From the NCBI GenBank assembly GCA_035998445.1, contig DASYHQ010000013.1, positions 124,001 to 188,000 of the forward strand: a DNA stretch of 64,000 bases, written 5' to 3'. Under the pieces are notes generated by a model. It had not been told where the DNA came from and did not search any database. It saw nothing but the letters and a program-made list of their open reading frames with translations. The stretch is from Tepidisphaeraceae bacterium. GTDB lineage: Bacteria; Planctomycetota; Phycisphaerae; Tepidisphaerales; Tepidisphaeraceae. This document shows positions 1 to 64,000 of this stretch, one piece after another; within the stretch, counting starts at the first letter, position 1, and each line of letters opens with the position of its first letter. A program made the position numbers and the translations under genes.

Positions 1-1756
1 CCGCCTGCTCGCGCCCCTCGACGTCCTTCACGCTCCACGTCAGTGTCACCGGGCCCGACCGACCTGTCAGTAGCGTAGCTGCGTCGACCGTAGATCGCAG
101 CGGCTGACCTACCGAGGCCGCCGGGCCACCCAGCTTCAGGCCGGACAGCTTCCACGGGTACGCCGCGGCCCCATCTCGCGGCAGCGTTGCAGGGGCGCCA
201 TCGTCGCGTAGGACCTGATAGTTGAAATCGGTATTGCCGACCACTGCCTCCGCGGTGTTGAAGGCGGTCAGTTCAAGCGTATAGCAACCCACCGGCAACC
301 GGGGCAGGTCGATCGGGCGGTCCAACTCTTCCACCTGCGCGAGGCTGGTCGACCAGATCGGTTCGCCAGTGGTCGTCCGCAGCACGGCTCGCAGGCGGCT
401 TACGGGTTTGGCGGGATCGTTGCCCAGCGCCAGTCGCCATGCTGACGGACGCAGGCGCGCTTCGGCCTCGAAGCCATAGTCGTAGAAGCGGTCGCTCGTC
501 CAGAACGTGCTGTCGGTCTTGGGCGAGTTGTGGTTCTTCAACTTCCAGACGCGCGTCGCGTGCTCCGGGGCGGCCGTCGTGGTGACGATGAGCGGGCCGA
601 TGCTGATCGTCGTTTCAGGCTTTCGGCGGACGATCTCAATCGACTCCAACACGACTTCAGCCCCGCTGGCTGGCACGGGCATGGCAAGGTGACCGCGGCG
701 CAGGTGCCACGCGAGCACGCCGGCCTGATGGCTTACCCAGAAGAACTGGTTCGGCCCGCTCACCGTGCCCTCGGTGTAGCCGCTTTCGACGTAGCGTCGC
801 ACGCCACCCTGACGCAGCATGAACCGCACGCCGTTGTCGCGGCGCTCGGTCATCCAAAGGCCCAAGCCCGTGGTGCCCGGCGACAGGGCGACGTTCAACG
901 GCAGCACGAGGCGCGGCTCGTCCTTGGCCAGCACGAAGCCAGCGGCGGACCCCTCAGGATCGGTCGCCGTGCCATCGCGCGCCTCGAACTGCTGAAGCAG
1001 CGGACGAAGGTCGACCAGCCGATCGTCGTCGCCATAGCTCGCCTGCCAAGTCGCCGTCCTCGTCACCGACGCCGGTTGCGCGATGGGTGGCAGTGCGGTG
1101 GCGGGAAGATCATCGCGCAAAATCGCATCCGCTATGCCCTCGCCCGTCACCCGTACGCCGACCGCTGCGGGCGTCAGTTCCATCGATCTCCCATCAATGT
1201 TGATGGAAGCACGCCCTGCACCTTTAAGGGTCACCGATTTGGAAGAACGGCCGCGCCAGGCCTGCGCGTCAGGCACGATGTCGAACGAAGTGACGCGGAT
1301 CTGCCCGGCATCGTCGCGCAACGCGATCAACGCGACCGTTGCCGGTGCCGAAGGCATGGCGGCGCCGACGACGCGCAGGTCACCGCTTGCGCGTTGCAAC
1401 GCGATGACGCCGAGTCGCTTCAATGGCTGTGCGGGCCCATCGGGCAACGGGAAGACGTCGACGTAACCGTCCTCGCGCACCGTCAGCAGTTCAGGGCCGG
1501 GCGTGCTCGCCGCCGCATCGGCGACGAGCAGTCGTACACGTGGGGCGGCCGGGCCCTCCAACTTCACGCGGTAGCGGCGCTGATTGGTCGCAGCGTCGCG
1601 TACGTCGATGGTGTTGGCGTCCACCAGTACGGCGACGTCGGTCGCTGCCCCCATCGGCGCGGCAGGGGCGCCGGTAGCCGCGCTGGGTAAACACATCAGA
1701 ACAGCAAGCGGAATACTTGCGCAAAGCAGGAAAACGCTGAGTCGGCTATAGCCCAT
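1..1756 (-). CDS. Secreted protein of unknown family, partial (C-terminus beyond the window edge)
   Basis: Reading the minus strand from an ATG at 1756 gives an open frame without a stop to the window edge (about 585 codons). The first ~30 residues form a signal peptide: MGYSRLSVFL, then a hydrophobic run ending near PSAATGAPA. The rest is rich in beta-type sequence, with short Val/Thr-rich strands and few Lys or Cys, as in extracellular beta-sandwich proteins. I recognise no family or catalytic motif. It is divergent from the PEP-CTERM operon that begins at 1930, so the two may share a control region in the 170 bp between them. Exported and probably carbohydrate-related by context only. Confidence 0.7.
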   Translation of the reverse strand, partial: MGYSRLSVFLLCASIPLAVLMCLPSAATGAPAAPMGAATDVAVLVDANTIDVRDAATNQRRYRVKLEGPAAPRVRLLVADAAASTPGPELLTVREDGYVDVFPLPDGPAQPLKRLGVIALQRASGDLRVVGAAMPSAPATVALIALRDDAGQIRVTSFDIVPDAQAWRGRSSKSVTLKGAGRASINIDGRSMELTPAAVGVRVTGEGIADAILRDDLPATALPPIAQPASVTRTATWQASYGDDDRLVDLRPLLQQFEARDGTATDPEGSAAGFVLAKDEPRLVLPLNVALSPGTTGLGLWMTERRDNGVRFMLRQGGVRRYVESGYTEGTVSGPNQFFWVSHQAGVLAWHLRRGHLAMPVPASGAEVVLESIEIVRRKPETTISIGPLIVTTTAAPEHATRVWKLKNHNSPKTDSTFWTSDRFYDYGFEAEARLRPSAWRLALGNDPAKPVSRLRAVLRTTTGEPIWSTSLAQVEELDRPIDLPRLPVGCYTLELTAFNTAEAVVGNTDFNYQVLRDDGAPATLPRDGAAAYPWKLSGLKLGGPAASVGQPLRSTVDAATLLTGRSGPVTLTWSVKDVEGREQA

Positions 1757-1929
1757 GGAACGTCCCGTATATCAGTCAATACGATGTGTCTACGACGATG
1801 CAAACACCATATTGCGCATTGGGCCTTCCGGGAAGCGTGTGTAAAAAACCTGAGTTCTTTTACGGATCATCACAGTGGTGTTGGCAGCGTGGGATTGTAC
1901 CGTTGGTAGGACCAATCGGAGGAGCTCGC

Positions 1930-4152
1930 ATGCACATGTCTCAGAACGGCCACTCCGGCCGCGCCGCACGTCTCGCCATCGCGGCCGCAGCCGCAGTCGC
2001 CCTGTCCGCTTTCATCACCCCCACCGTTCGCGCCGCCACGTGGACGTGGGCCACCGCCGGTACGGGAAACCAGAGCTGGAACAATTCCGGCAACTGGGCG
2101 TCCGGGACCGTTCCCCTCTCGGCGGCCGACACCACGCTCGTCTTCGGCTCCGCCTCGGGCAGCTATACCGCCGTTCAAGATATCGTCGCGGGCGCGGCCG
2201 GGTTCAACTTGAACCTATTGCAGCTCACGGGGACCGGCAGCACTCCGACGCTGGCGATCTCAACGGGCCGCCTGAACTTTATCAGCAACGGCGCCGTTGG
2301 CCCTCGCATCGAGCAGAACGGCACGCGCCCGTTCAACATCAGCCCCAACATCAATCTGGCCGCTGATACCACGCTCACCCTCGCCGGTAGCGGCAGTGGA
2401 CTGGTCACAATCCAGGGCCAGTTCTACGGTGGCGCCGGGGCAACGATCGAGATCGCATCGACGGGTTCGACGGAGTACGTGCTGGGATCGAGCACGGCCA
2501 GCGCCTCGACGGCGGCTATCGCGCTCAACGGTGGCGCCGTCGTGCTGGGCTCCGACAATCAGCCCAGCGGCCTGCTGTCGCTGAACCTTGGCAAGATCGG
2601 CACTAGTTCCAGCGGCTCGCGCACCGTCGGCAACGCCGTCAGCCTCGGTGGCAACGTTACGATGGGCCGTAGCAACGCGTTCGCTTTGAACTTCACGAAC
2701 GCGGCAACGATCGCCGGCACCGGTGCCACGCGCCAGATCACCCTCGGCGCCAGTACCGCCGGCACGGTGGCGGCAGCCTTCCAGAACACGATCGGCGATG
2801 GTGGGAACGGCAACGGGCTGACGATTGCAGGCACGGGCGTCCTCGTCCTGGGCAATGCCGATGCGAACGCAAACACGTACACTGGCGCCACCACGGTAAG
2901 CGGCTCCAGCACGACGCTTCGCCTGAACAAGGCCGCGGGGACGGATGCTGTCCGTGGCGACCTGTCGCTGACCAACGGCACGATCGCGTGGCTGGCCGGC
3001 AATCAGGTGAACGACGCGTCCGCGATCACCATGTCTGGTGGTACGATGGCAGTGGACTTCAACGAGACCGTGGCGGCGCTCAGCACGACCGGAGGTGCGT
3101 TCAGCGTTGCAGAGGGCGCGACGCTGTCGGCCGGCGCGGTCTCGCTAGGTGGCACGCCGGGCGGATCGAACTATGCCGTGCCGGGTACGTTGGCCGTGGG
3201 TACGGGTGGGCTGACGATCACCCAGCCAACCCGCACCGACGGCGGGCAGGTCAGCATGCTGTCATTGACCAACGCCAGCAACGCATCGGGCACGCTGCGT
3301 CTGTCCGGTGATCTCACGCTGACCGCGACGAGCGGATCCAACGCCTCGACCCTGATCCGCCGTGGCATCAGCAACGGCGCGATCGACGTAAACGGTGGCG
3401 TACGCACCTTCAGCGTTGCGGACACCGGAGCCAACGATGACCTGATCATCAGCGCCAACCTCACCGATAGCGGTGTCGAGGGTGGCCTGATCAAAGCTGG
3501 TACCGGCACGCTTCTGCTCAGCAATAGCAGCAGCGCGAACTTCAACCGAGCCGTCGCCGTGAACGGCGGCCGGCTGCTGCTGTCGTCGAGCAGCCTCGGT
3601 GGAACGATCGCTGTTAACAACAACGGCACGCTTGGCGGCAACAGCTCGGCCGTTGGGGCGGTCACGCTGAACGGCGGCGGCACGCTGGACGCAGGCACGA
3701 CGGCCGGTGGGACGGGAACGCTGACGCTCGCGTCGCTCGGCACCAATGGTGGAACCGTCCGCTTCGACGTCGCCTCGGCGTCGATCTACGACGTGCTTCT
3801 GTCCAACGGATCGGTCGACATTGGCAACGGTCTTACCACGCTCGACATCGCGGCGGACGCGTCGTACCTGCCCACCGTGGCAGACCGACTGTGGCTGATG
3901 CGCGTTGCCGATGCGGCGGGGCCGGTGAACGGGTACTTTGCGGGCCTGACCAATGGGTCTGAGCTGACGGTGAACGGCCAGCAGGCGTGGATCTACTACG
4001 ACGCGAACTTTACGACCGGCGACCTCACCGGTGGTAACGACGTCTTGCTCTCGTTCACCGCTGCCGCGGTGCCGGAACCTACTGCCGTCGTGAGCGGGTT
4101 GGCTGCGTCACTCATGTTCCTGGCCCGCCGTCGGCGTGGTGTCGGGCACTAA
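1930..4152 (+). CDS. PEP-CTERM protein with autotransporter-associated beta-strand repeats
   Basis: 740 aa. The ATG at 1930 is chosen because a strong Shine-Dalgarno GGAGGAG lies just upstream (about 1920) and the protein then begins with a good signal peptide ending near PTVRA (residue ~38). An upstream GTG at 1786 would add 48 residues of unlikely sequence. The body is Gly/Thr/Ser/Asn-rich with repeated units such as GTGVLVLGNA, TYTGATTVSG and GTGTLLLSN, typical of the autotransporter-associated beta-strand repeat (beta helix). The C-terminus is a PEP-CTERM sorting signal: VPEP, a hydrophobic helix, then LARRRR. Known of the family: export and processing by an exosortase-like enzyme. First gene of a three-gene operon; its last 17 bp overlap the next frame. 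Probably a surface or extracellular matrix protein. Confidence 0.85.
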   Translation: MHMSQNGHSGRAARLAIAAAAAVALSAFITPTVRAATWTWATAGTGNQSWNNSGNWASGTVPLSAADTTLVFGSASGSYTAVQDIVAGAAGFNLNLLQLTGTGSTPTLAISTGRLNFISNGAVGPRIEQNGTRPFNISPNINLAADTTLTLAGSGSGLVTIQGQFYGGAGATIEIASTGSTEYVLGSSTASASTAAIALNGGAVVLGSDNQPSGLLSLNLGKIGTSSSGSRTVGNAVSLGGNVTMGRSNAFALNFTNAATIAGTGATRQITLGASTAGTVAAAFQNTIGDGGNGNGLTIAGTGVLVLGNADANANTYTGATTVSGSSTTLRLNKAAGTDAVRGDLSLTNGTIAWLAGNQVNDASAITMSGGTMAVDFNETVAALSTTGGAFSVAEGATLSAGAVSLGGTPGGSNYAVPGTLAVGTGGLTITQPTRTDGGQVSMLSLTNASNASGTLRLSGDLTLTATSGSNASTLIRRGISNGAIDVNGGVRTFSVADTGANDDLIISANLTDSGVEGGLIKAGTGTLLLSNSSSANFNRAVAVNGGRLLLSSSSLGGTIAVNNNGTLGGNSSAVGAVTLNGGGTLDAGTTAGGTGTLTLASLGTNGGTVRFDVASASIYDVLLSNGSVDIGNGLTTLDIAADASYLPTVADRLWLMRVADAAGPVNGYFAGLTNGSELTVNGQQAWIYYDANFTTGDLTGGNDVLLSFTAAAVPEPTAVVSGLAASLMFLARRRRGVGH

Positions 4153-7100
4153 ATTGGTGAACCACGTGGACGGTCGCATCATCAATCGGATCCGGTCGAA
4201 GCAGTTCCTGCGGGTGGCAGTAGCGTCCATCGCGGCGCTCTGCTTATGTGCTTCGACACGCGCCGCCGACGACGCTGCCGTGGCGGCGCCCCATGGCGCT
4301 CATGTTGTGGTGGAGGCCGAATCGTTCCAGTTCCACGCCAGCTGGACGATCGAGAGCGAGGGGGGCACGCTTGGCGGCAAGTACATTCGTACCTCGGGCT
4401 CTGCGCACGATGTGCTGACCGTGGTCGACGTGCCCACCGCCGGTCAATATCAGTTGTGGACGCGCGCCCGCGTGTTTGCCACCAGCCAGCCGGGCACACG
4501 GCGGTTTCGGCTCTACGTCAACGGGCAGCCCGCCGAGCGCGAATCGGGTGTGGCCGCGATTGACGGATGGGTTTGGGAGCACGTGGGTGTGGCCGACCTG
4601 AAATCTGGCCCTGCCGTGCTGGCGCTGCGTGACACGGCCAAGTTTCACGGTCGGTGCGATGCGGTCTTACTGACCACCGCTGAAGTTAACCCGAACAACC
4701 TGGTTGCCAGCGAGCTGCTCAAGTATCGCGTGATGCCAACGGCGGTGACGGCCACCCCGCGCAAGCCGTTCGAGGCCGCGCCTGTAGTGGCGGCTGACAG
4801 CGTTACGAAGGAAGTCGCCTCGATCGAGAACGAGGTCGTTCGCCTCGACTTCCGAGAGGTGGCCGACGCGTCTGGCCGACCGCTCGTCCTGCGCGGCACC
4901 AGCGTGCGCGACGGCGACGGTGGGTGGCGCGAAGTTCACGCGGGTTCACCGTCGGAAGCCATAGTGATGCTGATGGCGCCTAAGGCGTCGCTGCAGGCCG
5001 AGGAGGTCGTGCCGATCTGGAACACGGGCCTGGACGAGCTGATCGTCAACGTTGTCGAGCGTGCTTACACCACCGGGGGCGGCGGGCGCGACCCCGTGGC
5101 CTCGGCGAACCATACTCGCCTCACACCCCGCGCCGTGCGCGCCACGGGCGCGGCATCCGCCGTGGTGACGTACGTGAGCGAGGATGGCGCCCATCAGGTC
5201 GAGGCGACATGGTCGCTGGCGCCGGGCCGCCGCGACGCGAAGGTGGACGTGGCGTACGTGGTGAGCGCGAGCGGTGACCACTCCGTCGCACTCTCCGCGT
5301 TCGATGAGACCGCACCCGCCGACGTGGAGGCGGTGCAGTTGCCGCCGCTGTTCCAGATGCAGCGCCTGCCCCGGCAGCCGACGATGCTCACCAGTTCCAT
5401 CACGCCTCACGCGCTGGCGATGGTGCAGCGTGCCGGGCGGGACGGAGCGGCGCTTACGCTGGCGGTCACGGCCGACATCAGCCGCATGCCGTTCGAGTGG
5501 CCGCGCAAGGACAACGCCCACTACGGTTTCTCGCTGCACAGCGGCTCAGGCGAAATTCAACCCACTGCGTTCGCCCCGGTGCTCGGCATGCCGGGCTCGC
5601 GCGCCGAGGCGGGCGAGCGGCGCACCACCTCGTTCCACGTGCTTGCCTGGCCCGGGGAGTGGACGGGCGCGCTCGAATACGCGTCGAACCAGATCTTCGG
5701 AGTTACCGACTACCGCCGGCCCGCCGGCGCGTCGCTCTCGCAGGCGGCGCTCAACATGTTCGACCTGTTGAAGGACGATAAGGCCAGCGGCTGGGACGTG
5801 AAGCTAAAGGGCCTGTACAACATCGAGAGCCGCGTTACCGCCACGCACACCGCGCCCCTGGCGATGCTGTCGGCGGCGGTGTTGAGCGGTGACGAGGACC
5901 TGTGGGTCCGCCGGGCGCTACCCACGATCGAGTTCCTGCTCACACGTCCCGCTGCCCACTTTGCCACGTCTGTGCCGCAGGCGTTTCCGGTATACATCAA
6001 CGAAGCGCGAACCCACCTTCAGGTGCCCGGCAGTTTCGCCACCACATCGACGTGGCAGGGCATTGATGCGCTGCTTGGCAATGCCAACCCGTGGGTGGCC
6101 GACATGGCCATCGTGGAGGGCCAGCCGCGCCACACGACGGCTTTCTCGACGTCGCTGCCGCGCTGGTCGGAAATGCTGGCGCAATACCGGCTGACGCCGA
6201 CGCCGCAGGCGCGCGCCGCACTGATCGAAGAAGCCGACCGTTGGATCAAGCGTGCCTACCACGACCAGCGTACACCGCTGGGCCTGATGCCGTTTTACAA
6301 CGTCAGCTTCTACCCGGCGTGGTGGGACCTGATCGACCTGTTCGAGCTAACCGGCGACCGGCGGTACCTCGCCGCTGCGGAGGAGGCGGCGTTCCTGACG
6401 ATCGCGGGCCAGCGCTCTCATCCGGCCGTCACGGGGCAGGTCGTGCCGATCAATCAGGGCGTGGGCCAGATGCAGGACAAGGGCGGCGGTCCCGTCCACT
6501 TCTGGTACGGCGACCGCAAGATGCGCCTTGGCTGGGCCGACGGCAAGCCAACTGTAGTGCCGCCGACCACACAGGCTCCGGACTGGGTCGTTTCGCCCGT
6601 CGGACTGAGCATGGAACAGCCGGTGACCTACTGGCGGCCGACCGGTGGGCATCAGCCGATCATGCTCTCGAACTGGGCGCCGCACCTGCTTCGGCTCTAC
6701 AAGCACACCGGCCGAGAGATCTTTCACACGTACGCGCGCAACGCGATCATCGGCCGGTACGCGAACTACCCCGGCTACTATGTGCCGCTGGCGACGGACG
6801 TGAACCTCGACCCGCGCTACCCGTACCGCGGACCCGACCTCACGTTCATCTATTACCAGCACATCGAGCCCCACCTGGCGATGACGCTCGACTACCTCTT
6901 TACCGAAGCCGAGCTCCGCAGCGAAGGGCGCATCGCGTTCCCGTGGGTGAAGCAGGCGGGCTACGTCTGGTTCAACAACTGCATTTTCGGTGGCGGCCGG
7001 GGCCGCGTGTTCGATGATGCGGACGTGGTTCCGCGCCTCGATCGCAAGACGCTGACGGTCGACAGCGACCAGATCAACTACATCATGGGCCGCGGCGCCG

Positions 7101-7645
7101 ATCGCCTGTGGCTGGTGATGATGAACGAATCGAAGGAAGCGGTGGCCGCCACCGTGAAACTGACCGATCCTGAATTAATGCTGGGCCAGCCGTACGCCGT
7201 GTACGATGGCACGGGGCAGCGAATCGGTGACGACGCTGCGATGACGGCAACGCTCACCCCGACCGTGCCGCCGATGGGCATAATAGTCCTGTCGCTACCG
7301 GCGCAGCTGCGGCAAACCCCTGCCCAGGCCGGGCCGGTCGCCGAGGGTCATGTGGTGCGCTCGACGGGTTCACCGTGGGGTGACGTGCATGCCTTCCGGC
7401 TTCGCGGGCCCTTCGGCAGCGACTCGATCTACGTCGTTGCTACCGGCCGCCCGTCGGAGGGGGCCTCGATGAGTGTGACGCTCCGTTCTGGCGGGCGACG
7501 GGCGACGGTGAACGAGTATCCGTACGAACAGACGTTTTACCCCGTTGACGCGAAGGAACCCGCGGAGGTACTGGTTGAGCTGAACCTGCCCGGGCAGGGG
7601 GCTGCGCAGCAGGTGAAGATCGAACTGAAGGGGCACGCACCGTGA
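4136..7645 (+). CDS. Large secreted protein, N-terminal carbohydrate-binding-like domain and predicted alpha/alpha toroid
   Basis: Up to 1169 aa. There is no early ATG; GTG codons at 4136, 4139, 4157 and 4166 and a TTG at 4154 are possible, and translation probably re-initiates after the upstream stop at 4152. The signal peptide is FLRVAVASIAALCLCASTRA. Residues ~50-185 (VVEAESFQF, YIRTSG, YQLWTRARVF, RFRLYVNGQP) look like a beta-sandwich carbohydrate-binding module of the CBM6/35 kind. Residues ~550-930 are helical with many Trp/Tyr/His, suggesting an (alpha/alpha) toroid as in polysaccharide lyases and some glycosidases. I cannot assign a catalytic family. Between a surface protein and a GH78 enzyme it is likely a polysaccharide-degrading enzyme. 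It overlaps the next gene by 4 bp (GTGA). Confidence 0.75.
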   Translation: MVSGTKLVNHVDGRIINRIRSKQFLRVAVASIAALCLCASTRAADDAAVAAPHGAHVVVEAESFQFHASWTIESEGGTLGGKYIRTSGSAHDVLTVVDVPTAGQYQLWTRARVFATSQPGTRRFRLYVNGQPAERESGVAAIDGWVWEHVGVADLKSGPAVLALRDTAKFHGRCDAVLLTTAEVNPNNLVASELLKYRVMPTAVTATPRKPFEAAPVVAADSVTKEVASIENEVVRLDFREVADASGRPLVLRGTSVRDGDGGWREVHAGSPSEAIVMLMAPKASLQAEEVVPIWNTGLDELIVNVVERAYTTGGGGRDPVASANHTRLTPRAVRATGAASAVVTYVSEDGAHQVEATWSLAPGRRDAKVDVAYVVSASGDHSVALSAFDETAPADVEAVQLPPLFQMQRLPRQPTMLTSSITPHALAMVQRAGRDGAALTLAVTADISRMPFEWPRKDNAHYGFSLHSGSGEIQPTAFAPVLGMPGSRAEAGERRTTSFHVLAWPGEWTGALEYASNQIFGVTDYRRPAGASLSQAALNMFDLLKDDKASGWDVKLKGLYNIESRVTATHTAPLAMLSAAVLSGDEDLWVRRALPTIEFLLTRPAAHFATSVPQAFPVYINEARTHLQVPGSFATTSTWQGIDALLGNANPWVADMAIVEGQPRHTTAFSTSLPRWSEMLAQYRLTPTPQARAALIEEADRWIKRAYHDQRTPLGLMPFYNVSFYPAWWDLIDLFELTGDRRYLAAAEEAAFLTIAGQRSHPAVTGQVVPINQGVGQMQDKGGGPVHFWYGDRKMRLGWADGKPTVVPPTTQAPDWVVSPVGLSMEQPVTYWRPTGGHQPIMLSNWAPHLLRLYKHTGREIFHTYARNAIIGRYANYPGYYVPLATDVNLDPRYPYRGPDLTFIYYQHIEPHLAMTLDYLFTEAELRSEGRIAFPWVKQAGYVWFNNCIFGGGRGRVFDDADVVPRLDRKTLTVDSDQINYIMGRGADRLWLVMMNESKEAVAATVKLTDPELMLGQPYAVYDGTGQRIGDDAAMTATLTPTVPPMGIIVLSLPAQLRQTPAQAGPVAEGHVVRSTGSPWGDVHAFRLRGPFGSDSIYVVATGRPSEGASMSVTLRSGGRRATVNEYPYEQTFYPVDAKEPAEVLVELNLPGQGAAQQVKIELKGHAP

Positions 7646-10179
7646 ACGCGCTTTACGCCGGCCATACGCTGAGTACGCCCCCGACGGTTCGTTGGGAGCG
7701 GGGGGCGTCGTTCATCTGGTTTCCCGACGGGCGGCCGTACTACGACCTGCCGCTGAATGCCTACTGCCGGTTTCGCCGGCGATTCCACCTGCCGCCGGGC
7801 GCGACCGCGGGGCGCATGCGGCTGTTCGCCGACGCGAACTACGCGCTGTGGGTCAACGGCACCTACGTCGCGCGCGGGCCGTGCCGTGCAGATCCACGTT
7901 ATTCGTTCTACGACCAGCACGACCTCGCACCGTTGCTGCGGCCGGGTGACGAGAACCTGATCGCCGTGCTGGTTCACTTTCATTCTTACGATACGGGCCA
8001 GTCGGTCGCGCGGTTTCCGTTGCTGCTGGCGGACGTAACGTTCGAAGGCGGCACTGCGCCGATCTGCACCGATGCCACCTGGCGGTGCAGCATGGCCGAT
8101 GCCTACGACGTCGACTCGCCGCGAATGAATGGTTGCCAGGGTCAGATCGAGGTGTTCGACGCGCGTCGCGACGAACCGGCGTGGCGCGAGGTGGAGTTCG
8201 ACGATACCGCGTGGCCCGCCGCCAAGGTGCGGGCGCTGGGCCGGTACAACCACCCGTTCTGGAACTTGTTGCAGCGTCCAATTCCGCTGCTGCGGGAAGA
8301 GATCATTCAGTCCACTGGAGCCGTGCGCCAGACTACGGTGGTGGACCGCCCCGAGCCTGCCGCTCGATTGTTCCACCAGCTGATGTCCGAGCAGAGTGGC
8401 GCGTGGACCGACAGCCCGATTCCGCGGAACGAGACTGGCGAAGTCTCGATCGCGGCGACCCCCGCTGGCACCGTCGCGGTGCGGACGTTTGATTTTGAGC
8501 GGGTCGAGGTGGGGTACGCGCGGCTGGACGTCACCGGCCCCGCAGGGGCGATCATCGATGTGGCCTACGCCGAGACGCTGATCGACGGCAAGGTGCCTGC
8601 GCATCACGTATCCAACCGCCCATTCACGCGATTCGTGCTGGCGGGGGGACGCAACGCGCTGGAAGTGGCATTCGGCTGGCGCGCGTTCCGCTACCTGCGC
8701 CTTACCGTTCGCAACGCGGCGGGCGAGGTCATCGTGCATTCGGTCGGCGCGCGAACGCGGCGCTATCCGATCGACCGCATCGGCAGCTTCAACGCAGCCG
8801 ACGACGTTGCGCTCGATCGTATCTGGGACGTGTCGGCCCGCACGCTCGAGATCTGCGCTCAGGACGCGTTCGTCGATTCACCGAGCCGCGAACAGCAGCA
8901 GTGGATGGGCGATGGACGATGGCAGGCGGTGTTCAACTACCACCTGTCCGGCGACCCGCGCCTGCACGCGAAGCTGCTCGACCAGATCGGCCAGGGACAA
9001 GATTGCCACGGCCTCACGCGTTCGCGTTACCCGGACGGGCACGAGAACTACCAGCCGATCCCGTCGTTTACGCTCGCGTGGATCTGCTCGTTCGCCGACT
9101 ACTGGCTCTACACCGGCGACCTGTCGCCCGCGCGGCGGTGGTGGCCGAACGTGCTGCTGGCGCTGCGCTGGTTCGACGCGCACGTGTCGCCCGGCAGCGG
9201 CCTGCTGACCGATGTGCCGCACTGGAACTTTATCGACTGGAGCCTGCCAGACATCGGTGATGCCCCCGGCCTCGCATCCACCGCGCTCAACGTTCAGTAC
9301 TTGGAAGCGCTGCGGTGCGCGGCTCGCCTGGCCACTGCCCTGGGCGAACCCGAGGCCGCCGCCAATTGTGCAGATCGTGCGGAACGGCTGGAGGCGGCGA
9401 TCGTGAACACCGCGTGGGACGAAGTCCGCGGCGCTTACGCGACCGTGGTCGGTTGTGCCGATGGCGGTGCCGCCGCCGGGCACGCGTTGGTGCCGACGCC
9501 CCTGTCCGAAGCGGTGAACGCCTTGGCGCTGCTTCACGTTCACGCGGCGGGGGAACCCAGGGCAGCGCGGATCCTGCAGTCGGTGTTCGCTGCCGACGCC
9601 ACGCGTCTTCCAGACCCAGGCGTGCTGATCGGCAGCCCCTATTTTATGACGGTGGTCCTGCGAGCCTTGGCCGCACACGGCCAAGGAGACCTGGCGGTCT
9701 CGATCGTCCGCGAACGGTACGGGCGTCTGTTGGCAGCGGGCGCGACGTCGTTGTGGGAACGCTGGGACGTTGCGTCGCACGCCGACCCGAACGGCCTGAA
9801 CCTGGACGTCACCAGCGCCAGCCATGGGTGGGGCGCGGCGCCGCTGGCAATCTTTTCCGAACTCATTCTAGGCATCCGACCGTTGCGGCCGGGCTTCGAG
9901 CGTGTGCGCATTACGCCGACGCTCGGAACCCTGCGTGGCGCTAGCGGCCGTGTGCCGACGCCGCGGGGACCGATCATCATTCACTTGTGGCGCGACGGCG
10001 AGCGGGTGATCTGCAACCTGCTGGTCCCGACCGGGTGCATCGCGGTGATGGTGGACGGCCGCGAACTGACGAGCGGTGCGCACGAGATCACTCTACCGCT
10101 GACTCCAGATCTGGCGTCGGGTCCCGTCGTTCCGCCGACTGCCGAGCGCGGAGTGCCTGGAACTGCTGTCGAAACTTGA
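7642..10179 (+). CDS. GH78-family alpha-L-rhamnosidase
   Basis: 845 aa, starting with GTG inside a GTGA overlap with the upstream stop, so translationally coupled. Residues ~20-200 form the N-terminal beta-sandwich (FRRRFHLPPG, LWVNGTYVARGP), usual in GH78. The catalytic (alpha/alpha)6 barrel carries DSPSREQQQWMGDGRW at ~411-426, matching the GH78 signature D-P-x-R-E-x(4)-W-x-G-D that holds the general acid Glu, and SLWERWD near residue 705, matching the conserved Trp-Glu of the family. The C-terminal beta domain (GFERVRITP, GRVPTPRGPI) is also typical. No signal peptide is evident, so it may act in the cytoplasm on imported rhamnosides. The last 92 bp overlap the convergent regulator gene. 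GH78-like is firm; exact substrate is not. Confidence 0.87.
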   Translation: MNALYAGHTLSTPPTVRWERGASFIWFPDGRPYYDLPLNAYCRFRRRFHLPPGATAGRMRLFADANYALWVNGTYVARGPCRADPRYSFYDQHDLAPLLRPGDENLIAVLVHFHSYDTGQSVARFPLLLADVTFEGGTAPICTDATWRCSMADAYDVDSPRMNGCQGQIEVFDARRDEPAWREVEFDDTAWPAAKVRALGRYNHPFWNLLQRPIPLLREEIIQSTGAVRQTTVVDRPEPAARLFHQLMSEQSGAWTDSPIPRNETGEVSIAATPAGTVAVRTFDFERVEVGYARLDVTGPAGAIIDVAYAETLIDGKVPAHHVSNRPFTRFVLAGGRNALEVAFGWRAFRYLRLTVRNAAGEVIVHSVGARTRRYPIDRIGSFNAADDVALDRIWDVSARTLEICAQDAFVDSPSREQQQWMGDGRWQAVFNYHLSGDPRLHAKLLDQIGQGQDCHGLTRSRYPDGHENYQPIPSFTLAWICSFADYWLYTGDLSPARRWWPNVLLALRWFDAHVSPGSGLLTDVPHWNFIDWSLPDIGDAPGLASTALNVQYLEALRCAARLATALGEPEAAANCADRAERLEAAIVNTAWDEVRGAYATVVGCADGGAAAGHALVPTPLSEAVNALALLHVHAAGEPRAARILQSVFAADATRLPDPGVLIGSPYFMTVVLRALAAHGQGDLAVSIVRERYGRLLAAGATSLWERWDVASHADPNGLNLDVTSASHGWGAAPLAIFSELILGIRPLRPGFERVRITPTLGTLRGASGRVPTPRGPIIIHLWRDGERVICNLLVPTGCIAVMVDGRELTSGAHEITLPLTPDLASGPVVPPTAERGVPGTAVET

Positions 10180-11389
10180 GCGGTGTCGTCCCCTCCGCCT
10201 GCTTGAATGCGGCCGACAGATATTCGGGCGAGCCGAAGCCTCCTTGGATCGCCACGTCGCTGATCGGCAACTGCGTCTCGATCAACAATTCCTTCACGCG
10301 CTCGACGCGCAGGCGCCGGAGGTGGGCGGCGGGCGTGCGCCCCATGATGCGCTCGAAACGGTACTCGAGCGACCGCCGGCTGACCGGCACGCGGCGCAGG
10401 ATGTCCTCGACGGTGATCGGCTCGATCACGTGCGCCTGGATGAACTGAACGGCGTCGCGTACGTCGGCGTCCTCGATTGCCATCGCTTCGGTGCTGGCCC
10501 GCTCGGTGACGTGTGTGGGGGGGATGAGGATGGGCGATGTCGGTGCAGTTTCGCCGCGCATCAGCCGGTCGAGAAGGCCCGCGGCCTCGTACCCGACGCG
10601 CTCGGTGGCGCAAACGATGGCGGACAGCGACGGTGTCGATGCGGCGCAGCGCAGGTCGTCGTCATCGCCGCCCAGCACGGCCAGATCCTGTGGCACCAGG
10701 ATGTCGGCGGCGCGGCAGGCCTCCAGCACGTCGACCCCGTCCTGCGCCCAGGTGAAGACGGCGGCGGGGCGCTGCAACCGCTCGACCCATGCCGCCAAAG
10801 CGCGCCGGCGATCTCGCCCCGTGCCGGCCGACGGCACGAATCGCTCGCAGGTGCAACCCGCCTCTCCAACGGCTCGCGCGAAAGCCGCATAACTGTCGCC
10901 GACACTGCTGGTCCATCGAGACGCGTAGTATCCAAACCGCCGGTAGCCACGGTCGAGCAGGAACTGACCCGCAAGCCTGCTGGACGCCTGGCCATCGTTG
11001 GCAACGCGCGGGTATCGGTTTTCGCGCAAGCGAATGCCAGAGACGTTGACGACCGGCACGCGCAACTTCGCCAGGTCGCGCGCACCGGCGGCGCACGCCA
11101 CCCGACCGATCACGCCGTCACCGTCCCAATGGGCCGGTGGCACGGTCCGGCTGGCCGGCCCCTCGCTATCGAGCGTTAGCGCCCAAGAGCCCTGCTCGCG
11201 GGCGTAGTGGAGAATGCCAGCCACCAGACGGCGTCCCCAGAGGGTCGAGGTGCTGACGAGCACTGCGATCCGCCGGCGCGGCATCGGCGTCGCGCCGTGC
11301 AGGCGAGAGGTGGCGGAAGCGGCATGCGGCTTTCGAACTGCGGCGGTCGTCGCGGTGGCGCTGAGACGGCGTCGTTTGGCTTTGGGCAT
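10088..11389 (-). CDS. XylR-type transcriptional regulator: sugar-binding domain plus AraC HTH
   Basis: 433 aa from the ATG at 11389 (GAGGTCC lies upstream); an ATG at 11446 would add 19 residues. Residues ~35-290 resemble the LacI/periplasmic-binding-protein ligand domain (RRIAVLVSTSTLWGRRLVAGILHYAREQ, split here; RYPRVANDG; GYRRFGYYA; ILVPQDLAVLGGDDDD). The last ~110 residues are an AraC double helix-turn-helix (VEDILRRVPVSRRSLEYRF, then ISDVAIQGGFGSPEYLSAAF). This arrangement is that of E. coli XylR, which binds its sugar with the PBP-like domain. It probably controls the neighbouring GH78 operon or the transporter/GH36 pair. It is convergent with the GH78 gene and the reading frames overlap by 92 bp. 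Confidence 0.85.
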   Translation of the reverse strand: MPKAKRRRLSATATTAAVRKPHAASATSRLHGATPMPRRRIAVLVSTSTLWGRRLVAGILHYAREQGSWALTLDSEGPASRTVPPAHWDGDGVIGRVACAAGARDLAKLRVPVVNVSGIRLRENRYPRVANDGQASSRLAGQFLLDRGYRRFGYYASRWTSSVGDSYAAFARAVGEAGCTCERFVPSAGTGRDRRRALAAWVERLQRPAAVFTWAQDGVDVLEACRAADILVPQDLAVLGGDDDDLRCAASTPSLSAIVCATERVGYEAAGLLDRLMRGETAPTSPILIPPTHVTERASTEAMAIEDADVRDAVQFIQAHVIEPITVEDILRRVPVSRRSLEYRFERIMGRTPAAHLRRLRVERVKELLIETQLPISDVAIQGGFGSPEYLSAAFKQAEGTTPLKFRQQFQALRARQSAERRDPTPDLESAVE

Positions 11390-11617
11390 GCTTATCGGAC
11401 CTCGCTCTGGCACCTGAGACACCCGCGGCCGTCGATGGTGATTCATATTACAACGAACGGCCTCGCGGGGAAGCCCCTACTGTGAAATACCTTAGTTTAT
11501 TTGCGCTCCATTGCGTAGCTGCATTACCGCCTATCACGTACATTTCTTTCGGGCGGGTTCACCTCTCTGCGCAGGTCTGACTTGAGGATCGCGCGGAACT
11601 GACGAAGGAACGAGGGA
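11390..11617. other. Intergenic region between divergent regulator and pseudopilin genes
   Basis: About 230 bp separate the XylR-type gene (minus) from the pseudopilin (plus). A Shine-Dalgarno-like GAGGGA lies directly before the ATG at 11618. I see no strong paired -35/-10 boxes and no long hairpin. Presumably it carries the divergent promoters and possibly the regulator's operator. Confidence 0.4.
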
Positions 11618-11989
11618 ATGATGACGATGAACGTTCGAACGCAACGCGGGTTCACCCTGGTTGAGCTGCTGGTCGTCATCGGCATCATCGCGCTGCTCAT
11701 CAGCATATTGCTGCCGGCGCTAAACAAGGCTCGCGAGTCCGCGGCCAGCGTGAAGTGTGCGAGCAACGTCCGGCAGATCGCGATGTCGTTGATCGCTTAC
11801 GCCAACGACAACAAGGGCCTATTCCCACCCTATAACCAGGCGTCGTCGGCCGCCGATACCGACGACGTCGATGTTGACGGCAGCCCGCGAGCCGCATTCA
11901 ACAATTGGGTGAACAAGATCGTCGACGGCAAGTACCTCGGCGTGCGGTTCAAGCCGATCACCGGCGACAACCACGCCCGCTTCGGCTAA
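11618..11989 (+). CDS. N-terminal pseudopilin fragment ending at the in-frame stop
   Basis: If the TAA is real and not read through, the product is 123 aa. It contains the type III signal peptide (cleavage after the Gly of RGFTLVE, residue ~9) and the hydrophobic N-terminal helix, but only a small part of the globular domain. Four in-frame ATG codons sit at 11618-11629; the first follows GAGGGA at a suitable distance. A protein of this size would keep the assembly helix but lose the H-X9-DG tail, so it is probably not functional as a pseudopilin. Confidence 0.55.
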
Positions 11990-12517
11990 ATCACCGCCGG
12001 CGTCTTCTCCTGCCCGTCGCGAGGCGAACCGGCGTACGGACCGATCTCGCCAGCTTTCGAAGACAACTGGCCGATGTACGGCGTGAACTTCTCGTTCCCG
12101 CCCAACTCCGGCACCGTCGCCGCCGGCATCCGCCAGCAACGCCTTTTCCCGTACCAGGGCGCGCCTGGTCAGAGGAACCGCCTGCGGTTGGGACAGATCC
12201 GCCGAAGCACGCAGCTGATCATGCTCGGTGATGCCGAGCAGCGCAATAGCGGCATTGGCCGGTCCCTCTTCACCTACGACGACACCGCCGCCGTCGGTAC
12301 CCAGCAGACTTGGTTTGCAACCTCACAGACCGGCTGGCCCGCGGCGGTTCACCCCGGCGGTGCGGCGCCCACGGGCATCGCGTACCTGAACGATGTCGGG
12401 GCCCGACGTAAGCGGTCCGCGAACATCGGCTTCTTCGACGGCCACGTTGAATCGGTGAGCCTGCGCGATCTTCAGCAGAACACCGCCGACATGTGGGGTG
12501 TGAGAAATCCCTGGTAA
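11618..12517 (+). pseudogene. Type II secretion-type pseudopilin interrupted by an in-frame TAA
   Basis: The frame opened at 11618 stops at a TAA (11987-11989). The same frame then stays open to 12517 and codes for the missing C-terminal part of the protein. Read through, it is a ~299-residue protein: prepilin motif [18 protein letters not shown], linker [11 protein letters not shown], then after the stop VFSCPSRGEP and, near the end, IGFFDGHVESVSLRDL, the H-X9-DG-type tail seen in planctomycete DUF1559-like pseudopilins. VFSCPS is a hallmark of this family and starts five codons after the stop. A single C-to-T change of a CAA codon would explain it. Either a recent pseudogene, a sequencing error, or a readthrough site. 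Confidence 0.8.
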
Positions 12518-12645
12518 TCACGCGGCGTGGGATCGCAACTTATTCTAAGCAGAAAGCCTGGCGTTGGTGAGCGATCGCGCGATTGTGCCGGATCATCGGT
12601 GCGTGCTCGAGCATCTCCCTGCCCAATACCCTTTCCGTCGCAGCC

Positions 12646-14730
12646 ATGAATCTCTCCACCATTGAATGGGCGATCGTCATCGGCTTCATGGTCTCTGTCC
12701 TCGCGATCGCGTTTGCGATGCGCCAGCTGACCCGCAGCGTCGCCGACTTCCTCGCCGGCGGGCGTTGCGCGGGTCGTTACCTGCTGACGCTGTCGGAAGG
12801 CATCGCGGCGCTGGGGCTGGCGGGCACCGTCGCCAACTTCGAGAAGTTCTACACCGCCGGCTTCGCCGCGAGCTGGTGGGGCATGATGCTGATGCCGATC
12901 GGCATGGTCATCGCGCTGTTCGGCTGGGTGAGCTACCGCTACCGCCAGACGCGCGCCCTGACCATGGCCGAGTTCTTCGAACGGCGGTACAGCGCGCGCT
13001 TCCGCGTGTTTGCGGGGCTGCTCGCGTTCGTGTCGGGGGTGCTGAACTTCGGCGTCTTCCCCGGCATCGTCGCCCGCTTCCTGATCGCGTTCTGCGGCCT
13101 GCCGGGCTCGTTCGATGTGGTGGGCCTGACCGTGCCGACGCTGCCCGTGGTCATGCTGGTGATGCTGTCGCTCACGCTCACGCTGATCCTCTCCGGCGGC
13201 ATGGTGACGGTGATGATCACGGACTTCGTGCAAGCGCAGTTCGTCAACATCGCGTTCGTCGTGGTGATGGCTTCGCTGCTGCTGACGTTCGCGTGGGACG
13301 ACGTGGCCGCGACGCTTTCGAGCGCGCCGGCGGGGAAGTCGCTCGTCGACCCGTTCGATCAGGCGGACATCGCCAGCTTCAACGTCTGGTTCTTCGCGAT
13401 CTTCGCCTTCAAGCTGTTCTACAACCGCCTCGGCTGGCAGGGCGTGCAGGGATACAACTGCGCCGCCAAGAGCCCGCACGAAGCGAAGATGGCGGGTGTG
13501 CTGGCCGAGTGGCGCGGCGGGGTGACGTACCTGATCATCATGCTGCTGCCGATCTGCGCGTACGTGCTGCTGCACGACCCTTCGCGTGCGGCCGACGCCG
13601 CGGTGGTGCAGGGGCAACTGGCGCAGGTGGGGGATGCGCAGCTTCAAAAGCAGATGACCGTGCCGCTGTCGCTCGTGCACGTGTTGCCCACGGGCGTGCT
13701 TGGCCTGCTGGCCGCGGCGCTGATCGGGGCCAGCATTGGCAACGACACGACCTACCTGCACGCGTGGGGCAGCATCTTCGTGCAAGACGTGGTGATGCCG
13801 TTCCGTAAGCGGCCGCTGTCGCCCGAGCAACACATTCGCTTGTTGCGGATCGCGATCCTAGGGGTGGCGGCATTCAGCTTCGTGTGGAGCCTGACGTTTC
13901 CAATCCGCGATTACCTGCTCATGTATTTCCTGCTCACTGGCGCGATCTACCTGGCCGGCTCGGGCGCCGTCATCATCGGCGGGCTGTACTGGAGCCGTGG
14001 CACGACCACCGGCGCGTGGGCGGCGCTGCTGACTGGCGCCATCGTGTCGGTATTCGGCATCTCGCTGCAGGCGGCGTGGCCGAGCGTGCCGATGCTGGCG
14101 CAGCTGTCGCCGGTCTTCCCGATCGGTGGGGCGTGGATCGCGTTCATCGCATCGATCGGCTCGATCTTGATGTACGTCGGCGTCTCCCTCGCCACATGCC
14201 GCGCGCCGCACGATATGGACAAGCTGCTATATCGCGGCGCCCATGCCAGCCCCGGCGACGCAGCACGAGCGGAAGCGGCAAGCGATGGTGAACCAACCTG
14301 GCTGCGCCCGTGGCAGCGCCGCATCGGGATCACCGCCGAGTTCACGCGCGGCGATCGCGCCATCTATTACCTGAAGTTCGGGTGGACCACGTTCTGGGTC
14401 GTCGCGTTCGTCATCGGCACGGTCTGCGCCCTGACCATCGGCGTTTCCGATGCGGCTTGGCTGAACTGGTGGCGCTTTACGGTGGTGCTGGGGATGGTGG
14501 TGGGGGTTATCACGGTCGTCTGGTTCCTCATCGGCGGCATCCGCGACCTCTTTGACTTGTTACGCTACCTGCGAACGACACAGCGCGACTTCGCCGACAA
14601 CGGCACAGTCGCGGAGGCGGCCGAGGACGCGACCTCGCCCGAGACGGAGATCGCACCAATCTCTCCCCCGCTTACGGTTACTCCCGCCGCAGCTGGCGCC
14701 GCAGCGGTGGCGACGGCCCCGGCCGGTTGA
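12646..14730 (+). CDS. Sodium:solute symporter (SSS family)
   Basis: 694 aa from the ATG at 12646; a TTG at 12583 would add a polar 21-residue head that does not fit. About 13-14 hydrophobic helices are visible. The start (IEWAIVIGFMV ... ADFLAGGR) and the second and third helices (LSEGIAALGLAGTVANFEKF, WWGMMLMPIG) match SSS proteins, where the glycine-rich first helices line the Na+ and sugar sites. The C-terminal ~90 residues are a hydrophilic, Pro/Ala-rich tail. The GH36 gene starts 28 bp downstream, so the two are likely one operon, with the symporter importing the galactoside that GH36 splits. Substrate is inferred from context only. Confidence 0.87.
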   Translation: MNLSTIEWAIVIGFMVSVLAIAFAMRQLTRSVADFLAGGRCAGRYLLTLSEGIAALGLAGTVANFEKFYTAGFAASWWGMMLMPIGMVIALFGWVSYRYRQTRALTMAEFFERRYSARFRVFAGLLAFVSGVLNFGVFPGIVARFLIAFCGLPGSFDVVGLTVPTLPVVMLVMLSLTLTLILSGGMVTVMITDFVQAQFVNIAFVVVMASLLLTFAWDDVAATLSSAPAGKSLVDPFDQADIASFNVWFFAIFAFKLFYNRLGWQGVQGYNCAAKSPHEAKMAGVLAEWRGGVTYLIIMLLPICAYVLLHDPSRAADAAVVQGQLAQVGDAQLQKQMTVPLSLVHVLPTGVLGLLAAALIGASIGNDTTYLHAWGSIFVQDVVMPFRKRPLSPEQHIRLLRIAILGVAAFSFVWSLTFPIRDYLLMYFLLTGAIYLAGSGAVIIGGLYWSRGTTTGAWAALLTGAIVSVFGISLQAAWPSVPMLAQLSPVFPIGGAWIAFIASIGSILMYVGVSLATCRAPHDMDKLLYRGAHASPGDAARAEAASDGEPTWLRPWQRRIGITAEFTRGDRAIYYLKFGWTTFWVVAFVIGTVCALTIGVSDAAWLNWWRFTVVLGMVVGVITVVWFLIGGIRDLFDLLRYLRTTQRDFADNGTVAEAAEDATSPETEIAPISPPLTVTPAAAGAAAVATAPAG

Positions 14731-14758
14731 TTGCATGACTTTGAGGACGTAACGCGCA

Positions 14759-16933
14759 ATGGACACGATGCAGATTCTGGCCGAGTACTCCCTGGGCGAT
14801 ATGGTCGCCCGCTATTTCCAGCGCGAGGGCGACACCGGCGCATCGCTCTGCCTGTTGCCGGCATCCCGCGTCGCCGACGTTGTGGCGCACCGCGAGAAGT
14901 TGACGGGCGTGGAGATCGACCATTTCGCCAACAAGAACCTGCCCGCGTGGCGTACCGATTCGCTCGCCCACGTGCGCCTGGCCACCGACGACTGGGGCGG
15001 TGGTCTGACAGCCGGCATGTCGATGCGGCAATCGAGGACGACGCAGTCGCTGCGCTGGATGTCGACCGAGTCGGACCAGCCGACGCCCGGCGTCACCGTC
15101 ATCACGACGACCTTGCTGAACGATGCTGGCATCGTCGTGCTGCACCGGCTGACCCACCGGGCCAACGACCCGTTCGTCACGATCGATACCGCGGTACGCA
15201 ACGATGGCGCGATTGAGATAACAATCGACCTGATCACGAGTTTCTCGCTCGGCGGCATGACGCCGTTCCACCCGGAGGCCGCCCCCGGTCGATTGAAGCT
15301 GCACCGCTTCCGCTCGTACTGGTCGGCCGAGGGCCGCCCGGTGGCGCAGTGGCTTGAGGAACTGCAACTCGACCGGTCCTGGGCGGGCTACACGGTTGCC
15401 AACGAGCGTTTCGGGCAGGTCGGTAGCATGCCGGTGCGCGGGTGGTTCCCGCTGGCGTTCCTGGAGGATGTGGAGGCTGGCGTAGTGTGGGGCGCGCAGG
15501 TGGCTACCGGCGCGTCGTGGCAGATCGAGGCATACCGCAAAGACGACTTCGTCAACCTCTCCGGCGGGCTGGCCGATCGGGAGTTCGGGCAGTGGTGGAA
15601 GACGCTGCGCTCCGACGAGACCTTCGCCGCACCGTCCGCGTTCCTAACCGTTGCCAGCGGCGGCATCGATCAGGTGTCGCAGCGGCTCACCGAGACGTAC
15701 CGCTCTGGACGCGAGGCAGCGCCACCAATCGAGCGCGATCTGCCGGCCTGCTTCAACGAGTGGTGCACGACGTGGGGCTTCCCGACGCACGACACGATGA
15801 CGGCGCAAGTTCGCTCGGCCGCGGAACTGGGCGTGCGATACGTCTGCATCGACAACGGTTGGCAGCGCAGCAAGGCCGAGATCGGCAAGCACGCCGTTGG
15901 TGATTGGGAGTCGGCCGAGCGCGTCTTCTCGCAGGGAATTGACGCGATCGTCTCCCCGGCCCGCGATGCGGGCGTGGTGATGGGCCTGTGGTTCGAACAC
16001 GAGGTGGCAACGCCGAAAACCTCGTCGTTCCTCGAACACGCCGACAAGATGCTGCGCCTGGACGGGAAAATCATCGAATCGAGCGGCCGACGGTTCTTCG
16101 ACATGCGGCGCGACGACGTACACGCGCTGCTCGAGCGCCGCGTTATCGATCTGCTGGACCAGCAGGGCTTCGGGTACCTCAAGATCGATTACAACGCCAC
16201 GCTGCCCTACGGCGTGGACGGCGCCGAATCGCCAGGCGAGGGGCTGCGACAGCATATCGACGGCGTCCGGCGATTTATGACGCGGCTGCGGAATCGCTTG
16301 CCGAACCTGGTCATCGAAAATTGTTCGTCCGGCGGCCACCGGTTGGAACATTCGCTGATGAGCCTCGCGTCCGTCGCCTCCGGCTCCGATGCCCACGAGG
16401 GCTTGGAATGTCCGGTGCTGGCTGCGAACATGCATCGGCTAATGCTGCCGGAGCAGAACCTGGTGTGGGCGACCGCGCGTAAGAGCGACGACCTTCGCCG
16501 CATCGTCTACCGCATGGCCGCTACGTTCCTGGGGCGCGTGTGCCTCTCGGGTGATCTGACCGAGCTGGACGCGGCGCAGCGCGACCTCGTGCGCGCTGGC
16601 TTGAACTTCTACCGCGCGTGCGTCCCACTGGTCCGCCACGGAACCACGGCGTGGCACACGCCACAACCGCTCAGCTATCGGCAGCTGACTGGCCACCAAC
16701 TCATCAGCCGAACGTCTCCCGGCGGCGACGAAGCATTATTTGTTGCCCACCGCTTTACCGGTGCTGCCACCGACGTGATCACACTACCGCTGGCGGCCGG
16801 TTGGCGCGTAGCGGAAACGTATCACGCGGAACCGACGGCACCGCAGATACTTCAAGACAGACTGACCTTTTCACTACCACCGTTAGCCGCCGCCGCTGTG
16901 CGAATCGTCCGCGCGAACGCGACACACATTTAG
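14759..16933 (+). CDS. GH36-family alpha-galactosidase
   Basis: 724 aa. An N-terminal beta supersandwich (residues ~1-315) precedes a TIM barrel (~316-640) and a beta C-domain. The nucleophile motif YLKIDYN (Asp477) corresponds to the GH36 KxDxN signature. CSSGGHRLEHSLMS with SGSD (Asp544) corresponds to the CSxGGxR...SD region carrying the acid/base. Also visible: FNEWCTTWGFP and CIDNGWQ at the first barrel strands. There is no signal peptide, so cytoplasmic, consistent with action after uptake by the adjacent symporter. Expected to release alpha-linked galactose from raffinose- or melibiose-type sugars or galactomannan fragments; GH36 also contains other specificities, so the substrate is not certain. 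Confidence 0.9.
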   Translation: MDTMQILAEYSLGDMVARYFQREGDTGASLCLLPASRVADVVAHREKLTGVEIDHFANKNLPAWRTDSLAHVRLATDDWGGGLTAGMSMRQSRTTQSLRWMSTESDQPTPGVTVITTTLLNDAGIVVLHRLTHRANDPFVTIDTAVRNDGAIEITIDLITSFSLGGMTPFHPEAAPGRLKLHRFRSYWSAEGRPVAQWLEELQLDRSWAGYTVANERFGQVGSMPVRGWFPLAFLEDVEAGVVWGAQVATGASWQIEAYRKDDFVNLSGGLADREFGQWWKTLRSDETFAAPSAFLTVASGGIDQVSQRLTETYRSGREAAPPIERDLPACFNEWCTTWGFPTHDTMTAQVRSAAELGVRYVCIDNGWQRSKAEIGKHAVGDWESAERVFSQGIDAIVSPARDAGVVMGLWFEHEVATPKTSSFLEHADKMLRLDGKIIESSGRRFFDMRRDDVHALLERRVIDLLDQQGFGYLKIDYNATLPYGVDGAESPGEGLRQHIDGVRRFMTRLRNRLPNLVIENCSSGGHRLEHSLMSLASVASGSDAHEGLECPVLAANMHRLMLPEQNLVWATARKSDDLRRIVYRMAATFLGRVCLSGDLTELDAAQRDLVRAGLNFYRACVPLVRHGTTAWHTPQPLSYRQLTGHQLISRTSPGGDEALFVAHRFTGAATDVITLPLAAGWRVAETYHAEPTAPQILQDRLTFSLPPLAAAAVRIVRANATHI

Positions 16934-17006
16934 GGGGAAACGTAGCACGGCGGTCCGCTCACGTGGCTACCAGATTTGAGAGGATCGCACACGCGGGAGC
17001 ACCACG

Positions 17007-18509
17007 TCAGGTGCCGCAGAACGTCTGGTAACAGGCGCCGTCGGCCGGCGCCGGCAGGCGGTACTTTGGCGCGTGGCGCTCGTGATCGAAGGGGGCGGCC
17101 AAGACGTCCAGCAAGCATTCGGTGACGGATATGTCACCTTGTTCCGCCGCCGCCAATGCTGCCTCGACCAAGTGGTTGCGCGGGATGACGGCCGGGTTGT
17201 GGGCGCGCTGCAGTTGCACCGACGCTTCGCGCGGCTGCGGTTGACGCGCCAGTCTGGCCTGCCAAGCATCATGCCACTGCGTGAACGCCGGATCGCTTGC
17301 CGCGGCGGCATCTGGAGCCACCACGCTGTCGGCCAATGCAGCGAACGTGTTGGTGTGGTCTGCGTGAGTGGTGCGCATCCAATCGAGCAACGCGTCGACG
17401 AGCGCCCGGTCCCCTGGCTCTTCGTTGAACAGGCCAAGTTTCCTCCGCGTGCCGCTCAGCCAATAGTGCTCAAAACGATCGGTGAAGTGCTGGAGCGCCT
17501 CGGTGGCCATCGCGATGGCCGCCTGCTCGTCGGGATACAACGGCAGCAGGGACTCGGCCAAGCGTGTCAGGTTCCACTGCGCGATTCGGGGTTGGTTGCC
17601 GTAGGCATAGCGTCCCGCGACGTCGATTGAGCTGAAGACGGTCGCGGGGTCATAGCGGTCCATGAAGGCGCAGGGGCCATAGTCGATCGTCTCGCCGGAC
17701 AACGCCATGTTGTCGGTGTTCATCACGCCGTGGACGAACCCGACTAGTTGCCACTGGGCGATCAGCGCCGCCTGCCGTTCGATGGCGGCCTCCAGCAGCG
17801 CCTGGGCCGGTAGGGTTGCACCGGCCAGCTGGGGGTAGTGCCGTCGGATGGTGTAATCGAGCAGTGCGCGCAGTGCGGTCGGATCCTCGCTTTGTGCGGC
17901 TGCCCACTCGAAGGTTCCGACGCGCACGTGGCTGGCCGCCACGCGCGTCAGCACTGCGCCGGGAAGGGGGCCCGGCTGGCGCCACACGGTCTCACCCGTG
18001 GCCGTCACCGCGAGGCTCCGGGTTGTGGGGATGCGCAGCGCGTGCATGGCCTCGCTGATGATGTACTCGCGCAGCATCGGGCCCAGCGCCGCCCGCCCGT
18101 CGCCGCGCCGGGAGAACCGCGTGGGGCCGGACCCTTTTAGCTGGACGTCGTACCGCTCGCCGGTTGGGGTCACTTGCTCGCCCAACAGGATCGCGCGACC
18201 GTCACCGAGCATGGTGAAATTGCCGAACTGGTGGCCGGCGTACGCCTGTGCCAGCGGTGCTGCGCCCGGCGGCAGGCGGTTGCCCGCGAACACCGCCGCC
18301 GGCTCGTCCGCCATCAGAGCCTCGGTAGATAGGCCCAGCGAGATCGCCAGCGGCCTGTTCAATAGCACCAGCCGCGGCGCCTGCACCGGCGTTGGCGCTA
18401 CCGTCACGTGAAACACCGCCGGCAGCTGCGCGTAGGTGTGTTCCAACCGCCAACCCGTCGCGGCAGGAGAGGGAGATGCGTGAAGTGGCGGGCGGGCGGA
18501 TCCGGACAT
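17007..18509 (-). CDS. selO: SelO/YdiU-type protein adenylyltransferase (AMPylase)
   Basis: 500 aa, close to the family length. The ATG at 18509 follows GGAGGGA. Family motifs are clear: AQAYAGHQFGNFTMLGDGRA (residues ~85-105), DVQLKGSGPTRFSRRGDGRA, then FVHGVMNTDNMALSGETIDYGPCAFMD, split here into HGVMNTDNMALSGETIDYG and the metal-binding DYG. These form the inverted-nucleotide pseudokinase active site. The C-terminus is YQTFCGT, as in bacterial SelO. Known of the family: transfers AMP to Ser/Thr/Tyr of metabolic proteins and is tied to redox stress. Convergent with the GH36 gene and monocistronic. Confidence 0.93.
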   Translation of the reverse strand: MSGSARPPLHASPSPAATGWRLEHTYAQLPAVFHVTVAPTPVQAPRLVLLNRPLAISLGLSTEALMADEPAAVFAGNRLPPGAAPLAQAYAGHQFGNFTMLGDGRAILLGEQVTPTGERYDVQLKGSGPTRFSRRGDGRAALGPMLREYIISEAMHALRIPTTRSLAVTATGETVWRQPGPLPGAVLTRVAASHVRVGTFEWAAAQSEDPTALRALLDYTIRRHYPQLAGATLPAQALLEAAIERQAALIAQWQLVGFVHGVMNTDNMALSGETIDYGPCAFMDRYDPATVFSSIDVAGRYAYGNQPRIAQWNLTRLAESLLPLYPDEQAAIAMATEALQHFTDRFEHYWLSGTRRKLGLFNEEPGDRALVDALLDWMRTTHADHTNTFAALADSVVAPDAAAASDPAFTQWHDAWQARLARQPQPREASVQLQRAHNPAVIPRNHLVEAALAAAEQGDISVTECLLDVLAAPFDHERHAPKYRLPAPADGACYQTFCGT

Positions 18510-18794
18510 GTGTTCGCTCCCTCCGTGCCACCGGTGACGCGGGTACCGGTCGTCACGGTGTACGGCGATGCCTCACCCGCGCATAAGAGTGTAGGCGCGC
18601 CGCGCAACGGAGTACCGAAAGTCCGCCGTCGCCGTCTGGACCTGGGCCGAGGCGAACCGTGGTGGGTCGAACGGACAATGGGCCCCACGAGCTGCTACTG
18701 GGGATACTTGGCGGCTCGCCCGCGCAAGGGCAACTGACGGTAAGTGCCTCGTTTCAATGGCGACGGACCGTGGCCGTTGGTTACACTGAATGAC
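18510..18794. other. Intergenic region between selO and a divergent isomerase gene
   Basis: 285 bp. The only signals noted are the selO Shine-Dalgarno GGAGGGA next to 18509 and the TACACT box in front of 18795. Short open frames here have no recognisable protein features. Confidence 0.4.
18782..18787 (+). promoter_or_regulatory. -10-like TACACT box 7 nt before the start codon
   Basis: TACACT is followed by 7 nt and the ATG at 18795, with no Shine-Dalgarno sequence between. This spacing would put transcription start at or next to the ATG (leaderless mRNA). No good -35 box is visible. Confidence 0.45.
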
Positions 18795-19553
18795 ATGTCG
18801 AAAGCGAACGTCGGACTGATCGGCATTGTGAGCGAGCTGGCGCGCGATGATTTCTGGGGAACGATGGCGCAGGTGGCGGCCATCGGTTACCGCGGCATCG
18901 AAGCGCCGGGCCGCCTGCTCGAAGGCGACGTTGCCGAGAACGTGAAGCGGTTTCACGGGCTGGGGCTGCAGGTGCTGACGATTGGCGCCAGCCGCGAGGC
19001 GGTGCGCGATCACCTGTCGCAGGTGACCCAGCAGGCGAAGTCGCTGGGGGCGCCAAGGGTCACGGTGTGGTGGGGCCCGTGTGACGATCGCGATGCGCTG
19101 CTGCGCGATGCCGAGATGTACAACGCAGCCGGCCGGCAATTGGCGCAGGACGGCATTCAACTCTGTTACCATAACCATGGCCACGAGTTCCAAACCACGT
19201 ACGACGGCCTCTACGCGCTCGACATGCTCGTCGCCAACACCGATCCCAGGGCGCTCGCGTTCGAGATTGACATTGCCTGGGTCGCGTTTGGCGGCGAGAA
19301 CCCCATCGCAGTCCTGCGACGGCTGGCTGGCCGTGTGCCGGCGATCCACGTGAAGGACATGCACAGCCTGAACGATAAGCACGCGTTCACCGCCGTGGGC
19401 ACCGGGGTGGTGCCGGTGCGAGAATCGGTACAGACGGCGATCGAACTCGGCATCGAGTGGGTCGTGGTCGAACAGGATCGCCTGCGCAACCTGACCGCCA
19501 TGGAGACCGCGACCGTGAGCTTCCTGAATCTGAAGGAGTACGGTCTGGTCTAA
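18795..19553 (+). CDS. Sugar phosphate isomerase/epimerase family protein (IolE-like TIM barrel)
   Basis: 252 aa from the ATG at 18795, chosen over a GTG at 18744 because the conserved first strand (VGLIGIVSEL) follows it directly. The xylose-isomerase-like TIM barrel is shown by GYRGIEAPGRLL, the metal-site YHNHGHEF (residues ~118-125), EIDIAW (second metal ligand), PAIHVKDMH and WVVVEQD. These His/Glu/Asp positions are those of inosose dehydratase and hexulose isomerases. Acts on a sugar or sugar phosphate, not further defined. Followed 54 bp later by the ChbG-like deacetylase, probably one transcript. Confidence 0.85.
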   Translation: MSKANVGLIGIVSELARDDFWGTMAQVAAIGYRGIEAPGRLLEGDVAENVKRFHGLGLQVLTIGASREAVRDHLSQVTQQAKSLGAPRVTVWWGPCDDRDALLRDAEMYNAAGRQLAQDGIQLCYHNHGHEFQTTYDGLYALDMLVANTDPRALAFEIDIAWVAFGGENPIAVLRRLAGRVPAIHVKDMHSLNDKHAFTAVGTGVVPVRESVQTAIELGIEWVVVEQDRLRNLTAMETATVSFLNLKEYGLV

Positions 19554-19607
19554 TCCGGATCGCGATCGGCCGCGTCCTGCAACGTGGGAACCTTCGGAGA
19601 GCAACTT

Positions 19608-20375
19608 ATGCAGCTCATCCTTCGCGGCGATGATGCCGGCGCTTCGCTTGCCGCCAACCGCGGCATCCTTACGGCATGCCGGGCCCGGCGACTGCCGAAC
19701 GCCTCGGTGATGGCAGTGGGTCCCGCACTCGATGCGCTCGCCGGTCCGCTGCGCGAGATGGGGAACAGTGTATGTGTCGGACTGCACGTCACGTTGAACT
19801 GCGAGTGGTCCGACAATCGATGGGGTCCCATCTTGCCAGCGGCGGACGTCGGTTCGCTGGTAATGCCCGACGGCACATTCACCCGCTCGCCGGCAGCCCT
19901 TCACGAGCGCGATGCGGACCGCGCTCAAATCCGCGCCGAGATCGAAGCCCAACTCGCGACCCTTCGGCGGGCCGGGCTAACCGTGTCGTACGTCGATGAA
20001 CACATGGGCGTCGGTTGGCTGCCCGGCGTGCGCGACCTGATCTGTGAACTCGCTGATCGGGAAGGGCTCATCGTAGCCGCCCGTTTCGCTCATCTGTCAC
20101 TCAAGGATGTGGCCGGCGACGGGCAGCTAGATCGCATCGCCGCGGCTTTGGACAAAATCGAACCCGGTCTTTCGGCCACCGACGCGCGGGTGTTCATCAC
20201 GCACCCCGAAGCGCCCTCGCCTTCCGACCCGCCTGACCGTCGCGACCCATCCGAGTTTCGTGCTCGGCAGGCGGATCTTGCATTGTTGCTCGATCCGGCG
20301 CTCGATGTCCTGCTCTCGCAACGAGACGTATCCGCGGTCACGTACGTGCAGGCGAACGCGAATCCGTCTACTTGA
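19608..20375 (+). CDS. ChbG/YdjC-family carbohydrate deacetylase
   Basis: 255 aa. The ATG at 19608 is preceded by CGGAGAG; a GTG at 19584 is less likely. Family motifs: LRGDDAGAS (metal-binding Asp-Asp, residues ~4-12), VGLHVTLN (His of the metal site), VDEHMGVG near 131 and FITHPE near 195. YdjC/ChbG enzymes remove N-acetyl groups from chitooligosaccharides or similar sugars using a divalent metal. The usual second His of the middle motif (often DxHxH) is Met here (DEHMG), a small deviation. Likely co-transcribed with the isomerase upstream. Confidence 0.83.
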   Translation: MQLILRGDDAGASLAANRGILTACRARRLPNASVMAVGPALDALAGPLREMGNSVCVGLHVTLNCEWSDNRWGPILPAADVGSLVMPDGTFTRSPAALHERDADRAQIRAEIEAQLATLRRAGLTVSYVDEHMGVGWLPGVRDLICELADREGLIVAARFAHLSLKDVAGDGQLDRIAAALDKIEPGLSATDARVFITHPEAPSPSDPPDRRDPSEFRARQADLALLLDPALDVLLSQRDVSAVTYVQANANPST

Positions 20376-20642
20376 TGTTCCACGTCACCGGCCCCTTGCG
20401 CCGCCGTTTATTGACAAGTACGGACCGGTCATCGCATCTTTCAGTTCTGACGAAAGTTGTTGAAGCGTCATAACACGGTGGTGCATCCGTGGGGATTTCA
20501 GGCGTAATCCAAATTCCCGAAATCCCTCGGAATCAGGCGAAATTGGAAGCGAAGGCGACTCAATACCCGAGATTGGCCGTGTTGGACCGGTGCGATTTTC
20601 GAACAGCCGACTCCGGGCTTTATGTCGGTATGAGCCTTCGGT

Positions 20643-20648
20643 TAACAT
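20643..20648 (+). promoter_or_regulatory. -10-like TAACAT box 7 nt before adk
   Basis: TAACAT, 7 nt, then the ATG at 20656, and no Shine-Dalgarno sequence. The -35 region is not convincing. Candidate leaderless promoter. Confidence 0.45.
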
Positions 20649-20655
20649 CGGTGGC

Positions 20656-21315
20656 ATGCGCTACAAGACCATCCTCCTCTTCGGAGCTCCCGGCAGCGGC
20701 AAAGGGACGCAAGGGAAGATCCTCGGTGAGATTCCCGGCTTCTTCCACAGCGCCACCGGCGACATCTTCCGTTCGCTGGACCTGCAGAGCGAGATGGGCC
20801 GCATCTTCTGGGAGTACGCCGGCGAGGGGAAGCTGGTGCCCGACGAGTTCACGATCAAGCTTTGGAAGCAGTTCATCCAAGGCATGGAGATGGTGAACCA
20901 GTTTCACCCCGAGAGCCAGATTTTGGTGCTCGACGGCATCCCGCGCAACCTCACGCAGGCGAAGCTGTTGGAGGACACGATCGACGTCGTGAAGATCATC
21001 TACCTGCGCACCGACAACCTGCAGAAGATGGTCGAACGCCTGAAGCGCCGCGCGCTGAAGGAGAACCGCTTCGACGACGCGAACGACACGGTGATCCAGC
21101 ATCGCCTGGAGGTGTACGAGCAGGAGACGCGGCCGGTGCTGGACTACTACTCCGCCGACAAAATCGTGCGCATCGACTCCACGCTCAGCCAGATCCGGGT
21201 GCTGAGCGAGATCCTAAGCGTGATGGTGCCGATCAAAGAGGCCCACGATGGCCGCGGTTCGGCGAACCTCATTACGGTCCAACCGCATGCCGCCGCGGCA
21301 GCAGTGACGACGTAG
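20656..21315 (+). CDS. adk: Adenylate kinase
   Basis: 219 aa from the ATG at 20656. The P-loop GAPGSGKGTQ lies at residues 10-19, followed by FFHSATGDIFR (NMP-binding), LDGIPRNLTQA (normally DGFPR; here DGIPR) and RFDDANDTVIQHRLEVYEQET (split: RFDDANDT and IQHRLEVYEQET), the arginine-bearing helix after the lid. The lid is of the short kind, without a Cys4 zinc site. Catalyses ATP + AMP to 2 ADP in the cytoplasm. The C-terminal ~20 residues (after DGRGS) are an extension beyond the usual end. Convergent with efp, with a terminator hairpin between them. Confidence 0.9.
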   Translation: MRYKTILLFGAPGSGKGTQGKILGEIPGFFHSATGDIFRSLDLQSEMGRIFWEYAGEGKLVPDEFTIKLWKQFIQGMEMVNQFHPESQILVLDGIPRNLTQAKLLEDTIDVVKIIYLRTDNLQKMVERLKRRALKENRFDDANDTVIQHRLEVYEQETRPVLDYYSADKIVRIDSTLSQIRVLSEILSVMVPIKEAHDGRGSANLITVQPHAAAAAVTT

Positions 21316-21358
21316 ACGGGCGATGCGCTTAACCGCGTGGCGGTTTAGCGGCTTCACC

Positions 21359-21490
21359 GCGTAGCATGGGCGTCTTGCCCATGCCTGTGGATTAGAATGA
21401 AGATTTTTTAGTGGCAAACCGCTTCGACCAGGCAGTTGCCACAAATTGAATCGTGCCGCCTCACGACAAGCATGGACGAGACGCCCATGC
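21359..21490. repeat. Inverted pair of GCATGGGCGTCYYGCCCATGC elements between adk and efp
   Basis: A short palindrome at 21364-21384 (arms GCATGGGC / GCCCATGC) is repeated in reverse orientation at 21470-21490 with two changes. The same element, again as an inverted pair, occurs at 31751-31886. Dispersed repeat of the REP type. Confidence 0.75.
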
Positions 21491-21512
21491 CACGGCCGTT
21501 GCAAAACGAAGA

Positions 21513-21548
21513 GAGGCACGGACCCTGCGGTCCGTGCCTCGTTTTATT
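21513..21548 (+). terminator. Rho-independent terminator hairpin, likely bidirectional
   Basis: A 12-bp perfect stem (arms at 21513-21524 and 21529-21540, loop CTGC) is followed by GTTTTATT on the plus strand, with an A-rich tract (AAAACGAA) before it. It can stop adk transcription, and to a lesser degree efp transcription from the other side. Confidence 0.85.
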
Positions 21549-21571
21549 CAGTTCCAATCGATCGCCGCAGC

Positions 21572-22126
21572 TTACGCGCGGCTCTGGTACGAGCCGGACT
21601 CGGTGCTGATGCGTACCACTTCGCCCACCTCAATGAAGGGGGGCACGCGGGTCTTCAAACCCGTCTCCATCACCGCGTCCTTCTGCTGATTTGTGGCAGT
21701 GGCGCCCTTGATGCCCGGGGCGGTGTCGGCAACGGCGAGGTCGACCGTCTTGGGCAGTTCATAGCTGACGATCTTGCCCTCGTGGAACATGGCCATCAGG
21801 GTCGTGTTCGGCTTGAGGTAGAGGATGTCGTCGCCGAAGACTTCCTTCGGAATCGTATCCTGATCGTACGTCTCCAGGTCCATCAGCACGTGCCCGTCTG
21901 CGTCGCTGTAGAGATACTCGACCTGCCGGCGGTCCAGCGTGGCCGTCTCGATGTCGTCAGTCGCGCCGACGCGCTTGTCCTGAATCGTGCCCTTCGACAC
22001 GTCGCGCATTTTGAACTGCACCTTCGCCCGCAAGTTGCCCGGCGTGTTGTGATCGGCCCCGACGACGACGTACAGCTTGCCATCAATGATGACGGCCTGG
22101 CCCTTCTTGATATCGCTTGCTCGCAT
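21572..22126 (-). CDS. efp: Elongation factor P family protein with atypical tip loop
   Basis: 184 aa. The ATG at 22126 is preceded by AGAGGAAAAC. Three beta-barrel domains: MRASDIKKGQ at the start, the domain II hallmark VDLAVADTAPGIKGATA near 128-144, and a C-terminal OB domain. The domain I loop that reaches the peptidyl-transferase centre reads DHNTPGNLRAK: the residue aligned with the modified Lys34 of E. coli EF-P is Asn31. The sequence also has YeiP/EfpL-like features (VQFKMRDV; the TAPGIKGATA stretch). It relieves ribosome stalling at polyproline. It could be a canonical but unmodified EF-P of this lineage, or an EfpL-type paralogue. Confidence 0.88.
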   Translation of the reverse strand: MRASDIKKGQAVIIDGKLYVVVGADHNTPGNLRAKVQFKMRDVSKGTIQDKRVGATDDIETATLDRRQVEYLYSDADGHVLMDLETYDQDTIPKEVFGDDILYLKPNTTLMAMFHEGKIVSYELPKTVDLAVADTAPGIKGATATNQQKDAVMETGLKTRVPPFIEVGEVVRISTESGSYQSRA

Positions 22127-22157
22127 GTTGTTTTCCTCTAATTTTCGAGAGTCCCGA

Positions 22158-22186
22158 AGGTTATCCGCAGGCGCAGGTGGCGTCAA
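22158..22186 (-). promoter_or_regulatory. Sigma-70-like promoter for efp
   Basis: On the minus strand TTGACG (22181-22186), a 17-nt spacer and TAACCT (22158-22163) lie about 32 nt before the efp start. The -35 box is strong, the -10 weak. Unlike its neighbours efp has a leader with a Shine-Dalgarno site. Confidence 0.5.
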
Positions 22187-22269
22187 ACGGGTCGCTCATC
22201 CAATGCTTCATACAATTGCCGGAAACCGGGAGACGCTTGCTCTGTCTCGACTTTGGCTTCCGTCATCAT

Positions 22270-22370
22270 CCTGTAGTGGCGACGCCTGCGTCGCGGTCGG
22301 GGCGCAGCCCCGAATCCCGGCGTGATTCGACGCTTCGCGCCGACCGCGACGCAGGCGTCGCCACTACAGG
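22270..22370. repeat. Long inverted repeat with 31-bp perfect arms
   Basis: CCTGTAGTGGCGACGCCTGC and the following 11 bases at 22270-22300 are exactly inverted at 22340-22370, with a 39-nt middle that is itself partly self-complementary. The core GGCGAC...GTCGCC is shared with the hairpin at 26581-26612. Lies between two codirectional minus-strand genes (methylase end and efp start). Confidence 0.85.
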
Positions 22371-22428
22371 AACTGCTTTAACAGAGGGGGCGAGACAGAG
22401 CAGGAGACTCTGAGTTCAGAGACGCCGC

Positions 22429-23139
22429 TCAACCTGACGAAGCGGAACGCTTACGCATGATAAACAGGTAATTGAACCCCCTCAGGTAGAAGTTTCCCTC
22501 TTCCGCTGCCTTGCGGTAGTTGCCCATCTCCAACGTCTTGTTGTGGCGGACGACGGAGATGATGTCGACGGGTTCCAGGCCCGCCGCCTGCATGCGCTGG
22601 AACAGTTCGAAGCCAAGCGGGTAGAACTTCTGCCCGTGGACGTAGCTGTCGCTGACGTAGAGCGCCATGTGGCCGCCGGTTTTTAAGACGCGCACGATAT
22701 CGGCGATCACCTGTTCCATGGCGGTGTAGTACTCGCCGGTGGCGGCGTCGAGCTTGCCGATGTCGCGGGGGTCGTCGCCGTAATCTAAATGCGTGCTGTA
22801 AGGCGGATCGATGAAGACGAAGTCGGCTTTCCCCGTCAGCTCGGGTGGCAGCTTGCGCGCGTCGACGCGGAAGATGTCCTTTCGGCTGGGGTGGACGTCG
22901 TAGCCAAGTGCTTTGCGGTTCAGGTCGCGCGCCACATCGAGTGTGGTGCCGCTGCCACAGCAGGGGTCGATGACGAGGTCTTTCTCCTTCGTGTAGCGTT
23001 GCAGCAGGTTCCAGATGATGTAGCTGGGCGTGGCACCCTTATAGCCCGGGCGGCCCTGTTGGCCTTCGCCGTAGTCTTGCGAAGGGTAGTCCCAGAGGGT
23101 GGTGGGCTGGATGCGGAGGGGTGGTCGTTTGAACTTCAT
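22429..23139 (-). CDS. DNA methyltransferase-like protein (N4/N6 class)
   Basis: 236 aa from the ATG at 23139; an upstream start at 23244 would translate a dispersed repeat into a false 35-residue head. Motif I-like DPCCGSGTTLDVA (AdoMet binding) comes before motif IV DPPYSTH (catalytic), and LKTGGHMALYVSD lies after it. This resembles the N4-cytosine/N6-adenine (beta-type) methylases, although PCCGSGT before DPPY without a visible target-recognition domain is also seen in solitary or RNA-acting methylases. No restriction enzyme gene is nearby, so probably an orphan enzyme. The target is unknown. Confidence 0.78.
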   Translation of the reverse strand: MKFKRPPLRIQPTTLWDYPSQDYGEGQQGRPGYKGATPSYIIWNLLQRYTKEKDLVIDPCCGSGTTLDVARDLNRKALGYDVHPSRKDIFRVDARKLPPELTGKADFVFIDPPYSTHLDYGDDPRDIGKLDAATGEYYTAMEQVIADIVRVLKTGGHMALYVSDSYVHGQKFYPLGFELFQRMQAAGLEPVDIISVVRHNKTLEMGNYRKAAEEGNFYLRGFNYLFIMRKRSASSG

Positions 23140-23164
23140 TGCGTGGAAAGGATATCGGTTGGTC

Positions 23165-23207
23165 CCCTCTCCCGCATGCTTCGGGAGAGGGTTAGGGTGA
23201 GGGTGAT
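23165..23207. repeat. Dispersed GC-rich hairpin repeat (CCCTCTCCCG type)
   Basis: CCCTCTCCCG (23165-23174) and CGGGAGAGGG (23182-23191) form a 10-bp stem, followed by TTAGGGTGAGGGTG. This sequence is a well-known dispersed repeat in many bacterial genomes and gives false PHPNPLP peptides when translated, as in the frame upstream of the methylase. Confidence 0.8.
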
Positions 23208-23292
23208 TTCGATCTGCTGACAATTCTTGTAAGAAGGAAATCACCGTAACCTAGCCTAGCCTCTTCCGGATTGCCGGGAGAGGAATCGGAGA

Positions 23293-23952
23293 TCAATCCG
23301 GCAATCGCCGCTTCACGTCCTCGGCCAGCTTGGCCTCCAGGTTTTCATCGCGGCGGACGGCGTACCAGTACTGCGGGTAGTTGGCCACCGGTGGGTCGAA
23401 GTCGTTGTAGCCCTGCACCGTGGCGCCGGACAGCGCATTGCGATTCAAGACGCCGAGCGTCACCCGGCGGTCCTGCGAGGCGCGGCGTTCGACGACCACC
23501 TTGGGGTAAGCCTCGACCAACGGTCCGACGACGCGCAGCTCGAACTGGATCGTCCGCCGAACGGTGCCCAGGCTGCTTTCGGCGATCGAGTAGGCATCGG
23601 GCAGATCGCGCCGCCAGAACTCCAGCAGTTGCCCGCCGAGCAGCGGTCGGCTGGTGAGGATGCCGCTGCGATAGTCGCGACGTTCGAAATCGAAGAACCG
23701 GTCGTCCACCGCATCTTCACAGGCCTTCCAAAGGCGGTCGTAGTCCACGTCCTGCACGACCACGCTTGGTGGCCGATCGAACCAGTAGTCGAGCGAGGCC
23801 GTCTCGATCGGCGCGTACAGCGGATCGATCTGCGGCATACCCTTGGTGGCGCAGCCTGCGAGCGTTACGCACATTGCAAGGTGTAAGGAAGAACGCTGAA
23901 GGGTGAACAAGGCCTTCCCGCGACCCGCGTTGTTCTGCTTCTCTTGTGTCAT
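23293..23952 (-). CDS. Lipoprotein of unknown function
   Basis: 219 aa from the ATG at 23952, which follows AGGTGGAAC; an ATG at 23973 is weaker. A lipobox ends the signal peptide (LAMCVTLAGC; Cys at residue ~34), so the protein should be lipid-anchored. The mature part has a pattern of DYDRLWKACEDAVDDRFF, then YRSGILTSRPLLGGQLLEFW (split here), QFELRVV and PKVVVERRA, reminiscent of small beta/alpha lipoprotein domains in planctomycetes. No enzymatic motif is seen. It ends 153 bp before the methylase start and begins 31 bp after pyk, on the same strand. Confidence 0.78.
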   Translation of the reverse strand: MTQEKQNNAGRGKALFTLQRSSLHLAMCVTLAGCATKGMPQIDPLYAPIETASLDYWFDRPPSVVVQDVDYDRLWKACEDAVDDRFFDFERRDYRSGILTSRPLLGGQLLEFWRRDLPDAYSIAESSLGTVRRTIQFELRVVGPLVEAYPKVVVERRASQDRRVTLGVLNRNALSGATVQGYNDFDPPVANYPQYWYAVRRDENLEAKLAEDVKRRLPD

Positions 23953-23982
23953 CGTTCCACCTTCATCCTTCACCCTTACGTC

Positions 23983-25488
23983 TCACACGCCGCTGTCGAT
24001 CGCGACGCTGTTGCCCGAGGGGCGGTCGAGTGGATTGGTGCTGAACTGTTCGCCAACCGTGTGGATGAAGACCCCGTTGAGCGTGCCGGGCGTGCCCATG
24101 CTGGCGCCGGCGACGATGATGATGCGGTCGCCCGCCTCGGCGAACTTGCGGGCGAGGATGACCTGATCGGTATCGGCGGCCAGATGCGTGATGTCGTCCG
24201 GTGGAACCATCTCCTGTGGCACCACACCGTAGTGCAACGCCATTCGACGCAGCACGCCGTGGTCGCTGCTCATGGCGATGATGGGCACCGGGAAGCGCGT
24301 CTTGCTGAAGATGCGGGCGGTCTCACCGCTTTGGCTCCAGATGATGACGAGTTTGATGCCCAGTTCCTGCACCATCTGGTAGACGCCCTTGGCAACCGCG
24401 GCCGACATCTGCAGCGTTTTGAGGCGCATCGCAGGTTCGTGCGTGCGGTTCTTCGTAAGATAGCGCTCGGTGACGTCGGCGATGTGCGCCATCGTGTGAA
24501 CGGTGACGATCGCGAACTTGCCGACGCTGGTTTCGCCGGAAAGCATGACGGCATCGGTGCCGTCGTAGATCGCATTCGCAACGTCGCTGACCTCGGCGCG
24601 CGTCGGGCTGGCGGCATCCACCATGCTCTGCAGCATCTGCGTCGCCACGATCACCGGTTTGCCCGCGTTTTGGCAACGGCGGATGAGGTCCTTCTGCAGG
24701 ATGGGCACCTCGGCGACGTCCATCTCAACGCCCAGGTCGCCGCGCGCAACCATCAGGCCGTCGGACGCATCGATGATCTCGTCGATCTGCTTGATCGCCT
24801 CCGATTTTTCGATCTTGGCAATCAGATGGGCGGTGCTGTTGCGCTTGCGCAAATGCTGGCGAAGTGTGTTGAGGTCTTCGGCGCTGCGCACGAACGAGAG
24901 GGCGACGTAGTCGATGTCGTTCTCGATCGCCCAGTCGGCACATTCCCAGTCGCGTTCGGTAATGCTGGGGGCATTCACGTGCGTGTTGGGCAGGTTGATG
25001 CCCTTGTTGTTCTTCAGCACGCCAGCGACCGTGCAGTTGGCACGAACTTCGTTGCGGTCCTTTTCCACGCAGACGAAGCGGATCAAACCGTCCTCGATCA
25101 GGATGCGGTCGCCAACCTGCACGTCGTCGACGAAGCGGTCGTAGATGCTGCTGACGCGCTTCTCGCCATCAATGAGGTTGCCGACGATCGGCTCGCGCTG
25201 AATGACAAGCGTATCGCCGACCTCCAGCGGCAGCCCACCGGTACCATCGACGTCTGCAATCTTGCTCAAGCGAATCTTCGGGCCGCACAAATCGCCCAAC
25301 ACCGCGATGGGCCGATCGAACCGGGCAGCGGCCTCGCGGATCATGCGCAGCATGAGCAGGTGCTCGTCGAGCGTGCCGTGCGAAAAGTTCAATCGGCAAA
25401 TGTCGACGCCCGCTTCGAACAGCTTGTAAAGCGTTTCGGTGCTGCGGGTGGCGGGACCCATCGTGGCGATGATCTTAGTGCGAATCAT
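23983..25488 (-). CDS. pyk: Pyruvate kinase
   Basis: 501 aa, slightly longer than the usual ~470. The start MIRTKIIATMGPATRS, LNFSHGT, DLCGPKIR, the active-site IAKIEKSEAI (catalytic Lys), MVARGDLGVE (Mg site) and MLSGETSVGKF are all present, in order. Converts phosphoenolpyruvate and ADP to pyruvate and ATP in glycolysis. The C-terminal regulatory domain follows, with IWSQSGETAR and a short tail. Codirectional with the lipoprotein gene downstream. Start chosen at the first Met, directly at the conserved beta strand. Confidence 0.95.
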   Translation of the reverse strand: MIRTKIIATMGPATRSTETLYKLFEAGVDICRLNFSHGTLDEHLLMLRMIREAAARFDRPIAVLGDLCGPKIRLSKIADVDGTGGLPLEVGDTLVIQREPIVGNLIDGEKRVSSIYDRFVDDVQVGDRILIEDGLIRFVCVEKDRNEVRANCTVAGVLKNNKGINLPNTHVNAPSITERDWECADWAIENDIDYVALSFVRSAEDLNTLRQHLRKRNSTAHLIAKIEKSEAIKQIDEIIDASDGLMVARGDLGVEMDVAEVPILQKDLIRRCQNAGKPVIVATQMLQSMVDAASPTRAEVSDVANAIYDGTDAVMLSGETSVGKFAIVTVHTMAHIADVTERYLTKNRTHEPAMRLKTLQMSAAVAKGVYQMVQELGIKLVIIWSQSGETARIFSKTRFPVPIIAMSSDHGVLRRMALHYGVVPQEMVPPDDITHLAADTDQVILARKFAEAGDRIIIVAGASMGTPGTLNGVFIHTVGEQFSTNPLDRPSGNSVAIDSGV

Positions 25489-25612
25489 AGTGTGTCAGCG
25501 TGCGCGCGTGGCCTAAGGGTGAATCATCTTCACGCGGGCGCGCGTGTCAAATGCGGGCGGCGGGGGGAGGCGGTTTCCTCCCACGCCAGACTTTGCGTAT
25601 GCTCACGCAATC

Positions 25613-26575
25613 GTGCTTCGACGCAACGTGCTCATCTTCCATCAGGCGGCGCTGGGCGACTTCGTGCTGACGTGGCCGCTGGCGATCGCGCTGGGGCGGT
25701 TATATCCGCAGTCACGGATCAAGTACGTGACGGCAAGCTCGAAGGGGCGGTTGGCCGAGCGGGTGCTGGGCGTCGATTCGCTCGACGCCGAAACGGGTTG
25801 GCCGACGCTCTTCAGTGAACGGCCAAACCCTCCGGAACCCGTGTTGCGCGCTTTGAGCGGCGCGCATGCAATCTTCGACTTCGGCGCGGGCCCGAACACC
25901 TTATGGTCCGCGAACATCGCGCAACTGGCCCCGGCGGCCGACCTGTTGCACCTGCCGACCAAGCCACCTGCTGACGATGCCGACGCGCGACACGTGGTGG
26001 AACATCTGATGCAGTCCCTCGCTGCTCGCCCCGCGGTCGCCACTGCGGTCGAACAGATCCTACGCTCCGTCCGCGATCGCGGTGTCGCGGCCCGGCGGAC
26101 GGTGGGGCAGGCAATCGTCATTCATCCTGGTAGTGGATCACCAACCAAGAACTGGCCGTTGGAGAACTTCATCGAAATGGCTGGGCGAGTGAAGGCGATG
26201 AACCGGCCGGTGCGGTTTCTGGTCGGAGAGGTCGAACGCGAATGCCTCATGGCTGAACAGATCGCGCAACTGTCGACTTACGGCGAGCTGATCGAACCGA
26301 CCGATTACGTGCACCTGCACGCGTCGTTGATCGACGCCGCCGTCTATGTCGGCAACGACAGTGGCCCCACGCACCTGGCGGCGATGTGTGGCGTGCCGAC
26401 CGTCGCGCTTCTCGTCCGACCCAACGCCAAAGTATGGGCGCCCGTTGGGCCGCGCGTGAGCGTGTTGGAAGGGGAAGCGATCGCAATCGACAAGGTTTTG
26501 GCGCGGATCAACGCACTAATTGCAACATCGGATGCCGCGCCGGATGTGAAGCTTGCCGACGCCTCGGATGACTGA
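25613..26575 (+). CDS. Glycosyltransferase family 9 (heptosyltransferase-like)
   Basis: 320 aa if it starts at the GTG at 25613, just before the conserved RRNVLIFHQAALGDFVLTWP (split: RNVLIFHQ, ALGDFVLTWP). A GTG at 25544 would add 23 low-complexity residues. A TATGCT box lies 9 nt before the chosen GTG. The C-terminal half has HPGSGSPTKNWP, GEVERE and GNDSGPTHLAAMCGVP, the donor-binding region of GT9 (ADP-heptose:LPS heptosyltransferase family). It probably adds a sugar to lipopolysaccharide core or another surface glycan; the sugar is not certain. Convergent with lepB. Confidence 0.82.
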   Translation: MLRRNVLIFHQAALGDFVLTWPLAIALGRLYPQSRIKYVTASSKGRLAERVLGVDSLDAETGWPTLFSERPNPPEPVLRALSGAHAIFDFGAGPNTLWSANIAQLAPAADLLHLPTKPPADDADARHVVEHLMQSLAARPAVATAVEQILRSVRDRGVAARRTVGQAIVIHPGSGSPTKNWPLENFIEMAGRVKAMNRPVRFLVGEVERECLMAEQIAQLSTYGELIEPTDYVHLHASLIDAAVYVGNDSGPTHLAAMCGVPTVALLVRPNAKVWAPVGPRVSVLEGEAIAIDKVLARINALIATSDAAPDVKLADASDD

Positions 26576-26619
26576 TCGTTCCGTAAGGGCGACGCAGGTG
26601 TCGCCCTTACGGCGCGATC
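26574..26619. terminator. Bidirectional hairpin between the GT9 gene and lepB
   Basis: A perfect 13-bp stem (26581-26593 with 26600-26612, loop GCAGGT), plus an outer GATCG/CGATC pair, lies between two convergent genes. The core GGCGAC-GCAGG-TGTCGCC is shared with the repeat at 22270-22370. It has no long T-run, so terminator function is inferred from place and strength. Confidence 0.65.
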
Positions 26620-26626
26620 CAGTTAT

Positions 26627-28330
26627 CTAGTGGATGAACCGCATCTCGCCGAAGTTCGGTGCCAGTCCCGGCAATCCTGGCAATGGCTTGTAGCCGGCCG
26701 GCCAGTAGACGAAAAATGCCTTGCCCAACATGAATCGGCCTGGCACCCGGCCAGCTTCTACGACGAGGTCTTCACCGGGCAGGTTGATCGGGCTGCTCCA
26801 GACGCGGGCGTCGCCACTGATGAGCGAGTTGTCGCCGCAGACGAAGTACTCGTCGGGACCGAGGAAGATCGGGCTGCGCGGGTTGCCCCACGGGCGGGCC
26901 AATTCGTTGGACGGGCCCGCGTTGATGTAGTGGATGTCACGGTGCAAGCCGACGTGGCTCACGTCACAGGTCTGGTCGACTGCTTCGATCTCGGCCGTGG
27001 GCAAGGGCTTTATCCGTCCACCGCCGGCGGTGATGAGCGCTTCGACGTTCGGGGCGTAATCGGCACCGGTCGCGACAACCTCCTGGCCGTTCACGATGAT
27101 GCTGGCGCGATAGTCGACGTTCTGCAAGGCCACGCGAACCTTGCCATCCAAGCTCATGGACTTCTCGCCTACCAAGGTGGGTTCGCCACCGTCGGTGGCG
27201 CGCAGCAGGCGCACCCTGTCGGGTAGCACTTCTGCCGTAAATACGTCACGTTCCTTAGATAGCCGCAGGCGAAGCGGCCCATCGCCAGCTTGGCGCTCGT
27301 AGACCACCGACAGCTGCAGGTCGGCCACGGTATGGCGGGGCGGCATGAGCGGCGCGTCCCACAGGTCGCCCCTTGCGGCTACGTTGAGCAGGTTGCGGTC
27401 CCAGTAGGTCTGGTCGTAACCAAGGAAGTCCTGGAACGGAAACGTCTCGGGCATGGCAGCGGCGTCGAAGTGAAGCGTGCCGCGATTGGTGCCGCTGTCG
27501 GTGTCGAAGCGGAACGTACGACCTCCGTTGAGCGACAGGTTCCAGCCGGCACCTTCCGTTGGAGCCCAGGGCTGGCGCCAGTCGCGGGCACGCGTCTCGC
27601 CACTTGGATGGAAGTCGTTGTCGTACACGACGCGCCACAGCGCATCCTGCACCCTCGCGGTCTTGGTCTGAACCACGAAGTCCGCGGGTGCCGGTGGGGT
27701 GCCGGTGTTGGGGGCGACGTAGATATCGCCGTCCAGGATCATGACGACCTCGTTGGGCTTGCCTACGAGGCGCTTGATGTAGTTCTGCGTGTAGTCGTGC
27801 AGCTCCGGACTGTCAGGGCTTTTGAAGACCACCACGTCCCACCGCTGGGGCTCGTTGAACAGGTAGAGGTACTTCATCACGAGGATGCGATCCCCATGAT
27901 GCACCGGCGGCGATGTCGCGTCGTTGGTGGGGCGTTGCGGGTCGACCTTCGGCAACTTGTAGCCGCAGTTGGGGCAGTGGATCGGGTAAACCCGCGGTTC
28001 GGTCCCGCGCGGCCCACGCACGCCCTCGGCTTGGGCGGGAATGAAGACGTCGTCGCTTTCCGACCGGGGTGAGCTGTAGTTGGCGGTGAACTTGTAGCCG
28101 CAGTCCGGGCAGAAGAAGCGCATGTGCGCCCCGAGCAGCGTGGGGGCCATCGAGCCGGTCGGGATCACGAAGGCTTCGACGACGAACGCGCGGAAGATGA
28201 ACGCGAGGATGAACGCCACGAGGATCGATTCGATCGTCTCCTGCACGTTCGTCTGCTGCGATACGGCTGCGCGCCGTGGGGCAGGCTTCGAAGGATCGGA
28301 AGCGGAGGGCGTGGTGCCGGAATCGGTCAT
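26627..28330 (-). CDS. lepB: Signal peptidase I, large form with inserted CxxC pairs
   Basis: 567 aa, more than twice the usual length. The ATG at 28330 is the first that fits; the frame is open upstream but without family sequence. One membrane helix (residues ~33-52) leads to the catalytic Ser60 in IPTGSMAPTLLG. Between it and the catalytic Lys153 (HHGDRILVMKYLY) there is an extra segment with CPDCGYKF (74-77) and CPNCGYKL (119-122), a likely zinc ribbon. Then RWDVVVFKSP, YIKRLVGKP and a ~290-residue insertion before the final box (FVCGDNSLISGDARVW). Cleaves signal peptides at the membrane. Large SPase I forms occur in planctomycetes; the role of the insert is unknown. Confidence 0.88.
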   Translation of the reverse strand: MTDSGTTPSASDPSKPAPRRAAVSQQTNVQETIESILVAFILAFIFRAFVVEAFVIPTGSMAPTLLGAHMRFFCPDCGYKFTANYSSPRSESDDVFIPAQAEGVRGPRGTEPRVYPIHCPNCGYKLPKVDPQRPTNDATSPPVHHGDRILVMKYLYLFNEPQRWDVVVFKSPDSPELHDYTQNYIKRLVGKPNEVVMILDGDIYVAPNTGTPPAPADFVVQTKTARVQDALWRVVYDNDFHPSGETRARDWRQPWAPTEGAGWNLSLNGGRTFRFDTDSGTNRGTLHFDAAAMPETFPFQDFLGYDQTYWDRNLLNVAARGDLWDAPLMPPRHTVADLQLSVVYERQAGDGPLRLRLSKERDVFTAEVLPDRVRLLRATDGGEPTLVGEKSMSLDGKVRVALQNVDYRASIIVNGQEVVATGADYAPNVEALITAGGGRIKPLPTAEIEAVDQTCDVSHVGLHRDIHYINAGPSNELARPWGNPRSPIFLGPDEYFVCGDNSLISGDARVWSSPINLPGEDLVVEAGRVPGRFMLGKAFFVYWPAGYKPLPGLPGLAPNFGEMRFIH

Positions 28331-28438
28331 ATCGGGCAGATGGTACGACTGGCGGTGTGAAGAACAAGCGGACATAGCTATTCCGTGCCGCGGGCATGGA
28401 ACGAACCTGCCGAGTCCGTTAACATTCCATGAAGAAGT

Positions 28439-29035
28439 ATGGTCACCATTCCCCCGCATATCCGTGGTCTTGTTTTCGACTGTGACGGCACGATCGCCGA
28501 CACAATGCCCCTGCACTACAAGGCCTGGACGGCCGCTTTGGGTGCTTACGGGCACGATTTCCCCGAAGCGCTCTTTTACGAGATGGCCGGCATTCCGACT
28601 GTGCGGATCATGGAGATCCTGAACGAGCGCCACGGCTATCGCCTGCCGGTGCAGGAATCGGCCGAACTTAAGGAGCGGCTGTTCGTAGAATTCATCCCTC
28701 AGGTGCTGCCGATCGAACCCGTTGTACAAATCGTCAACGACTACCGCGGCAAATTGCCCATGGCTGTCGCCACTGGGGCTACGCGGGTGACCTGTCAGAA
28801 AACGCTGACCGCGCTGGGGCTGATCGACCGCTTCAGCGTCTTAGTGACGGCCGACGACGTCCAGCATGGCAAACCGGCGCCGGACATCTTCTTAGAGGCT
28901 GCCAGGCAGATCGGCGTGCAGCCCGAACTCTGCTACGCGTTTGAGGATGCCGACCTCGGCATCGAATCAGCGACGGCCGCCGGCATGACGGTGATCGACA
29001 TCCGTCCGCTGCGCGTGGCAAAGCCAAGTCCCTAA
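28439..29035 (+). CDS. HAD-superfamily phosphatase, beta-phosphoglucomutase-like (YqaB type)
   Basis: 198 aa. HAD motif I is VFDCDGTIADT (Asp nucleophile and second Asp, residues ~13-23). Motif II is VATGAT, motif III Lys is in HGKPAPDIFLEAA, and motif IV is FEDADLGIESA. A cap domain lies at ~25-85 (LHYKAWTAALG). This set is that of YqaB/beta-phosphoglucomutase-like enzymes, which dephosphorylate sugar phosphates such as fructose-1-phosphate or isomerise beta-glucose-1-phosphate. Divergent from lepB. The sensor kinase starts 84 bp downstream on the same strand. Confidence 0.87.
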   Translation: MVTIPPHIRGLVFDCDGTIADTMPLHYKAWTAALGAYGHDFPEALFYEMAGIPTVRIMEILNERHGYRLPVQESAELKERLFVEFIPQVLPIEPVVQIVNDYRGKLPMAVATGATRVTCQKTLTALGLIDRFSVLVTADDVQHGKPAPDIFLEAARQIGVQPELCYAFEDADLGIESATAAGMTVIDIRPLRVAKPSP

Positions 29036-29119
29036 TGGCCGGACCGGCCGCTTCGGTGGCCGGTGATCCGGGTCTTACGGAGCATCCGTAAGGCTTCGCA
29101 TAACGAAAGATTGAACCTT

Positions 29120-30301
29120 ATGGCGAGCCTGCAATCTTTCATCGACTGGTTCTCGGGCGGCACGAACCAGTACATGTCGCTGTATCACTGCATGGCCCAC
29201 GACAACCTGTGGGTCGCGATCACCGTCGGGCTCGATTTGGCGGTGGCGGCGGGGTACGTGCTGATCATGATGCACTGGTGGCGCAACGAGCGCACGCTGC
29301 CCGACCATGTCCCCGCCAAGCACGCGCTGCGCAGCATGCGGAACATCTTCCTGTTCTGCGGGCTCTGCGGTTACCTGTTCATCCCGATCAAGATGTTCTG
29401 GCCGGCGTGGCGGTTGTACGACATCTTCATGATGGTGCTCGTCTACAACACTTGGCGCTACGCGTTGAGCGCGCGGGGGCTGAAGGTCGTTTACAACGAA
29501 ATCGGCCGCAACGAGGAATTGGCCGCCGACCTCGCCGAGAGTCGCAGCGAGAGCAAGCGCAAGAGCTTCTTCCTGAACGCGATCAGCCACGACCTGCGCA
29601 CGCCGCTGAACGCGATCATGCTGCAGTCGCACCTGGCCGACATGAGCGTGGCCAACAAGGACTCCGCCGCGCTCACCGAGTCGCTGCGCGACATCCGCGC
29701 CAACGCCCGCGAGACGGCCGAGCTGTTGAACACGCTGCTGGAGTACGCCCGGCTCGACTGGGCAAGCGAGCCGGTCAAGCGATCGCCGTGCAACCTCGCC
29801 GATCTGGTCGACGAGATCCTTCAGCGCCATCAGGCCGCCGCCCAGGCGCGCGGGCTGACGCTGCGCAACAACGTGCCGGGCGACCTGACGATTCATGTAG
29901 ATGTAGAGAAGCTCGAGCGCGTGATCACGAATTTGGTCCAGAACGCGGTGAAGTTCACCGAGACGGGCGGCGTACGGGTGGAGGTGGACGCGCGGGGCGC
30001 CAGCGTCGAGCTGCACGTGATCGACACCGGTATCGGCATCGACCCCGCCGTCACCGAGACGCTTTTTGAGGAGTTCGTGCAGGTCGGTAACAACGAGCGT
30101 GACCGTGCCAAGGGCTTCGGTCTCGGGCTGACGATCTCCCGCCGATTCGCACGGCACTGGGGCGGTGACGTGTTGGTGGAAAGCCGCAAGGGTTCCGGCA
30201 GCCGCTTTACCATCCTGCTGCCAGACTCCCGCTTGCCGATCGCCGCCCCGGCCACCGACGCCGTCCCGTCATTGCAGGCAACGAATCTGGCTACGAAGTA
30301 G
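29120..30301 (+). CDS. Membrane-bound sensor histidine kinase
   Basis: 393 aa from the ATG at 29120; a GTG at 29063 would add 19 basic residues. Three membrane helices (residues ~37-55, ~75-92, ~100-116) form a sensor reminiscent of small ethylene-receptor-like or unnamed membrane input domains, though the usual Cys/His set cannot be confirmed. Then come a coiled linker and the dimerisation helix with phospho-acceptor His157 in SHDLRTPLNAI. The ATPase domain has NLVQNAVKFT (N box), DTGIGID (G1) and GFGLGLTI (G2). There is no adjacent true response regulator; the nearest candidate, convergent at 30415, lacks the phospho-Asp. Confidence 0.87.
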   Translation: MASLQSFIDWFSGGTNQYMSLYHCMAHDNLWVAITVGLDLAVAAGYVLIMMHWWRNERTLPDHVPAKHALRSMRNIFLFCGLCGYLFIPIKMFWPAWRLYDIFMMVLVYNTWRYALSARGLKVVYNEIGRNEELAADLAESRSESKRKSFFLNAISHDLRTPLNAIMLQSHLADMSVANKDSAALTESLRDIRANARETAELLNTLLEYARLDWASEPVKRSPCNLADLVDEILQRHQAAAQARGLTLRNNVPGDLTIHVDVEKLERVITNLVQNAVKFTETGGVRVEVDARGASVELHVIDTGIGIDPAVTETLFEEFVQVGNNERDRAKGFGLGLTISRRFARHWGGDVLVESRKGSGSRFTILLPDSRLPIAAPATDAVPSLQATNLATK

Positions 30302-30348
30302 CCCTCGTCGCAGTATTGCCCCCACTTCGGTCTCTAAACCGCTTTCTC

Positions 30349-30378
30349 TTCGCCGCAGGAGCGCAGCTCCTATGGCGA
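30349..30378. repeat. Hairpin with CGCCGCAGGAGCGCAG element between convergent genes
   Basis: TTCGCC-GC-AGGAG and CTCCT-AT-GGCGAA pair around CGCAG. The string CGCCGCAGGAGCGCAG recurs at 53373-53388, where it is part of another hairpin. May act as terminator for both flanking genes. Confidence 0.65.
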
Positions 30379-30414
30379 AAAGCATACAAGGCAAAATCGA
30401 TCGCGAAACCGCTT

Positions 30415-30804
30415 CTACACCGGCGACGTCGACGAACCGAGCGCGTCCTTCAACAACTCCGTCACGCGGGTCCCACCGATCTCGCGCTTCCCAAATCCGG
30501 GCAACGCCCCTGCTGCCTCGGCGGCCTGCTGGGCGTCGGGATAATTGCTGACAAGCATCATCTTCTGGTTCGGCATCGTCAGCTTCAGCGTGCGAATGAC
30601 GTCGACGCCCATTGGCTGGTCAAAGCCATAACCCAACTCGCGATTGAACAGGATCAAATCGACCCCTTTGGCCAGACCATCGGTAAGCTCACGCGGCGCG
30701 TCGGCCATCAGAATCTCCGCGGTCGGCTCCGCCTTGCGGATCGCCATGCGGAGGTAGCTGCTGTCCGGACCGCAGTGACCGACGAGAAGAATTTTCTTAG
30801 CCAT
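30415..30804 (-). CDS. Receiver-like (pseudo-receiver) domain protein
   Basis: 129 aa. The sequence follows the CheY fold: strand 1 KKILLVGH, helix, strand 2 EILMAD, strand 3 VDLILFNREL, strand 4 QKMMLVSNYP. At the end of strand 3, where receivers carry the phosphorylated Asp, there is Asn54. The paired acidic residues after strand 1 are replaced by GHCGPDS. The Thr/Ser after strand 4 is Ser (LVSN), and a Lys is present near FGKRE. So it resembles a receiver that cannot be phosphorylated in the normal way. Transcribed toward the histidine kinase gene. Could instead be a diverged CheY-like protein of unknown role. Confidence 0.65.
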   Translation of the reverse strand: MAKKILLVGHCGPDSSYLRMAIRKAEPTAEILMADAPRELTDGLAKGVDLILFNRELGYGFDQPMGVDVIRTLKLTMPNQKMMLVSNYPDAQQAAEAAGALPGFGKREIGGTRVTELLKDALGSSTSPV

Positions 30805-30811
30805 AATGAAT

Positions 30812-30817
30812 ATCGTA
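30812..30817 (-). promoter_or_regulatory. -10-like TACGAT box 7 nt before the pseudo-receiver gene
   Basis: On the minus strand TACGAT is followed by ATTCATT and the ATG at 30804. A TTACCA hexamer lies 17 nt further upstream (30835-30840, four of six matches to TTGACA). No Shine-Dalgarno. Candidate leaderless promoter. Confidence 0.5.
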
Positions 30818-30869
30818 GGGCCGGGGCCGGCGATTGGTAAAGGGTGGATCGCCGATTGAGGACGGCTAT

Positions 30870-31208
30870 TTACGACTCTGCTTTTGCGGGAGTTCGTCGG
30901 AATATTGCCAGCACGCGGTCGAGGCTGACAACGTACAGCCGATTGTCGTGTTCCATCTCGACCGGGATCGCCTCGCGCGGGTCGAACAGCACCTTGTCGT
31001 ACTGGCGAATCGTGTGGTCCTCATCGTTCTCGATCGCCTTGCTGATCGCGATGACCCGGCCCGTGATAACGGGGATCTCGTGCGTGTCGGGCAGCACAAT
31101 GCCGCTCTTGGTCTCGCGCTTGTTGTCATCCTTGCGAATAACAACGCGCTTGCCGATTGGTTCGATCAGATCGTACTCAGGGGTTCGGGCGGTGGGGCGG
31201 GTGGCCAT
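30870..31208 (-). CDS. groES: GroES-family co-chaperonin (Cpn10)
   Basis: 112 aa. PIGKRVVIRKDDN, then KSGIVLPDTHEIPVITGRVIAIS (split: KSGIVLPDT is the mobile-loop region that docks to GroEL), DKVLFDPRE and the C-terminal strand RVLAIFRR match Cpn10. It has a short N-terminal extension (MATRPTARTPEYD) and a roof region EMEHDNRLYVV. No groEL is nearby, so this is an orphan copy; planctomycetes often have several chaperonin genes. Transcribed in the same direction as the pseudo-receiver gene, 65 bp upstream of it. Confidence 0.85.
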   Translation of the reverse strand: MATRPTARTPEYDLIEPIGKRVVIRKDDNKRETKSGIVLPDTHEIPVITGRVIAISKAIENDEDHTIRQYDKVLFDPREAIPVEMEHDNRLYVVSLDRVLAIFRRTPAKAES

Positions 31209-31216
31209 ATCGCATC

Positions 31217-31222
31217 ATTATA
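31217..31222 (-). promoter_or_regulatory. Consensus -10 box TATAAT 8 nt before groES
   Basis: Minus-strand TATAAT, then GATGCGAT and the ATG at 31208. With a normal distance from -10 to transcription start, the mRNA would begin at or next to the start codon. No Shine-Dalgarno site is seen. The -35 region (CTTCTA) is poor. Confidence 0.55.
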
Positions 31223-31301
31223 GCGGAGCAGATAGGCGATAGAAGTTACGGCGGCCTCGGCGGCTTTCGCTGACGCCGTTCTGGGGACACAATTTGAGCC
31301 C

Positions 31302-31736
31302 ATGGCGACTTGGCTCATCTACGCGTTACTGGCGGCCGTCTGCGCGGCGGCGATTTCCATCTTTGGCAAGATCGGCATGCAGGGACTGAACGCCGACATC
31401 GCGACGGCGGCGCGCAGTGTCGTGCAAGCTGCATTTGTCGTCGTGTTCGTGTTGACGATGGGTGGACTACAGCACATCGCGGCGTTGCGCGACCGGCCGT
31501 TGGCGCTTTCGATGGTGATCCTCAGCGGTGTGGCGGGGGGACTATCCTGGATCTTTGGCTTCCGCGCGCTGCAGTTGGCGGCAGTGTCGCAGGTGTCGCC
31601 GATCGACAAGCTCAGCGTGCCGATCGCGGTCGTGCTGTCGGTAATTCTGCTCGGCGATCGGCCGAGCGGGATGAACTGGTTGGGGGTCGGCATGATCGCC
31701 GTCGGGGCGTATTTCGCGTCGCTGCCGCGAGGGTGA
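31302..31736 (+). CDS. EamA-domain half transporter (DMT superfamily)
   Basis: 144 aa with five hydrophobic helices and one EamA repeat; full DMT carriers have two. Features: WLIYALLAAVCAAAISIFGKIG at the start (split: helix 1 then IFGKIG), GVAGGLSWIFGFRALQL, VSPIDKLSVPIAVVLSVILLGD (the conserved ...D-x-S-x-P...-L-G-E region with Asp at the end) and a last helix ending SLPRG. Such half-length proteins work as dimers, as in small multidrug transporters. Substrate unknown. Divergent from groES (93 bp apart). Confidence 0.85.
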   Translation: MATWLIYALLAAVCAAAISIFGKIGMQGLNADIATAARSVVQAAFVVVFVLTMGGLQHIAALRDRPLALSMVILSGVAGGLSWIFGFRALQLAAVSQVSPIDKLSVPIAVVLSVILLGDRPSGMNWLGVGMIAVGAYFASLPRG

Positions 31737-31749
31737 CGAGCGCGGTCTT

Positions 31750-31886
31750 CACGTAGCATGGGCGTCTCGCCCATGACTAAAGTAGAACAGAAAGCAGAGC
31801 TGTTCTGCTGGGTGAAGAGCATGGCTTGGCTCGAACTAGGTCTTCCGCTTCGGGGACAGTCATGGGCGGGACGCCCTTGCTATGTG
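31750..31886. repeat. Inverted pair of GTAGCATGGGCGTCTCGCCC elements
   Basis: CACGTAGCATGGGCGTCTCG at 31750 onward is repeated in inverted form at 31859-31886 with few changes. It is the same element and the same paired arrangement as at 21359-21490. It lies between the convergent EamA and endonuclease III genes. The ~80 bp in between show nothing else. Confidence 0.75.
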
Positions 31887-31905
31887 GAGATGAAGATGGA
31901 AATGC

Positions 31906-32616
31906 TTAGCGATGTTGTTCAACGCCGACGCGAGCGCACATGTCGAACAGCGGGCACGTTGAACACTTCGGTGCCTTACCCGTGCAGACGTGCTTGCCGA
32001 ACGGCACGAGCAGTTTGTTGATCTCCACCCAGTACTTCCGCGGTAGCACCGCCTGCAAAGCGGCCATTGTCTTTTCAGGTGTGCTGGCGGCGATGTAACC
32101 CCAGCGATTGGTGACGCGGTGGACGTGGATGTCGACGCCGATGCCGTGTGGGTCGTTGCAGGCGATGCCCAGGACCAAGTTCGCGCACTTGGGGCCAACG
32201 CCGGCGAAGCCGGTCAGTACATCGAAGTCGCACGGCACCTTGCCATCATGGGATTGCACGGCGGTCTCGGCGATCTGGCGGATCTGCTTTGCCTTGGGGC
32301 GATGGAACGTGCAGGCGCCGATCAACTCATCGATCTGTTCCTCGGACAGCTTCACCATGTGGGCCGGCGTGCGGGCGACGGCGAACAGCTTCTTTGACGT
32401 TGGGATCGTCACCTCCTCGAACGTGCGGATGGAGATGATGCAGGCGACCACGATTTCGAAGACGGAACTGAAGCCTTCCTCGTGCAACTGGAACATCGCC
32501 GCCTTCGGCCAAGGGCGGGTGACGTCGCGCAGCCGTTGCATGGCGGTGTGGATGTCGAACGGCACCGAGGCGGGTGCGGTGGACTTCGGACGAGAGACGG
32601 CCGGCATCCGTGCCAT
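31906..32616 (-). CDS. nth: Endonuclease III-type DNA glycosylase/AP lyase
   Basis: 236 aa from the ATG at 32616 (a TTG at 32703 would enter the SRP RNA promoter). The helix-hairpin-helix GFAGVGPKCANLVLG carries the catalytic Lys143, and VDIHVHRVTNR carries Asp162, both at the family positions. The C-terminal Fe4S4 cluster is C-x6-C-x2-C-x5-C (Cys211, 218, 221, 227; VCTGKAPKCSTCPLFDMC). The region of the E. coli Gln41 loop reads IISIRTFEEVT. Removes oxidised pyrimidines and nicks abasic sites. The N-terminal ~20 residues form a Pro/Ser/Ala-rich extension. Confidence 0.93.
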   Translation of the reverse strand: MARMPAVSRPKSTAPASVPFDIHTAMQRLRDVTRPWPKAAMFQLHEEGFSSVFEIVVACIISIRTFEEVTIPTSKKLFAVARTPAHMVKLSEEQIDELIGACTFHRPKAKQIRQIAETAVQSHDGKVPCDFDVLTGFAGVGPKCANLVLGIACNDPHGIGVDIHVHRVTNRWGYIAASTPEKTMAALQAVLPRKYWVEINKLLVPFGKHVCTGKAPKCSTCPLFDMCARVGVEQHR

Positions 32617-32623
32617 GTCCAAT

Positions 32624-32629
32624 AGATTA
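32624..32629 (-). promoter_or_regulatory. -10-like TAATCT box 7 nt before nth
   Basis: Minus-strand TAATCT, ATTGGAC, then ATG at 32616, with no Shine-Dalgarno site. The -35 position (CAGGCG) has no consensus. Candidate leaderless start. Confidence 0.45.
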
Positions 32630-32675
32630 AGTTGTAAGCGTGCCACCGCCTGCGCGCGAACTTGGTGCCGTCCAT

Positions 32676-32704
32676 TTGGCAATGACGGCCAACTGCCATA
32701 CAAT
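32676..32704 (+). promoter_or_regulatory. Sigma-70 promoter of the SRP RNA gene
   Basis: TTGGCA (32676-32681), a spacer of 17 nt and TACAAT (32699-32704). The expected transcription start (~32711) falls just before the first base-paired GGCC of the RNA at 32714. One of the clearest promoters in the window. Confidence 0.75.
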
Positions 32705-32713
32705 AGATCGACT

Positions 32714-32842
32714 GGCCACTGGAAAGCGGCCGGGTCCGATGCAAGGGTCGGCTGTGAACCGGGTCAGGTCCGAAAGGAAGCAGCCCTAAACAGAACCGGT
32801 TCTGTGCCGTCGTGTCCCCGGCCGCTTTCCGGTGGCCTTTTT
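32714..32842 (+). ncRNA. ffs: Signal recognition particle RNA, small bacterial type (4.5S-like)
   Basis: The apical domain IV signature GTCAGGTCCGAAAGGAAGCA (32763-32782) binds Ffh. The 5' end GGCCACTGGAAAGCGGCCGG pairs with the 3' end CCGGCCGCTTTCCGGTGGCC with a single A-G change, giving one long hairpin as in 4.5S RNA. A run of five T after the stem (32838-32842) acts as terminator. A good sigma-70 promoter lies at the right distance upstream. The RNA works with Ffh to target membrane and secreted proteins. It is ~125 nt long, slightly longer than the ~110 nt of E. coli. Confidence 0.92.
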
Positions 32843-32879
32843 CATGCGATAGTCCTTCGCAGCTTCTGAAGGAAATACT

Positions 32880-32972
32880 CAACGCAGAGGCGCGGAGGTT
32901 GCGCAGAGAAGGCAAGATCAGTCCAGGTTTCCTCCGCGCACCACTCCGCGCTGCCTCTGCGCCTCAGCGTTG
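32880..32972. repeat. Imperfect inverted repeat AACGCAGAGGCGC type
   Basis: CAACGCAGAGGCGCGGAGGT and the following 9 nt (32880-32908) pair with 32944-32972, about 24 of 29 positions matching. It fills the gap between the SRP RNA gene and the NAD kinase gene. Confidence 0.7.
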
Positions 32973-33019
32973 ATCTCCTCGTATTTTTAGAAACGCTAAC
33001 AACCTCGGGCGCTTGCCAG

Positions 33020-33025
33020 TAAGAT
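33020..33025 (+). promoter_or_regulatory. -10-like TAAGAT box 7 nt before NAD kinase
   Basis: TAAGAT, CGCGGGC, then ATG at 33033. CTAACA lies 18 nt upstream of the box (four of six matches to TTGACA). No Shine-Dalgarno. Candidate leaderless promoter. Confidence 0.5.
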
Positions 33026-33032
33026 CGCGGGC

Positions 33033-33884
33033 ATGACGCGCCTGTTCATCGTTGCCAAGACAGACAAGCCCGCGGTCGCCGCGGCGCTCGAGGAACTTCG
33101 ACCCTGGTTGGCACAGCGGTGCGAGATCGTGGGCGTCGAGAGCAACGGACAGAACACGCTGGCCGATCACGACGCCGACGTGGTGCTGGTGCTGGGCGGC
33201 GACGGCACGCTGCTGTCGACCGCCCGCCGACTGAACGGTCGGCCCATTCCACTGCTGGGCGTCAATTTTGGCCGGCTCGGCTTCCTGGCCAGCTTTACGC
33301 CTGAGCAGATGAAGGAAGGGCTCGAGGCGTTCATCCGCGGGCAGTTGCCGATCACGAATCGTAGCGCGCTGCAGGCGCTGGTCTATCCGCCGGGGTCGAC
33401 TGAGCCGACGTTTCGCGCGACGGCGTTGAACGACGCGGTCATCACCGCGGGCGCGCCGTTTCACATGATCGAGCTGGAGCTTTGCGTCGCCAATGAAGGG
33501 GGCATTCGTTATTTCGGTGACGGTGTGATCGTGGCGACGCCGAGCGGTTCGACGGCGTACAACGTGTCGGCGGGGGGGCCGATCATCGACCCGAACGTCG
33601 ACGCGCTCTGCATCACCCCGATCTGCCCGCACAGCCTCTCGTTCCGCCCGGTGGTGGTCGCCGGCGACGCGGTCGTGGAGATTTTGGGCATGCGGTTGAA
33701 CGAGGGGACGACGCTCTTCTGCGATGGTCAGGCAAGCACGCCCTTGAAGCAGGGCGACCGCGTGCTGGTCAGCCGTAGCCCGAACGACGTTCGGCTGGTT
33801 GAGAACCCGCGAACGCGCCAGTGGAAGAGCTTGGCCGATAAACTACACTGGGCCGCCACGCCGCGGTACACGGACCGGAAGTAG
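33033..33884 (+). CDS. nadK: NAD kinase
   Basis: 283 aa, a normal length. GGDGT at residues 55-59 (phosphate and Mg binding), LLGVNFGRLGFL, NDAV at 133-136 (the NE/ND motif, here Asp) and TPSGSTAYNVSAGGP at 169-183 are the four family signatures in order. Makes NADP+ from NAD+ with ATP in the cytoplasm. Monocistronic, between the SRP RNA gene and a convergent PDZ-like gene. Confidence 0.95.
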   Translation: MTRLFIVAKTDKPAVAAALEELRPWLAQRCEIVGVESNGQNTLADHDADVVLVLGGDGTLLSTARRLNGRPIPLLGVNFGRLGFLASFTPEQMKEGLEAFIRGQLPITNRSALQALVYPPGSTEPTFRATALNDAVITAGAPFHMIELELCVANEGGIRYFGDGVIVATPSGSTAYNVSAGGPIIDPNVDALCITPICPHSLSFRPVVVAGDAVVEILGMRLNEGTTLFCDGQASTPLKQGDRVLVSRSPNDVRLVENPRTRQWKSLADKLHWAATPRYTDRK

Positions 33885-33930
33885 CTCCGCATCGCGGCAA
33901 CCGCGGCGTGCGCTATATTGGTCATCCTGG

Positions 33931-33991
33931 GGTACGCCGAAGGATCTCCCCCGTATTCGTACTTGAAGTAGAAGAGATCCTTCGGCGTACC
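33931..33991. repeat. Long hairpin between nadK and a convergent gene
   Basis: An 18-bp perfect stem (33931-33948 with 33974-33991; GGTACGCCGAAGGATCTC and its complement), extended on the outside by CCTG/CAGG, with a 25-nt loop. A dispersed-repeat look, no T-run. Possible bidirectional terminator. Confidence 0.75.
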
Positions 33992-34040
33992 TCAGGAGGA
34001 CGATAGGCCGGCGGAGTTACGCTTAGTACCCGCGCCTTCC

Positions 34041-34670
34041 TTAGTGCGACGGTGGCTGCACGCCCGGGATCTTATTCACCTGATCGTAGATGCTGGAGCG
34101 GCCCGGCTTCGGCGCCGCGGGCGTGGCATCTTGCGCTGCGGGGGCGGCGGTGGCATCCGGCGTGGTCGCGCCGGCGGTCGGGGCGCTGGGGGTAGCTGGC
34201 GTCCCGGGGACGCCCGGCACGCCGCCGTCGAGGGGGATGTTGCCGGGCAGTTCGAACTTCGCACCACCACGGTCGACGACGAGCGTCTGGCGGCGCTGGT
34301 AGGCTTCCAGCGTAAGCGCCTTGGCGAGTTCGGGGTCGTCGATGTCGCGTACGCGCTGCGGGCCAACCTCGATGATCTTGTCGTCGGCTTTTAGACCAAA
34401 ATAGGTCTCCATGGGCCCGCCAACCACAATATTAGAGACCAGCAGCGCCCCGGTGCGGTTGCCCGCGGGCACGGCCTCCATCACGATCGAGTCGCTGGTG
34501 CGCATGCCGTCGGCGTCCTTGCCGGCCAGCTGGTTGGCTTCGACCCGGGCCTCTTTGCCCTTCTGCAGCACCGTGACGGTGTAATCGCCCGGCCCACCTT
34601 TGGCCGAGAGCATGATGACGATCACGAGCAGCGTGATGAGGATGCCACCGAGGCCGAAGATCCATCGCAT
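34041..34670 (-). CDS. Membrane-anchored protein with PDZ-like domain and Pro/Ala-rich tail
   Basis: 209 aa. The ATG at 34670 follows AGGAACGAC. One N-terminal helix (WIFGLGGILITLLVIVIMLS) anchors a periplasmic part. Residues ~70-140 (LLVSNIVVGGPMETYFGLKADDKIIEV, split: LLVSNIVVGGPM, FGLKADDKIIEVGP, then a Leu-rich helix and QTLVVDRGG) have the strand-helix order of a PDZ domain, similar to the GspC/DegP type. The tail from ~145 is Pro/Ala/Thr-rich and low complexity. Its partner is unknown; a secretion-system or protease accessory role is possible but not shown. Confidence 0.65.
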   Translation of the reverse strand: MRWIFGLGGILITLLVIVIMLSAKGGPGDYTVTVLQKGKEARVEANQLAGKDADGMRTSDSIVMEAVPAGNRTGALLVSNIVVGGPMETYFGLKADDKIIEVGPQRVRDIDDPELAKALTLEAYQRRQTLVVDRGGAKFELPGNIPLDGGVPGVPGTPATPSAPTAGATTPDATAAPAAQDATPAAPKPGRSSIYDQVNKIPGVQPPSH

Positions 34671-34779
34671 AGTCGTTCCTGGTTAGTCCGCCAGTGCCAT
34701 TATGACGCCCTTTGCGTGGAAGTGAAACTGGAAAGCCGCAGGCGTCAGGGGGAACTGTGCGCGGTGTGCACTGGGCTTC

Positions 34780-35523
34780 TCATCCTTCCCGAGTTGAAAG
34801 CACCCAGTGGTCCCCGTCGCCCTCCACTTTGTTCTCCAGGTCGGTACCGTACAGTGGCCCGGTAACCGCGATACTCATGGTGATGTCGACGTACTGCAGG
34901 TCGTCGGAGCGTTTGATGAACGCGTCGAACACGTCGACCCCCAATTGATCCATGCGATCGACCGTCGCCTGCAGGCAGCCGGGCGTCCACCGCCGGCGGA
35001 TGACGATGTCGTAGCGGTGCTGGTTGGGGAACAGATTGCCTATGTAGTCGAGCACCCACAGAGTGATCAGGATCAGCGCCGTCGCGACCAGCGTCACCGC
35101 GTACTGCCCGAAACCCGCCGCCAAGCCCATTGCCGCGACGCACCATAGGCCAGCGGCGGTGGTAAGGCCCTGAACAGAGCCGTTGTTCTTCAGGATCGAA
35201 CCGGCACCAAGAAATCCGATGCCGGTCATGACACCGTAGGCGATGCGGGCAGGGTCGACTTGAAGTTCGATGGACGAGGAGAGGTTCTGCGGCTGCCACG
35301 GTTCAAATGCGAAGTGGATCGATACGATCATCACCAGCGCGCTGCCGAGGCAGACGAGCGCATGCGTACGAAAGCCAGCCTCGCGGCCGCGGAGCTGCCG
35401 CTCGATCCCGATCACGCCGCCACAGAGCATGGCGAAGATCAGCCGAAAGGCGGATTCGGTGGCGTAGCCTAACGAGCGCCCCCAATCGACCAACTGCTGG
35501 TCCAGCAGGTTCAACCATTCCAT
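34780..35523 (-). CDS. MgtC/SapB-family membrane protein
   Basis: 247 aa. The N-terminal half has four to five helices with family motifs: LIFAMLCGGVIGIERQLRGR (split: CGGVIGIERQL), GFRTHALVCLGSALVMI, DPARIAYGVMTGIGFLGAGSI (split: GIGFLGAGSIL) and GLTTAAGLWCVAAMGLA. The C-terminal ~85 residues are an ACT-like cytoplasmic domain. MgtC proteins inhibit F-type ATP synthase or support growth at low Mg2+ in pathogens; in free-living bacteria the role is less clear. Codirectional with the PDZ-like gene downstream and the STAS gene upstream. Confidence 0.9.
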   Translation of the reverse strand: MEWLNLLDQQLVDWGRSLGYATESAFRLIFAMLCGGVIGIERQLRGREAGFRTHALVCLGSALVMIVSIHFAFEPWQPQNLSSSIELQVDPARIAYGVMTGIGFLGAGSILKNNGSVQGLTTAAGLWCVAAMGLAAGFGQYAVTLVATALILITLWVLDYIGNLFPNQHRYDIVIRRRWTPGCLQATVDRMDQLGVDVFDAFIKRSDDLQYVDITMSIAVTGPLYGTDLENKVEGDGDHWVLSTREG

Positions 35524-35529
35524 CGCCTG

Positions 35530-35535
35530 AGATTA
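35530..35535 (-). promoter_or_regulatory. -10-like TAATCT box 6 nt before the mgtC-type gene
   Basis: Minus-strand TAATCT, CAGGCG, ATG at 35523. AGG within the 6-nt spacer is too close to be a good Shine-Dalgarno. Candidate leaderless start. Confidence 0.4.
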
Positions 35536-35592
35536 CCGATCAGGCCCGTCAGTTGGAACGCCGAAACGCTCATCGTGGGTCAGCTGCAGCCC

Positions 35593-35952
35593 TTACAGCG
35601 GCGGTACGACCTTCACAGCTTCGCGCTGGCTCGGCTTGATCTTCAGCAACCGATCGAGGCGGGTGATCTTGATCAGTTCCATCAGGCGGTCGCCCACGCC
35701 GCACAGAACGAGACTGGTGCGGTTCAACGTCGCCAGCTTCTTGTGCAGTTGGATGACGATACCGATCGCCTGACTGGAGATGTACTGGACGCGTTCGAAG
35801 TCCAGCACGATCAGCCGTTTGTCCTCGACGTCCACCAGGTGGTACAGCGAGGCGGCGATCTCCTCGAGCACGATCGGGTCCATCAGGGAGGCTTCCGTGA
35901 ACTCGATCACGGTGTACTTTTCAATGGTGGTGATCGTGAAATGGCCGTTCAT
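35593..35952 (-). CDS. STAS-domain anti-sigma factor antagonist-like protein
   Basis: 119 aa from the ATG at 35952, which follows AGAGGACC; an earlier start at 36003 is less likely. The single STAS domain has strands FTITTIEKYTVIEF and RLIVLDFERVQYISSQAIG, with the phosphorylatable Ser of SpoIIAA-type proteins at ISSQ, and SLVLCGVGDRLMELI before the last helix. Such proteins bind anti-sigma kinases or act in partner-switching. No RsbW-like kinase is in the window, so the partner is elsewhere. It lies 69 bp after lon on the same strand. Confidence 0.87.
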   Translation of the reverse strand: MNGHFTITTIEKYTVIEFTEASLMDPIVLEEIAASLYHLVDVEDKRLIVLDFERVQYISSQAIGIVIQLHKKLATLNRTSLVLCGVGDRLMELIKITRLDRLLKIKPSQREAVKVVPPL

Positions 35953-36021
35953 GGTCCTCTGTGGAGCGTGGGCGTACATAGTGAAGCTCATCGAGCGGAC
36001 CACCGGCCCACTTAACGATTT

Positions 36022-38478
<2,457 letters not shown>

Positions 38479-38487
38479 GTCGTAGTT

Positions 38488-38572
38488 GTGGGCAGCGGGC
38501 AGTGGGTAGTGGACAGTTCAGCCAAGGGCCCGCCTTCGCTGAACCGTCCACCGCCCACTATCTGCTGCCCAC
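38488..38572. repeat. Imperfect inverted repeat between hsp20 and lon
   Basis: 35-nt arms (38488-38522 and 38538-38572) starting GTGGGCAGC and differing mostly by transitions that keep G-U pairing in RNA, with a 15-nt middle. It may separate hsp20 and lon transcription. Confidence 0.7.
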
Positions 38573-38581
38573 GCTCCTCTC

Positions 38582-39001
38582 TCACTTCTTGGGAATCTCG
38601 ATCCACAGTAAGCCGTCACGATACGACGCGTTGATCTCTTCCTTGGCGGCATCGGGCGGCAGCTCGACGCTGCGGCAGAAGCTGCCGTGGTCGATCTCCA
38701 TCACGTGGACGCGCAGCTTCGGGCCACCGTCACCCTCCTTCGATGTCTGCCACGGCACCTGGCGATGGCCGCGCAACGTCAACTCGCCGGCGAGCACCTC
38801 GACGTCGATCTTCTCCTTCTCCACGCCGGCGAGGTCGACGCAGACCAGGTAGGCGGTCTCCGTCTCGTACAAATTCACCGGCGGCGACCAGGTGTCGGAC
38901 CCGCAGAAGTTGTAATACCCACCGGCGCCGCTGGGGTCACCGCTGCGCCCGGACGATCGACGGATGTTGCCGTAGGGAACTTCGATTGCCTGTTGCACCA
39001 T
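38582..39001 (-). CDS. Small heat shock protein (Hsp20/alpha-crystallin)
   Basis: 139 aa from the ATG at 39001, which follows GGAGATCC; an ATG at 39028 is less likely. The alpha-crystallin domain starts at WSPPVNLYETETAYLVCVDL (residue ~38) and shows LAGVEKEKIDVEV, ELTLRGHR, FCRSVELPPDA and INASYRDGLLWIEIP, the A-x-x-x-n-G-v-L-type signature. It has a 37-residue Gly/Ser-rich N-terminal arm and almost no C-terminal tail. An ATP-independent holdase, here beside lon. Confidence 0.92.
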   Translation of the reverse strand: MVQQAIEVPYGNIRRSSGRSGDPSGAGGYYNFCGSDTWSPPVNLYETETAYLVCVDLAGVEKEKIDVEVLAGELTLRGHRQVPWQTSKEGDGGPKLRVHVMEIDHGSFCRSVELPPDAAKEEINASYRDGLLWIEIPKK

Positions 39002-39059
39002 GGGATCTCCGTGGGATTGCAGAATCATGATAGGGGAACGCGTTGCGAAGGGGAACGCC

Positions 39060-41105
39060 TCACCCCGGCGTCTTCGCCTGACTCAGACTGGGCGCGGCCG
39101 GATCGCCCTCGGCCAGCTGCACCAGCAGGGGCTGGACGCGCTGGTCGATGTGGTCCATCGTCATTGCCAGCGTCGTCGCGATTATCACGCTCTCGTCGCA
39201 CGCGATGCGCGTTTTCGCCTTGGCGATCTCGCCTTTGAAGGACCACAGGCCGACGATCATCGGCAGCGCTTTGAACCGCTGGTGCAGCCGTTTGCACAGG
39301 TATCGCGATGACGTGACGGCATCCGGCGGTAACGCGCTGACCACCACCAGATGCGCGCCGTCGCGCTCCACCTGTTCCACCATCTCGCTCGCCAGCGATT
39401 TGACCGAGACGGCGGTCGCGCAGAAGCCGCGCATCTGCAGCAGCTGCGCGACCATCAGCCCGACGACCTCGTCGGCATCGTCGTGGGCGGGCAGGATCTC
39501 GACGTTCACGATGCAGTTTCGCGGCACGCGAAACCGGCTGCCGGTCGAGGCCCGCGCGCTGGCGAGGGCCGTCGCGATGGCGTCGTCCGGTTCCGCGTCG
39601 GCCAGACCGCGCGCCACCTTCACCCGCTGCTGATCGCCAAGCTCGTCCACCATCTCGCGGATGCTCCGGCGAACGTAGGCGGCGCGGTCCTCATCCAGAG
39701 TGTTCCGGTGCCGGTCCTGCTCGGCCATCGCCAGCGCGGGCATCAGCACCTCGTCGTACACGCGCTCCAGCGACATCTCGCGCAGGTAGTCGTCGGCGAT
39801 CTCGCTCGCCTCCTCGGCGTCGGTCGCGAGCAGGCGCTGGTAGATGCGCTCCGGTGGCGCGAAGACGGGGTCGTCGCCCAGCAGGATGTCCAGGAACTTC
39901 AGGTTCGGGACGTTCTTACCGAGCACCACCAGGCAGACCGTCAACGGCGTGGCGATGACGAGGCCGATCGGTCCCCACAGCCACGTCCAGAAGACCGCCG
40001 ACACCAGCACGGCGATCGTCGTCATGCCGGTGCTGCTGCCGTACAGCCAAGGCTCCATAAGGTTGTTGCTGAGCAGCTCGATCGTCGCGAACAGAATGAC
40101 CACGCCGATGAACACGCCGAACCCGGGGTAGACCGCGAATGCGACCACTAAGGGGAAGACCGCCGCGATCCACGGACCGACGTACGGGATGAAGCGCAGC
40201 ACGGCGCACAGCAGGCCCCAGAGGATGACGTTGGGGAATGATTCCTGGCCGATGACGCGCCCGATGATCCACAGGCCAATCGAGATCGCGATGCCGTACG
40301 TGCCGTTGACGATCGCCTGGGCCAGCAGGTACCGGCTGATGCGCGTGGCGGCGTCGTCCATCGCCTTCGTGGTGATGTTCAGCTGCCCGAACCCCACGAG
40401 TCGCACCATGCGGTCACGCAGGTCCTCGCGGTCCAGCAGGATGAAGATCGCGAAGACGATGACCAGGCCCGCGGTGCCGAGCGGCCCTAAGGCAAGACCC
40501 AAGTAGCTGGCGAGTTGCGTCAGCGGCGAAGGTTGGGGTTGCACGATAGCAACGGGCAACGGGTTGTCTTCGGTATACGGTTGCGTGGTGGCGGCCTCGG
40601 CGACGCGGGTGGCGTCGGGGCCGGTGTCGCGCAGGCGGCGCGTGCCGGTGCGGGGGGCGATCTCGCTCGCGATCAGTTCCGCGGGTTCGGCGATCGCCTG
40701 GGTGGTCGCGGGCTGGTCGAGGTTCTTCTGAACGTCGGTCACCAGCCCCATCAGGTTGCCAAGTGGCCCACCGCCGGACGGCTTGAGCTGTTGGACCTTG
40801 TTGATGATGTTTTCACGGTAATTTTCGAGATTTGTGGCTAAATTAAGCGTCTGGTCGCTGACGATGTAAGCCAGCGATGCCATCAGACCGGAGACCGCTA
40901 AGACCACGATCATCACCGAGGGGATGCGCCCGAGCCGCCAGCGTTCCAGCCGGGTGACGAGCGGCGTGAGCAGGAAGCTGACCAACAACGCCAGCGCCAG
41001 CGGGATCAGCACGTCGGACGCGAGATACAGGGCGGCAACGACCAAAAAAATCGTCGCGAAAATCAGGAATCGCGAGTGACGGTCGGGTGAGGTGCGGGCG
41101 GGCAT
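39060..41105 (-). CDS. AI-2E/PerM-family permease with C-terminal B12-binding-like domain
   Basis: 681 aa, about twice the usual ~350. Residues ~1-425 form the AI-2E (PF01594) permease: two N-terminal helix pairs (FLIFATIFLVVAALYLASDVL, split; LIPLALALLVSFLLTPLV), a soluble insert with a TTQ-rich linker, LLDREDLRDR, FIPYVGPWIAAVFPL and LLSNNLMEPWLYG. The cytoplasmic tail (~430-680) contains an alpha/beta segment (CIVNVEILPAHDDADEVVG, LLQMRGFCATAVSV, GAHLVVVSALPPD) like a cobalamin-binding fold, but without the DxHxxG cobalamin His. Function may be export/import of a small molecule, or volume control; unknown. Confidence 0.83.
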   Translation of the reverse strand: MPARTSPDRHSRFLIFATIFLVVAALYLASDVLIPLALALLVSFLLTPLVTRLERWRLGRIPSVMIVVLAVSGLMASLAYIVSDQTLNLATNLENYRENIINKVQQLKPSGGGPLGNLMGLVTDVQKNLDQPATTQAIAEPAELIASEIAPRTGTRRLRDTGPDATRVAEAATTQPYTEDNPLPVAIVQPQPSPLTQLASYLGLALGPLGTAGLVIVFAIFILLDREDLRDRMVRLVGFGQLNITTKAMDDAATRISRYLLAQAIVNGTYGIAISIGLWIIGRVIGQESFPNVILWGLLCAVLRFIPYVGPWIAAVFPLVVAFAVYPGFGVFIGVVILFATIELLSNNLMEPWLYGSSTGMTTIAVLVSAVFWTWLWGPIGLVIATPLTVCLVVLGKNVPNLKFLDILLGDDPVFAPPERIYQRLLATDAEEASEIADDYLREMSLERVYDEVLMPALAMAEQDRHRNTLDEDRAAYVRRSIREMVDELGDQQRVKVARGLADAEPDDAIATALASARASTGSRFRVPRNCIVNVEILPAHDDADEVVGLMVAQLLQMRGFCATAVSVKSLASEMVEQVERDGAHLVVVSALPPDAVTSSRYLCKRLHQRFKALPMIVGLWSFKGEIAKAKTRIACDESVIIATTLAMTMDHIDQRVQPLLVQLAEGDPAAPSLSQAKTPG

Positions 41106-41276
41106 AGGGTCTCGTGCGGGTGCGACGCCCGTCCGACAGTCGGCGGGTACGGGACGAGCATACCGGAAGCGGCCATTGCCCCGGTACGCGCAAAAGCCGC
41201 GTCCGATAAATCCCGAGGCTGCCGATAACAGCGTTCGGCACGAGATGTCACGCCGTGTCTGGCCGATAAGGGGAGC

Positions 41277-41882
41277 ATGTCGTTTAAGAAACTATGCGGG
41301 TCCGTGAGTTTGATCGTGCTGCTGTTTGCCTCAATGAGCGGCGCGCAGACCACCCGCCCGACGCCTACCCAAAACTGGTCGGCCGCGGTCGAACGGTTGG
41401 CTCTGGCGCTGGTGACCGGCGACACACCGACCGCCCACGCCGCCACCACGAACGCCTTGAGCGTGGTCCGCAGTGGATCGACGGAGGCGGCCGATCTGAC
41501 AACGCTGGTCCAACGCGCGACCGGTGGGGCGGTGCTGGGGACGCACGTTTACTCGTTCCCACCATTGGCCATGGCCGCCGACCTCGCCGCCGACTTCAAG
41601 ACCGCTACGACGGCGTCGGACTCGATCAAGGCGCTTATGATTCCCACCAACGACGACGCCATGCAGCGTGCCAACGCGACGGCCATCCAATGGGTCGCCC
41701 AGGCGCTGGGTGCCACGCAGGGCACGCCGGTAGCGGTCGCGCTCGTGATGCCTGCCGCTGTCGCCGAATCGCCGAAGTCGCCGGTACCGGTGCTCGTGCT
41801 GATGCGCGGTGCCGCGGGCGAGGATGGTTCGTTCCACATCTCGCGCATCGTGTTCGGCACGCCGCTTGAGATCCTCGACTAA
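41277..41882 (+). CDS. Secreted protein of unknown function
   Basis: 201 aa. The ATG at 41277 follows AGGGGAGC. Signal peptide MSFKKLCGSVSLIVLLFASMSGA, cleaved before QTTRP. The mature protein is mostly helical and Ala/Thr-rich, ending in beta strands (VPVLVLMRG, FHISRIVFGTP). No family was recognised and no catalytic motif is visible. Divergent from the AI-2E permease gene. Confidence 0.65.
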   Translation: MSFKKLCGSVSLIVLLFASMSGAQTTRPTPTQNWSAAVERLALALVTGDTPTAHAATTNALSVVRSGSTEAADLTTLVQRATGGAVLGTHVYSFPPLAMAADLAADFKTATTASDSIKALMIPTNDDAMQRANATAIQWVAQALGATQGTPVAVALVMPAAVAESPKSPVPVLVLMRGAAGEDGSFHISRIVFGTPLEILD

Positions 41883-41911
41883 ACGGCCCCGCGTTCGCAG
41901 CCCCAACGAAA

Positions 41912-41996
41912 CTGCCCACGAATGAGTACGAATCAACACGAATGGTAGAGGAGCCTCCTCTACTAATCGTGTTCCTTCGTGCCCCTTCGTGGGCAG
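41912..41996. repeat. Snap-back inverted repeat (42-nt arms) between convergent genes
   Basis: 41912-41953 and 41955-41996 are inverted copies with about 35 of 42 positions matching (ends CTGCCCACGAA; centre GTAGAGGAG/CTCCTCTAC), separated by one base. CACGAA-containing snap-back repeats of this kind are dispersed in other genomes. Probably a transcription block in both directions. Confidence 0.8.
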
Positions 41997-42020
41997 TCAT
42001 CACTTTGGATTCATTCCCGC

Positions 42021-44810
42021 CTACTGAACGTGCAGGGCCCGCAGCTGATACGGGTACATCTCCAGCGTCACCTTCCCACCTTCCGCGTTGATCGCTTCAC
42101 CCGTGGAGGCGTCGGTCACCTTGCCGGCAGGCAGGGTGATCTGGACACCCTTCTTGTCCGTCATGGCAGTGTTGACGACCGAGACGTAGGTGCCGTGGCC
42201 CTCGGTCTTGATCGACCGCACCACGACGGCGTCGTCGCTGCTGGCATCGTTCAGCCGCTCGCTCGGAAGCGCCGGCAGCGCCATGAAGGCCTGATTGAAG
42301 TTGCGCACATATTCGGGGAACCCACGGCCCCAGTTCAGGCCGACCAGGTAGCCCAGGTGCGTCGGGTCACCGTTGGCCATCGCCATGGCCTCGCCCATCA
42401 TGCAGTAGGGACCGGCGCGTTCGATGTCGGCGACGAAGTAGCCAAGCTTGGGCTTGTCTTCCTTGTCGTACATCATGTTCTCGTTCAGCGAGTAATGCCG
42501 CATCACCGCAAGGCCCGCGGGCGAGCGGAACGCGTCGAACGTCTTCGGGTCCGACACGGTATACAAGCGGTTGTACGCGTGCGTCAGCAGGACGCCTTCG
42601 GTTTCCTTGTAGTTGGCCGGGTCCGACTCCGGGTTGGCGTGTTGCACTTCCCAGCCGCCCCACGTGCTTAGAGGCGCGGTGAGGGCCTTCAGGTACAGCT
42701 CCTGGCCCACCACGTCCTCGACGCTCGCGGGGTTGATCTTCGCGTTGGCCTCGCTTTCGTTGGCGGCCAGCCATTCCTTCCACGCGGCCACGTCGTCGGT
42801 GACGATGTTCGGCCCGCCGAACGGGAACGACACGCCCGGCTCCTTCGGCGAGGCGGTGTAGAGGATCGTCGCGTCCTTGACGCCGTTCTCGCGCAGGTGG
42901 TCGCGCATCGCGACGAGGAACTCCCGCCTCTTGCCGAACCACCACTGCTTGTACTTGTTCAGCAGCGTCTGATCGTCGATCAGTTGCTTGCGCGTTACCT
43001 CAGTACCGCCGTTGGCTTCCTCGGCGAAGCGCTTGCGCGTCGCGTCGGCGAAGCTGATCGGCAGCTGCGAGCGCGGCCGAAGCCAGGCGCCGGCAAAGTT
43101 CGCCTTGTCCTTGAACTGGATAATGGTGATATCCAGCATTTTCTTGAAGTCGGCGTAGGTGTCGGGATCGGTGATGTCGGCGTTGGCGTTCTCGATCCAC
43201 TTGATGTGCGTGTAGGCATCGTCGCGCGTCAGCGGCTTGGCGCGGCGCTGGTTACCCAGCCCCTGCTGGCCCTTGCTGCCGGCGTACTCGTAATAGGGCA
43301 TGACGTCGAAGCCGCGCTCACCCATCAACTGCACGATCTGCCCCCACAGCGGGGCGGCGTCGGCATTGTGGAACGCCCAGCGGTTGCCGCCGCCCGGCGT
43401 GCTGTCCCAGTGCTGCACGGCGCCGAACTCCAGCAGGTCCTTCGTATAGGTGCGCATGCCCAGGAACTCCATCTGGTTCGCCTTGAAGCGGTACCAGTCG
43501 AGCGGTTCCTTCAGGCCGCGCTTCGTCTCGTCCTTCGTGTCCGACAGCACCCCGTCGGCCATCTCTTCACGCCAGAAGATCCGGCGTTGGGGCAAGCCCT
43601 CTGGCGGCAGGCGTAGCGACAGGTTCACCTGCTCGCGGTTGGGCACCTGATACAGCCGGATCCGCGACACGGCCGCGCCTTGCGACATCGGGATGTTCTC
43701 GGCCGAGTACTGCGCGATCGTGACGTTAAATCCCTCTTCGGCGATCACGCCACGGTCACCAATGCCGCGTATGAAGCCGAGCTCCGGGAAGCGGTCGTGC
43801 AGGTTGAACAACATCTGCCACTTCTCGTGCTTGCCCGACAGCGGCACGTTCAGCGATTCGTTGTTGTTGTTGACGTACTTCGGGTGAAACGCGTCGCCGA
43901 GCGCCGTGCCCGTGTGGAACCCGCGGGCGGTCTCGTTGCCGGCGTTCAGCACGATCATGCTGCGCGGGGCGTCCTCCGGATACTCGACCTCCAGCACGTA
44001 GGTCGCGCCGGGCTCCAGCAGTTTGTGCCGCCCGATGCGGAACGTCATGTACGCGCCCTCGCCGGGCGTCTTATTCAGCACGCGCGTTGGTTGGCCCAGG
44101 ATGGTCTCAATGCGGCTGGCGTCTTCCGGACTCTGCGCAAACATGTGCCCGGGCTCGGCGGTGGCGACGTCAATCTCGTCGACCAAGGTCACCTGGCCGA
44201 ACGTCTCCAGTTCAACCTTCGGGCGGTTCTTCGCTTCTTCCTGTGCCTTGGCGATCGCGGCATCCCGCTCGGCGGCGGCCTGGGCGGCCTGAGCGCGCTG
44301 GGCCTGAACATCGGCCCATTCCTGCGGCTCGTAGGCGTACAGCACGATCTCGTTGAAGTTCGCGCCGGCGTCCTTCATCGTGACCTGGAGGTAGCGGGTT
44401 TCCACCTCCAGCGGGATCTCGCGCCACTGCTGATACCGGTCCGTGCTGAAGGTGGTCAGTTCCTTCCAATTATCGGGCGTGCCGGCCGAGAAGGTGACGT
44501 CTCCCTTGCCGTTGGTGTCGTACAGCCAGACGCGCGACAACGCGCGCGACTCGCCTAGGTCAATCGTGGCGCTGATTGGGAAGCCATCCTTGCGATGCTC
44601 GGACGGAATTGCATATGGCACCGTCGGCTTGCCGGCGGGGGGGTCACCGGCCAGCGCCTGCTCGTCCACCAGACCATCAGGATTCCCGTATTCGCGGTCG
44701 TGCGTGACCATGTCCGGCTTCAGTTCGACGCGCTTGTCGGCCAAAGCGCTGGTGGTGATGCCCATCATGATGACGGCAGACAGTGCTGCCCGTTGCAACG
44801 GTGTGATCAC
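42021..44810 (-). CDS. Secreted glycoside hydrolase-like protein with F5/8-type-C-like domain
   Basis: 929 aa. The GTG at 44810 is chosen because GAGGAG lies 7 nt upstream (44818-44823) and a clean signal peptide follows (LQRAALSAVIMMGITTSALA). ATG codons further up (44888, 44879) lack such a site. Residues ~55-160 look like a discoidin/F5-8C domain (DGFPISATIDLGESRALSRVWLY, split: ISATIDLG, SRVWLYDTNG; IPLEVETRYLQVTM; NEIVLYAYEP). An Ala/Gln/Glu coiled coil follows (~170-205). The large C-terminal part (~450-860) has a TIM-barrel feel (FDVMPYYEYAGSKG, ITIIQFKDKANFAGAWLRPR, split) but no family signature I can name. Probably acts on an outside polysaccharide. Confidence 0.75.
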   Translation of the reverse strand: MITPLQRAALSAVIMMGITTSALADKRVELKPDMVTHDREYGNPDGLVDEQALAGDPPAGKPTVPYAIPSEHRKDGFPISATIDLGESRALSRVWLYDTNGKGDVTFSAGTPDNWKELTTFSTDRYQQWREIPLEVETRYLQVTMKDAGANFNEIVLYAYEPQEWADVQAQRAQAAQAAAERDAAIAKAQEEAKNRPKVELETFGQVTLVDEIDVATAEPGHMFAQSPEDASRIETILGQPTRVLNKTPGEGAYMTFRIGRHKLLEPGATYVLEVEYPEDAPRSMIVLNAGNETARGFHTGTALGDAFHPKYVNNNNESLNVPLSGKHEKWQMLFNLHDRFPELGFIRGIGDRGVIAEEGFNVTIAQYSAENIPMSQGAAVSRIRLYQVPNREQVNLSLRLPPEGLPQRRIFWREEMADGVLSDTKDETKRGLKEPLDWYRFKANQMEFLGMRTYTKDLLEFGAVQHWDSTPGGGNRWAFHNADAAPLWGQIVQLMGERGFDVMPYYEYAGSKGQQGLGNQRRAKPLTRDDAYTHIKWIENANADITDPDTYADFKKMLDITIIQFKDKANFAGAWLRPRSQLPISFADATRKRFAEEANGGTEVTRKQLIDDQTLLNKYKQWWFGKRREFLVAMRDHLRENGVKDATILYTASPKEPGVSFPFGGPNIVTDDVAAWKEWLAANESEANAKINPASVEDVVGQELYLKALTAPLSTWGGWEVQHANPESDPANYKETEGVLLTHAYNRLYTVSDPKTFDAFRSPAGLAVMRHYSLNENMMYDKEDKPKLGYFVADIERAGPYCMMGEAMAMANGDPTHLGYLVGLNWGRGFPEYVRNFNQAFMALPALPSERLNDASSDDAVVVRSIKTEGHGTYVSVVNTAMTDKKGVQITLPAGKVTDASTGEAINAEGGKVTLEMYPYQLRALHVQ

Positions 44811-45106
44811 GAAGCTTCTCCTCTTGCTGATGTGACGACGCAGCCTGTCGCAATACCGCGACAGGCTGGTCAGGATCATCGCCGACAACCGCGTTAGCAG
44901 CCGCCTCGCAACAGTATACCACAGTTGCGTGACCGCGCTGCCGGACTCAACGATTTTAAATAGCGAAGCGGCGTAAAAACCGGCGGAGGGTCGACCGACC
45001 CAGGACCGTTTAATCGCTGCTGGAACAACAAACGAAAAATGTCATAAAACTTACATTGGAAAAGTGCCGATGTACTCGTGCCGGAACGTGATAACTGGAG
45101 CACTTC
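44811..45106. other. Intergenic region between a secreted hydrolase and a chemoreceptor gene
   Basis: About 300 bp between divergent genes. AT-rich islands (for example around 45026-45056) suggest promoters, but I find no confident -35/-10 pair. GGAG at 45097-45100 serves the TTG start at 45107. Confidence 0.4.
44818..44823 (-). promoter_or_regulatory. Shine-Dalgarno GAGGAG deciding the GTG start at 44810
   Basis: Minus-strand GAGGAG with a 7-nt spacer to GTG. It moves the start 26 codons downstream of the first ATG in frame and leaves an ideal signal peptide. Confidence 0.7.
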
Positions 45107-46579
45107 TTGAATAACCGATCAATGACCGTCTCAACGCGCTTGGCCCTCATTGCCTGCCTCGTGGCCGTGGGCTTACTGATGTCCGGCGCCATTTCGTTCT
45201 ACACGCTGTCGCAGGTGAAGGTGAACGGGCCGATCTACCGGCAGATCGTGATGGGCAAGGACCTGATCGCCGACATCCTGCCGCCACCCGAGTATATCAT
45301 CGAAAGCTTCCTGGTCGTGCAGCAGATGACTGACGAAACCGACCCCGCAGCCCGCGCGCAGCTGGCGGACCGGTTTGCGCAGTTGAAGAAGGACTTCGAC
45401 GCCCGCCACGATTATTGGACCGCCGAACTGCCTGCAGGCGCCATGCGGGACCTGATGCTGAAGGACAGCTACGGGCCCGCGACGGAGTTCTTCGGCATCT
45501 ATCAGGCCGAGTTCCTGGAAGCGTCGAAGCGCAACGACACCGCCGCCATGCAACGGCTGGCGGGTGGCACGATGAAGGACGCCTACCAACGGCACCGCAG
45601 TGCGATCGACGAGACGGTAAAGCTGGCGCTAACCTTTGCCAGCGACACCGAAGCGCACGCCGCCGTCGTGGTTAGCCGTAGCACGTGGATGATCGCCGGC
45701 ACGACCGCCGGGCTGATGTTGCTGGTAGGCGTGGTCGTTGGGCTGGTGGCACGCACCATCAACCGATCGCTGACGCACCTGGCGACGTCGCTCGATCAGA
45801 ACTCAGGCCAGGTCGCGACCGCGGCGACGGAGGTGGCGTCGGCGAGCCGATCGCTGGCCGAGGGCGCCAGCACGCAGGCGGCGAGCCTGGAAGAATCGGC
45901 GTCGGCGCTGGAGCAGATGTCGAACATGACCCGCCGCAACGCCGACACCTCGCGCACCGCCGTCGCGCTGTCGGCCGAGGCCAAGAACGTCGCCGTTCAA
46001 GGCAACACCGCGATGACGCAGATGGCCAAGGCGATCGCCGACATTCAAAGCGCCGCGACCGACACCGCCCACATCGTCAAAACGATCGACGAAATCGCCT
46101 TCCAGACCAACTTGCTGGCCCTTAACGCGGCCGTGGAAGCCGCCCGGGCCGGTGAGGCTGGCAAGGGCTTCGCCGTCGTCGCCGACGAGGTGCGCAACCT
46201 CGCCACCCGCAGCGCAACGGCCGCCAAGGACACATCAGCTCTAATCGAACGATCGGTCGAGCACGCGCGCAACGGTGTGCAGATCGCGGCGCAGGTGGGG
46301 CAGTTCCTGGCGCAGATCACCAGCACGTCCGACAAGGTCGCCACGCTCGTCACCGAGATCGCCAGCGCCAGCAGCGAACAGGCTGCCGGCATCGAACAGG
46401 TGAACCGGGCCGTCTCGCAGATGGACACGGTGACGCAGCAGAACGCTTCGGCGTCCGAGGAATCGTCGGCGGCCAGTGAAGAGCTTTCGAGCCAGGCGCG
46501 CGGCATGTCCGACCGTGTCGCCGAACTGCGCCTGCTGGTCGGCGGCAACGCGGCCGTCGATCGTGCACGGGCGGCGTAA
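45107..46579 (+). CDS. Methyl-accepting chemotaxis protein
   Basis: 490 aa. The TTG at 45107 is taken as start since GGAG is placed 6 nt upstream; an ATG at 45122 is the alternative. Two membrane helices (~9-33 and ~188-212) flank a ~155-residue helical periplasmic sensor of the four-helix-bundle type. After a short HAMP-like stretch the signalling domain runs from ~240 to 480, with the hairpin tip [21 protein letters not shown]. It senses an unknown ligand and acts with CheA/CheW, none of which are in the window. Adjacent to a dicarboxylate-type carrier, so a carboxylate ligand is conceivable. Confidence 0.92.
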
Positions 46580-46726
46580 GACAACTTGCCGGGCAGGGGG
46601 CGGAGGGTGCCGCACGATGAAGGCAGCGGCACAGTTGCCTTCAATTGCGCGCACTCTGCAACTTACTGTACACTCCCGCGACTGACCGATCGGTGGCACC
46701 GTCGGCAGGCGCTGGAGGATACGCAC

Positions 46727-48322
46727 TTGTCAGATTCCGGTCATGATGTCGTCGCGCCCGCCTTGCATGATGAGGTCGTCTCGGAGGGTGAGGCGCGATT
46801 CGAGCTATATCGCAAGCTGGCTGGTCTGGTCCTCACACCGCTTGCGTTTTTCATCACCTACACGCTGTGCGACGGCCTGACGCCGCAGGGTCGCACGCTG
46901 TCGGCCATCCTCGCGAGCGTGGTCGCGCTCTGGGTGACCGAACTGATCCCGCTTCCCGTTACGTCGTTGCTCGGGGCGGCGATGTGCGTCGTGCTGGGCG
47001 TGTCGGACGCGAAGACGGTGCTCGCCTACTTCGGCGACCCCATCATCTTTGTGTTCCTCGGCGGGTTCATGATCGCCCGCGCGATGAGCGTCCACCAGTT
47101 GGACCGCCGGATCGCGCTCTACTTCCTGTCGATACCCATCATTGGTTCCACGCGCGCCGGCATGCTGGCGGGGCTGGGCATCGTGACGGCGTTCCTGTCG
47201 ATGTGGGTCAGCAACACCGCGACCGCAGCCATGATGCTGCCGATCGCGCTCGGCATGCTGTCGGCGATCCACCGCATGCGCGTGGAACGCGGTGAAGCCA
47301 GCGGCCCGATGGACGCCGCCAACTGGCCGTTTGCCACCGGCATGATGCTGATGGTCGCCTACGGCGCCAGCATCGGTGGCATCGGAACGCCAGTCGGGTC
47401 GCCACCGAACCTGATCGGGCTGGCACTCATCCGCAAGTCGGTCGGTGTCGACATCTCGTTCTTCCAGTGGATGATGCTTTGCCTGCCATTGCTGTTGGCG
47501 ATGGGCGGAGTGCTGTTTCTGCTGCTCTACCTGATGCACCGCGATCGGCCGGCGGTGAAGTCGAGCGTGACCGGCAGTGAAGTTCTGGCGTACATCCAGT
47601 TGGAACGCCGCAAGATCGGTCCGTGGACGCGCGGCCAGGCGAATACGCTGATCGCCTTCGCGATCGCGGTGACGTTATGGGTACTTCCCGGCGTTCTCGC
47701 GTTGCCCTGGTTCGCCAAACTTCCGTCCGCCGTCGCCACAGCGGCTTGGTTCAAGTCGCACCTGCCCGAGTCCATCGTGGCGCTGCTGGCGGCGTCGCTT
47801 CTGTTCCTGCTTCCGACGCGATTGCGCACCGGTGAATTCACGCTATCGTGGAAGGATGGCCAGAAGATCGATTGGGGCACCATCCTGCTGTTCGGCGGCG
47901 GTCTGGCGCTGGGCACCCTTATGTTCGACACGAAGGTCGCCGAGGCGATGGGCTACGCGCTGACCAACCGCATCGACGCTTCGTCCCTCTGGACCCTGAC
48001 GGCCGTCTCGATCGCCATGGGCATTGTGCTCAGCGAGGGCACGAGCAACACCGCCAGCGCGAACATGGTCATTCCCGTCGTCATCGCGATCAGCCAGAGC
48101 GCGGGCGTGAACCCGCTGCCGCCGGCACTGGGCGCGTGCCTGGGGGCCAGCTATGGCTTTATGCTGCCCGTCAGCACGCCGCCCAACGCGATCGTGTATG
48201 GGTCTGGCCTGGTGCCACTGTCGCGCATGATGCGCGCCGGCATCGTGTTCGACATCCTTGGCTTCGGCGTCATCTTCGGTGGCCTGCGCCTGCTTTGCCC
48301 GCTGATGGGCTTTACGGACTAA
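46727..48322 (+). CDS. DASS/SLC13-family sodium:anion (dicarboxylate-type) symporter
   Basis: 531 aa. The TTG at 46727 is chosen because GGAGG is centred 8 nt upstream; the frame extends up without family sequence. About 11-12 helices. The two inverted-repeat SNT motifs are clear: SNTATAAMMLP in the first half and SNTASANMVIP in the second, which bind Na+ and the carboxylate. Also typical are ELIPLPVTSLLGA, GTPVGSPPNLIG and GFMLPVSTPPNAIVYGSG. Known transported compounds of the family are C4-dicarboxylates, citrate or sulfate. The chemoreceptor gene ends 147 bp upstream. Confidence 0.92.
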   Translation: MSDSGHDVVAPALHDEVVSEGEARFELYRKLAGLVLTPLAFFITYTLCDGLTPQGRTLSAILASVVALWVTELIPLPVTSLLGAAMCVVLGVSDAKTVLAYFGDPIIFVFLGGFMIARAMSVHQLDRRIALYFLSIPIIGSTRAGMLAGLGIVTAFLSMWVSNTATAAMMLPIALGMLSAIHRMRVERGEASGPMDAANWPFATGMMLMVAYGASIGGIGTPVGSPPNLIGLALIRKSVGVDISFFQWMMLCLPLLLAMGGVLFLLLYLMHRDRPAVKSSVTGSEVLAYIQLERRKIGPWTRGQANTLIAFAIAVTLWVLPGVLALPWFAKLPSAVATAAWFKSHLPESIVALLAASLLFLLPTRLRTGEFTLSWKDGQKIDWGTILLFGGGLALGTLMFDTKVAEAMGYALTNRIDASSLWTLTAVSIAMGIVLSEGTSNTASANMVIPVVIAISQSAGVNPLPPALGACLGASYGFMLPVSTPPNAIVYGSGLVPLSRMMRAGIVFDILGFGVIFGGLRLLCPLMGFTD

Positions 48323-48402
48323 AGACCGGCGGACGAAACCTTGCCGCCTCGCGCGCAGTCGTCATCCCGATGAAAGCCTAAAGGCTAGCGGACAAAACCT
48401 CA

Positions 48403-48507
48403 TGTCATCCCGAAGGAAGCTGTAGCGACCTGAGGGATCTCGAACCACGGACGGTTCTCGACCTTGGGAGATCCCTCAGGTCGGCAAGCCTCCCATCGGG
48501 ATGACAC
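48403..48507. repeat. Inverted repeat CGACCTGAGGGATCTC type between convergent genes
   Basis: 39-nt arms at 48403-48441 and ~48468-48506, starting TGTCATCCCGA and ending CGACCTGAGGGATCTC, about 32 of 39 matching, with a ~26-nt loop. A further half element GTCATCCCGATG lies at 48361, and GCGGAC(A/G)AAACCT occurs twice just before (48329 and 48389), hinting at a local duplication. Dispersed repeat, possible bidirectional terminator. Confidence 0.75.
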
Positions 48508-48553
48508 GTTCCTGATCAACGCCGGGGTTTTTCCGCTAGCCTTGAGGCCCCCT

Positions 48554-49459
48554 TTACCCCTTGGTCTGCAGCACCCGGCCCGGTCGCATGCGCGGTGGGA
48601 CCGGCTGGATCAGCTTCCGCCGCTCGGGCGTCAGGCGGGCCATCAGCTCGTCCGACGGCAAGTAGTTGTATCGCGGCAGCAGCACGTGCGGCGAATACCG
48701 GTAGATCATCACCCGCCGATGACCGGGGTTGGTGCGGGACGTCGAACCGTGGCAGATGGCGTCGGTAAACATCAAGGCGTCGCCAGCCTTCAAATGCACC
48801 TCCTGCATGCCCACCTGGTCACCGGCGACGATGTCGTCGTTATACGACTGCGGCTTGCCCACGCGATCGCCCACGGCCCGCAACGCCGGGTGCACCTCAT
48901 GGCTCTTGTGGCTGCCGGGGATAACGGTCGTGCAACCGTCGCCGGGGCCGATGTCGGTCAGCGCCATCAGGATGTTGATCTGTCCGACCATCCAATGGCC
49001 CGTGTGGTGGCGCACCACATGTGGGAATGCTGCTACGTGACCGCCGGAGTGCAGGCCGATGAATCCACCCTGGCCGCGCACGTTCAGGAACGCTTCGTTG
49101 ATCGAGATGCCGTGGCCGTCTGTGCTGATGTACCGGCGCACGTCGCCGAACCACGCGGGGTGATCGATGCATTCCTCGAACACGTCGCCGCCCTCGATGA
49201 TGTTCTGGAAGTTCACGCCGTCGTGACCCTGGTACGACTGCGCCTCCACGTCGCCCACCCAGTCACCAATGTTGCCGGGCGGGTGGGCGTCCACCCAGCC
49301 GTTGATGCGCTTGAGCTGGTCTGGCGAAAGCGCGCCCTTCAACACGCGAAACCCGTTCAGGTCGAACAGGTAATCGCGCTCGGCAACAGCGTTGCTGTCG
49401 GCGGTGTTGGCAGGACTCGTGGTGGTAGAGGGCGGTGGTGACGTGAGCGTGGATTTCAT
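48554..49459 (-). CDS. Phytanoyl-CoA dioxygenase (PhyH)-family protein with HxG in place of HxD
   Basis: 301 aa. After a Thr/Ser/Pro-rich head (1-25), RDYLFDLNGFRVLKGAL starts the double-stranded beta helix. INILMALTDIGPGDG, IPGSHKSHE and AGDALMFTDAICHGS are PhyH family signatures. The distal metal His is His237 (CHGS), with a 2-oxoglutarate Arg at 248. The proximal motif reads GLHSGGH: His137-Ser-Gly139, with no Asp/Glu at the third position (nor after His141, HVA). In Fe/2OG enzymes HxG or HxA is known from halogenases. It could also be a diverged non-catalytic member. Divergent from an AraC-type regulator (72 bp). Confidence 0.85.
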   Translation of the reverse strand: MKSTLTSPPPSTTTSPANTADSNAVAERDYLFDLNGFRVLKGALSPDQLKRINGWVDAHPPGNIGDWVGDVEAQSYQGHDGVNFQNIIEGGDVFEECIDHPAWFGDVRRYISTDGHGISINEAFLNVRGQGGFIGLHSGGHVAAFPHVVRHHTGHWMVGQINILMALTDIGPGDGCTTVIPGSHKSHEVHPALRAVGDRVGKPQSYNDDIVAGDQVGMQEVHLKAGDALMFTDAICHGSTSRTNPGHRRVMIYRYSPHVLLPRYNYLPSDELMARLTPERRKLIQPVPPRMRPGRVLQTKG

Positions 49460-49531
49460 GCTCGCATTGTTACGAACGGCGAGCGCGGCGTCTTCTCACG
49501 GCATGCCTGCGTGTTATCATCCTATGTCTTC

Positions 49532-50422
49532 ATGCGGGTGAAACTTCCCATTCCGTCGGGCGACGTTGGCTTCGTGCAGGAGGCATGGGCGCGTTCGCTC
49601 AAGCCATGGAAGGGACCGCCGCACCGGCATGCGGAGTTGGAACTGAACTTGGTGTGCTCGGGGCACGCGGTGTACCTGGTGCGCAGCCGACAACCCAAAG
49701 GCCGGCAGCAGTCGCTGGGCTCGAACCGCATCAACATCGCGGCCGACAACATCCTGTGGTTGTTTCCATCGCAGGAACACATGCTGGTCGAATGCTCGTC
49801 CGATTTTCACATGCTGATCGCGGTCTTCCGCCCGGCGCTGGTCGACAGCGTTCGGCAGATGGACCGGCAGTTGAACCCGCTGGGCAGCCAGAGCGGATCG
49901 AGCAGCCCGGCGCGCATCGTAACGAAAGCGGTCCGCGCGCAGTTGCAGCCGTTGATGTCCAGTCTTACGACCGGCGGCACGGTTGATCACGCGACCACCG
50001 CCGTCGAGCGAGACTGGGGGATGCGGTGGCTGCTGGCTTCGGCATGGCGGGCTTACGAGGCGGCGTCGGACGCGCCGGTAATGGCCGACGTGCACCCCGC
50101 GGTGGAGCGGGCGGCGTTCTTGTTGCGCGACGATCCGGGCCAGTTCGACCTGGCGCTGCTGGCCCGTCGGGCGGGCGTTAGCCCCGCGTGGCTCAGCCGG
50201 CTGTTTCAACGACAGTTGGGGATGTCCGTCACCGAGTTCCGCAACCGCCAGCGCATCTCGCGATATCTGGCCGCGCATCGATCCGGTAAGGGGCAGACCC
50301 TAACCGCGGCGGCATTCGCGGCCGGGTTTAACAGCTATCCCCAGTTCTACCGCGTCTTCCGCTCCTTCACCGGATTAAGCCCGGTGGAGTACGACTCGCA
50401 GAACAGGACCTCATACGTGTAA
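49532..50422 (+). CDS. AraC-family transcriptional regulator with cupin-like sensor
   Basis: 296 aa from the ATG at 49532; a GTG at 49511 is the alternative. The N-terminal half (HRHAELELNLVCSGHAVYLV, split: PPHRHAELELNLV; ILWLFPSQEHMLVECS) is an AraC-type cupin sensor with a His-rich ligand edge. The C-terminal ~105 residues are the double HTH: DLALLARRAGVSPAWLSRLFQRQLG and LTAAAFAAGFNSYPQFYRVFRSF (both split by helices). Divergent from the PhyH-family gene at 49459, so it probably regulates it and itself. Confidence 0.88.
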   Translation: MRVKLPIPSGDVGFVQEAWARSLKPWKGPPHRHAELELNLVCSGHAVYLVRSRQPKGRQQSLGSNRINIAADNILWLFPSQEHMLVECSSDFHMLIAVFRPALVDSVRQMDRQLNPLGSQSGSSSPARIVTKAVRAQLQPLMSSLTTGGTVDHATTAVERDWGMRWLLASAWRAYEAASDAPVMADVHPAVERAAFLLRDDPGQFDLALLARRAGVSPAWLSRLFQRQLGMSVTEFRNRQRISRYLAAHRSGKGQTLTAAAFAAGFNSYPQFYRVFRSFTGLSPVEYDSQNRTSYV

Positions 50423-50605
50423 CGGCAGCCCGGCCGGCCCATGAGGAAGGCCGGTTCCACATCATCTCGTGGCCTTCGAACGGTGGTCATATTTCCAGTT
50501 TCCTCAGTTGACTCTGCAGCACCACCTACGCAATTATTGCGTAACGCATCTCGCTTGCGGAACCATGTTTGACGCAACACGTCTGATCGACTGGAGGACA
50601 ACACG

Positions 50606-53335
50606 ATGGCCCGTACCCGTAACTTCGGCAGGTGGATCACCATGGCTGCATTTGCGACCCTTCCCGTGGCGCAATCCTTGCTCGCGGTCGAAATCACCAC
50701 AAAGGCCGACGCGCCTGATGCGCTGATCGTCGATGATGCGAAGTCCACCGTCACCGTGACGGTGAAGGCCAACGAACCCGCCGACGCGGGCACCTACGAG
50801 TTGCGGCAGACCTTCGTCGATCGGTACGGTCAAACCAGGCAGGGACCCGCGGTGTCGATCGAGCTGAAGGATCAATGGAAGCAACAGGTGAACGTGCCGG
50901 TCGAGCATTTCGGACCGGCCGCCTATCGCGCGACGCTTCATAAGGCCGGTGATGGCGATGAACCGGTAGCGCAGGCGGAGCAGTTGCTCATTCGGCCCGT
51001 GGCCGTGCCATTGCTGAACCGCGAGCAGCGGGCTGATTCGCCCATCGGCATTAACGTGCACACGAACGCGCATTGGAAGACGCTCGGGCAGATGGGCGTC
51101 CACTGGGCGCGTGATTATTCGTGGGGCTGGCTGGGGCCTGGCGAGCAGTGGCCACAAGCGCCGAACAAGACGAACTTCGGCAAGCTGGAACCCACCGCTG
51201 ACGCCGCGGGCATCACCATTCTGCCCGTGATGCAGAAGGCGTTTCGCACGGAAGACGACAAGTATTTCATCAGTGACGGCAAGGCGATCGCTGCGGGTTA
51301 CGAGCGGCTGGCGCGGGCCGTGCCGCAGTTGAAGTATTGGGAACTGGACAACGAGGCCGAGCTTCAGCATCGCGATGAGGACTCGCCGGAGTACAAAAAG
51401 TGGTTCGAGACGTACCTGGAGTACATCAAGTACGCCGATCAGGGCCTGAAGGCGGCCGGCACCGGCGCAGAGGTCGTGCTGAACGGTGAGGCGGGCATCC
51501 ACCTCGAACGTACGCAGGAATTGCTGGACAAGGTCGGCGAGCACTTCGCGGTCATCAACTATCACTTCTACACCGGCACCGTCGCGCCTGAACTGGCGCT
51601 GAACGACATCAACACGGGCAGCGAGAGCCGCGTGCGTACCACCGCGTTCCTCGATCAGATGCTGCAGATCAACCGAATGGCCAAGGCCGCCGGTAAGGAG
51701 GCGTGGCTGACGGAGATCGGCTGGTCTGCGCGATCGGGCCCAGCCGTGGGGGATCGACTTCAGTCGGCGTATCTCGAGCGGCTGTACTTGCTGTCGCGCT
51801 GGGCCGGCACCGACAAGGTCTTCTGGTTCTGGGATCGCGAACTGAAGCCGGGCGGGCGCTTCAGCAGCATGGAACTCGTGCACAGCAAGGAAGGCGCCCG
51901 CGCCGCCGGCGCGGCGATGGCGGCGGTGTCGAAGTACACCGCACAGGCGTCGTACGCGGGTTCGGTCGATCTTGGGCCCGATCGCTGGTGCCTGATCTTC
52001 CAGCAGCCGGATGGCACACACACCGCGGCCGCCTGGGCGGTCGCCGGAGCGCATGATCTGCCGGAAACGCTCGCCAGTGCCGGCGAGGCATTCGACATGT
52101 ACGGCAACCCGCTGCGCGACCGGCAACTGACGGTCGAGCCGGCATACTTTACGTTGTCACAACTACCGGCGGCATGGCAGGGGCAGCTGAAGGTGGAATG
52201 GGTCAGCCCGCGACTCATCAACGTCAATCGCGGCGCGTCGGCTCAGGTCGAGATGGAAATGCCCGCGGGCGGTACGGTGACGTTCGACGGGTTGCCAGAA
52301 GGGGTGAAGGCGGACGATTGGAAGCAGGACGGCACGCTGCGCACCACAACACTTCACGTGCCGCCGACATTGGAAGCCGGCACCTACAACGTGACCGCCG
52401 TCGCGAAAGGCGAGGGTTGGCAGAAGCGGTTCCCGCTATCGCTGCGGACCCGGTCGAGCGTCGCCATCGACGCCGTTGCGTATGCTGCGGGCAAGCCTGC
52501 GAAGATCGAGTTTACGAACCGCATAGAAAAGGAGCAGCAGGCGAAGTTGAGCGTAGAGCAGGGCACGATCGAGCCGGCGAACGTGACGTTGTCGCCGCAG
52601 GGCACCGTCACCGCCAGGTACACCGCGCCGGAGGGGGCTGCGGGCCCGGTAGCGCTCGACGTCCAGATGGCCGACGGCGGCACGGAGCAGTACTGGATCC
52701 GGCCGATCCAGTTGAACGTACCGCGCGCCGGCGAGGTCAAGATTGACGGTGACCTGAGCGACTGGCCGCAGGGTAGCGCTGGCGGCGTGCTGACGGAAAA
52801 GGCCCTTCAGTTGAACGGCCCCGAAGAGAACTTCCAGCCGACTATGCGACTCGCTTGGTCCCCGGCCGGACTCAATGTCGCTGCGCGCATTCCCGTAGGG
52901 CCGGACTTCGAGCCGGCACAGGATCCGAAGTCGTTCTGGGAGTGGACGAGTCTTGAGATGAACGTCAGCACGGCCGATCTTAGCAGTCCGCCCGACCCGG
53001 CCCGGTCCCACCTGCTGTGGTTCACGCCGTACAAGGACAACGCCAAGGCCGACTGGCGCCTGTACGCCGGCCAATGGTTGAAGGTCATGCCGGACGGGAA
53101 GAAAGAGACGCTGAACGATGACCAGCGCATGCCCAACGCGATGAAGTACGACGGCGAGACAGTGACGATCGAGGTGCTCGTTCCTACCGAGGTACTCGGA
53201 GCCACGCCGAAGGTGGGTGAGCAATGGGGCCTGACGATTCACAGCAAGATCGCCAAAGCCCTGAGCCCGCGCACGCTGGCGGCGTGGCCGTCAACGAAGG
53301 GTGGGCAACGGGGGACGATCAGGTTTGTCGAGTAG
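50606..53335 (+). CDS. Secreted clan GH-A-like glycosidase with C-terminal CBM9-like domain
   Basis: 909 aa. The ATG at 50606 follows GGAGGACAAC. Signal peptide to about AVA/LLAVE (residue ~28), then an N-terminal beta-sandwich (~30-135). The TIM barrel (~145-450) begins SPIGINVHTNAHW. WELDNEAE (Asn249-Glu250) fits the clan-A acid/base pair and WLTEIGWSA (Glu370) fits the nucleophile on strand 7; AVINYHFYTG lies between. C-terminal beta domains lead to GEVKIDGDLSDWPQG at ~709, the start of a CBM9-like or DOMON-like domain. Family probably near GH39/GH5-type enzymes; the specificity is open. Confidence 0.83.
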   Translation: MARTRNFGRWITMAAFATLPVAQSLLAVEITTKADAPDALIVDDAKSTVTVTVKANEPADAGTYELRQTFVDRYGQTRQGPAVSIELKDQWKQQVNVPVEHFGPAAYRATLHKAGDGDEPVAQAEQLLIRPVAVPLLNREQRADSPIGINVHTNAHWKTLGQMGVHWARDYSWGWLGPGEQWPQAPNKTNFGKLEPTADAAGITILPVMQKAFRTEDDKYFISDGKAIAAGYERLARAVPQLKYWELDNEAELQHRDEDSPEYKKWFETYLEYIKYADQGLKAAGTGAEVVLNGEAGIHLERTQELLDKVGEHFAVINYHFYTGTVAPELALNDINTGSESRVRTTAFLDQMLQINRMAKAAGKEAWLTEIGWSARSGPAVGDRLQSAYLERLYLLSRWAGTDKVFWFWDRELKPGGRFSSMELVHSKEGARAAGAAMAAVSKYTAQASYAGSVDLGPDRWCLIFQQPDGTHTAAAWAVAGAHDLPETLASAGEAFDMYGNPLRDRQLTVEPAYFTLSQLPAAWQGQLKVEWVSPRLINVNRGASAQVEMEMPAGGTVTFDGLPEGVKADDWKQDGTLRTTTLHVPPTLEAGTYNVTAVAKGEGWQKRFPLSLRTRSSVAIDAVAYAAGKPAKIEFTNRIEKEQQAKLSVEQGTIEPANVTLSPQGTVTARYTAPEGAAGPVALDVQMADGGTEQYWIRPIQLNVPRAGEVKIDGDLSDWPQGSAGGVLTEKALQLNGPEENFQPTMRLAWSPAGLNVAARIPVGPDFEPAQDPKSFWEWTSLEMNVSTADLSSPPDPARSHLLWFTPYKDNAKADWRLYAGQWLKVMPDGKKETLNDDQRMPNAMKYDGETVTIEVLVPTEVLGATPKVGEQWGLTIHSKIAKALSPRTLAAWPSTKGGQRGTIRFVE

Positions 53336-53372
53336 GTTGAGGAATCCAGCGGTATCAGAATCGTCCCCACTG

Positions 53373-53448
53373 CGCCGCAGGAGCGCAGCACTGCGTTTGC
53401 CTGACGTTTCGCCAGTGCAGAAACGCGGAGAGCTGCGTTCCTGCGGCG
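53373..53448. repeat. Hairpin with CGCCGCAGGAGCGCAGC arms between convergent genes
   Basis: 53373-53389 and 53432-53448 form 17-bp arms with one mismatch. The left arm contains the same CGCCGCAGGAGCGCAG string as the hairpin at 30349-30378. Confidence 0.75.
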
Positions 53449-53478
53449 AGAAGAGGACGGACGGTTCTGATTTGCCGT

Positions 53479-54135
53479 TTACGTCTCTTGCGCCAGCTTC
53501 GACAGGTCTTCTTCCGTGCCTGCCACCAGAAGCGTGTCGGAGTCCTGCAGCGCCGCATCGGGGTCCGGCACCGGCAAGATCTGGTCGGTCATCACGTCGT
53601 GCACGGCGATGATCGAGACGCGAAAGTTCTGCCGCAGCGTGAGGTCGCGCAGCGTTTTGCCCTGCCACGACTCCGGCACCGCCATCTCCTGCACGCCGAA
53701 GCCGGGCAGCAGGCTGGTGTAGCTGAAGAGCGCCTTGCCGCTCATGCGGGTGCCAAGGCCGAGGGCCGATTCGCGCTCGGGGAAGATCGTCTCGGTGACG
53801 CCGATGCGTTCCATCACGCGCGCGTGGTCCTGCGAGATCACCTTCACGTACACGTCCGAGACGCCCAGGTCCTTCAGCGCCATGGTCGATAGGATGCTGG
53901 CGGCGATGTCGTCACCGGTGCTGACCACGCCGGCGTCAGCGCCTTTGGCCCCGATGCGCTCCAGCACCTGCAACGACCGCCCATCGCCCACCGCGGCCCG
54001 GGTGACGTGGACCGCGATGCGGTCGACGGCGTTCGGGTTCGTGTCGACCACGACCACCTCGTGGCCGCGCGCGTGCAGCGACTCGGCCACGCTGCCGCCA
54101 AAATTTCCCAAGCCGATGATGACGAAACGCTTCAT
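53479..54135 (-). CDS. ktrA: Potassium channel regulatory subunit (KtrA/TrkA type)
   Basis: 218 aa with one RCK_N Rossmann domain, starting KRFVIIGLGNFGGSVAESLH (nucleotide-binding GxGxxG at residues ~8-13), VVVVDTNP with the ribose-binding acidic residue, then DAGVVSTGDDIAAS, and a C-terminal RCK_C domain (MAVPESWQGKTLRDL ... DTLLVAGTEEDLSKL). An AAAGG sequence lies 6-10 nt before the ATG. KtrA rings bind ATP/ADP and gate KtrB. The partner gene is directly upstream on the same strand (61 bp). Confidence 0.93.
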   Translation of the reverse strand: MKRFVIIGLGNFGGSVAESLHARGHEVVVVDTNPNAVDRIAVHVTRAAVGDGRSLQVLERIGAKGADAGVVSTGDDIAASILSTMALKDLGVSDVYVKVISQDHARVMERIGVTETIFPERESALGLGTRMSGKALFSYTSLLPGFGVQEMAVPESWQGKTLRDLTLRQNFRVSIIAVHDVMTDQILPVPDPDAALQDSDTLLVAGTEEDLSKLAQET

Positions 54136-54196
54136 GTCTGCCTTTCCGCGTCAGTCGACGTCGGCTCTCGCCGGCGTACGGACCACACCCGCGCCT

Positions 54197-55627
54197 CTAC
54201 CCGACCACCACTTCTTCGTGGGCGTATCGGAACTCGGTCGCCAACTGCTTGCGGGGCCGCGCCAGCGCGGCCGCCAGCGTCAACGGGCCGACGCGCCCGA
54301 AGAACATCAGGAAGATGGTCAACCACTTGCCCGCATCCGACAGTTCGTTCGTTACACCCATGGACAGGCCCACCGTGTTGAACGCGCTGACCGCTTCAAA
54401 CATGTAATTGATGAAGTCCGGCGGAGCTTCACCCCGGATCTCCGTGGTGGTGAGGATGAAGATCGAGACCGTCACGATGCCGAACGCGATCACGAACAGG
54501 CCGACGGCCCGCTGAATCGTCTCCTCCGGAACCGATCGCCCCGCGATGCTGGTCACCAGGCGTCCGCGCAACCGCGACCAGGCCAACAGCGCGATCAGCG
54601 CCACCGTCGTCGTTTTCACGCCACCCGCCATGGAGCCTGGCGAGCCGCCGATCGACATGAAGATGATCGTCAGGAAGTTCGTGCTCGCGGTGGTCTGCGA
54701 ATAGTCGACCGTATTATAGCCCGCGCTTCGCGGCGTGAGGCTGAGGAACAGGCCATTGGTGAGCTTCGCCCACGTCGGCAACCTGCGAAGCGTGTAGTCC
54801 CACTCGAAGATCGTGAAGAGGATCCAGCCGCCCACGATAAGAATTGCGGTCGTAGCCAGCACGATGCGCGAGTGCAAGGAAATTCGGAATCGCTTGTTGA
54901 GCTTCTTCGCTTGCCAATGGAGTTTGATCTCCTCCAGCGTAAGGAACCCGATGCTGCCGATGACGATCAGCAGCATGATGACGCCGAGCACGCCCGGCGA
55001 TGTCTGGAAGCCCACCAGCGAGTCCGAGAACGTGGCGAACCCTGCGTGGCAAAACGCGCTGATCGACTGAAACACCGCATGCCACGCGGCCTGTTGCCAG
55101 GTCCAGTTCAGCCGGTCGAGACTGGGGAGCCAGATCAGAAACAGTAATATCGCTCCGATCGTCTCCGTGACGAACGTGAAGATGAACACGTCGCGGACGA
55201 GGTTCTGCCGGTTCACCTCTGGCGCAACACCTTGGCCACCCCCCGACATCGCCTCGTGCCGCAACGACATGCGGCGGCCGAACGCCACGATGATCAGGCT
55301 GGTGAACGCGATGATCCCCAACCCGCCCAGCTGAATCAGCACCAGGACGACCGCCTGTCCGCGGGGCGTGAAGAAGGTGGCCGTGTCCTCGACGATCAGG
55401 CCAGTGATGCACGCGGCACTGGTGGCGGTGAAGAGCGCGTCGAGCCACCCCATCGGCTCGGCGACGTACAGACCGGGGATCAACTTCAGCGCCAACGTGC
55501 CGAACAACACCAGCGTGGCGAACGACCCAATGAACAGTTGCGGTGGTGACAACAGGCGCCACAGCGACCGACGACGCCGGCCGGCGACTTCCCACTTGCG
55601 AAACAGGATGTTTGAGTTGTCCGCCAC
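54197..55627 (-). CDS. ktrB: Potassium uptake channel subunit (KtrB/TrkH family)
   Basis: 476 aa, starting with GTG at 55627. Four membrane-pore-membrane repeats are visible, with selectivity-loop segments ACITGL, AFCHAGF, PRSAGYN and AFNTVGLS, each carrying the conserved Gly. The start region (LLSPPQLFIGSFATLVLFGTLALKL, split) is the first helix. With KtrA it makes a Na+-dependent K+ uptake system for osmotic adaptation. KtrA lies 61 bp downstream. Confidence 0.93.
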   Translation of the reverse strand: MADNSNILFRKWEVAGRRRRSLWRLLSPPQLFIGSFATLVLFGTLALKLIPGLYVAEPMGWLDALFTATSAACITGLIVEDTATFFTPRGQAVVLVLIQLGGLGIIAFTSLIIVAFGRRMSLRHEAMSGGGQGVAPEVNRQNLVRDVFIFTFVTETIGAILLFLIWLPSLDRLNWTWQQAAWHAVFQSISAFCHAGFATFSDSLVGFQTSPGVLGVIMLLIVIGSIGFLTLEEIKLHWQAKKLNKRFRISLHSRIVLATTAILIVGGWILFTIFEWDYTLRRLPTWAKLTNGLFLSLTPRSAGYNTVDYSQTTASTNFLTIIFMSIGGSPGSMAGGVKTTTVALIALLAWSRLRGRLVTSIAGRSVPEETIQRAVGLFVIAFGIVTVSIFILTTTEIRGEAPPDFINYMFEAVSAFNTVGLSMGVTNELSDAGKWLTIFLMFFGRVGPLTLAAALARPRKQLATEFRYAHEEVVVG

Positions 55628-55908
55628 CAGTGATGTTTACCGATCGATCCAGTTAGCCACGGCTAGTTCTCCGAATCACCAGGATGGACGTGCCGCTTCA
55701 GGGACCATTTCCAAGCACTCATGAGCACGACGATCAGGCGTTGCCCTGCGCGCGGGTGAACACGCTGCCCGAACGTGCCAACGATCAGGATAAGTCGGCA
55801 AGTCGACGGGTTCAATGCGGGTCCGCGGGAAAGGGACAAGAAGGCAGCACGCCGGCAACGCGAATATTCCGAAGAACTTTGATAACGTTTACGCGGAGGC
55901 GCTTCTCG
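55628..55908. other. Intergenic region between ktrB and the DUF1080-ThuA gene
   Basis: 281 bp between divergent genes. It stays open in the frame of the downstream gene (an ATG at 55684), but that stretch has no family sequence and no signal peptide. The only clear signal is GGAGG at 55895-55899 for the ATG at 55909. Confidence 0.45.
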
Positions 55909-57354
55909 ATGAACCATCTGACTGCTTTCATTTCGACCGTCGCGTTAGCGTCCGGCGTCGCATTCGCCGCCGAGCCCGGCCTGCCGATCTTTACGGCGGA
56001 GCAGCGCGCATCGCATTACGTCTGGTTCCCGAAGGACGGCGAACTGCTGAAGCCCGATCCTCGCGTGCGAATCGAGGCTGACGGATTGACGTTTCTCGAC
56101 GTGCCCGCGACCGATGAGCCGCAGGAGTTCGGCTATCTGGCGACGCGACAGCCGATGCGGAACTACCGGGTGATGTTCGAGTACGAATGGGGCAAGAAGC
56201 GGTTTGCTCCGCGCGCCACGGCCCTGCGGGACAGCGGCCTGCTGTACCACATGCGTGGACCCGACGCGATATGGCCCAACTGCGCGGAATGCCAGGTTCA
56301 GGAAGGCGAGACCGGCGACACGTTCCTGCTATGGCAGAAGGGCGCGCCGTCCGCTTCGTCACACGTGGCGAACGGCGCGGACAGGAAGTTCGCACCGAAT
56401 GGCGAATTGAAGGCAGGCATTCGCGGCCGCATCACTCGATCCGAAACCGCCGACACGTTGACGGGCTGGAACGAGGTTGAAGTAATCGTGGAAGGAGCGG
56501 CCGCGTCGCATCGCGTGAACGGGCGCGAGGTAAACCGGCTGTGGGACCTTCGCTGGCCAGAGGGCGAATCGGCCACGGAGGGGAAGTTGGCGCTGCAGGT
56601 GGAGGGGGCGGAAGTTCGCTACCGCAACGTGCGTGTAGCACCATTGAGTTGGCCGACCGATCACAAGCCGTTCCGCGTGCTGGTTTTCTCGAAGACGATG
56701 AAATTTCGCCACGATTCGATCCCGGATGCCGTCGCCGCAGTGAAAGCGCTGGGCGCGCAGTTCGGTTTCACGGTAGATGCGACTGAAGACGCCGCGGCGT
56801 TCGCGGCCGACAACTTGAAACAGTTCGCAGTCGTCATGTTCCTGAACACCACCGGCGACGTGCTGGCGCCAGAGCAGGAACGTGCGCTGGAACAGTTCGT
56901 AAAGGGCGGCGGGGGATTTGTGGGTGTGCACTCCGCGTGCGATACCGAATACGACTGGCCCTGGTACGGCAACCTGGTGGGCACCTACTTCAAAGATCAC
57001 CCCAAGATTCAGGACGCCGTCGTGCGGCTGAATGCCGACGCCACGTCACCCTCCGCATCCATTCTTCCCCGCGAGTGGCCGCGGCGAGACGAGTGGTACA
57101 ACTTCGTGAAGGCGCCGACCGGCGTTGACGTGGTGCTGACGCTCGACGAATCCACCTACGAGGGCGGCAAGATGGGTGCCCAACATCCGCTGACCTGGCA
57201 ACACGCGTTCGACGGTGGCCGGTCGTGGTACACCGCCATGGGGCACACGAAGGAGACTTACCGCGAACCACTGTTCCTGCTTCACCTGCTCGGCGGTATC
57301 CAATACGCCGCGGGGCTACCGGCGCCCGGGCCGGTGCTCGACGTGCCGCGGTAG
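55909..57354 (+). CDS. Secreted DUF1080 (3-keto-disaccharide hydrolase-like) and ThuA-domain fusion
   Basis: 481 aa. The ATG at 55909 follows GGAGG (9-nt spacer) and opens a signal peptide (LTAFISTVALASGVAFAAEP). Residues ~30-240 are a lectin-like DUF1080 fold: RVMFEYEWGKKRF, DSGLLYHMRG, ECQVQEGETGD, WNEVEVIVEG, GKLALQVEGAEVRYRNV (split). Residues ~250-480 are a ThuA class I glutamine-amidotransferase-like domain: VLVFSKTMKFRHDSIPDAVAA (split), FLNTTGDVL, FVKGGGGFVGVHSACDTEY, GGRSWYTAMGHTKETY. Both domain types are linked to breakdown of 3-keto-glycosides. Probably extracytoplasmic; first gene of the 56-64 kb sugar cluster. Confidence 0.87.
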   Translation: MNHLTAFISTVALASGVAFAAEPGLPIFTAEQRASHYVWFPKDGELLKPDPRVRIEADGLTFLDVPATDEPQEFGYLATRQPMRNYRVMFEYEWGKKRFAPRATALRDSGLLYHMRGPDAIWPNCAECQVQEGETGDTFLLWQKGAPSASSHVANGADRKFAPNGELKAGIRGRITRSETADTLTGWNEVEVIVEGAAASHRVNGREVNRLWDLRWPEGESATEGKLALQVEGAEVRYRNVRVAPLSWPTDHKPFRVLVFSKTMKFRHDSIPDAVAAVKALGAQFGFTVDATEDAAAFAADNLKQFAVVMFLNTTGDVLAPEQERALEQFVKGGGGFVGVHSACDTEYDWPWYGNLVGTYFKDHPKIQDAVVRLNADATSPSASILPREWPRRDEWYNFVKAPTGVDVVLTLDESTYEGGKMGAQHPLTWQHAFDGGRSWYTAMGHTKETYREPLFLLHLLGGIQYAAGLPAPGPVLDVPR

Positions 57355-57379
57355 CGCCTGAGTTCGATCTGACCAACGG

Positions 57380-57715
57380 ATGAAACCATCGATGACGAAT
57401 CCCGTTTCCGTATTGCGCCAAACTGCTCTAATCGAGGGCATCTCGTTTCTGCTATTGCTCGGCGTCGCGATGCCGTTGAAGTACGCGATGGACATTCCGT
57501 GGCCGGTGAAGGTGGTGGGCTGGGCGCACGGCGTGCTGTTCATGCTGCTCTGCGTGTTCCTTCTGTGGACCTTGATCACCGCGCGCTGGCCGTTGGTGCG
57601 GTCGCTTATCGTCTTCGTATCGGCACTGGTGCCGTTCGGGCCGTTCCTGATCGACCGGCGGATGAAGGCCTACGCGGCCGAGTATGAGGCGACACGCCAA
57701 TTGCCGGCTGTTTAA
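57380..57715 (+). CDS. DUF3817-family membrane protein
   Basis: 111 aa with three hydrophobic helices. LRQTALIEGISFLLLLGVAMPLKY (split: ALIEGISFLLLL, AMPLKYA) and VGWAHGVLFMLLC match the small integral-membrane DUF3817 family, which has an N-terminal E-G-x-S and a central H-G-x-L-F. The function of the family is unknown. It starts 26 bp after the DUF1080-ThuA gene and may be co-transcribed. Confidence 0.85.
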   Translation: MKPSMTNPVSVLRQTALIEGISFLLLLGVAMPLKYAMDIPWPVKVVGWAHGVLFMLLCVFLLWTLITARWPLVRSLIVFVSALVPFGPFLIDRRMKAYAAEYEATRQLPAV

Positions 57716-57736
57716 CTTCCGACCGCTTAGATTAGT

Positions 57737-59590
57737 TCAGGCGGGCCCACAGCGACCGTTCTCCAGCGTGCGATCGAGGTTGTATGCGGCGCTGATCAGC
57801 GCCAGGTGTGTGAACGCCTGCGGGTAGTTGCCGAGCGCTTCGCCGTGCAGGCCGGTTTCCTCGGCGTACAGGCCGAGGTGGTTCGCGTAGCCCAGCATCT
57901 TCTCAAAGATCAATCGTGCCTGCGCCAGCCGTGCCTTGTCGGTTCGGCCGGCGCGAGTCAGCGCTTCAACGAGCCAGAACGTGCACATGTTGAACGTCCC
58001 CTCTTCGCCGGGCAGGCCGTCGTCGAACTGGCCGACGTTGTAGCGGTAGACGAGGCTGTCGGAGAGCAACCCGTCCTGCTGCGGTTCACGGCAGATCGCG
58101 TCCAGCGTCTTCAGCATGCGCGGATCGTCGGGCGTCATGAAGAAGACGAGTGGCATGATGAGCGTCGACGCGTCGAGCTGGTTGCTGCCGTAGTGCTGCA
58201 CGAAGGCCTGTCGCTCGTTGGACCAGCCGCGTTTCATAATGTCGAGGTAGATCTCGTCGCGCACGCGCGTCCACGTGGCGCGGTCGGCCGGTAGCGAACG
58301 CTTCTCGGCCAGCCGCAGGCCGCGGTCGACCGCAACCCAGCACATCAACTTCGAGTAGACGAAGTGCTGCTTCCCGCCGCGCGTCTCCCAGATGCCTTCA
58401 TCGGGGCGGTTCCAGTTCTTACAGACCCAGTCGACCAACTGCGACAGTTCTACCCAAAGGTCGTATGAAATCGGCGAGCCGTACTTGTTGTAGAGGTAGA
58501 CGCTGTCCATCAACTCGCCGTAGATGTCGAGCTGAAGCTGTCCGTACGCGCCGTTGCCGATGCGCACCGGTTTGGCGCCGCGGTAGCCATCCAAGTGGTC
58601 CAGCGTTTCCTCGGTCAGCTTCTGTTCACCGTGCAGGCCGTACATGATCTGGAGGCCACCGTCCGGGTGCCGTTCGTGGCAGCGCTTCTCCAGCCACCCC
58701 ATGAAGGCCGCCGCCTCTTCGGTGTAGCCGAGGCGCAGCAGGGCGTACAGCGAGAACGAGGCATCGCGGATCCAGGTGTAGCGATAGTCCCAGTTGCGCG
58801 AACCCGGGATCGCCTCGGGCAGGCTGCAGGTCGGCGATGCGATGATGGCGCCCGTTGGCTCGAACGTCAGCAGCTTCAGCATGAGCGCCGACCGATGAAC
58901 CGTCTCGCGCCACCGGCCGCTGTACTTGCAGCGGCTGATCCACTTGCGCCAGTACTCGATCGTGCTATCGAGCAGGCGCTGCTCGAGATCGGGCTCGATC
59001 ACCCGCCCACCTTGGCTCTCCGGATCAAGCGGCCGAAGGACGAAGGTGGCGCGATCGCCTTGCGATAGCTTCACGATCGCCTCAACCCCGCCGCGGTCCT
59101 GCTTCAGGTCGAGTGGAATCGAGGTGGTTAGTTCGAGGTCGAGCGACTTCGATCGGAAGATTGCCCCGGTACTGTGTAGTTCGGTGGTATGTGGGTCGCG
59201 AGCGTAGTTGAACGCGGGAATGCATTCCAACTTAACCTGCCCCGCGCCACGAATCATCTCGACGCGGCGGACGAGCTGGCGGAATCCGGGCTCGCCGCGC
59301 TTCAGGCCGACTGGCATGTAGTCGACCAGTTCGATCACGCCTTCGTCGGACAGGAACCGCGTGATCAGGACGTTCGTTTCCGGCCAATAGACCTGCTTAC
59401 GCGTGTACTGCTCGATAACCGGGGCGACCTTGAAGTAGCCACCCTTCGCATCATCCAGAATGGCCGCGAACACGCTCGGCGAGTCGAAGTGCGGCATGCA
59501 GAGCCAGTCGATCGACCCGTTGCGGCCCACGAGCGCCGCGGTGTGCATGTTGCCAATCAGCCCGTAATCCTCGATCGCCAGATACGCCAT
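57737..59590 (-). CDS. GH15-like glucoamylase/trehalase family protein
   Basis: 617 aa from the ATG at 59590; an ATG at 59650 would add a sequence (GTDLRSVPV) known as translated repeat [40 protein letters not shown] (split at GNMHTAAL and GSIDWLCMP) is the N-terminal signature of bacterial GH15 proteins, followed by a beta-sandwich and the (alpha/alpha)6 barrel with [22 protein letters not shown] (split: [14 protein letters not shown]) and [13 protein letters not shown] near the C-terminal acid. Hydrolyses alpha-glucosidic bonds; in related bacteria many such enzymes are trehalases. Probably cytoplasmic. Convergent with DUF3817. Confidence 0.88.
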
Positions 59591-59596
59591 GCAGGG

Positions 59597-59602
59597 AATG
59601 TA
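59597..59602 (-). promoter_or_regulatory. -10-like TACATT box 6 nt before the GH15-like gene
   Basis: Minus-strand TACATT, CCCTGC, ATG at 59590. No Shine-Dalgarno. Supports the shorter start over 59650. Confidence 0.4.
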
Positions 59603-59683
59603 GACGGGGACGCTTCGCAGGTCAGTGCCGAAACCGAGAAAGCGCGACATATAGCCACCGGCGTGCCGGTGGTCGTCGGAAGT

Positions 59684-60463
59684 TTAAAGAGCGTTCAGTA
59701 GCTCGTGTAACGTCGATGCATCCTCGCGCAATTGGTGAGGATCGTCTGACCGAACGAACTCCAATGAAACGTGCCGCGCCGGCCCACCCATCCGCCCGAG
59801 CGCCGCGAAGTAGGCCCGCCACCGCTCCGCCCCTTCAGCTAAGGGCCACCGCGTTGCCGCGGTCGGCCACCAGTGGAATACGTGCACGTTGCGCAGGTGC
59901 GGCGACAGCATCTCGATGTCCGAAAGGTTCTGCTCGATCGTCAGCCCATGCCGTGGCTGCCAATACGTCGCCACGTTCGGGTGAGCCGCGGCCTGTAGAA
60001 GTTGCAGCGTCGTCTCCGGCGTGTCCGTCAACGTGTTCGAATGATACTCCAGGCTCACGCCGATTCCCTGTGCAGCCGCCAGCGTTGCAATTCGCGCCAA
60101 GTCCACGGCGACCGCCCGCCGATAGGCTTCATCCGCGTCGGCGGAAGACATCTTTCCCGCCCAAACACGTATGCTGGGTGCCTGTAGCGCCAGCGCGCTG
60201 TCCAACACCGCCTCAAACAATGGATTATCGTTGGCGATAACGCCCACGCGGTAGTAAGACCCATACGCGCTCGTGGTGATGCCGGCGTTGGCGCAGGCGC
60301 GTTGCACCTGTTGCGCAGCCGCCACGTCGCCGTGCGGCACATGGACGTCGCCACCCCATTCGATCGACTGAAGCTTCGCGTCGACCGCGAGACGTACCAC
60401 ATCGGTCGCTGAAAGCTTGCGGAACGTAATGGAGACCAAGCCGGGCACGAATTGTTGGTGCAT
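59684..60463 (-). CDS. Sugar phosphate isomerase/epimerase family protein
   Basis: 259 aa. Xylose-isomerase-like TIM barrel: VRLAVDAKLQSIEWGGDVHVPHGD (split), metal/substrate residues GVSLEYHSNTLTDTPE, VATYWQPRHG, LRNVHVFHWW and a C-terminal VSLEFVR. No leader peptide. It starts 4 bp after the AraC regulator stop, so the two form an operon. Acts on an unknown sugar. Confidence 0.8.
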   Translation of the reverse strand: MHQQFVPGLVSITFRKLSATDVVRLAVDAKLQSIEWGGDVHVPHGDVAAAQQVQRACANAGITTSAYGSYYRVGVIANDNPLFEAVLDSALALQAPSIRVWAGKMSSADADEAYRRAVAVDLARIATLAAAQGIGVSLEYHSNTLTDTPETTLQLLQAAAHPNVATYWQPRHGLTIEQNLSDIEMLSPHLRNVHVFHWWPTAATRWPLAEGAERWRAYFAALGRMGGPARHVSLEFVRSDDPHQLREDASTLHELLNAL

Positions 60464-60467
60464 GTGG

Positions 60468-61268
60468 TTACCCTTCGCGACTGCGCCGATATGCCGCCGG
60501 CGCGACCCCGGTCACCTTACGAAATTGCCGCGTGAAGAAGAAGACATCGCGATAGCCCAATTGCTCGGCGATCCGCTTAATCGGCAGTTGCGTCGTGCCT
60601 AGAAGTTCCTTCGCGTGATTGATGCGTGACGAAATCACGTAGTCGCGCGGCGACATCCCCATCACGCTCTGAAACTGCCGTCGAAACGTGCGCGGCGACA
60701 TGCCCGCTTCATCCGCCAAGCGCGACTGATCGACCTCGGCCCCCAACTGCTGTGCCGTCGCCAGCACAGGGTCGATCCACAAGGGCAATTCGTTCGGCCG
60801 CGACCGCGCCTCTGCCAGTTCGGTCAGAATCGCCTCCAGCAGCAACGCGGCCCGTGCCACACCGAAGCGGTCATTCCGGCGAGACAGTTCCAGCAGTTCA
60901 TCAAATCGCTGCGGATAGTCACTTCGCGGGTCGACCGACTGCGGCGCGATCGGAAACAGTCCCGCCGCCCGAAGGCGTTCGACGCCAGGACCGTTGAATG
61001 CAAGATACCGGTGCACCCACGTCTCGTGCCCGGCCGCGGGACCGAAACGAATGTGCGGGCCGGGATAGCTCGACCAGAACTTGCGGCCACTAATGCGGTG
61101 CGGCTCGCCATCGATGTGAAGATCGACCGCGCCACCGTCGGCCAACTGCAGCACGTTATAGTCGAACCGCTTATCGATTCGATGCACACACTCAGGCACA
61201 AACTGGCCAAACAAAAAGGTGATCGCTTCTGCCACGGTGGCCGAATAGTACAAAGATTGGCCTAACAA
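60468..61268 (-). CDS. AraC-family transcriptional regulator
   Basis: About 266 aa if it starts at the TTG at 61268, before LLGQSLYYSATVAEAI; TTG at 61331 would add 21 residues and approach the divergent gene. No ATG is available near either site and no clear Shine-Dalgarno is seen, so the start is unsure. The N-terminal part is a cupin sensor (FDYNVLQLADGGAVDLHIDG, GPHIRFGPAAGHETWVHRY, split). The C-terminal double HTH shows SRLADEAGMSPRTFRRQFQ and IKRIAEQLGYRDVFFFTRQF. It probably controls the divergent dehydrogenase operon (61358) and its own. Confidence 0.83.
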   Translation of the reverse strand: MLGQSLYYSATVAEAITFLFGQFVPECVHRIDKRFDYNVLQLADGGAVDLHIDGEPHRISGRKFWSSYPGPHIRFGPAAGHETWVHRYLAFNGPGVERLRAAGLFPIAPQSVDPRSDYPQRFDELLELSRRNDRFGVARAALLLEAILTELAEARSRPNELPLWIDPVLATAQQLGAEVDQSRLADEAGMSPRTFRRQFQSVMGMSPRDYVISSRINHAKELLGTTQLPIKRIAEQLGYRDVFFFTRQFRKVTGVAPAAYRRSREG

Positions 61269-61357
61269 TCCATGGGCGGGTGTGATTTCTGGGGTAAGGT
61301 TTGCTGCATCACCAGTCGCAAGTCGGACCAACAGGCGGATCGATCAGGAGCAAACAG

Positions 61358-62527
61358 ATGGAAACGCGTCGCATCGGCATTGTCATGAACGGCGTCACCG
61401 GCCGCATGGGCACCAACCAGCACCTCATCCGGTCGATCCTGGCCATCATCAAGCAGGGTGGCGTGAAGGTCAGCGATAAGCTGACGCTCATGCCCGAGCC
61501 CATCCTCACCGGTCGCAGCGAGAGCAAGCTGAAGGACCTCGCCGAGGGCGTCGCCCAGCGCGAGATCGGCCGCAGCATTCCCTACACCACCGATATCGAT
61601 GCCGCCCTGGGCGACAAGAAGAACGAGATCTTCTTCGACGCCAGCGGCACGCTGCAGCGGGCCGGGTTCATCGAGAAGGCCGTGAAGGCGAAGAAGGCCA
61701 TCTACTGCGAGAAGCCGACTGCCACGGTGACCAAGGAAGCCCTGCGGCTCGCCAAGCTGGTCGAAGACGCCGGCCTGAAGAACGGCGTGGTGCAGGACAA
61801 GCTCTGGCTCCCCAGCTTCCGCAAGATCGCCATGCTGAAAGAGCTCGGCTTCTTCGGCAAGATCCTCAGCGTGCGCGGCGAGTTCGGATACTGGGTCTTC
61901 ACTGGCATGGACCTCGACCAGCCCGCCCAGCGCCCCAGCTGGAACTACCGCGCCGAGGACGGTGGGGGCATGATGATCGATATGTTCTGCCACTGGCAGT
62001 ACGTCATCAGCAACTTGTTCGGCCCAATCAAGTCGCTCGTGGCCTATGGCAACGTCGACATCGATCAACGCCGCAGCGAAGACGGCAAGCCCTTCAAGGC
62101 CACCGCCGACGATTCGGCTTACGCGATATTCCTGCTGGAAGATGGCACCGTCTGTCAGTTCAACAGCAGCTGGTGCACCCGCGTTCGCCGGGACGATTTA
62201 CTGACCGTGCAGGTCGACGGCATCAAGGGCACCGCCGTCGCCGGCCTGCGCGAGTGCTACGTGCAGGGCGCCGCCGAGACGCCAAAGCCCGTTTGGAACC
62301 CCGACATCCCGCAGCCGATCGACTTCTACAAGGGTTGGCAGCCGGTGCCGAACAACATCAACTACGACAACGCGTTCAAGATCCAGTGGGAAATGTTCCT
62401 GCGCCACGTCGCGCTCGACGAGCCGTTCCGCTACACCCTGCGCGAAGGCGCCAAGGGCGTGCAGCTGGCCGAGCTGGGCATGCAAAGCTGGAAGGAAAAA
62501 CGCTGGATCGACGTGCCGGCGATGTGA
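61358..62527 (+). CDS. Gfo/Idh/MocA-family sugar dehydrogenase
   Basis: 389 aa; GGAGC lies 9 nt before the ATG at 61358. The Rossmann domain starts RRIGIVMNGVTGRMGTNQH, an unusual G-x-x-x-x-G-V-T-G-R-M-G stretch for NAD(P) binding. AIYCEKPTA carries the EKP motif (catalytic Lys), and MMIDMFCHWQYV holds the D-x(3)-H active-site pair. Oxidises sugar hydroxyls, often at C3. It is in an operon with the following two genes: the stop and the next start share one base (TGATG). Confidence 0.88.
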   Translation: METRRIGIVMNGVTGRMGTNQHLIRSILAIIKQGGVKVSDKLTLMPEPILTGRSESKLKDLAEGVAQREIGRSIPYTTDIDAALGDKKNEIFFDASGTLQRAGFIEKAVKAKKAIYCEKPTATVTKEALRLAKLVEDAGLKNGVVQDKLWLPSFRKIAMLKELGFFGKILSVRGEFGYWVFTGMDLDQPAQRPSWNYRAEDGGGMMIDMFCHWQYVISNLFGPIKSLVAYGNVDIDQRRSEDGKPFKATADDSAYAIFLLEDGTVCQFNSSWCTRVRRDDLLTVQVDGIKGTAVAGLRECYVQGAAETPKPVWNPDIPQPIDFYKGWQPVPNNINYDNAFKIQWEMFLRHVALDEPFRYTLREGAKGVQLAELGMQSWKEKRWIDVPAM

Positions 62528-63561
62528 TGCGGGAGGCGCGCGTGCTGGAACGGATTGACATTGATGACCTGGTCGGCCGCGCGCTGGAAACGGTCGCGCA
62601 GTGCCAGCTGGATGCGCCCGGCCGCTACAAGCGGTACGCCACGGCGCCCGCTGACGGGCGGGACGACCAGCTGAACGAGTACGGCGTGGCCGATGCGGCC
62701 AACCTGCTGTACACGCTGGGTCATTTTCCGCAGCAGGATGACGATGCGACCCGGCGCGGCTTCGTCAGCACGATACGCGAATTGCAGAACGCGGAAACGG
62801 GGCTGTGGCACGAGGCGACGCACCACGATTACCACTGCACGGCCCATTGCATCGCGGCGCTGGAACTGTTCAACGCGCAGCCATTGCACAAGCTGACGTC
62901 GCTTGGATGCTACGGCACGCCCGAGGGCATCCGTGGGCTGTTGGACGGACTGAGTTGGGTCGACGCGCCGTGGCGGGAATCGCATAAGAGCGCCGGCGTG
63001 TTTGCATCGCTCCTGATCTGCGATCCACAGAACACGGCCATGCGCGATGCCTACTTCGACTGGCTCGCGCAACAGTGGGACCCGCAAACGGGACTGCTGC
63101 GCCGCGACTGCCTGCCCGGGCAGGCCGAGGGATCGCGGCCGTTGCATGAGCACATGGCTGGCACGTTCCATTACCTGTTCAACACGGAAGCCGATCACCG
63201 CCCGCTCCCGCACGCGGCCGCATTGGTCGACACGTGCTTGGAATGGCACCGCACCGGCCAAGCCGCCCAGTTCGCGCGGTCCGGCGGCTTCATCTTCATC
63301 GATTGGGTCTACTGCCTCACCCGTGCCGTCCGCCATAGCGGACACCGATTCATCGAAGCGCGGGCAGCGCTTGCAGAGGCGGCACGCGTGCACTTTGATC
63401 TGCTTCGGTCGATCGACCTAACCCAGCACCATGCGTGGACCGACCTGCACATGCTGTTCGGCTGGACGTGCGCGTGGGCAGAACTGCAAGCTGCGCTGCC
63501 GGGAATCATCCGCACGCAGCGTCCGTTGCGGTTGGTGCTGGACCGTCGACCGTTCATCTAA
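62527..63561 (+). CDS. Protein of unknown function, predicted alpha/alpha toroid
   Basis: 344 aa from the ATG at 62527, overlapping the upstream stop by one base (TGATG), so translationally coupled. Almost all helical with regular Trp/His-rich pairs: GLWHEATHHDYHCTAHCIAALELF (split), LTSLGCYGTPEGIRGLLDGL, GVFASLLICD, LHEHMAGTFHYLF and FIFIDWVYCLTRAV. This spacing suits an (alpha/alpha) barrel as in N-acylglucosamine epimerases, prenyl-type cyclases and some glycosidases. I do not recognise the family. Its place between a sugar dehydrogenase and a sugar isomerase points to a sugar-related role. Confidence 0.7.
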   Translation: MREARVLERIDIDDLVGRALETVAQCQLDAPGRYKRYATAPADGRDDQLNEYGVADAANLLYTLGHFPQQDDDATRRGFVSTIRELQNAETGLWHEATHHDYHCTAHCIAALELFNAQPLHKLTSLGCYGTPEGIRGLLDGLSWVDAPWRESHKSAGVFASLLICDPQNTAMRDAYFDWLAQQWDPQTGLLRRDCLPGQAEGSRPLHEHMAGTFHYLFNTEADHRPLPHAAALVDTCLEWHRTGQAAQFARSGGFIFIDWVYCLTRAVRHSGHRFIEARAALAEAARVHFDLLRSIDLTQHHAWTDLHMLFGWTCAWAELQAALPGIIRTQRPLRLVLDRRPFI

Positions 63562-63575
63562 CAGAGATCGCATTT

Positions 63576-64000
63576 ATGCCGGACCTGAAAACCTGTGCCA
63601 TTCATACGATGACCCACAAGCCCTGGTCGCTCGCCGAGTGCTGCGAGCGCTACGCGGCAGCGGACATCGGTGGCATCAGCGTGTGGCGGAACGTGATAGA
63701 ACCGATCGGCATCGCCGAGGCGGCGCGGATCGTCCGGTCATCGGGACTGAAGGTTCCCGCACTCGTACGCGGCGGATTCTTCGCAGCGAACGAAGCGACA
63801 AAGCGGTCGGCGGCGATTGACGACAACAAGCGCTGCATCGACGAGGCGGCCGCCATCGGCGCTGAGATGGTCGTGCTGGTGGTGGGCGCGGTGGTCGGCA
63901 TGCCGCTCGCCGACGCCCGCCGGCAGGTCGCCGAAGGCATCGGCAAGTGCATCGACTACGCGGCCTCCAACAATGTAAAACTGGCGATCGAGCCGCTTCA
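63576..64000 (+). CDS. Sugar phosphate isomerase/epimerase family protein, partial (runs off the window)
   Basis: The frame from the ATG at 63576 is open to the window end (~141 codons), 14 bp after the preceding stop. The start LKTCAIHTMTHKPWSLAEC, then IGGISVWRN, LKVPALVRGGFF, CIDEAAAIGAEMVVLVVGAV and NNVKLAIEPL are the first half of a xylose-isomerase-like TIM barrel; the last Glu is usually a metal ligand. Third member of the dehydrogenase operon. Confidence 0.8.
   Translation, partial: MPDLKTCAIHTMTHKPWSLAECCERYAAADIGGISVWRNVIEPIGIAEAARIVRSSGLKVPALVRGGFFAANEATKRSAAIDDNKRCIDEAAAIGAEMVVLVVGAVVGMPLADARRQVAEGIGKCIDYAASNNVKLAIEPL

Follow-up and report, generated by a model that had tools for sequence, protein, structure and literature searches.

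The gene on the minus strand at positions 48,554 to 49,459 of the window (that is, the whole 64,000-nt stretch of DNA that was analysed) probably encodes a HygX-type Fe(II)/2-oxoglutarate (2OG) oxygenase acting on a carbohydrate-like substrate. Two histidines would hold the iron, and the third site would be open or filled from elsewhere in the protein. This reading is built on what was observed: the protein and the family it belongs to, a set of invariant residues, HygX as the nearest solved structure and a clade lying apart from SyrB2-like proteins. Oxidation of a sugar-like molecule appears more likely than the addition of chlorine, because the glycine that replaces the usual iron-binding aspartate is fixed family-wide and the nearest solved relative acts on a sugar antibiotic. 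The features referred to are the following.

48554..49459, minus strand: PhyH-family Fe(II)/2OG oxygenase, HSG type, 301 aa (PF05721, 61.6 bits; AF2 model; HygX fold match)
49511..50422, plus strand: divergent AraC-type regulator (HTH_18, 66.1 bits)
49094..49096, minus strand: codon of Glu122, 15 residues before His137, in the column of HygX Glu87 (Glu in 103/103 HSG rows; HygX alignment)
49049..49051, minus strand: codon of His137, putative proximal iron ligand (His in 103/103 HSG rows)
49043..49045, minus strand: codon of Gly139, replacing the HxD carboxylate (Gly in 103/103 HSG rows)
48761..48763, minus strand: codon of Asp233, at position -4 from the distal His, candidate substitute for the HxD carboxylate (Asp in 103/103 HSG rows)
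48749..48751, minus strand: codon of His237, putative distal iron ligand (His in 103/103 HSG rows)
48716..48718, minus strand: codon of Arg248, predicted 2OG binding (Arg in 103/103 HSG rows)

The HSG motif and its family

The open reading frame starts with ATG, and its product is matched by the Pfam PhyH model well above the gathering cut-off of 22 bits (E 1.7e-16). By this family membership and its predicted Fe/2OG site, the protein is a PhyH-family Fe/2OG oxygenase. It lacks the HxD...H iron triad of PhyH and has HSG...H instead. The proximal motif reads L136-H137-S138-G139-G140-H141, so that the residue at +2 is Gly after H137 and Ala after H141. The earlier note had described LHSGGH as having no Asp or Glu at +2 of either histidine, with the distal His237 and the 2OG Arg248 kept, and this description is correct on both counts. 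The role of Arg248 as 2OG binder is one that we take from established knowledge of PhyH proteins.

In the alignment, eight residues (E122, R128, H137, G139, D233, H237, R242 and R248) are invariant in all 103 HSG rows. These rows correspond to 102 genes, the window gene having been entered twice (as the window and as L001), and they include 16 further pairs that are at least 97 percent identical. Gly139 therefore passed the alignment test that had been set for the motif. Position 138 varies (S in 72 rows, C in 23, G in 7 and T in 1). Variation of the glycine among homologues, which the earlier note had named as a refuting sign, is absent inside the HSG family and present in the wider sister group, where G, S, T and H all occur. 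At position 141, 75 of the 103 rows have His, so that on the alignment this second histidine is no fixed part of the motif; as a substitute metal ligand it was dropped for the same reason.

In a set of 61 genomes, made up of the one that holds the window and 60 related ones, full-length HSG relatives occur in 5, the window's own included, and the latter also carries a paralogue 50 percent identical to the window protein (L002). Among 392 genomes of the phylum, with up to six candidates scored per genome, 22 have a match at E 1e-15 or better, of which 17 have a core HSG-type match and five have weaker sister matches only, the split being made by score. The window protein used alone as query against the genome contigs found no relative. 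A family-profile scan of named genomes gave 376 relatives, and the best 80 of these were kept. They span ten phyla plus four unplaced loci and come mostly from metagenome assemblies (Chloroflexota 37, Latescibacterota 11, Planctomycetota 7, Gemmatimonadota 6, Verrucomicrobiota 5, Pseudomonadota 3, Poribacteria 2, Handelsmaniibacteriota 2, Armatimonadota 2, Spirochaetota 1). Three loci (L060, L075 and L112) encode proteins identical to loci already in the set and were counted once. Another HSG homologue (L030, G076:C99:97064-97894) has one TGA within the matched stretch; its stop-to-stop frame is 289 aa long, and the TGA may merely mark the gene end. Among the open-access papers listed in literature searches, no description of the HSG family was seen. 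The family offers a large natural set for asking what replaces the aspartate.

HygX as the nearest solved relative

The HygX-type reading is preferred because HygX is the best match in each sequence and fold comparison. It is the top hit among solved structures in a phmmer search with the window protein (E 6.3e-7) and with the family profile (E 4.1e-11), both alignments beginning downstream of the HxG motif. The sister-group profile matches HygX at E 1.3e-18, from the HygX N-terminus through the distal His, and aligns its LHGG on the HxG motif. A first AF2 model of the window protein, built from six rows, was poor (pLDDT 62.6) and was discarded; a second, built from 110 of 129 picked sequences, reached a pLDDT of 93.6 and a pTM of 0.89. 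When the latter was submitted to Foldseek, ranks 1-16 were all HygX chains, and VIA-align of HygX with the model gave a Z of 25.1 and an rmsd of 2.6 over 220 residues. The next structure, TlxI, a fold relative from the HxD family, scored a Z of 23.1, so the lead of HygX is modest. Moreover, HygX is only 17-20 percent identical to the window protein, and its substrate and reaction therefore need not transfer. HygX is an oxidative cyclase that makes the hygromycin B orthoester. According to the PDB titles, it has been crystallised with iron and also with nickel, 2OG and hygromycin B. In a passage of a review, the HygX structure is said to fit hydrogen abstraction near a glycosidic linkage.

The phylogeny agrees with these matches. 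A first quick tree was built with the trait columns excluded and with 110 of the 203 rows retained after thinning. In it, a branch with SH-aLRT 97 sets apart 45 rows, namely the window protein, the other thinned HSG-family rows, the LHGG sister group and HygX. A second quick tree, with ten long-branch rows removed and ten rows added from the loci of the chlorinating-enzyme scan of the phylum (seven SyrB2-like and three neighbouring PhyH proteins), recovered the same 45-row set with SH-aLRT 95. HygX lies on a long branch in both trees; it is the nearest solved structure and shares the clade. In the second tree, the SyrB2-like group is represented by three HQA and four HQD rows rather than by SyrB2 itself; these rows cluster with each other and lie outside the 45-row set, so the carboxylate was lost at least twice in PhyH. 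One further protein with an HSG motif (L086, minus strand 9842) falls outside the family, on a long branch among HxD rows, and may represent a third loss.

The surroundings of the genes say less. The earlier note had taken the divergent AraC gene as the protein's own regulator and hence as a sign of an inducible enzyme. The AraC gene is indeed there, but it carries no weight and was dropped as evidence, since it is just as frequent beside PhyH genes with the usual HxD: among genes with enough flank (four HSG and six HxD rows with short flanks were set aside), a divergent AraC gene accompanies 21 of 98 in the HSG family, 7 of 25 in the sister group and 17 of 68 with HxD. Among the neighbour proteins of HSG loci, of which 114 of 153 picked were scanned, covering 43 of the 44 thinned loci, there is a weak tendency towards carbohydrate degradation. 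They include AraC-type proteins (7), sulfatases (4), enolase-superfamily proteins (3), ABC permeases (3) and two each of GH31, Gfo/Idh/MocA and HpcH aldolase proteins, alongside two each of acetyltransferases, HAD hydrolases, nitrilases and radical SAM proteins, which are unrelated to sugar. The neighbourhoods are mixed, the top family accounting for 7 of 114 proteins among the 25 of 163 families listed.

In the window, the PhyH gene is flanked on one side by a DASS-type symporter. On the other, past the AraC gene, lies a gene for a 909-aa protein (50606-53335, plus strand). This protein has sub-threshold matches only, to NPCBM-associated, glycosidase-core (E 0.13) and Ig-like models, and it perhaps belongs to an undescribed glycosidase-like family. 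On the 3' side of the PhyH gene, positions 48426-48483 contain two copies of GATCCCTCAGGTCG in inverted orientation. Lengthened to 20 positions, this pattern has 49 copies in the genome (28 forward and 21 reverse; reversed control 0), and from this copy number it looks like an interspersed REP-like element.

In the proposed mechanism, iron would be bound by His137, His237 and 2OG, the latter anchored through Arg248, with Gly139 occupying the usual aspartate position. With O2, an iron-oxo species would attack a C-H bond of the substrate and remove its hydrogen; this substrate would be polar and probably carbohydrate-like, and Glu122 may help to hold it. The enzyme would thereby hydroxylate, oxidatively demethylate or oxidatively cyclise the substrate instead of chlorinating it. 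In this scheme the activity, the two-histidine iron site, the substrate type and the role of Glu122 are what we infer.

The third iron position

The identity of the third iron ligand is the main point of interest. The site may be empty or may be filled by one of two candidates, Asp233 or Glu122. The acid four residues before the distal His (-4) is the most interesting candidate, albeit an unproven one. A variant of the HygX-type reading, differing at the metal site, would make Asp233, which is replaced by Glu in HygX and the sister group, the third ligand, so that a triad H...(D/E)xxxH replaces HxD...H; we consider this possible but rather unlikely. Of the 203 usable rows (3 of 206 were dropped for missing columns), 131 lack a +2 acid, and 128 of these carry an acid at -4; among the 72 rows with a +2 acid, one does. 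In the thinned set plus ten added rows, SyrB2-like proteins included, the -4 acid occurs in 47 of 50 rows lacking the +2 acid and in 5 of 70 rows that have it. Moreover, the -4 acid is retained while the +2 residue drifts among G, S, T and H, and the HygX structure paper reportedly notes a variation in metal coordination in HygX itself, which would favour such a relocation. When columns were ranked by mutual information with loss of the +2 acid, position 233 came second; it was surpassed by Tyr30, a column near the N-terminus that seems to mark the clade.

The pattern, though striking, comes mostly from one clade, with one independent pair on starred branches and three on all branches, so that no significance can be attached to it. 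Furthermore, five proteins carry both acids (the SyrB2-like HQD proteins L200, L201, L203 and L204, plus L009), and it is because of these that Asp233 as replacement ligand is retained only as a rival; the HQA proteins L197, L198, L199 and L202 also have Glu at -4. In the AF2 model, Asp233 is the first residue past strand 228-232, and His237 starts the next strand. Should the idea hold, which we regard as doubtful, the whole HygX/HSG/LHGG clade would have a permuted triad, the carboxylate having moved from +2 of the first His to -4 of the second, and many bacterial non-HxD PhyH proteins that are easily mistaken for halogenases or dead enzymes would be genuine oxygenases.

Glu122 was lowered as a replacement metal ligand. 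By spacing, its column corresponds to Gln139 of PHYHD1, since Glu122 lies six residues before Arg128 and Gln139 six before Lys145 (counted on the printed chain), and the published docking, as given in the passage drawn on, places Gln139 among the residues holding the substrate ribose. Additionally, 21 of the 28 other proteins that lack a +2 acid have His or Asn at this position. The parallel supports a role of Glu122 as a putative substrate contact near the iron.

The earlier note had gone on to a Fe/2OG halogenase, in which Gly139 leaves space for chloride as in SyrB2 (HxA) and in the halogenase WelO5, an HxG enzyme. The missing +2 carboxylate, the invariant Gly and the preserved remainder of the Fe/2OG site all stand from that reading, and a two-His iron site would in principle allow halide binding too. 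The step from HxG to a halogenase is unsupported, however. Gly139 is the small residue (Ala or Gly) in place of the carboxylate that goes with the chlorinating-enzyme model TIGR01762, and 8 of 24 family members match this model weakly; the window protein scores 20.2 bits against a curated cut-off of 226.3, 206 bits short, and no protein in the 392 genomes of the phylum, with up to six candidates scored per genome, exceeded that cut-off. The nearest solved structure is HygX, which like AspH has HxG without halogenation, and in the quick tree the family is separate from the SyrB2-like rows with HxA. Asp233 is invariant in the family, whereas SyrB2 and CytC3, both of the solved PhyH halogenases in the comparison, have Ser there, an argument limited by the Glu at -4 of SyrB2-like HQA proteins of the phylum. 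Moreover, no NRPS or PKS families appear among the 25 of 163 neighbour families listed. We judge a halogenase quite improbable for the window protein.

Better halogenase candidates than the window gene may be the SyrB2-like HxA proteins (WHQAST) found in four genomes of the same phylum (L197, L198, L199 and L202, in G245, G190, G083 and G412). The first of these matches SyrB2 at E 8e-34, the best of the four scores 154 bits, below the 226 of the halogenase cut-off, and all have Glu at the distal His-4.

Loss of iron chemistry in an inactive or non-oxygenase member, to which the missing canonical carboxylate might point, is very hard to credit, given that both histidines, the 2OG Arg and two acids never vary across the 103 rows, which come from many phyla, unlike in a decayed site, and that the AF2 model is confident.

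Comparison with known systems

The HygX-type oxygenase remains the preferred reading. HygX (4xc9, 4xca, 4xcb and 4zpi) and the window protein share the fold and an HxG proximal motif (HygX His102-Gly-Gly104), a Glu 15 residues before that His (HygX Glu87) and an acid at -4 from the distal His (HygX Glu202 and His206), the HygX numbers being counted along the printed PDB chain sequence. Carrying all three of these sequence features, the window protein would belong to a HygX-like group. The two differ in that HygX has Glu at -4 where the HSG family has Asp, and in their setting: the HygX pathway makes an antibiotic, whereas the window gene lies beside the AraC gene and the symporter.

The LHGG sister group (L033, L034, L041-L044 and others) resembles the HSG family in its YLFDL-type N-terminus and C-terminal motifs, in lacking an acid at +2 and in having an acid, Glu, at -4. 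Unlike the HSG family, it varies at +2 and has mostly His or Asn at position 122. Three of its members (L154, L155 and L076 plus strand 3292) have His at +2 (HHH, HHH and HMH, respectively) and could bind iron with three His ligands.

SyrB2 and CytC3 have in common with the HSG family a PhyH-like fold and the absence of the +2 carboxylate, but they are HxA proteins with Ser at -4, and SyrB2-like rows lie outside the clade. Human AspH is not a PhyH protein. In the passages drawn on from the AspH paper (PMC8252765), loss of the HxD carboxylate is described as a mark of Fe/2OG halogenases, while AspH itself, with HxG...H like the window protein, is a hydroxylase with a two-His iron; its substrates, unlike those proposed here, are EGF-like domains. 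PHYHD1 and FJS, 2'-O-methyl nucleoside demethylases, belong to the PhyH family as does the window protein, and differ from it in retaining the HxD triad, as far as the passages drawn on describe them (the literature passages used overall being from PMC12709175, PMC8252765 and PMC8234114). Set against these systems, the HSG family is a widespread one in which carboxylate loss is fixed and the nearest solved relative is an oxygenase, which counsels caution in calling HxG PhyH proteins halogenases.
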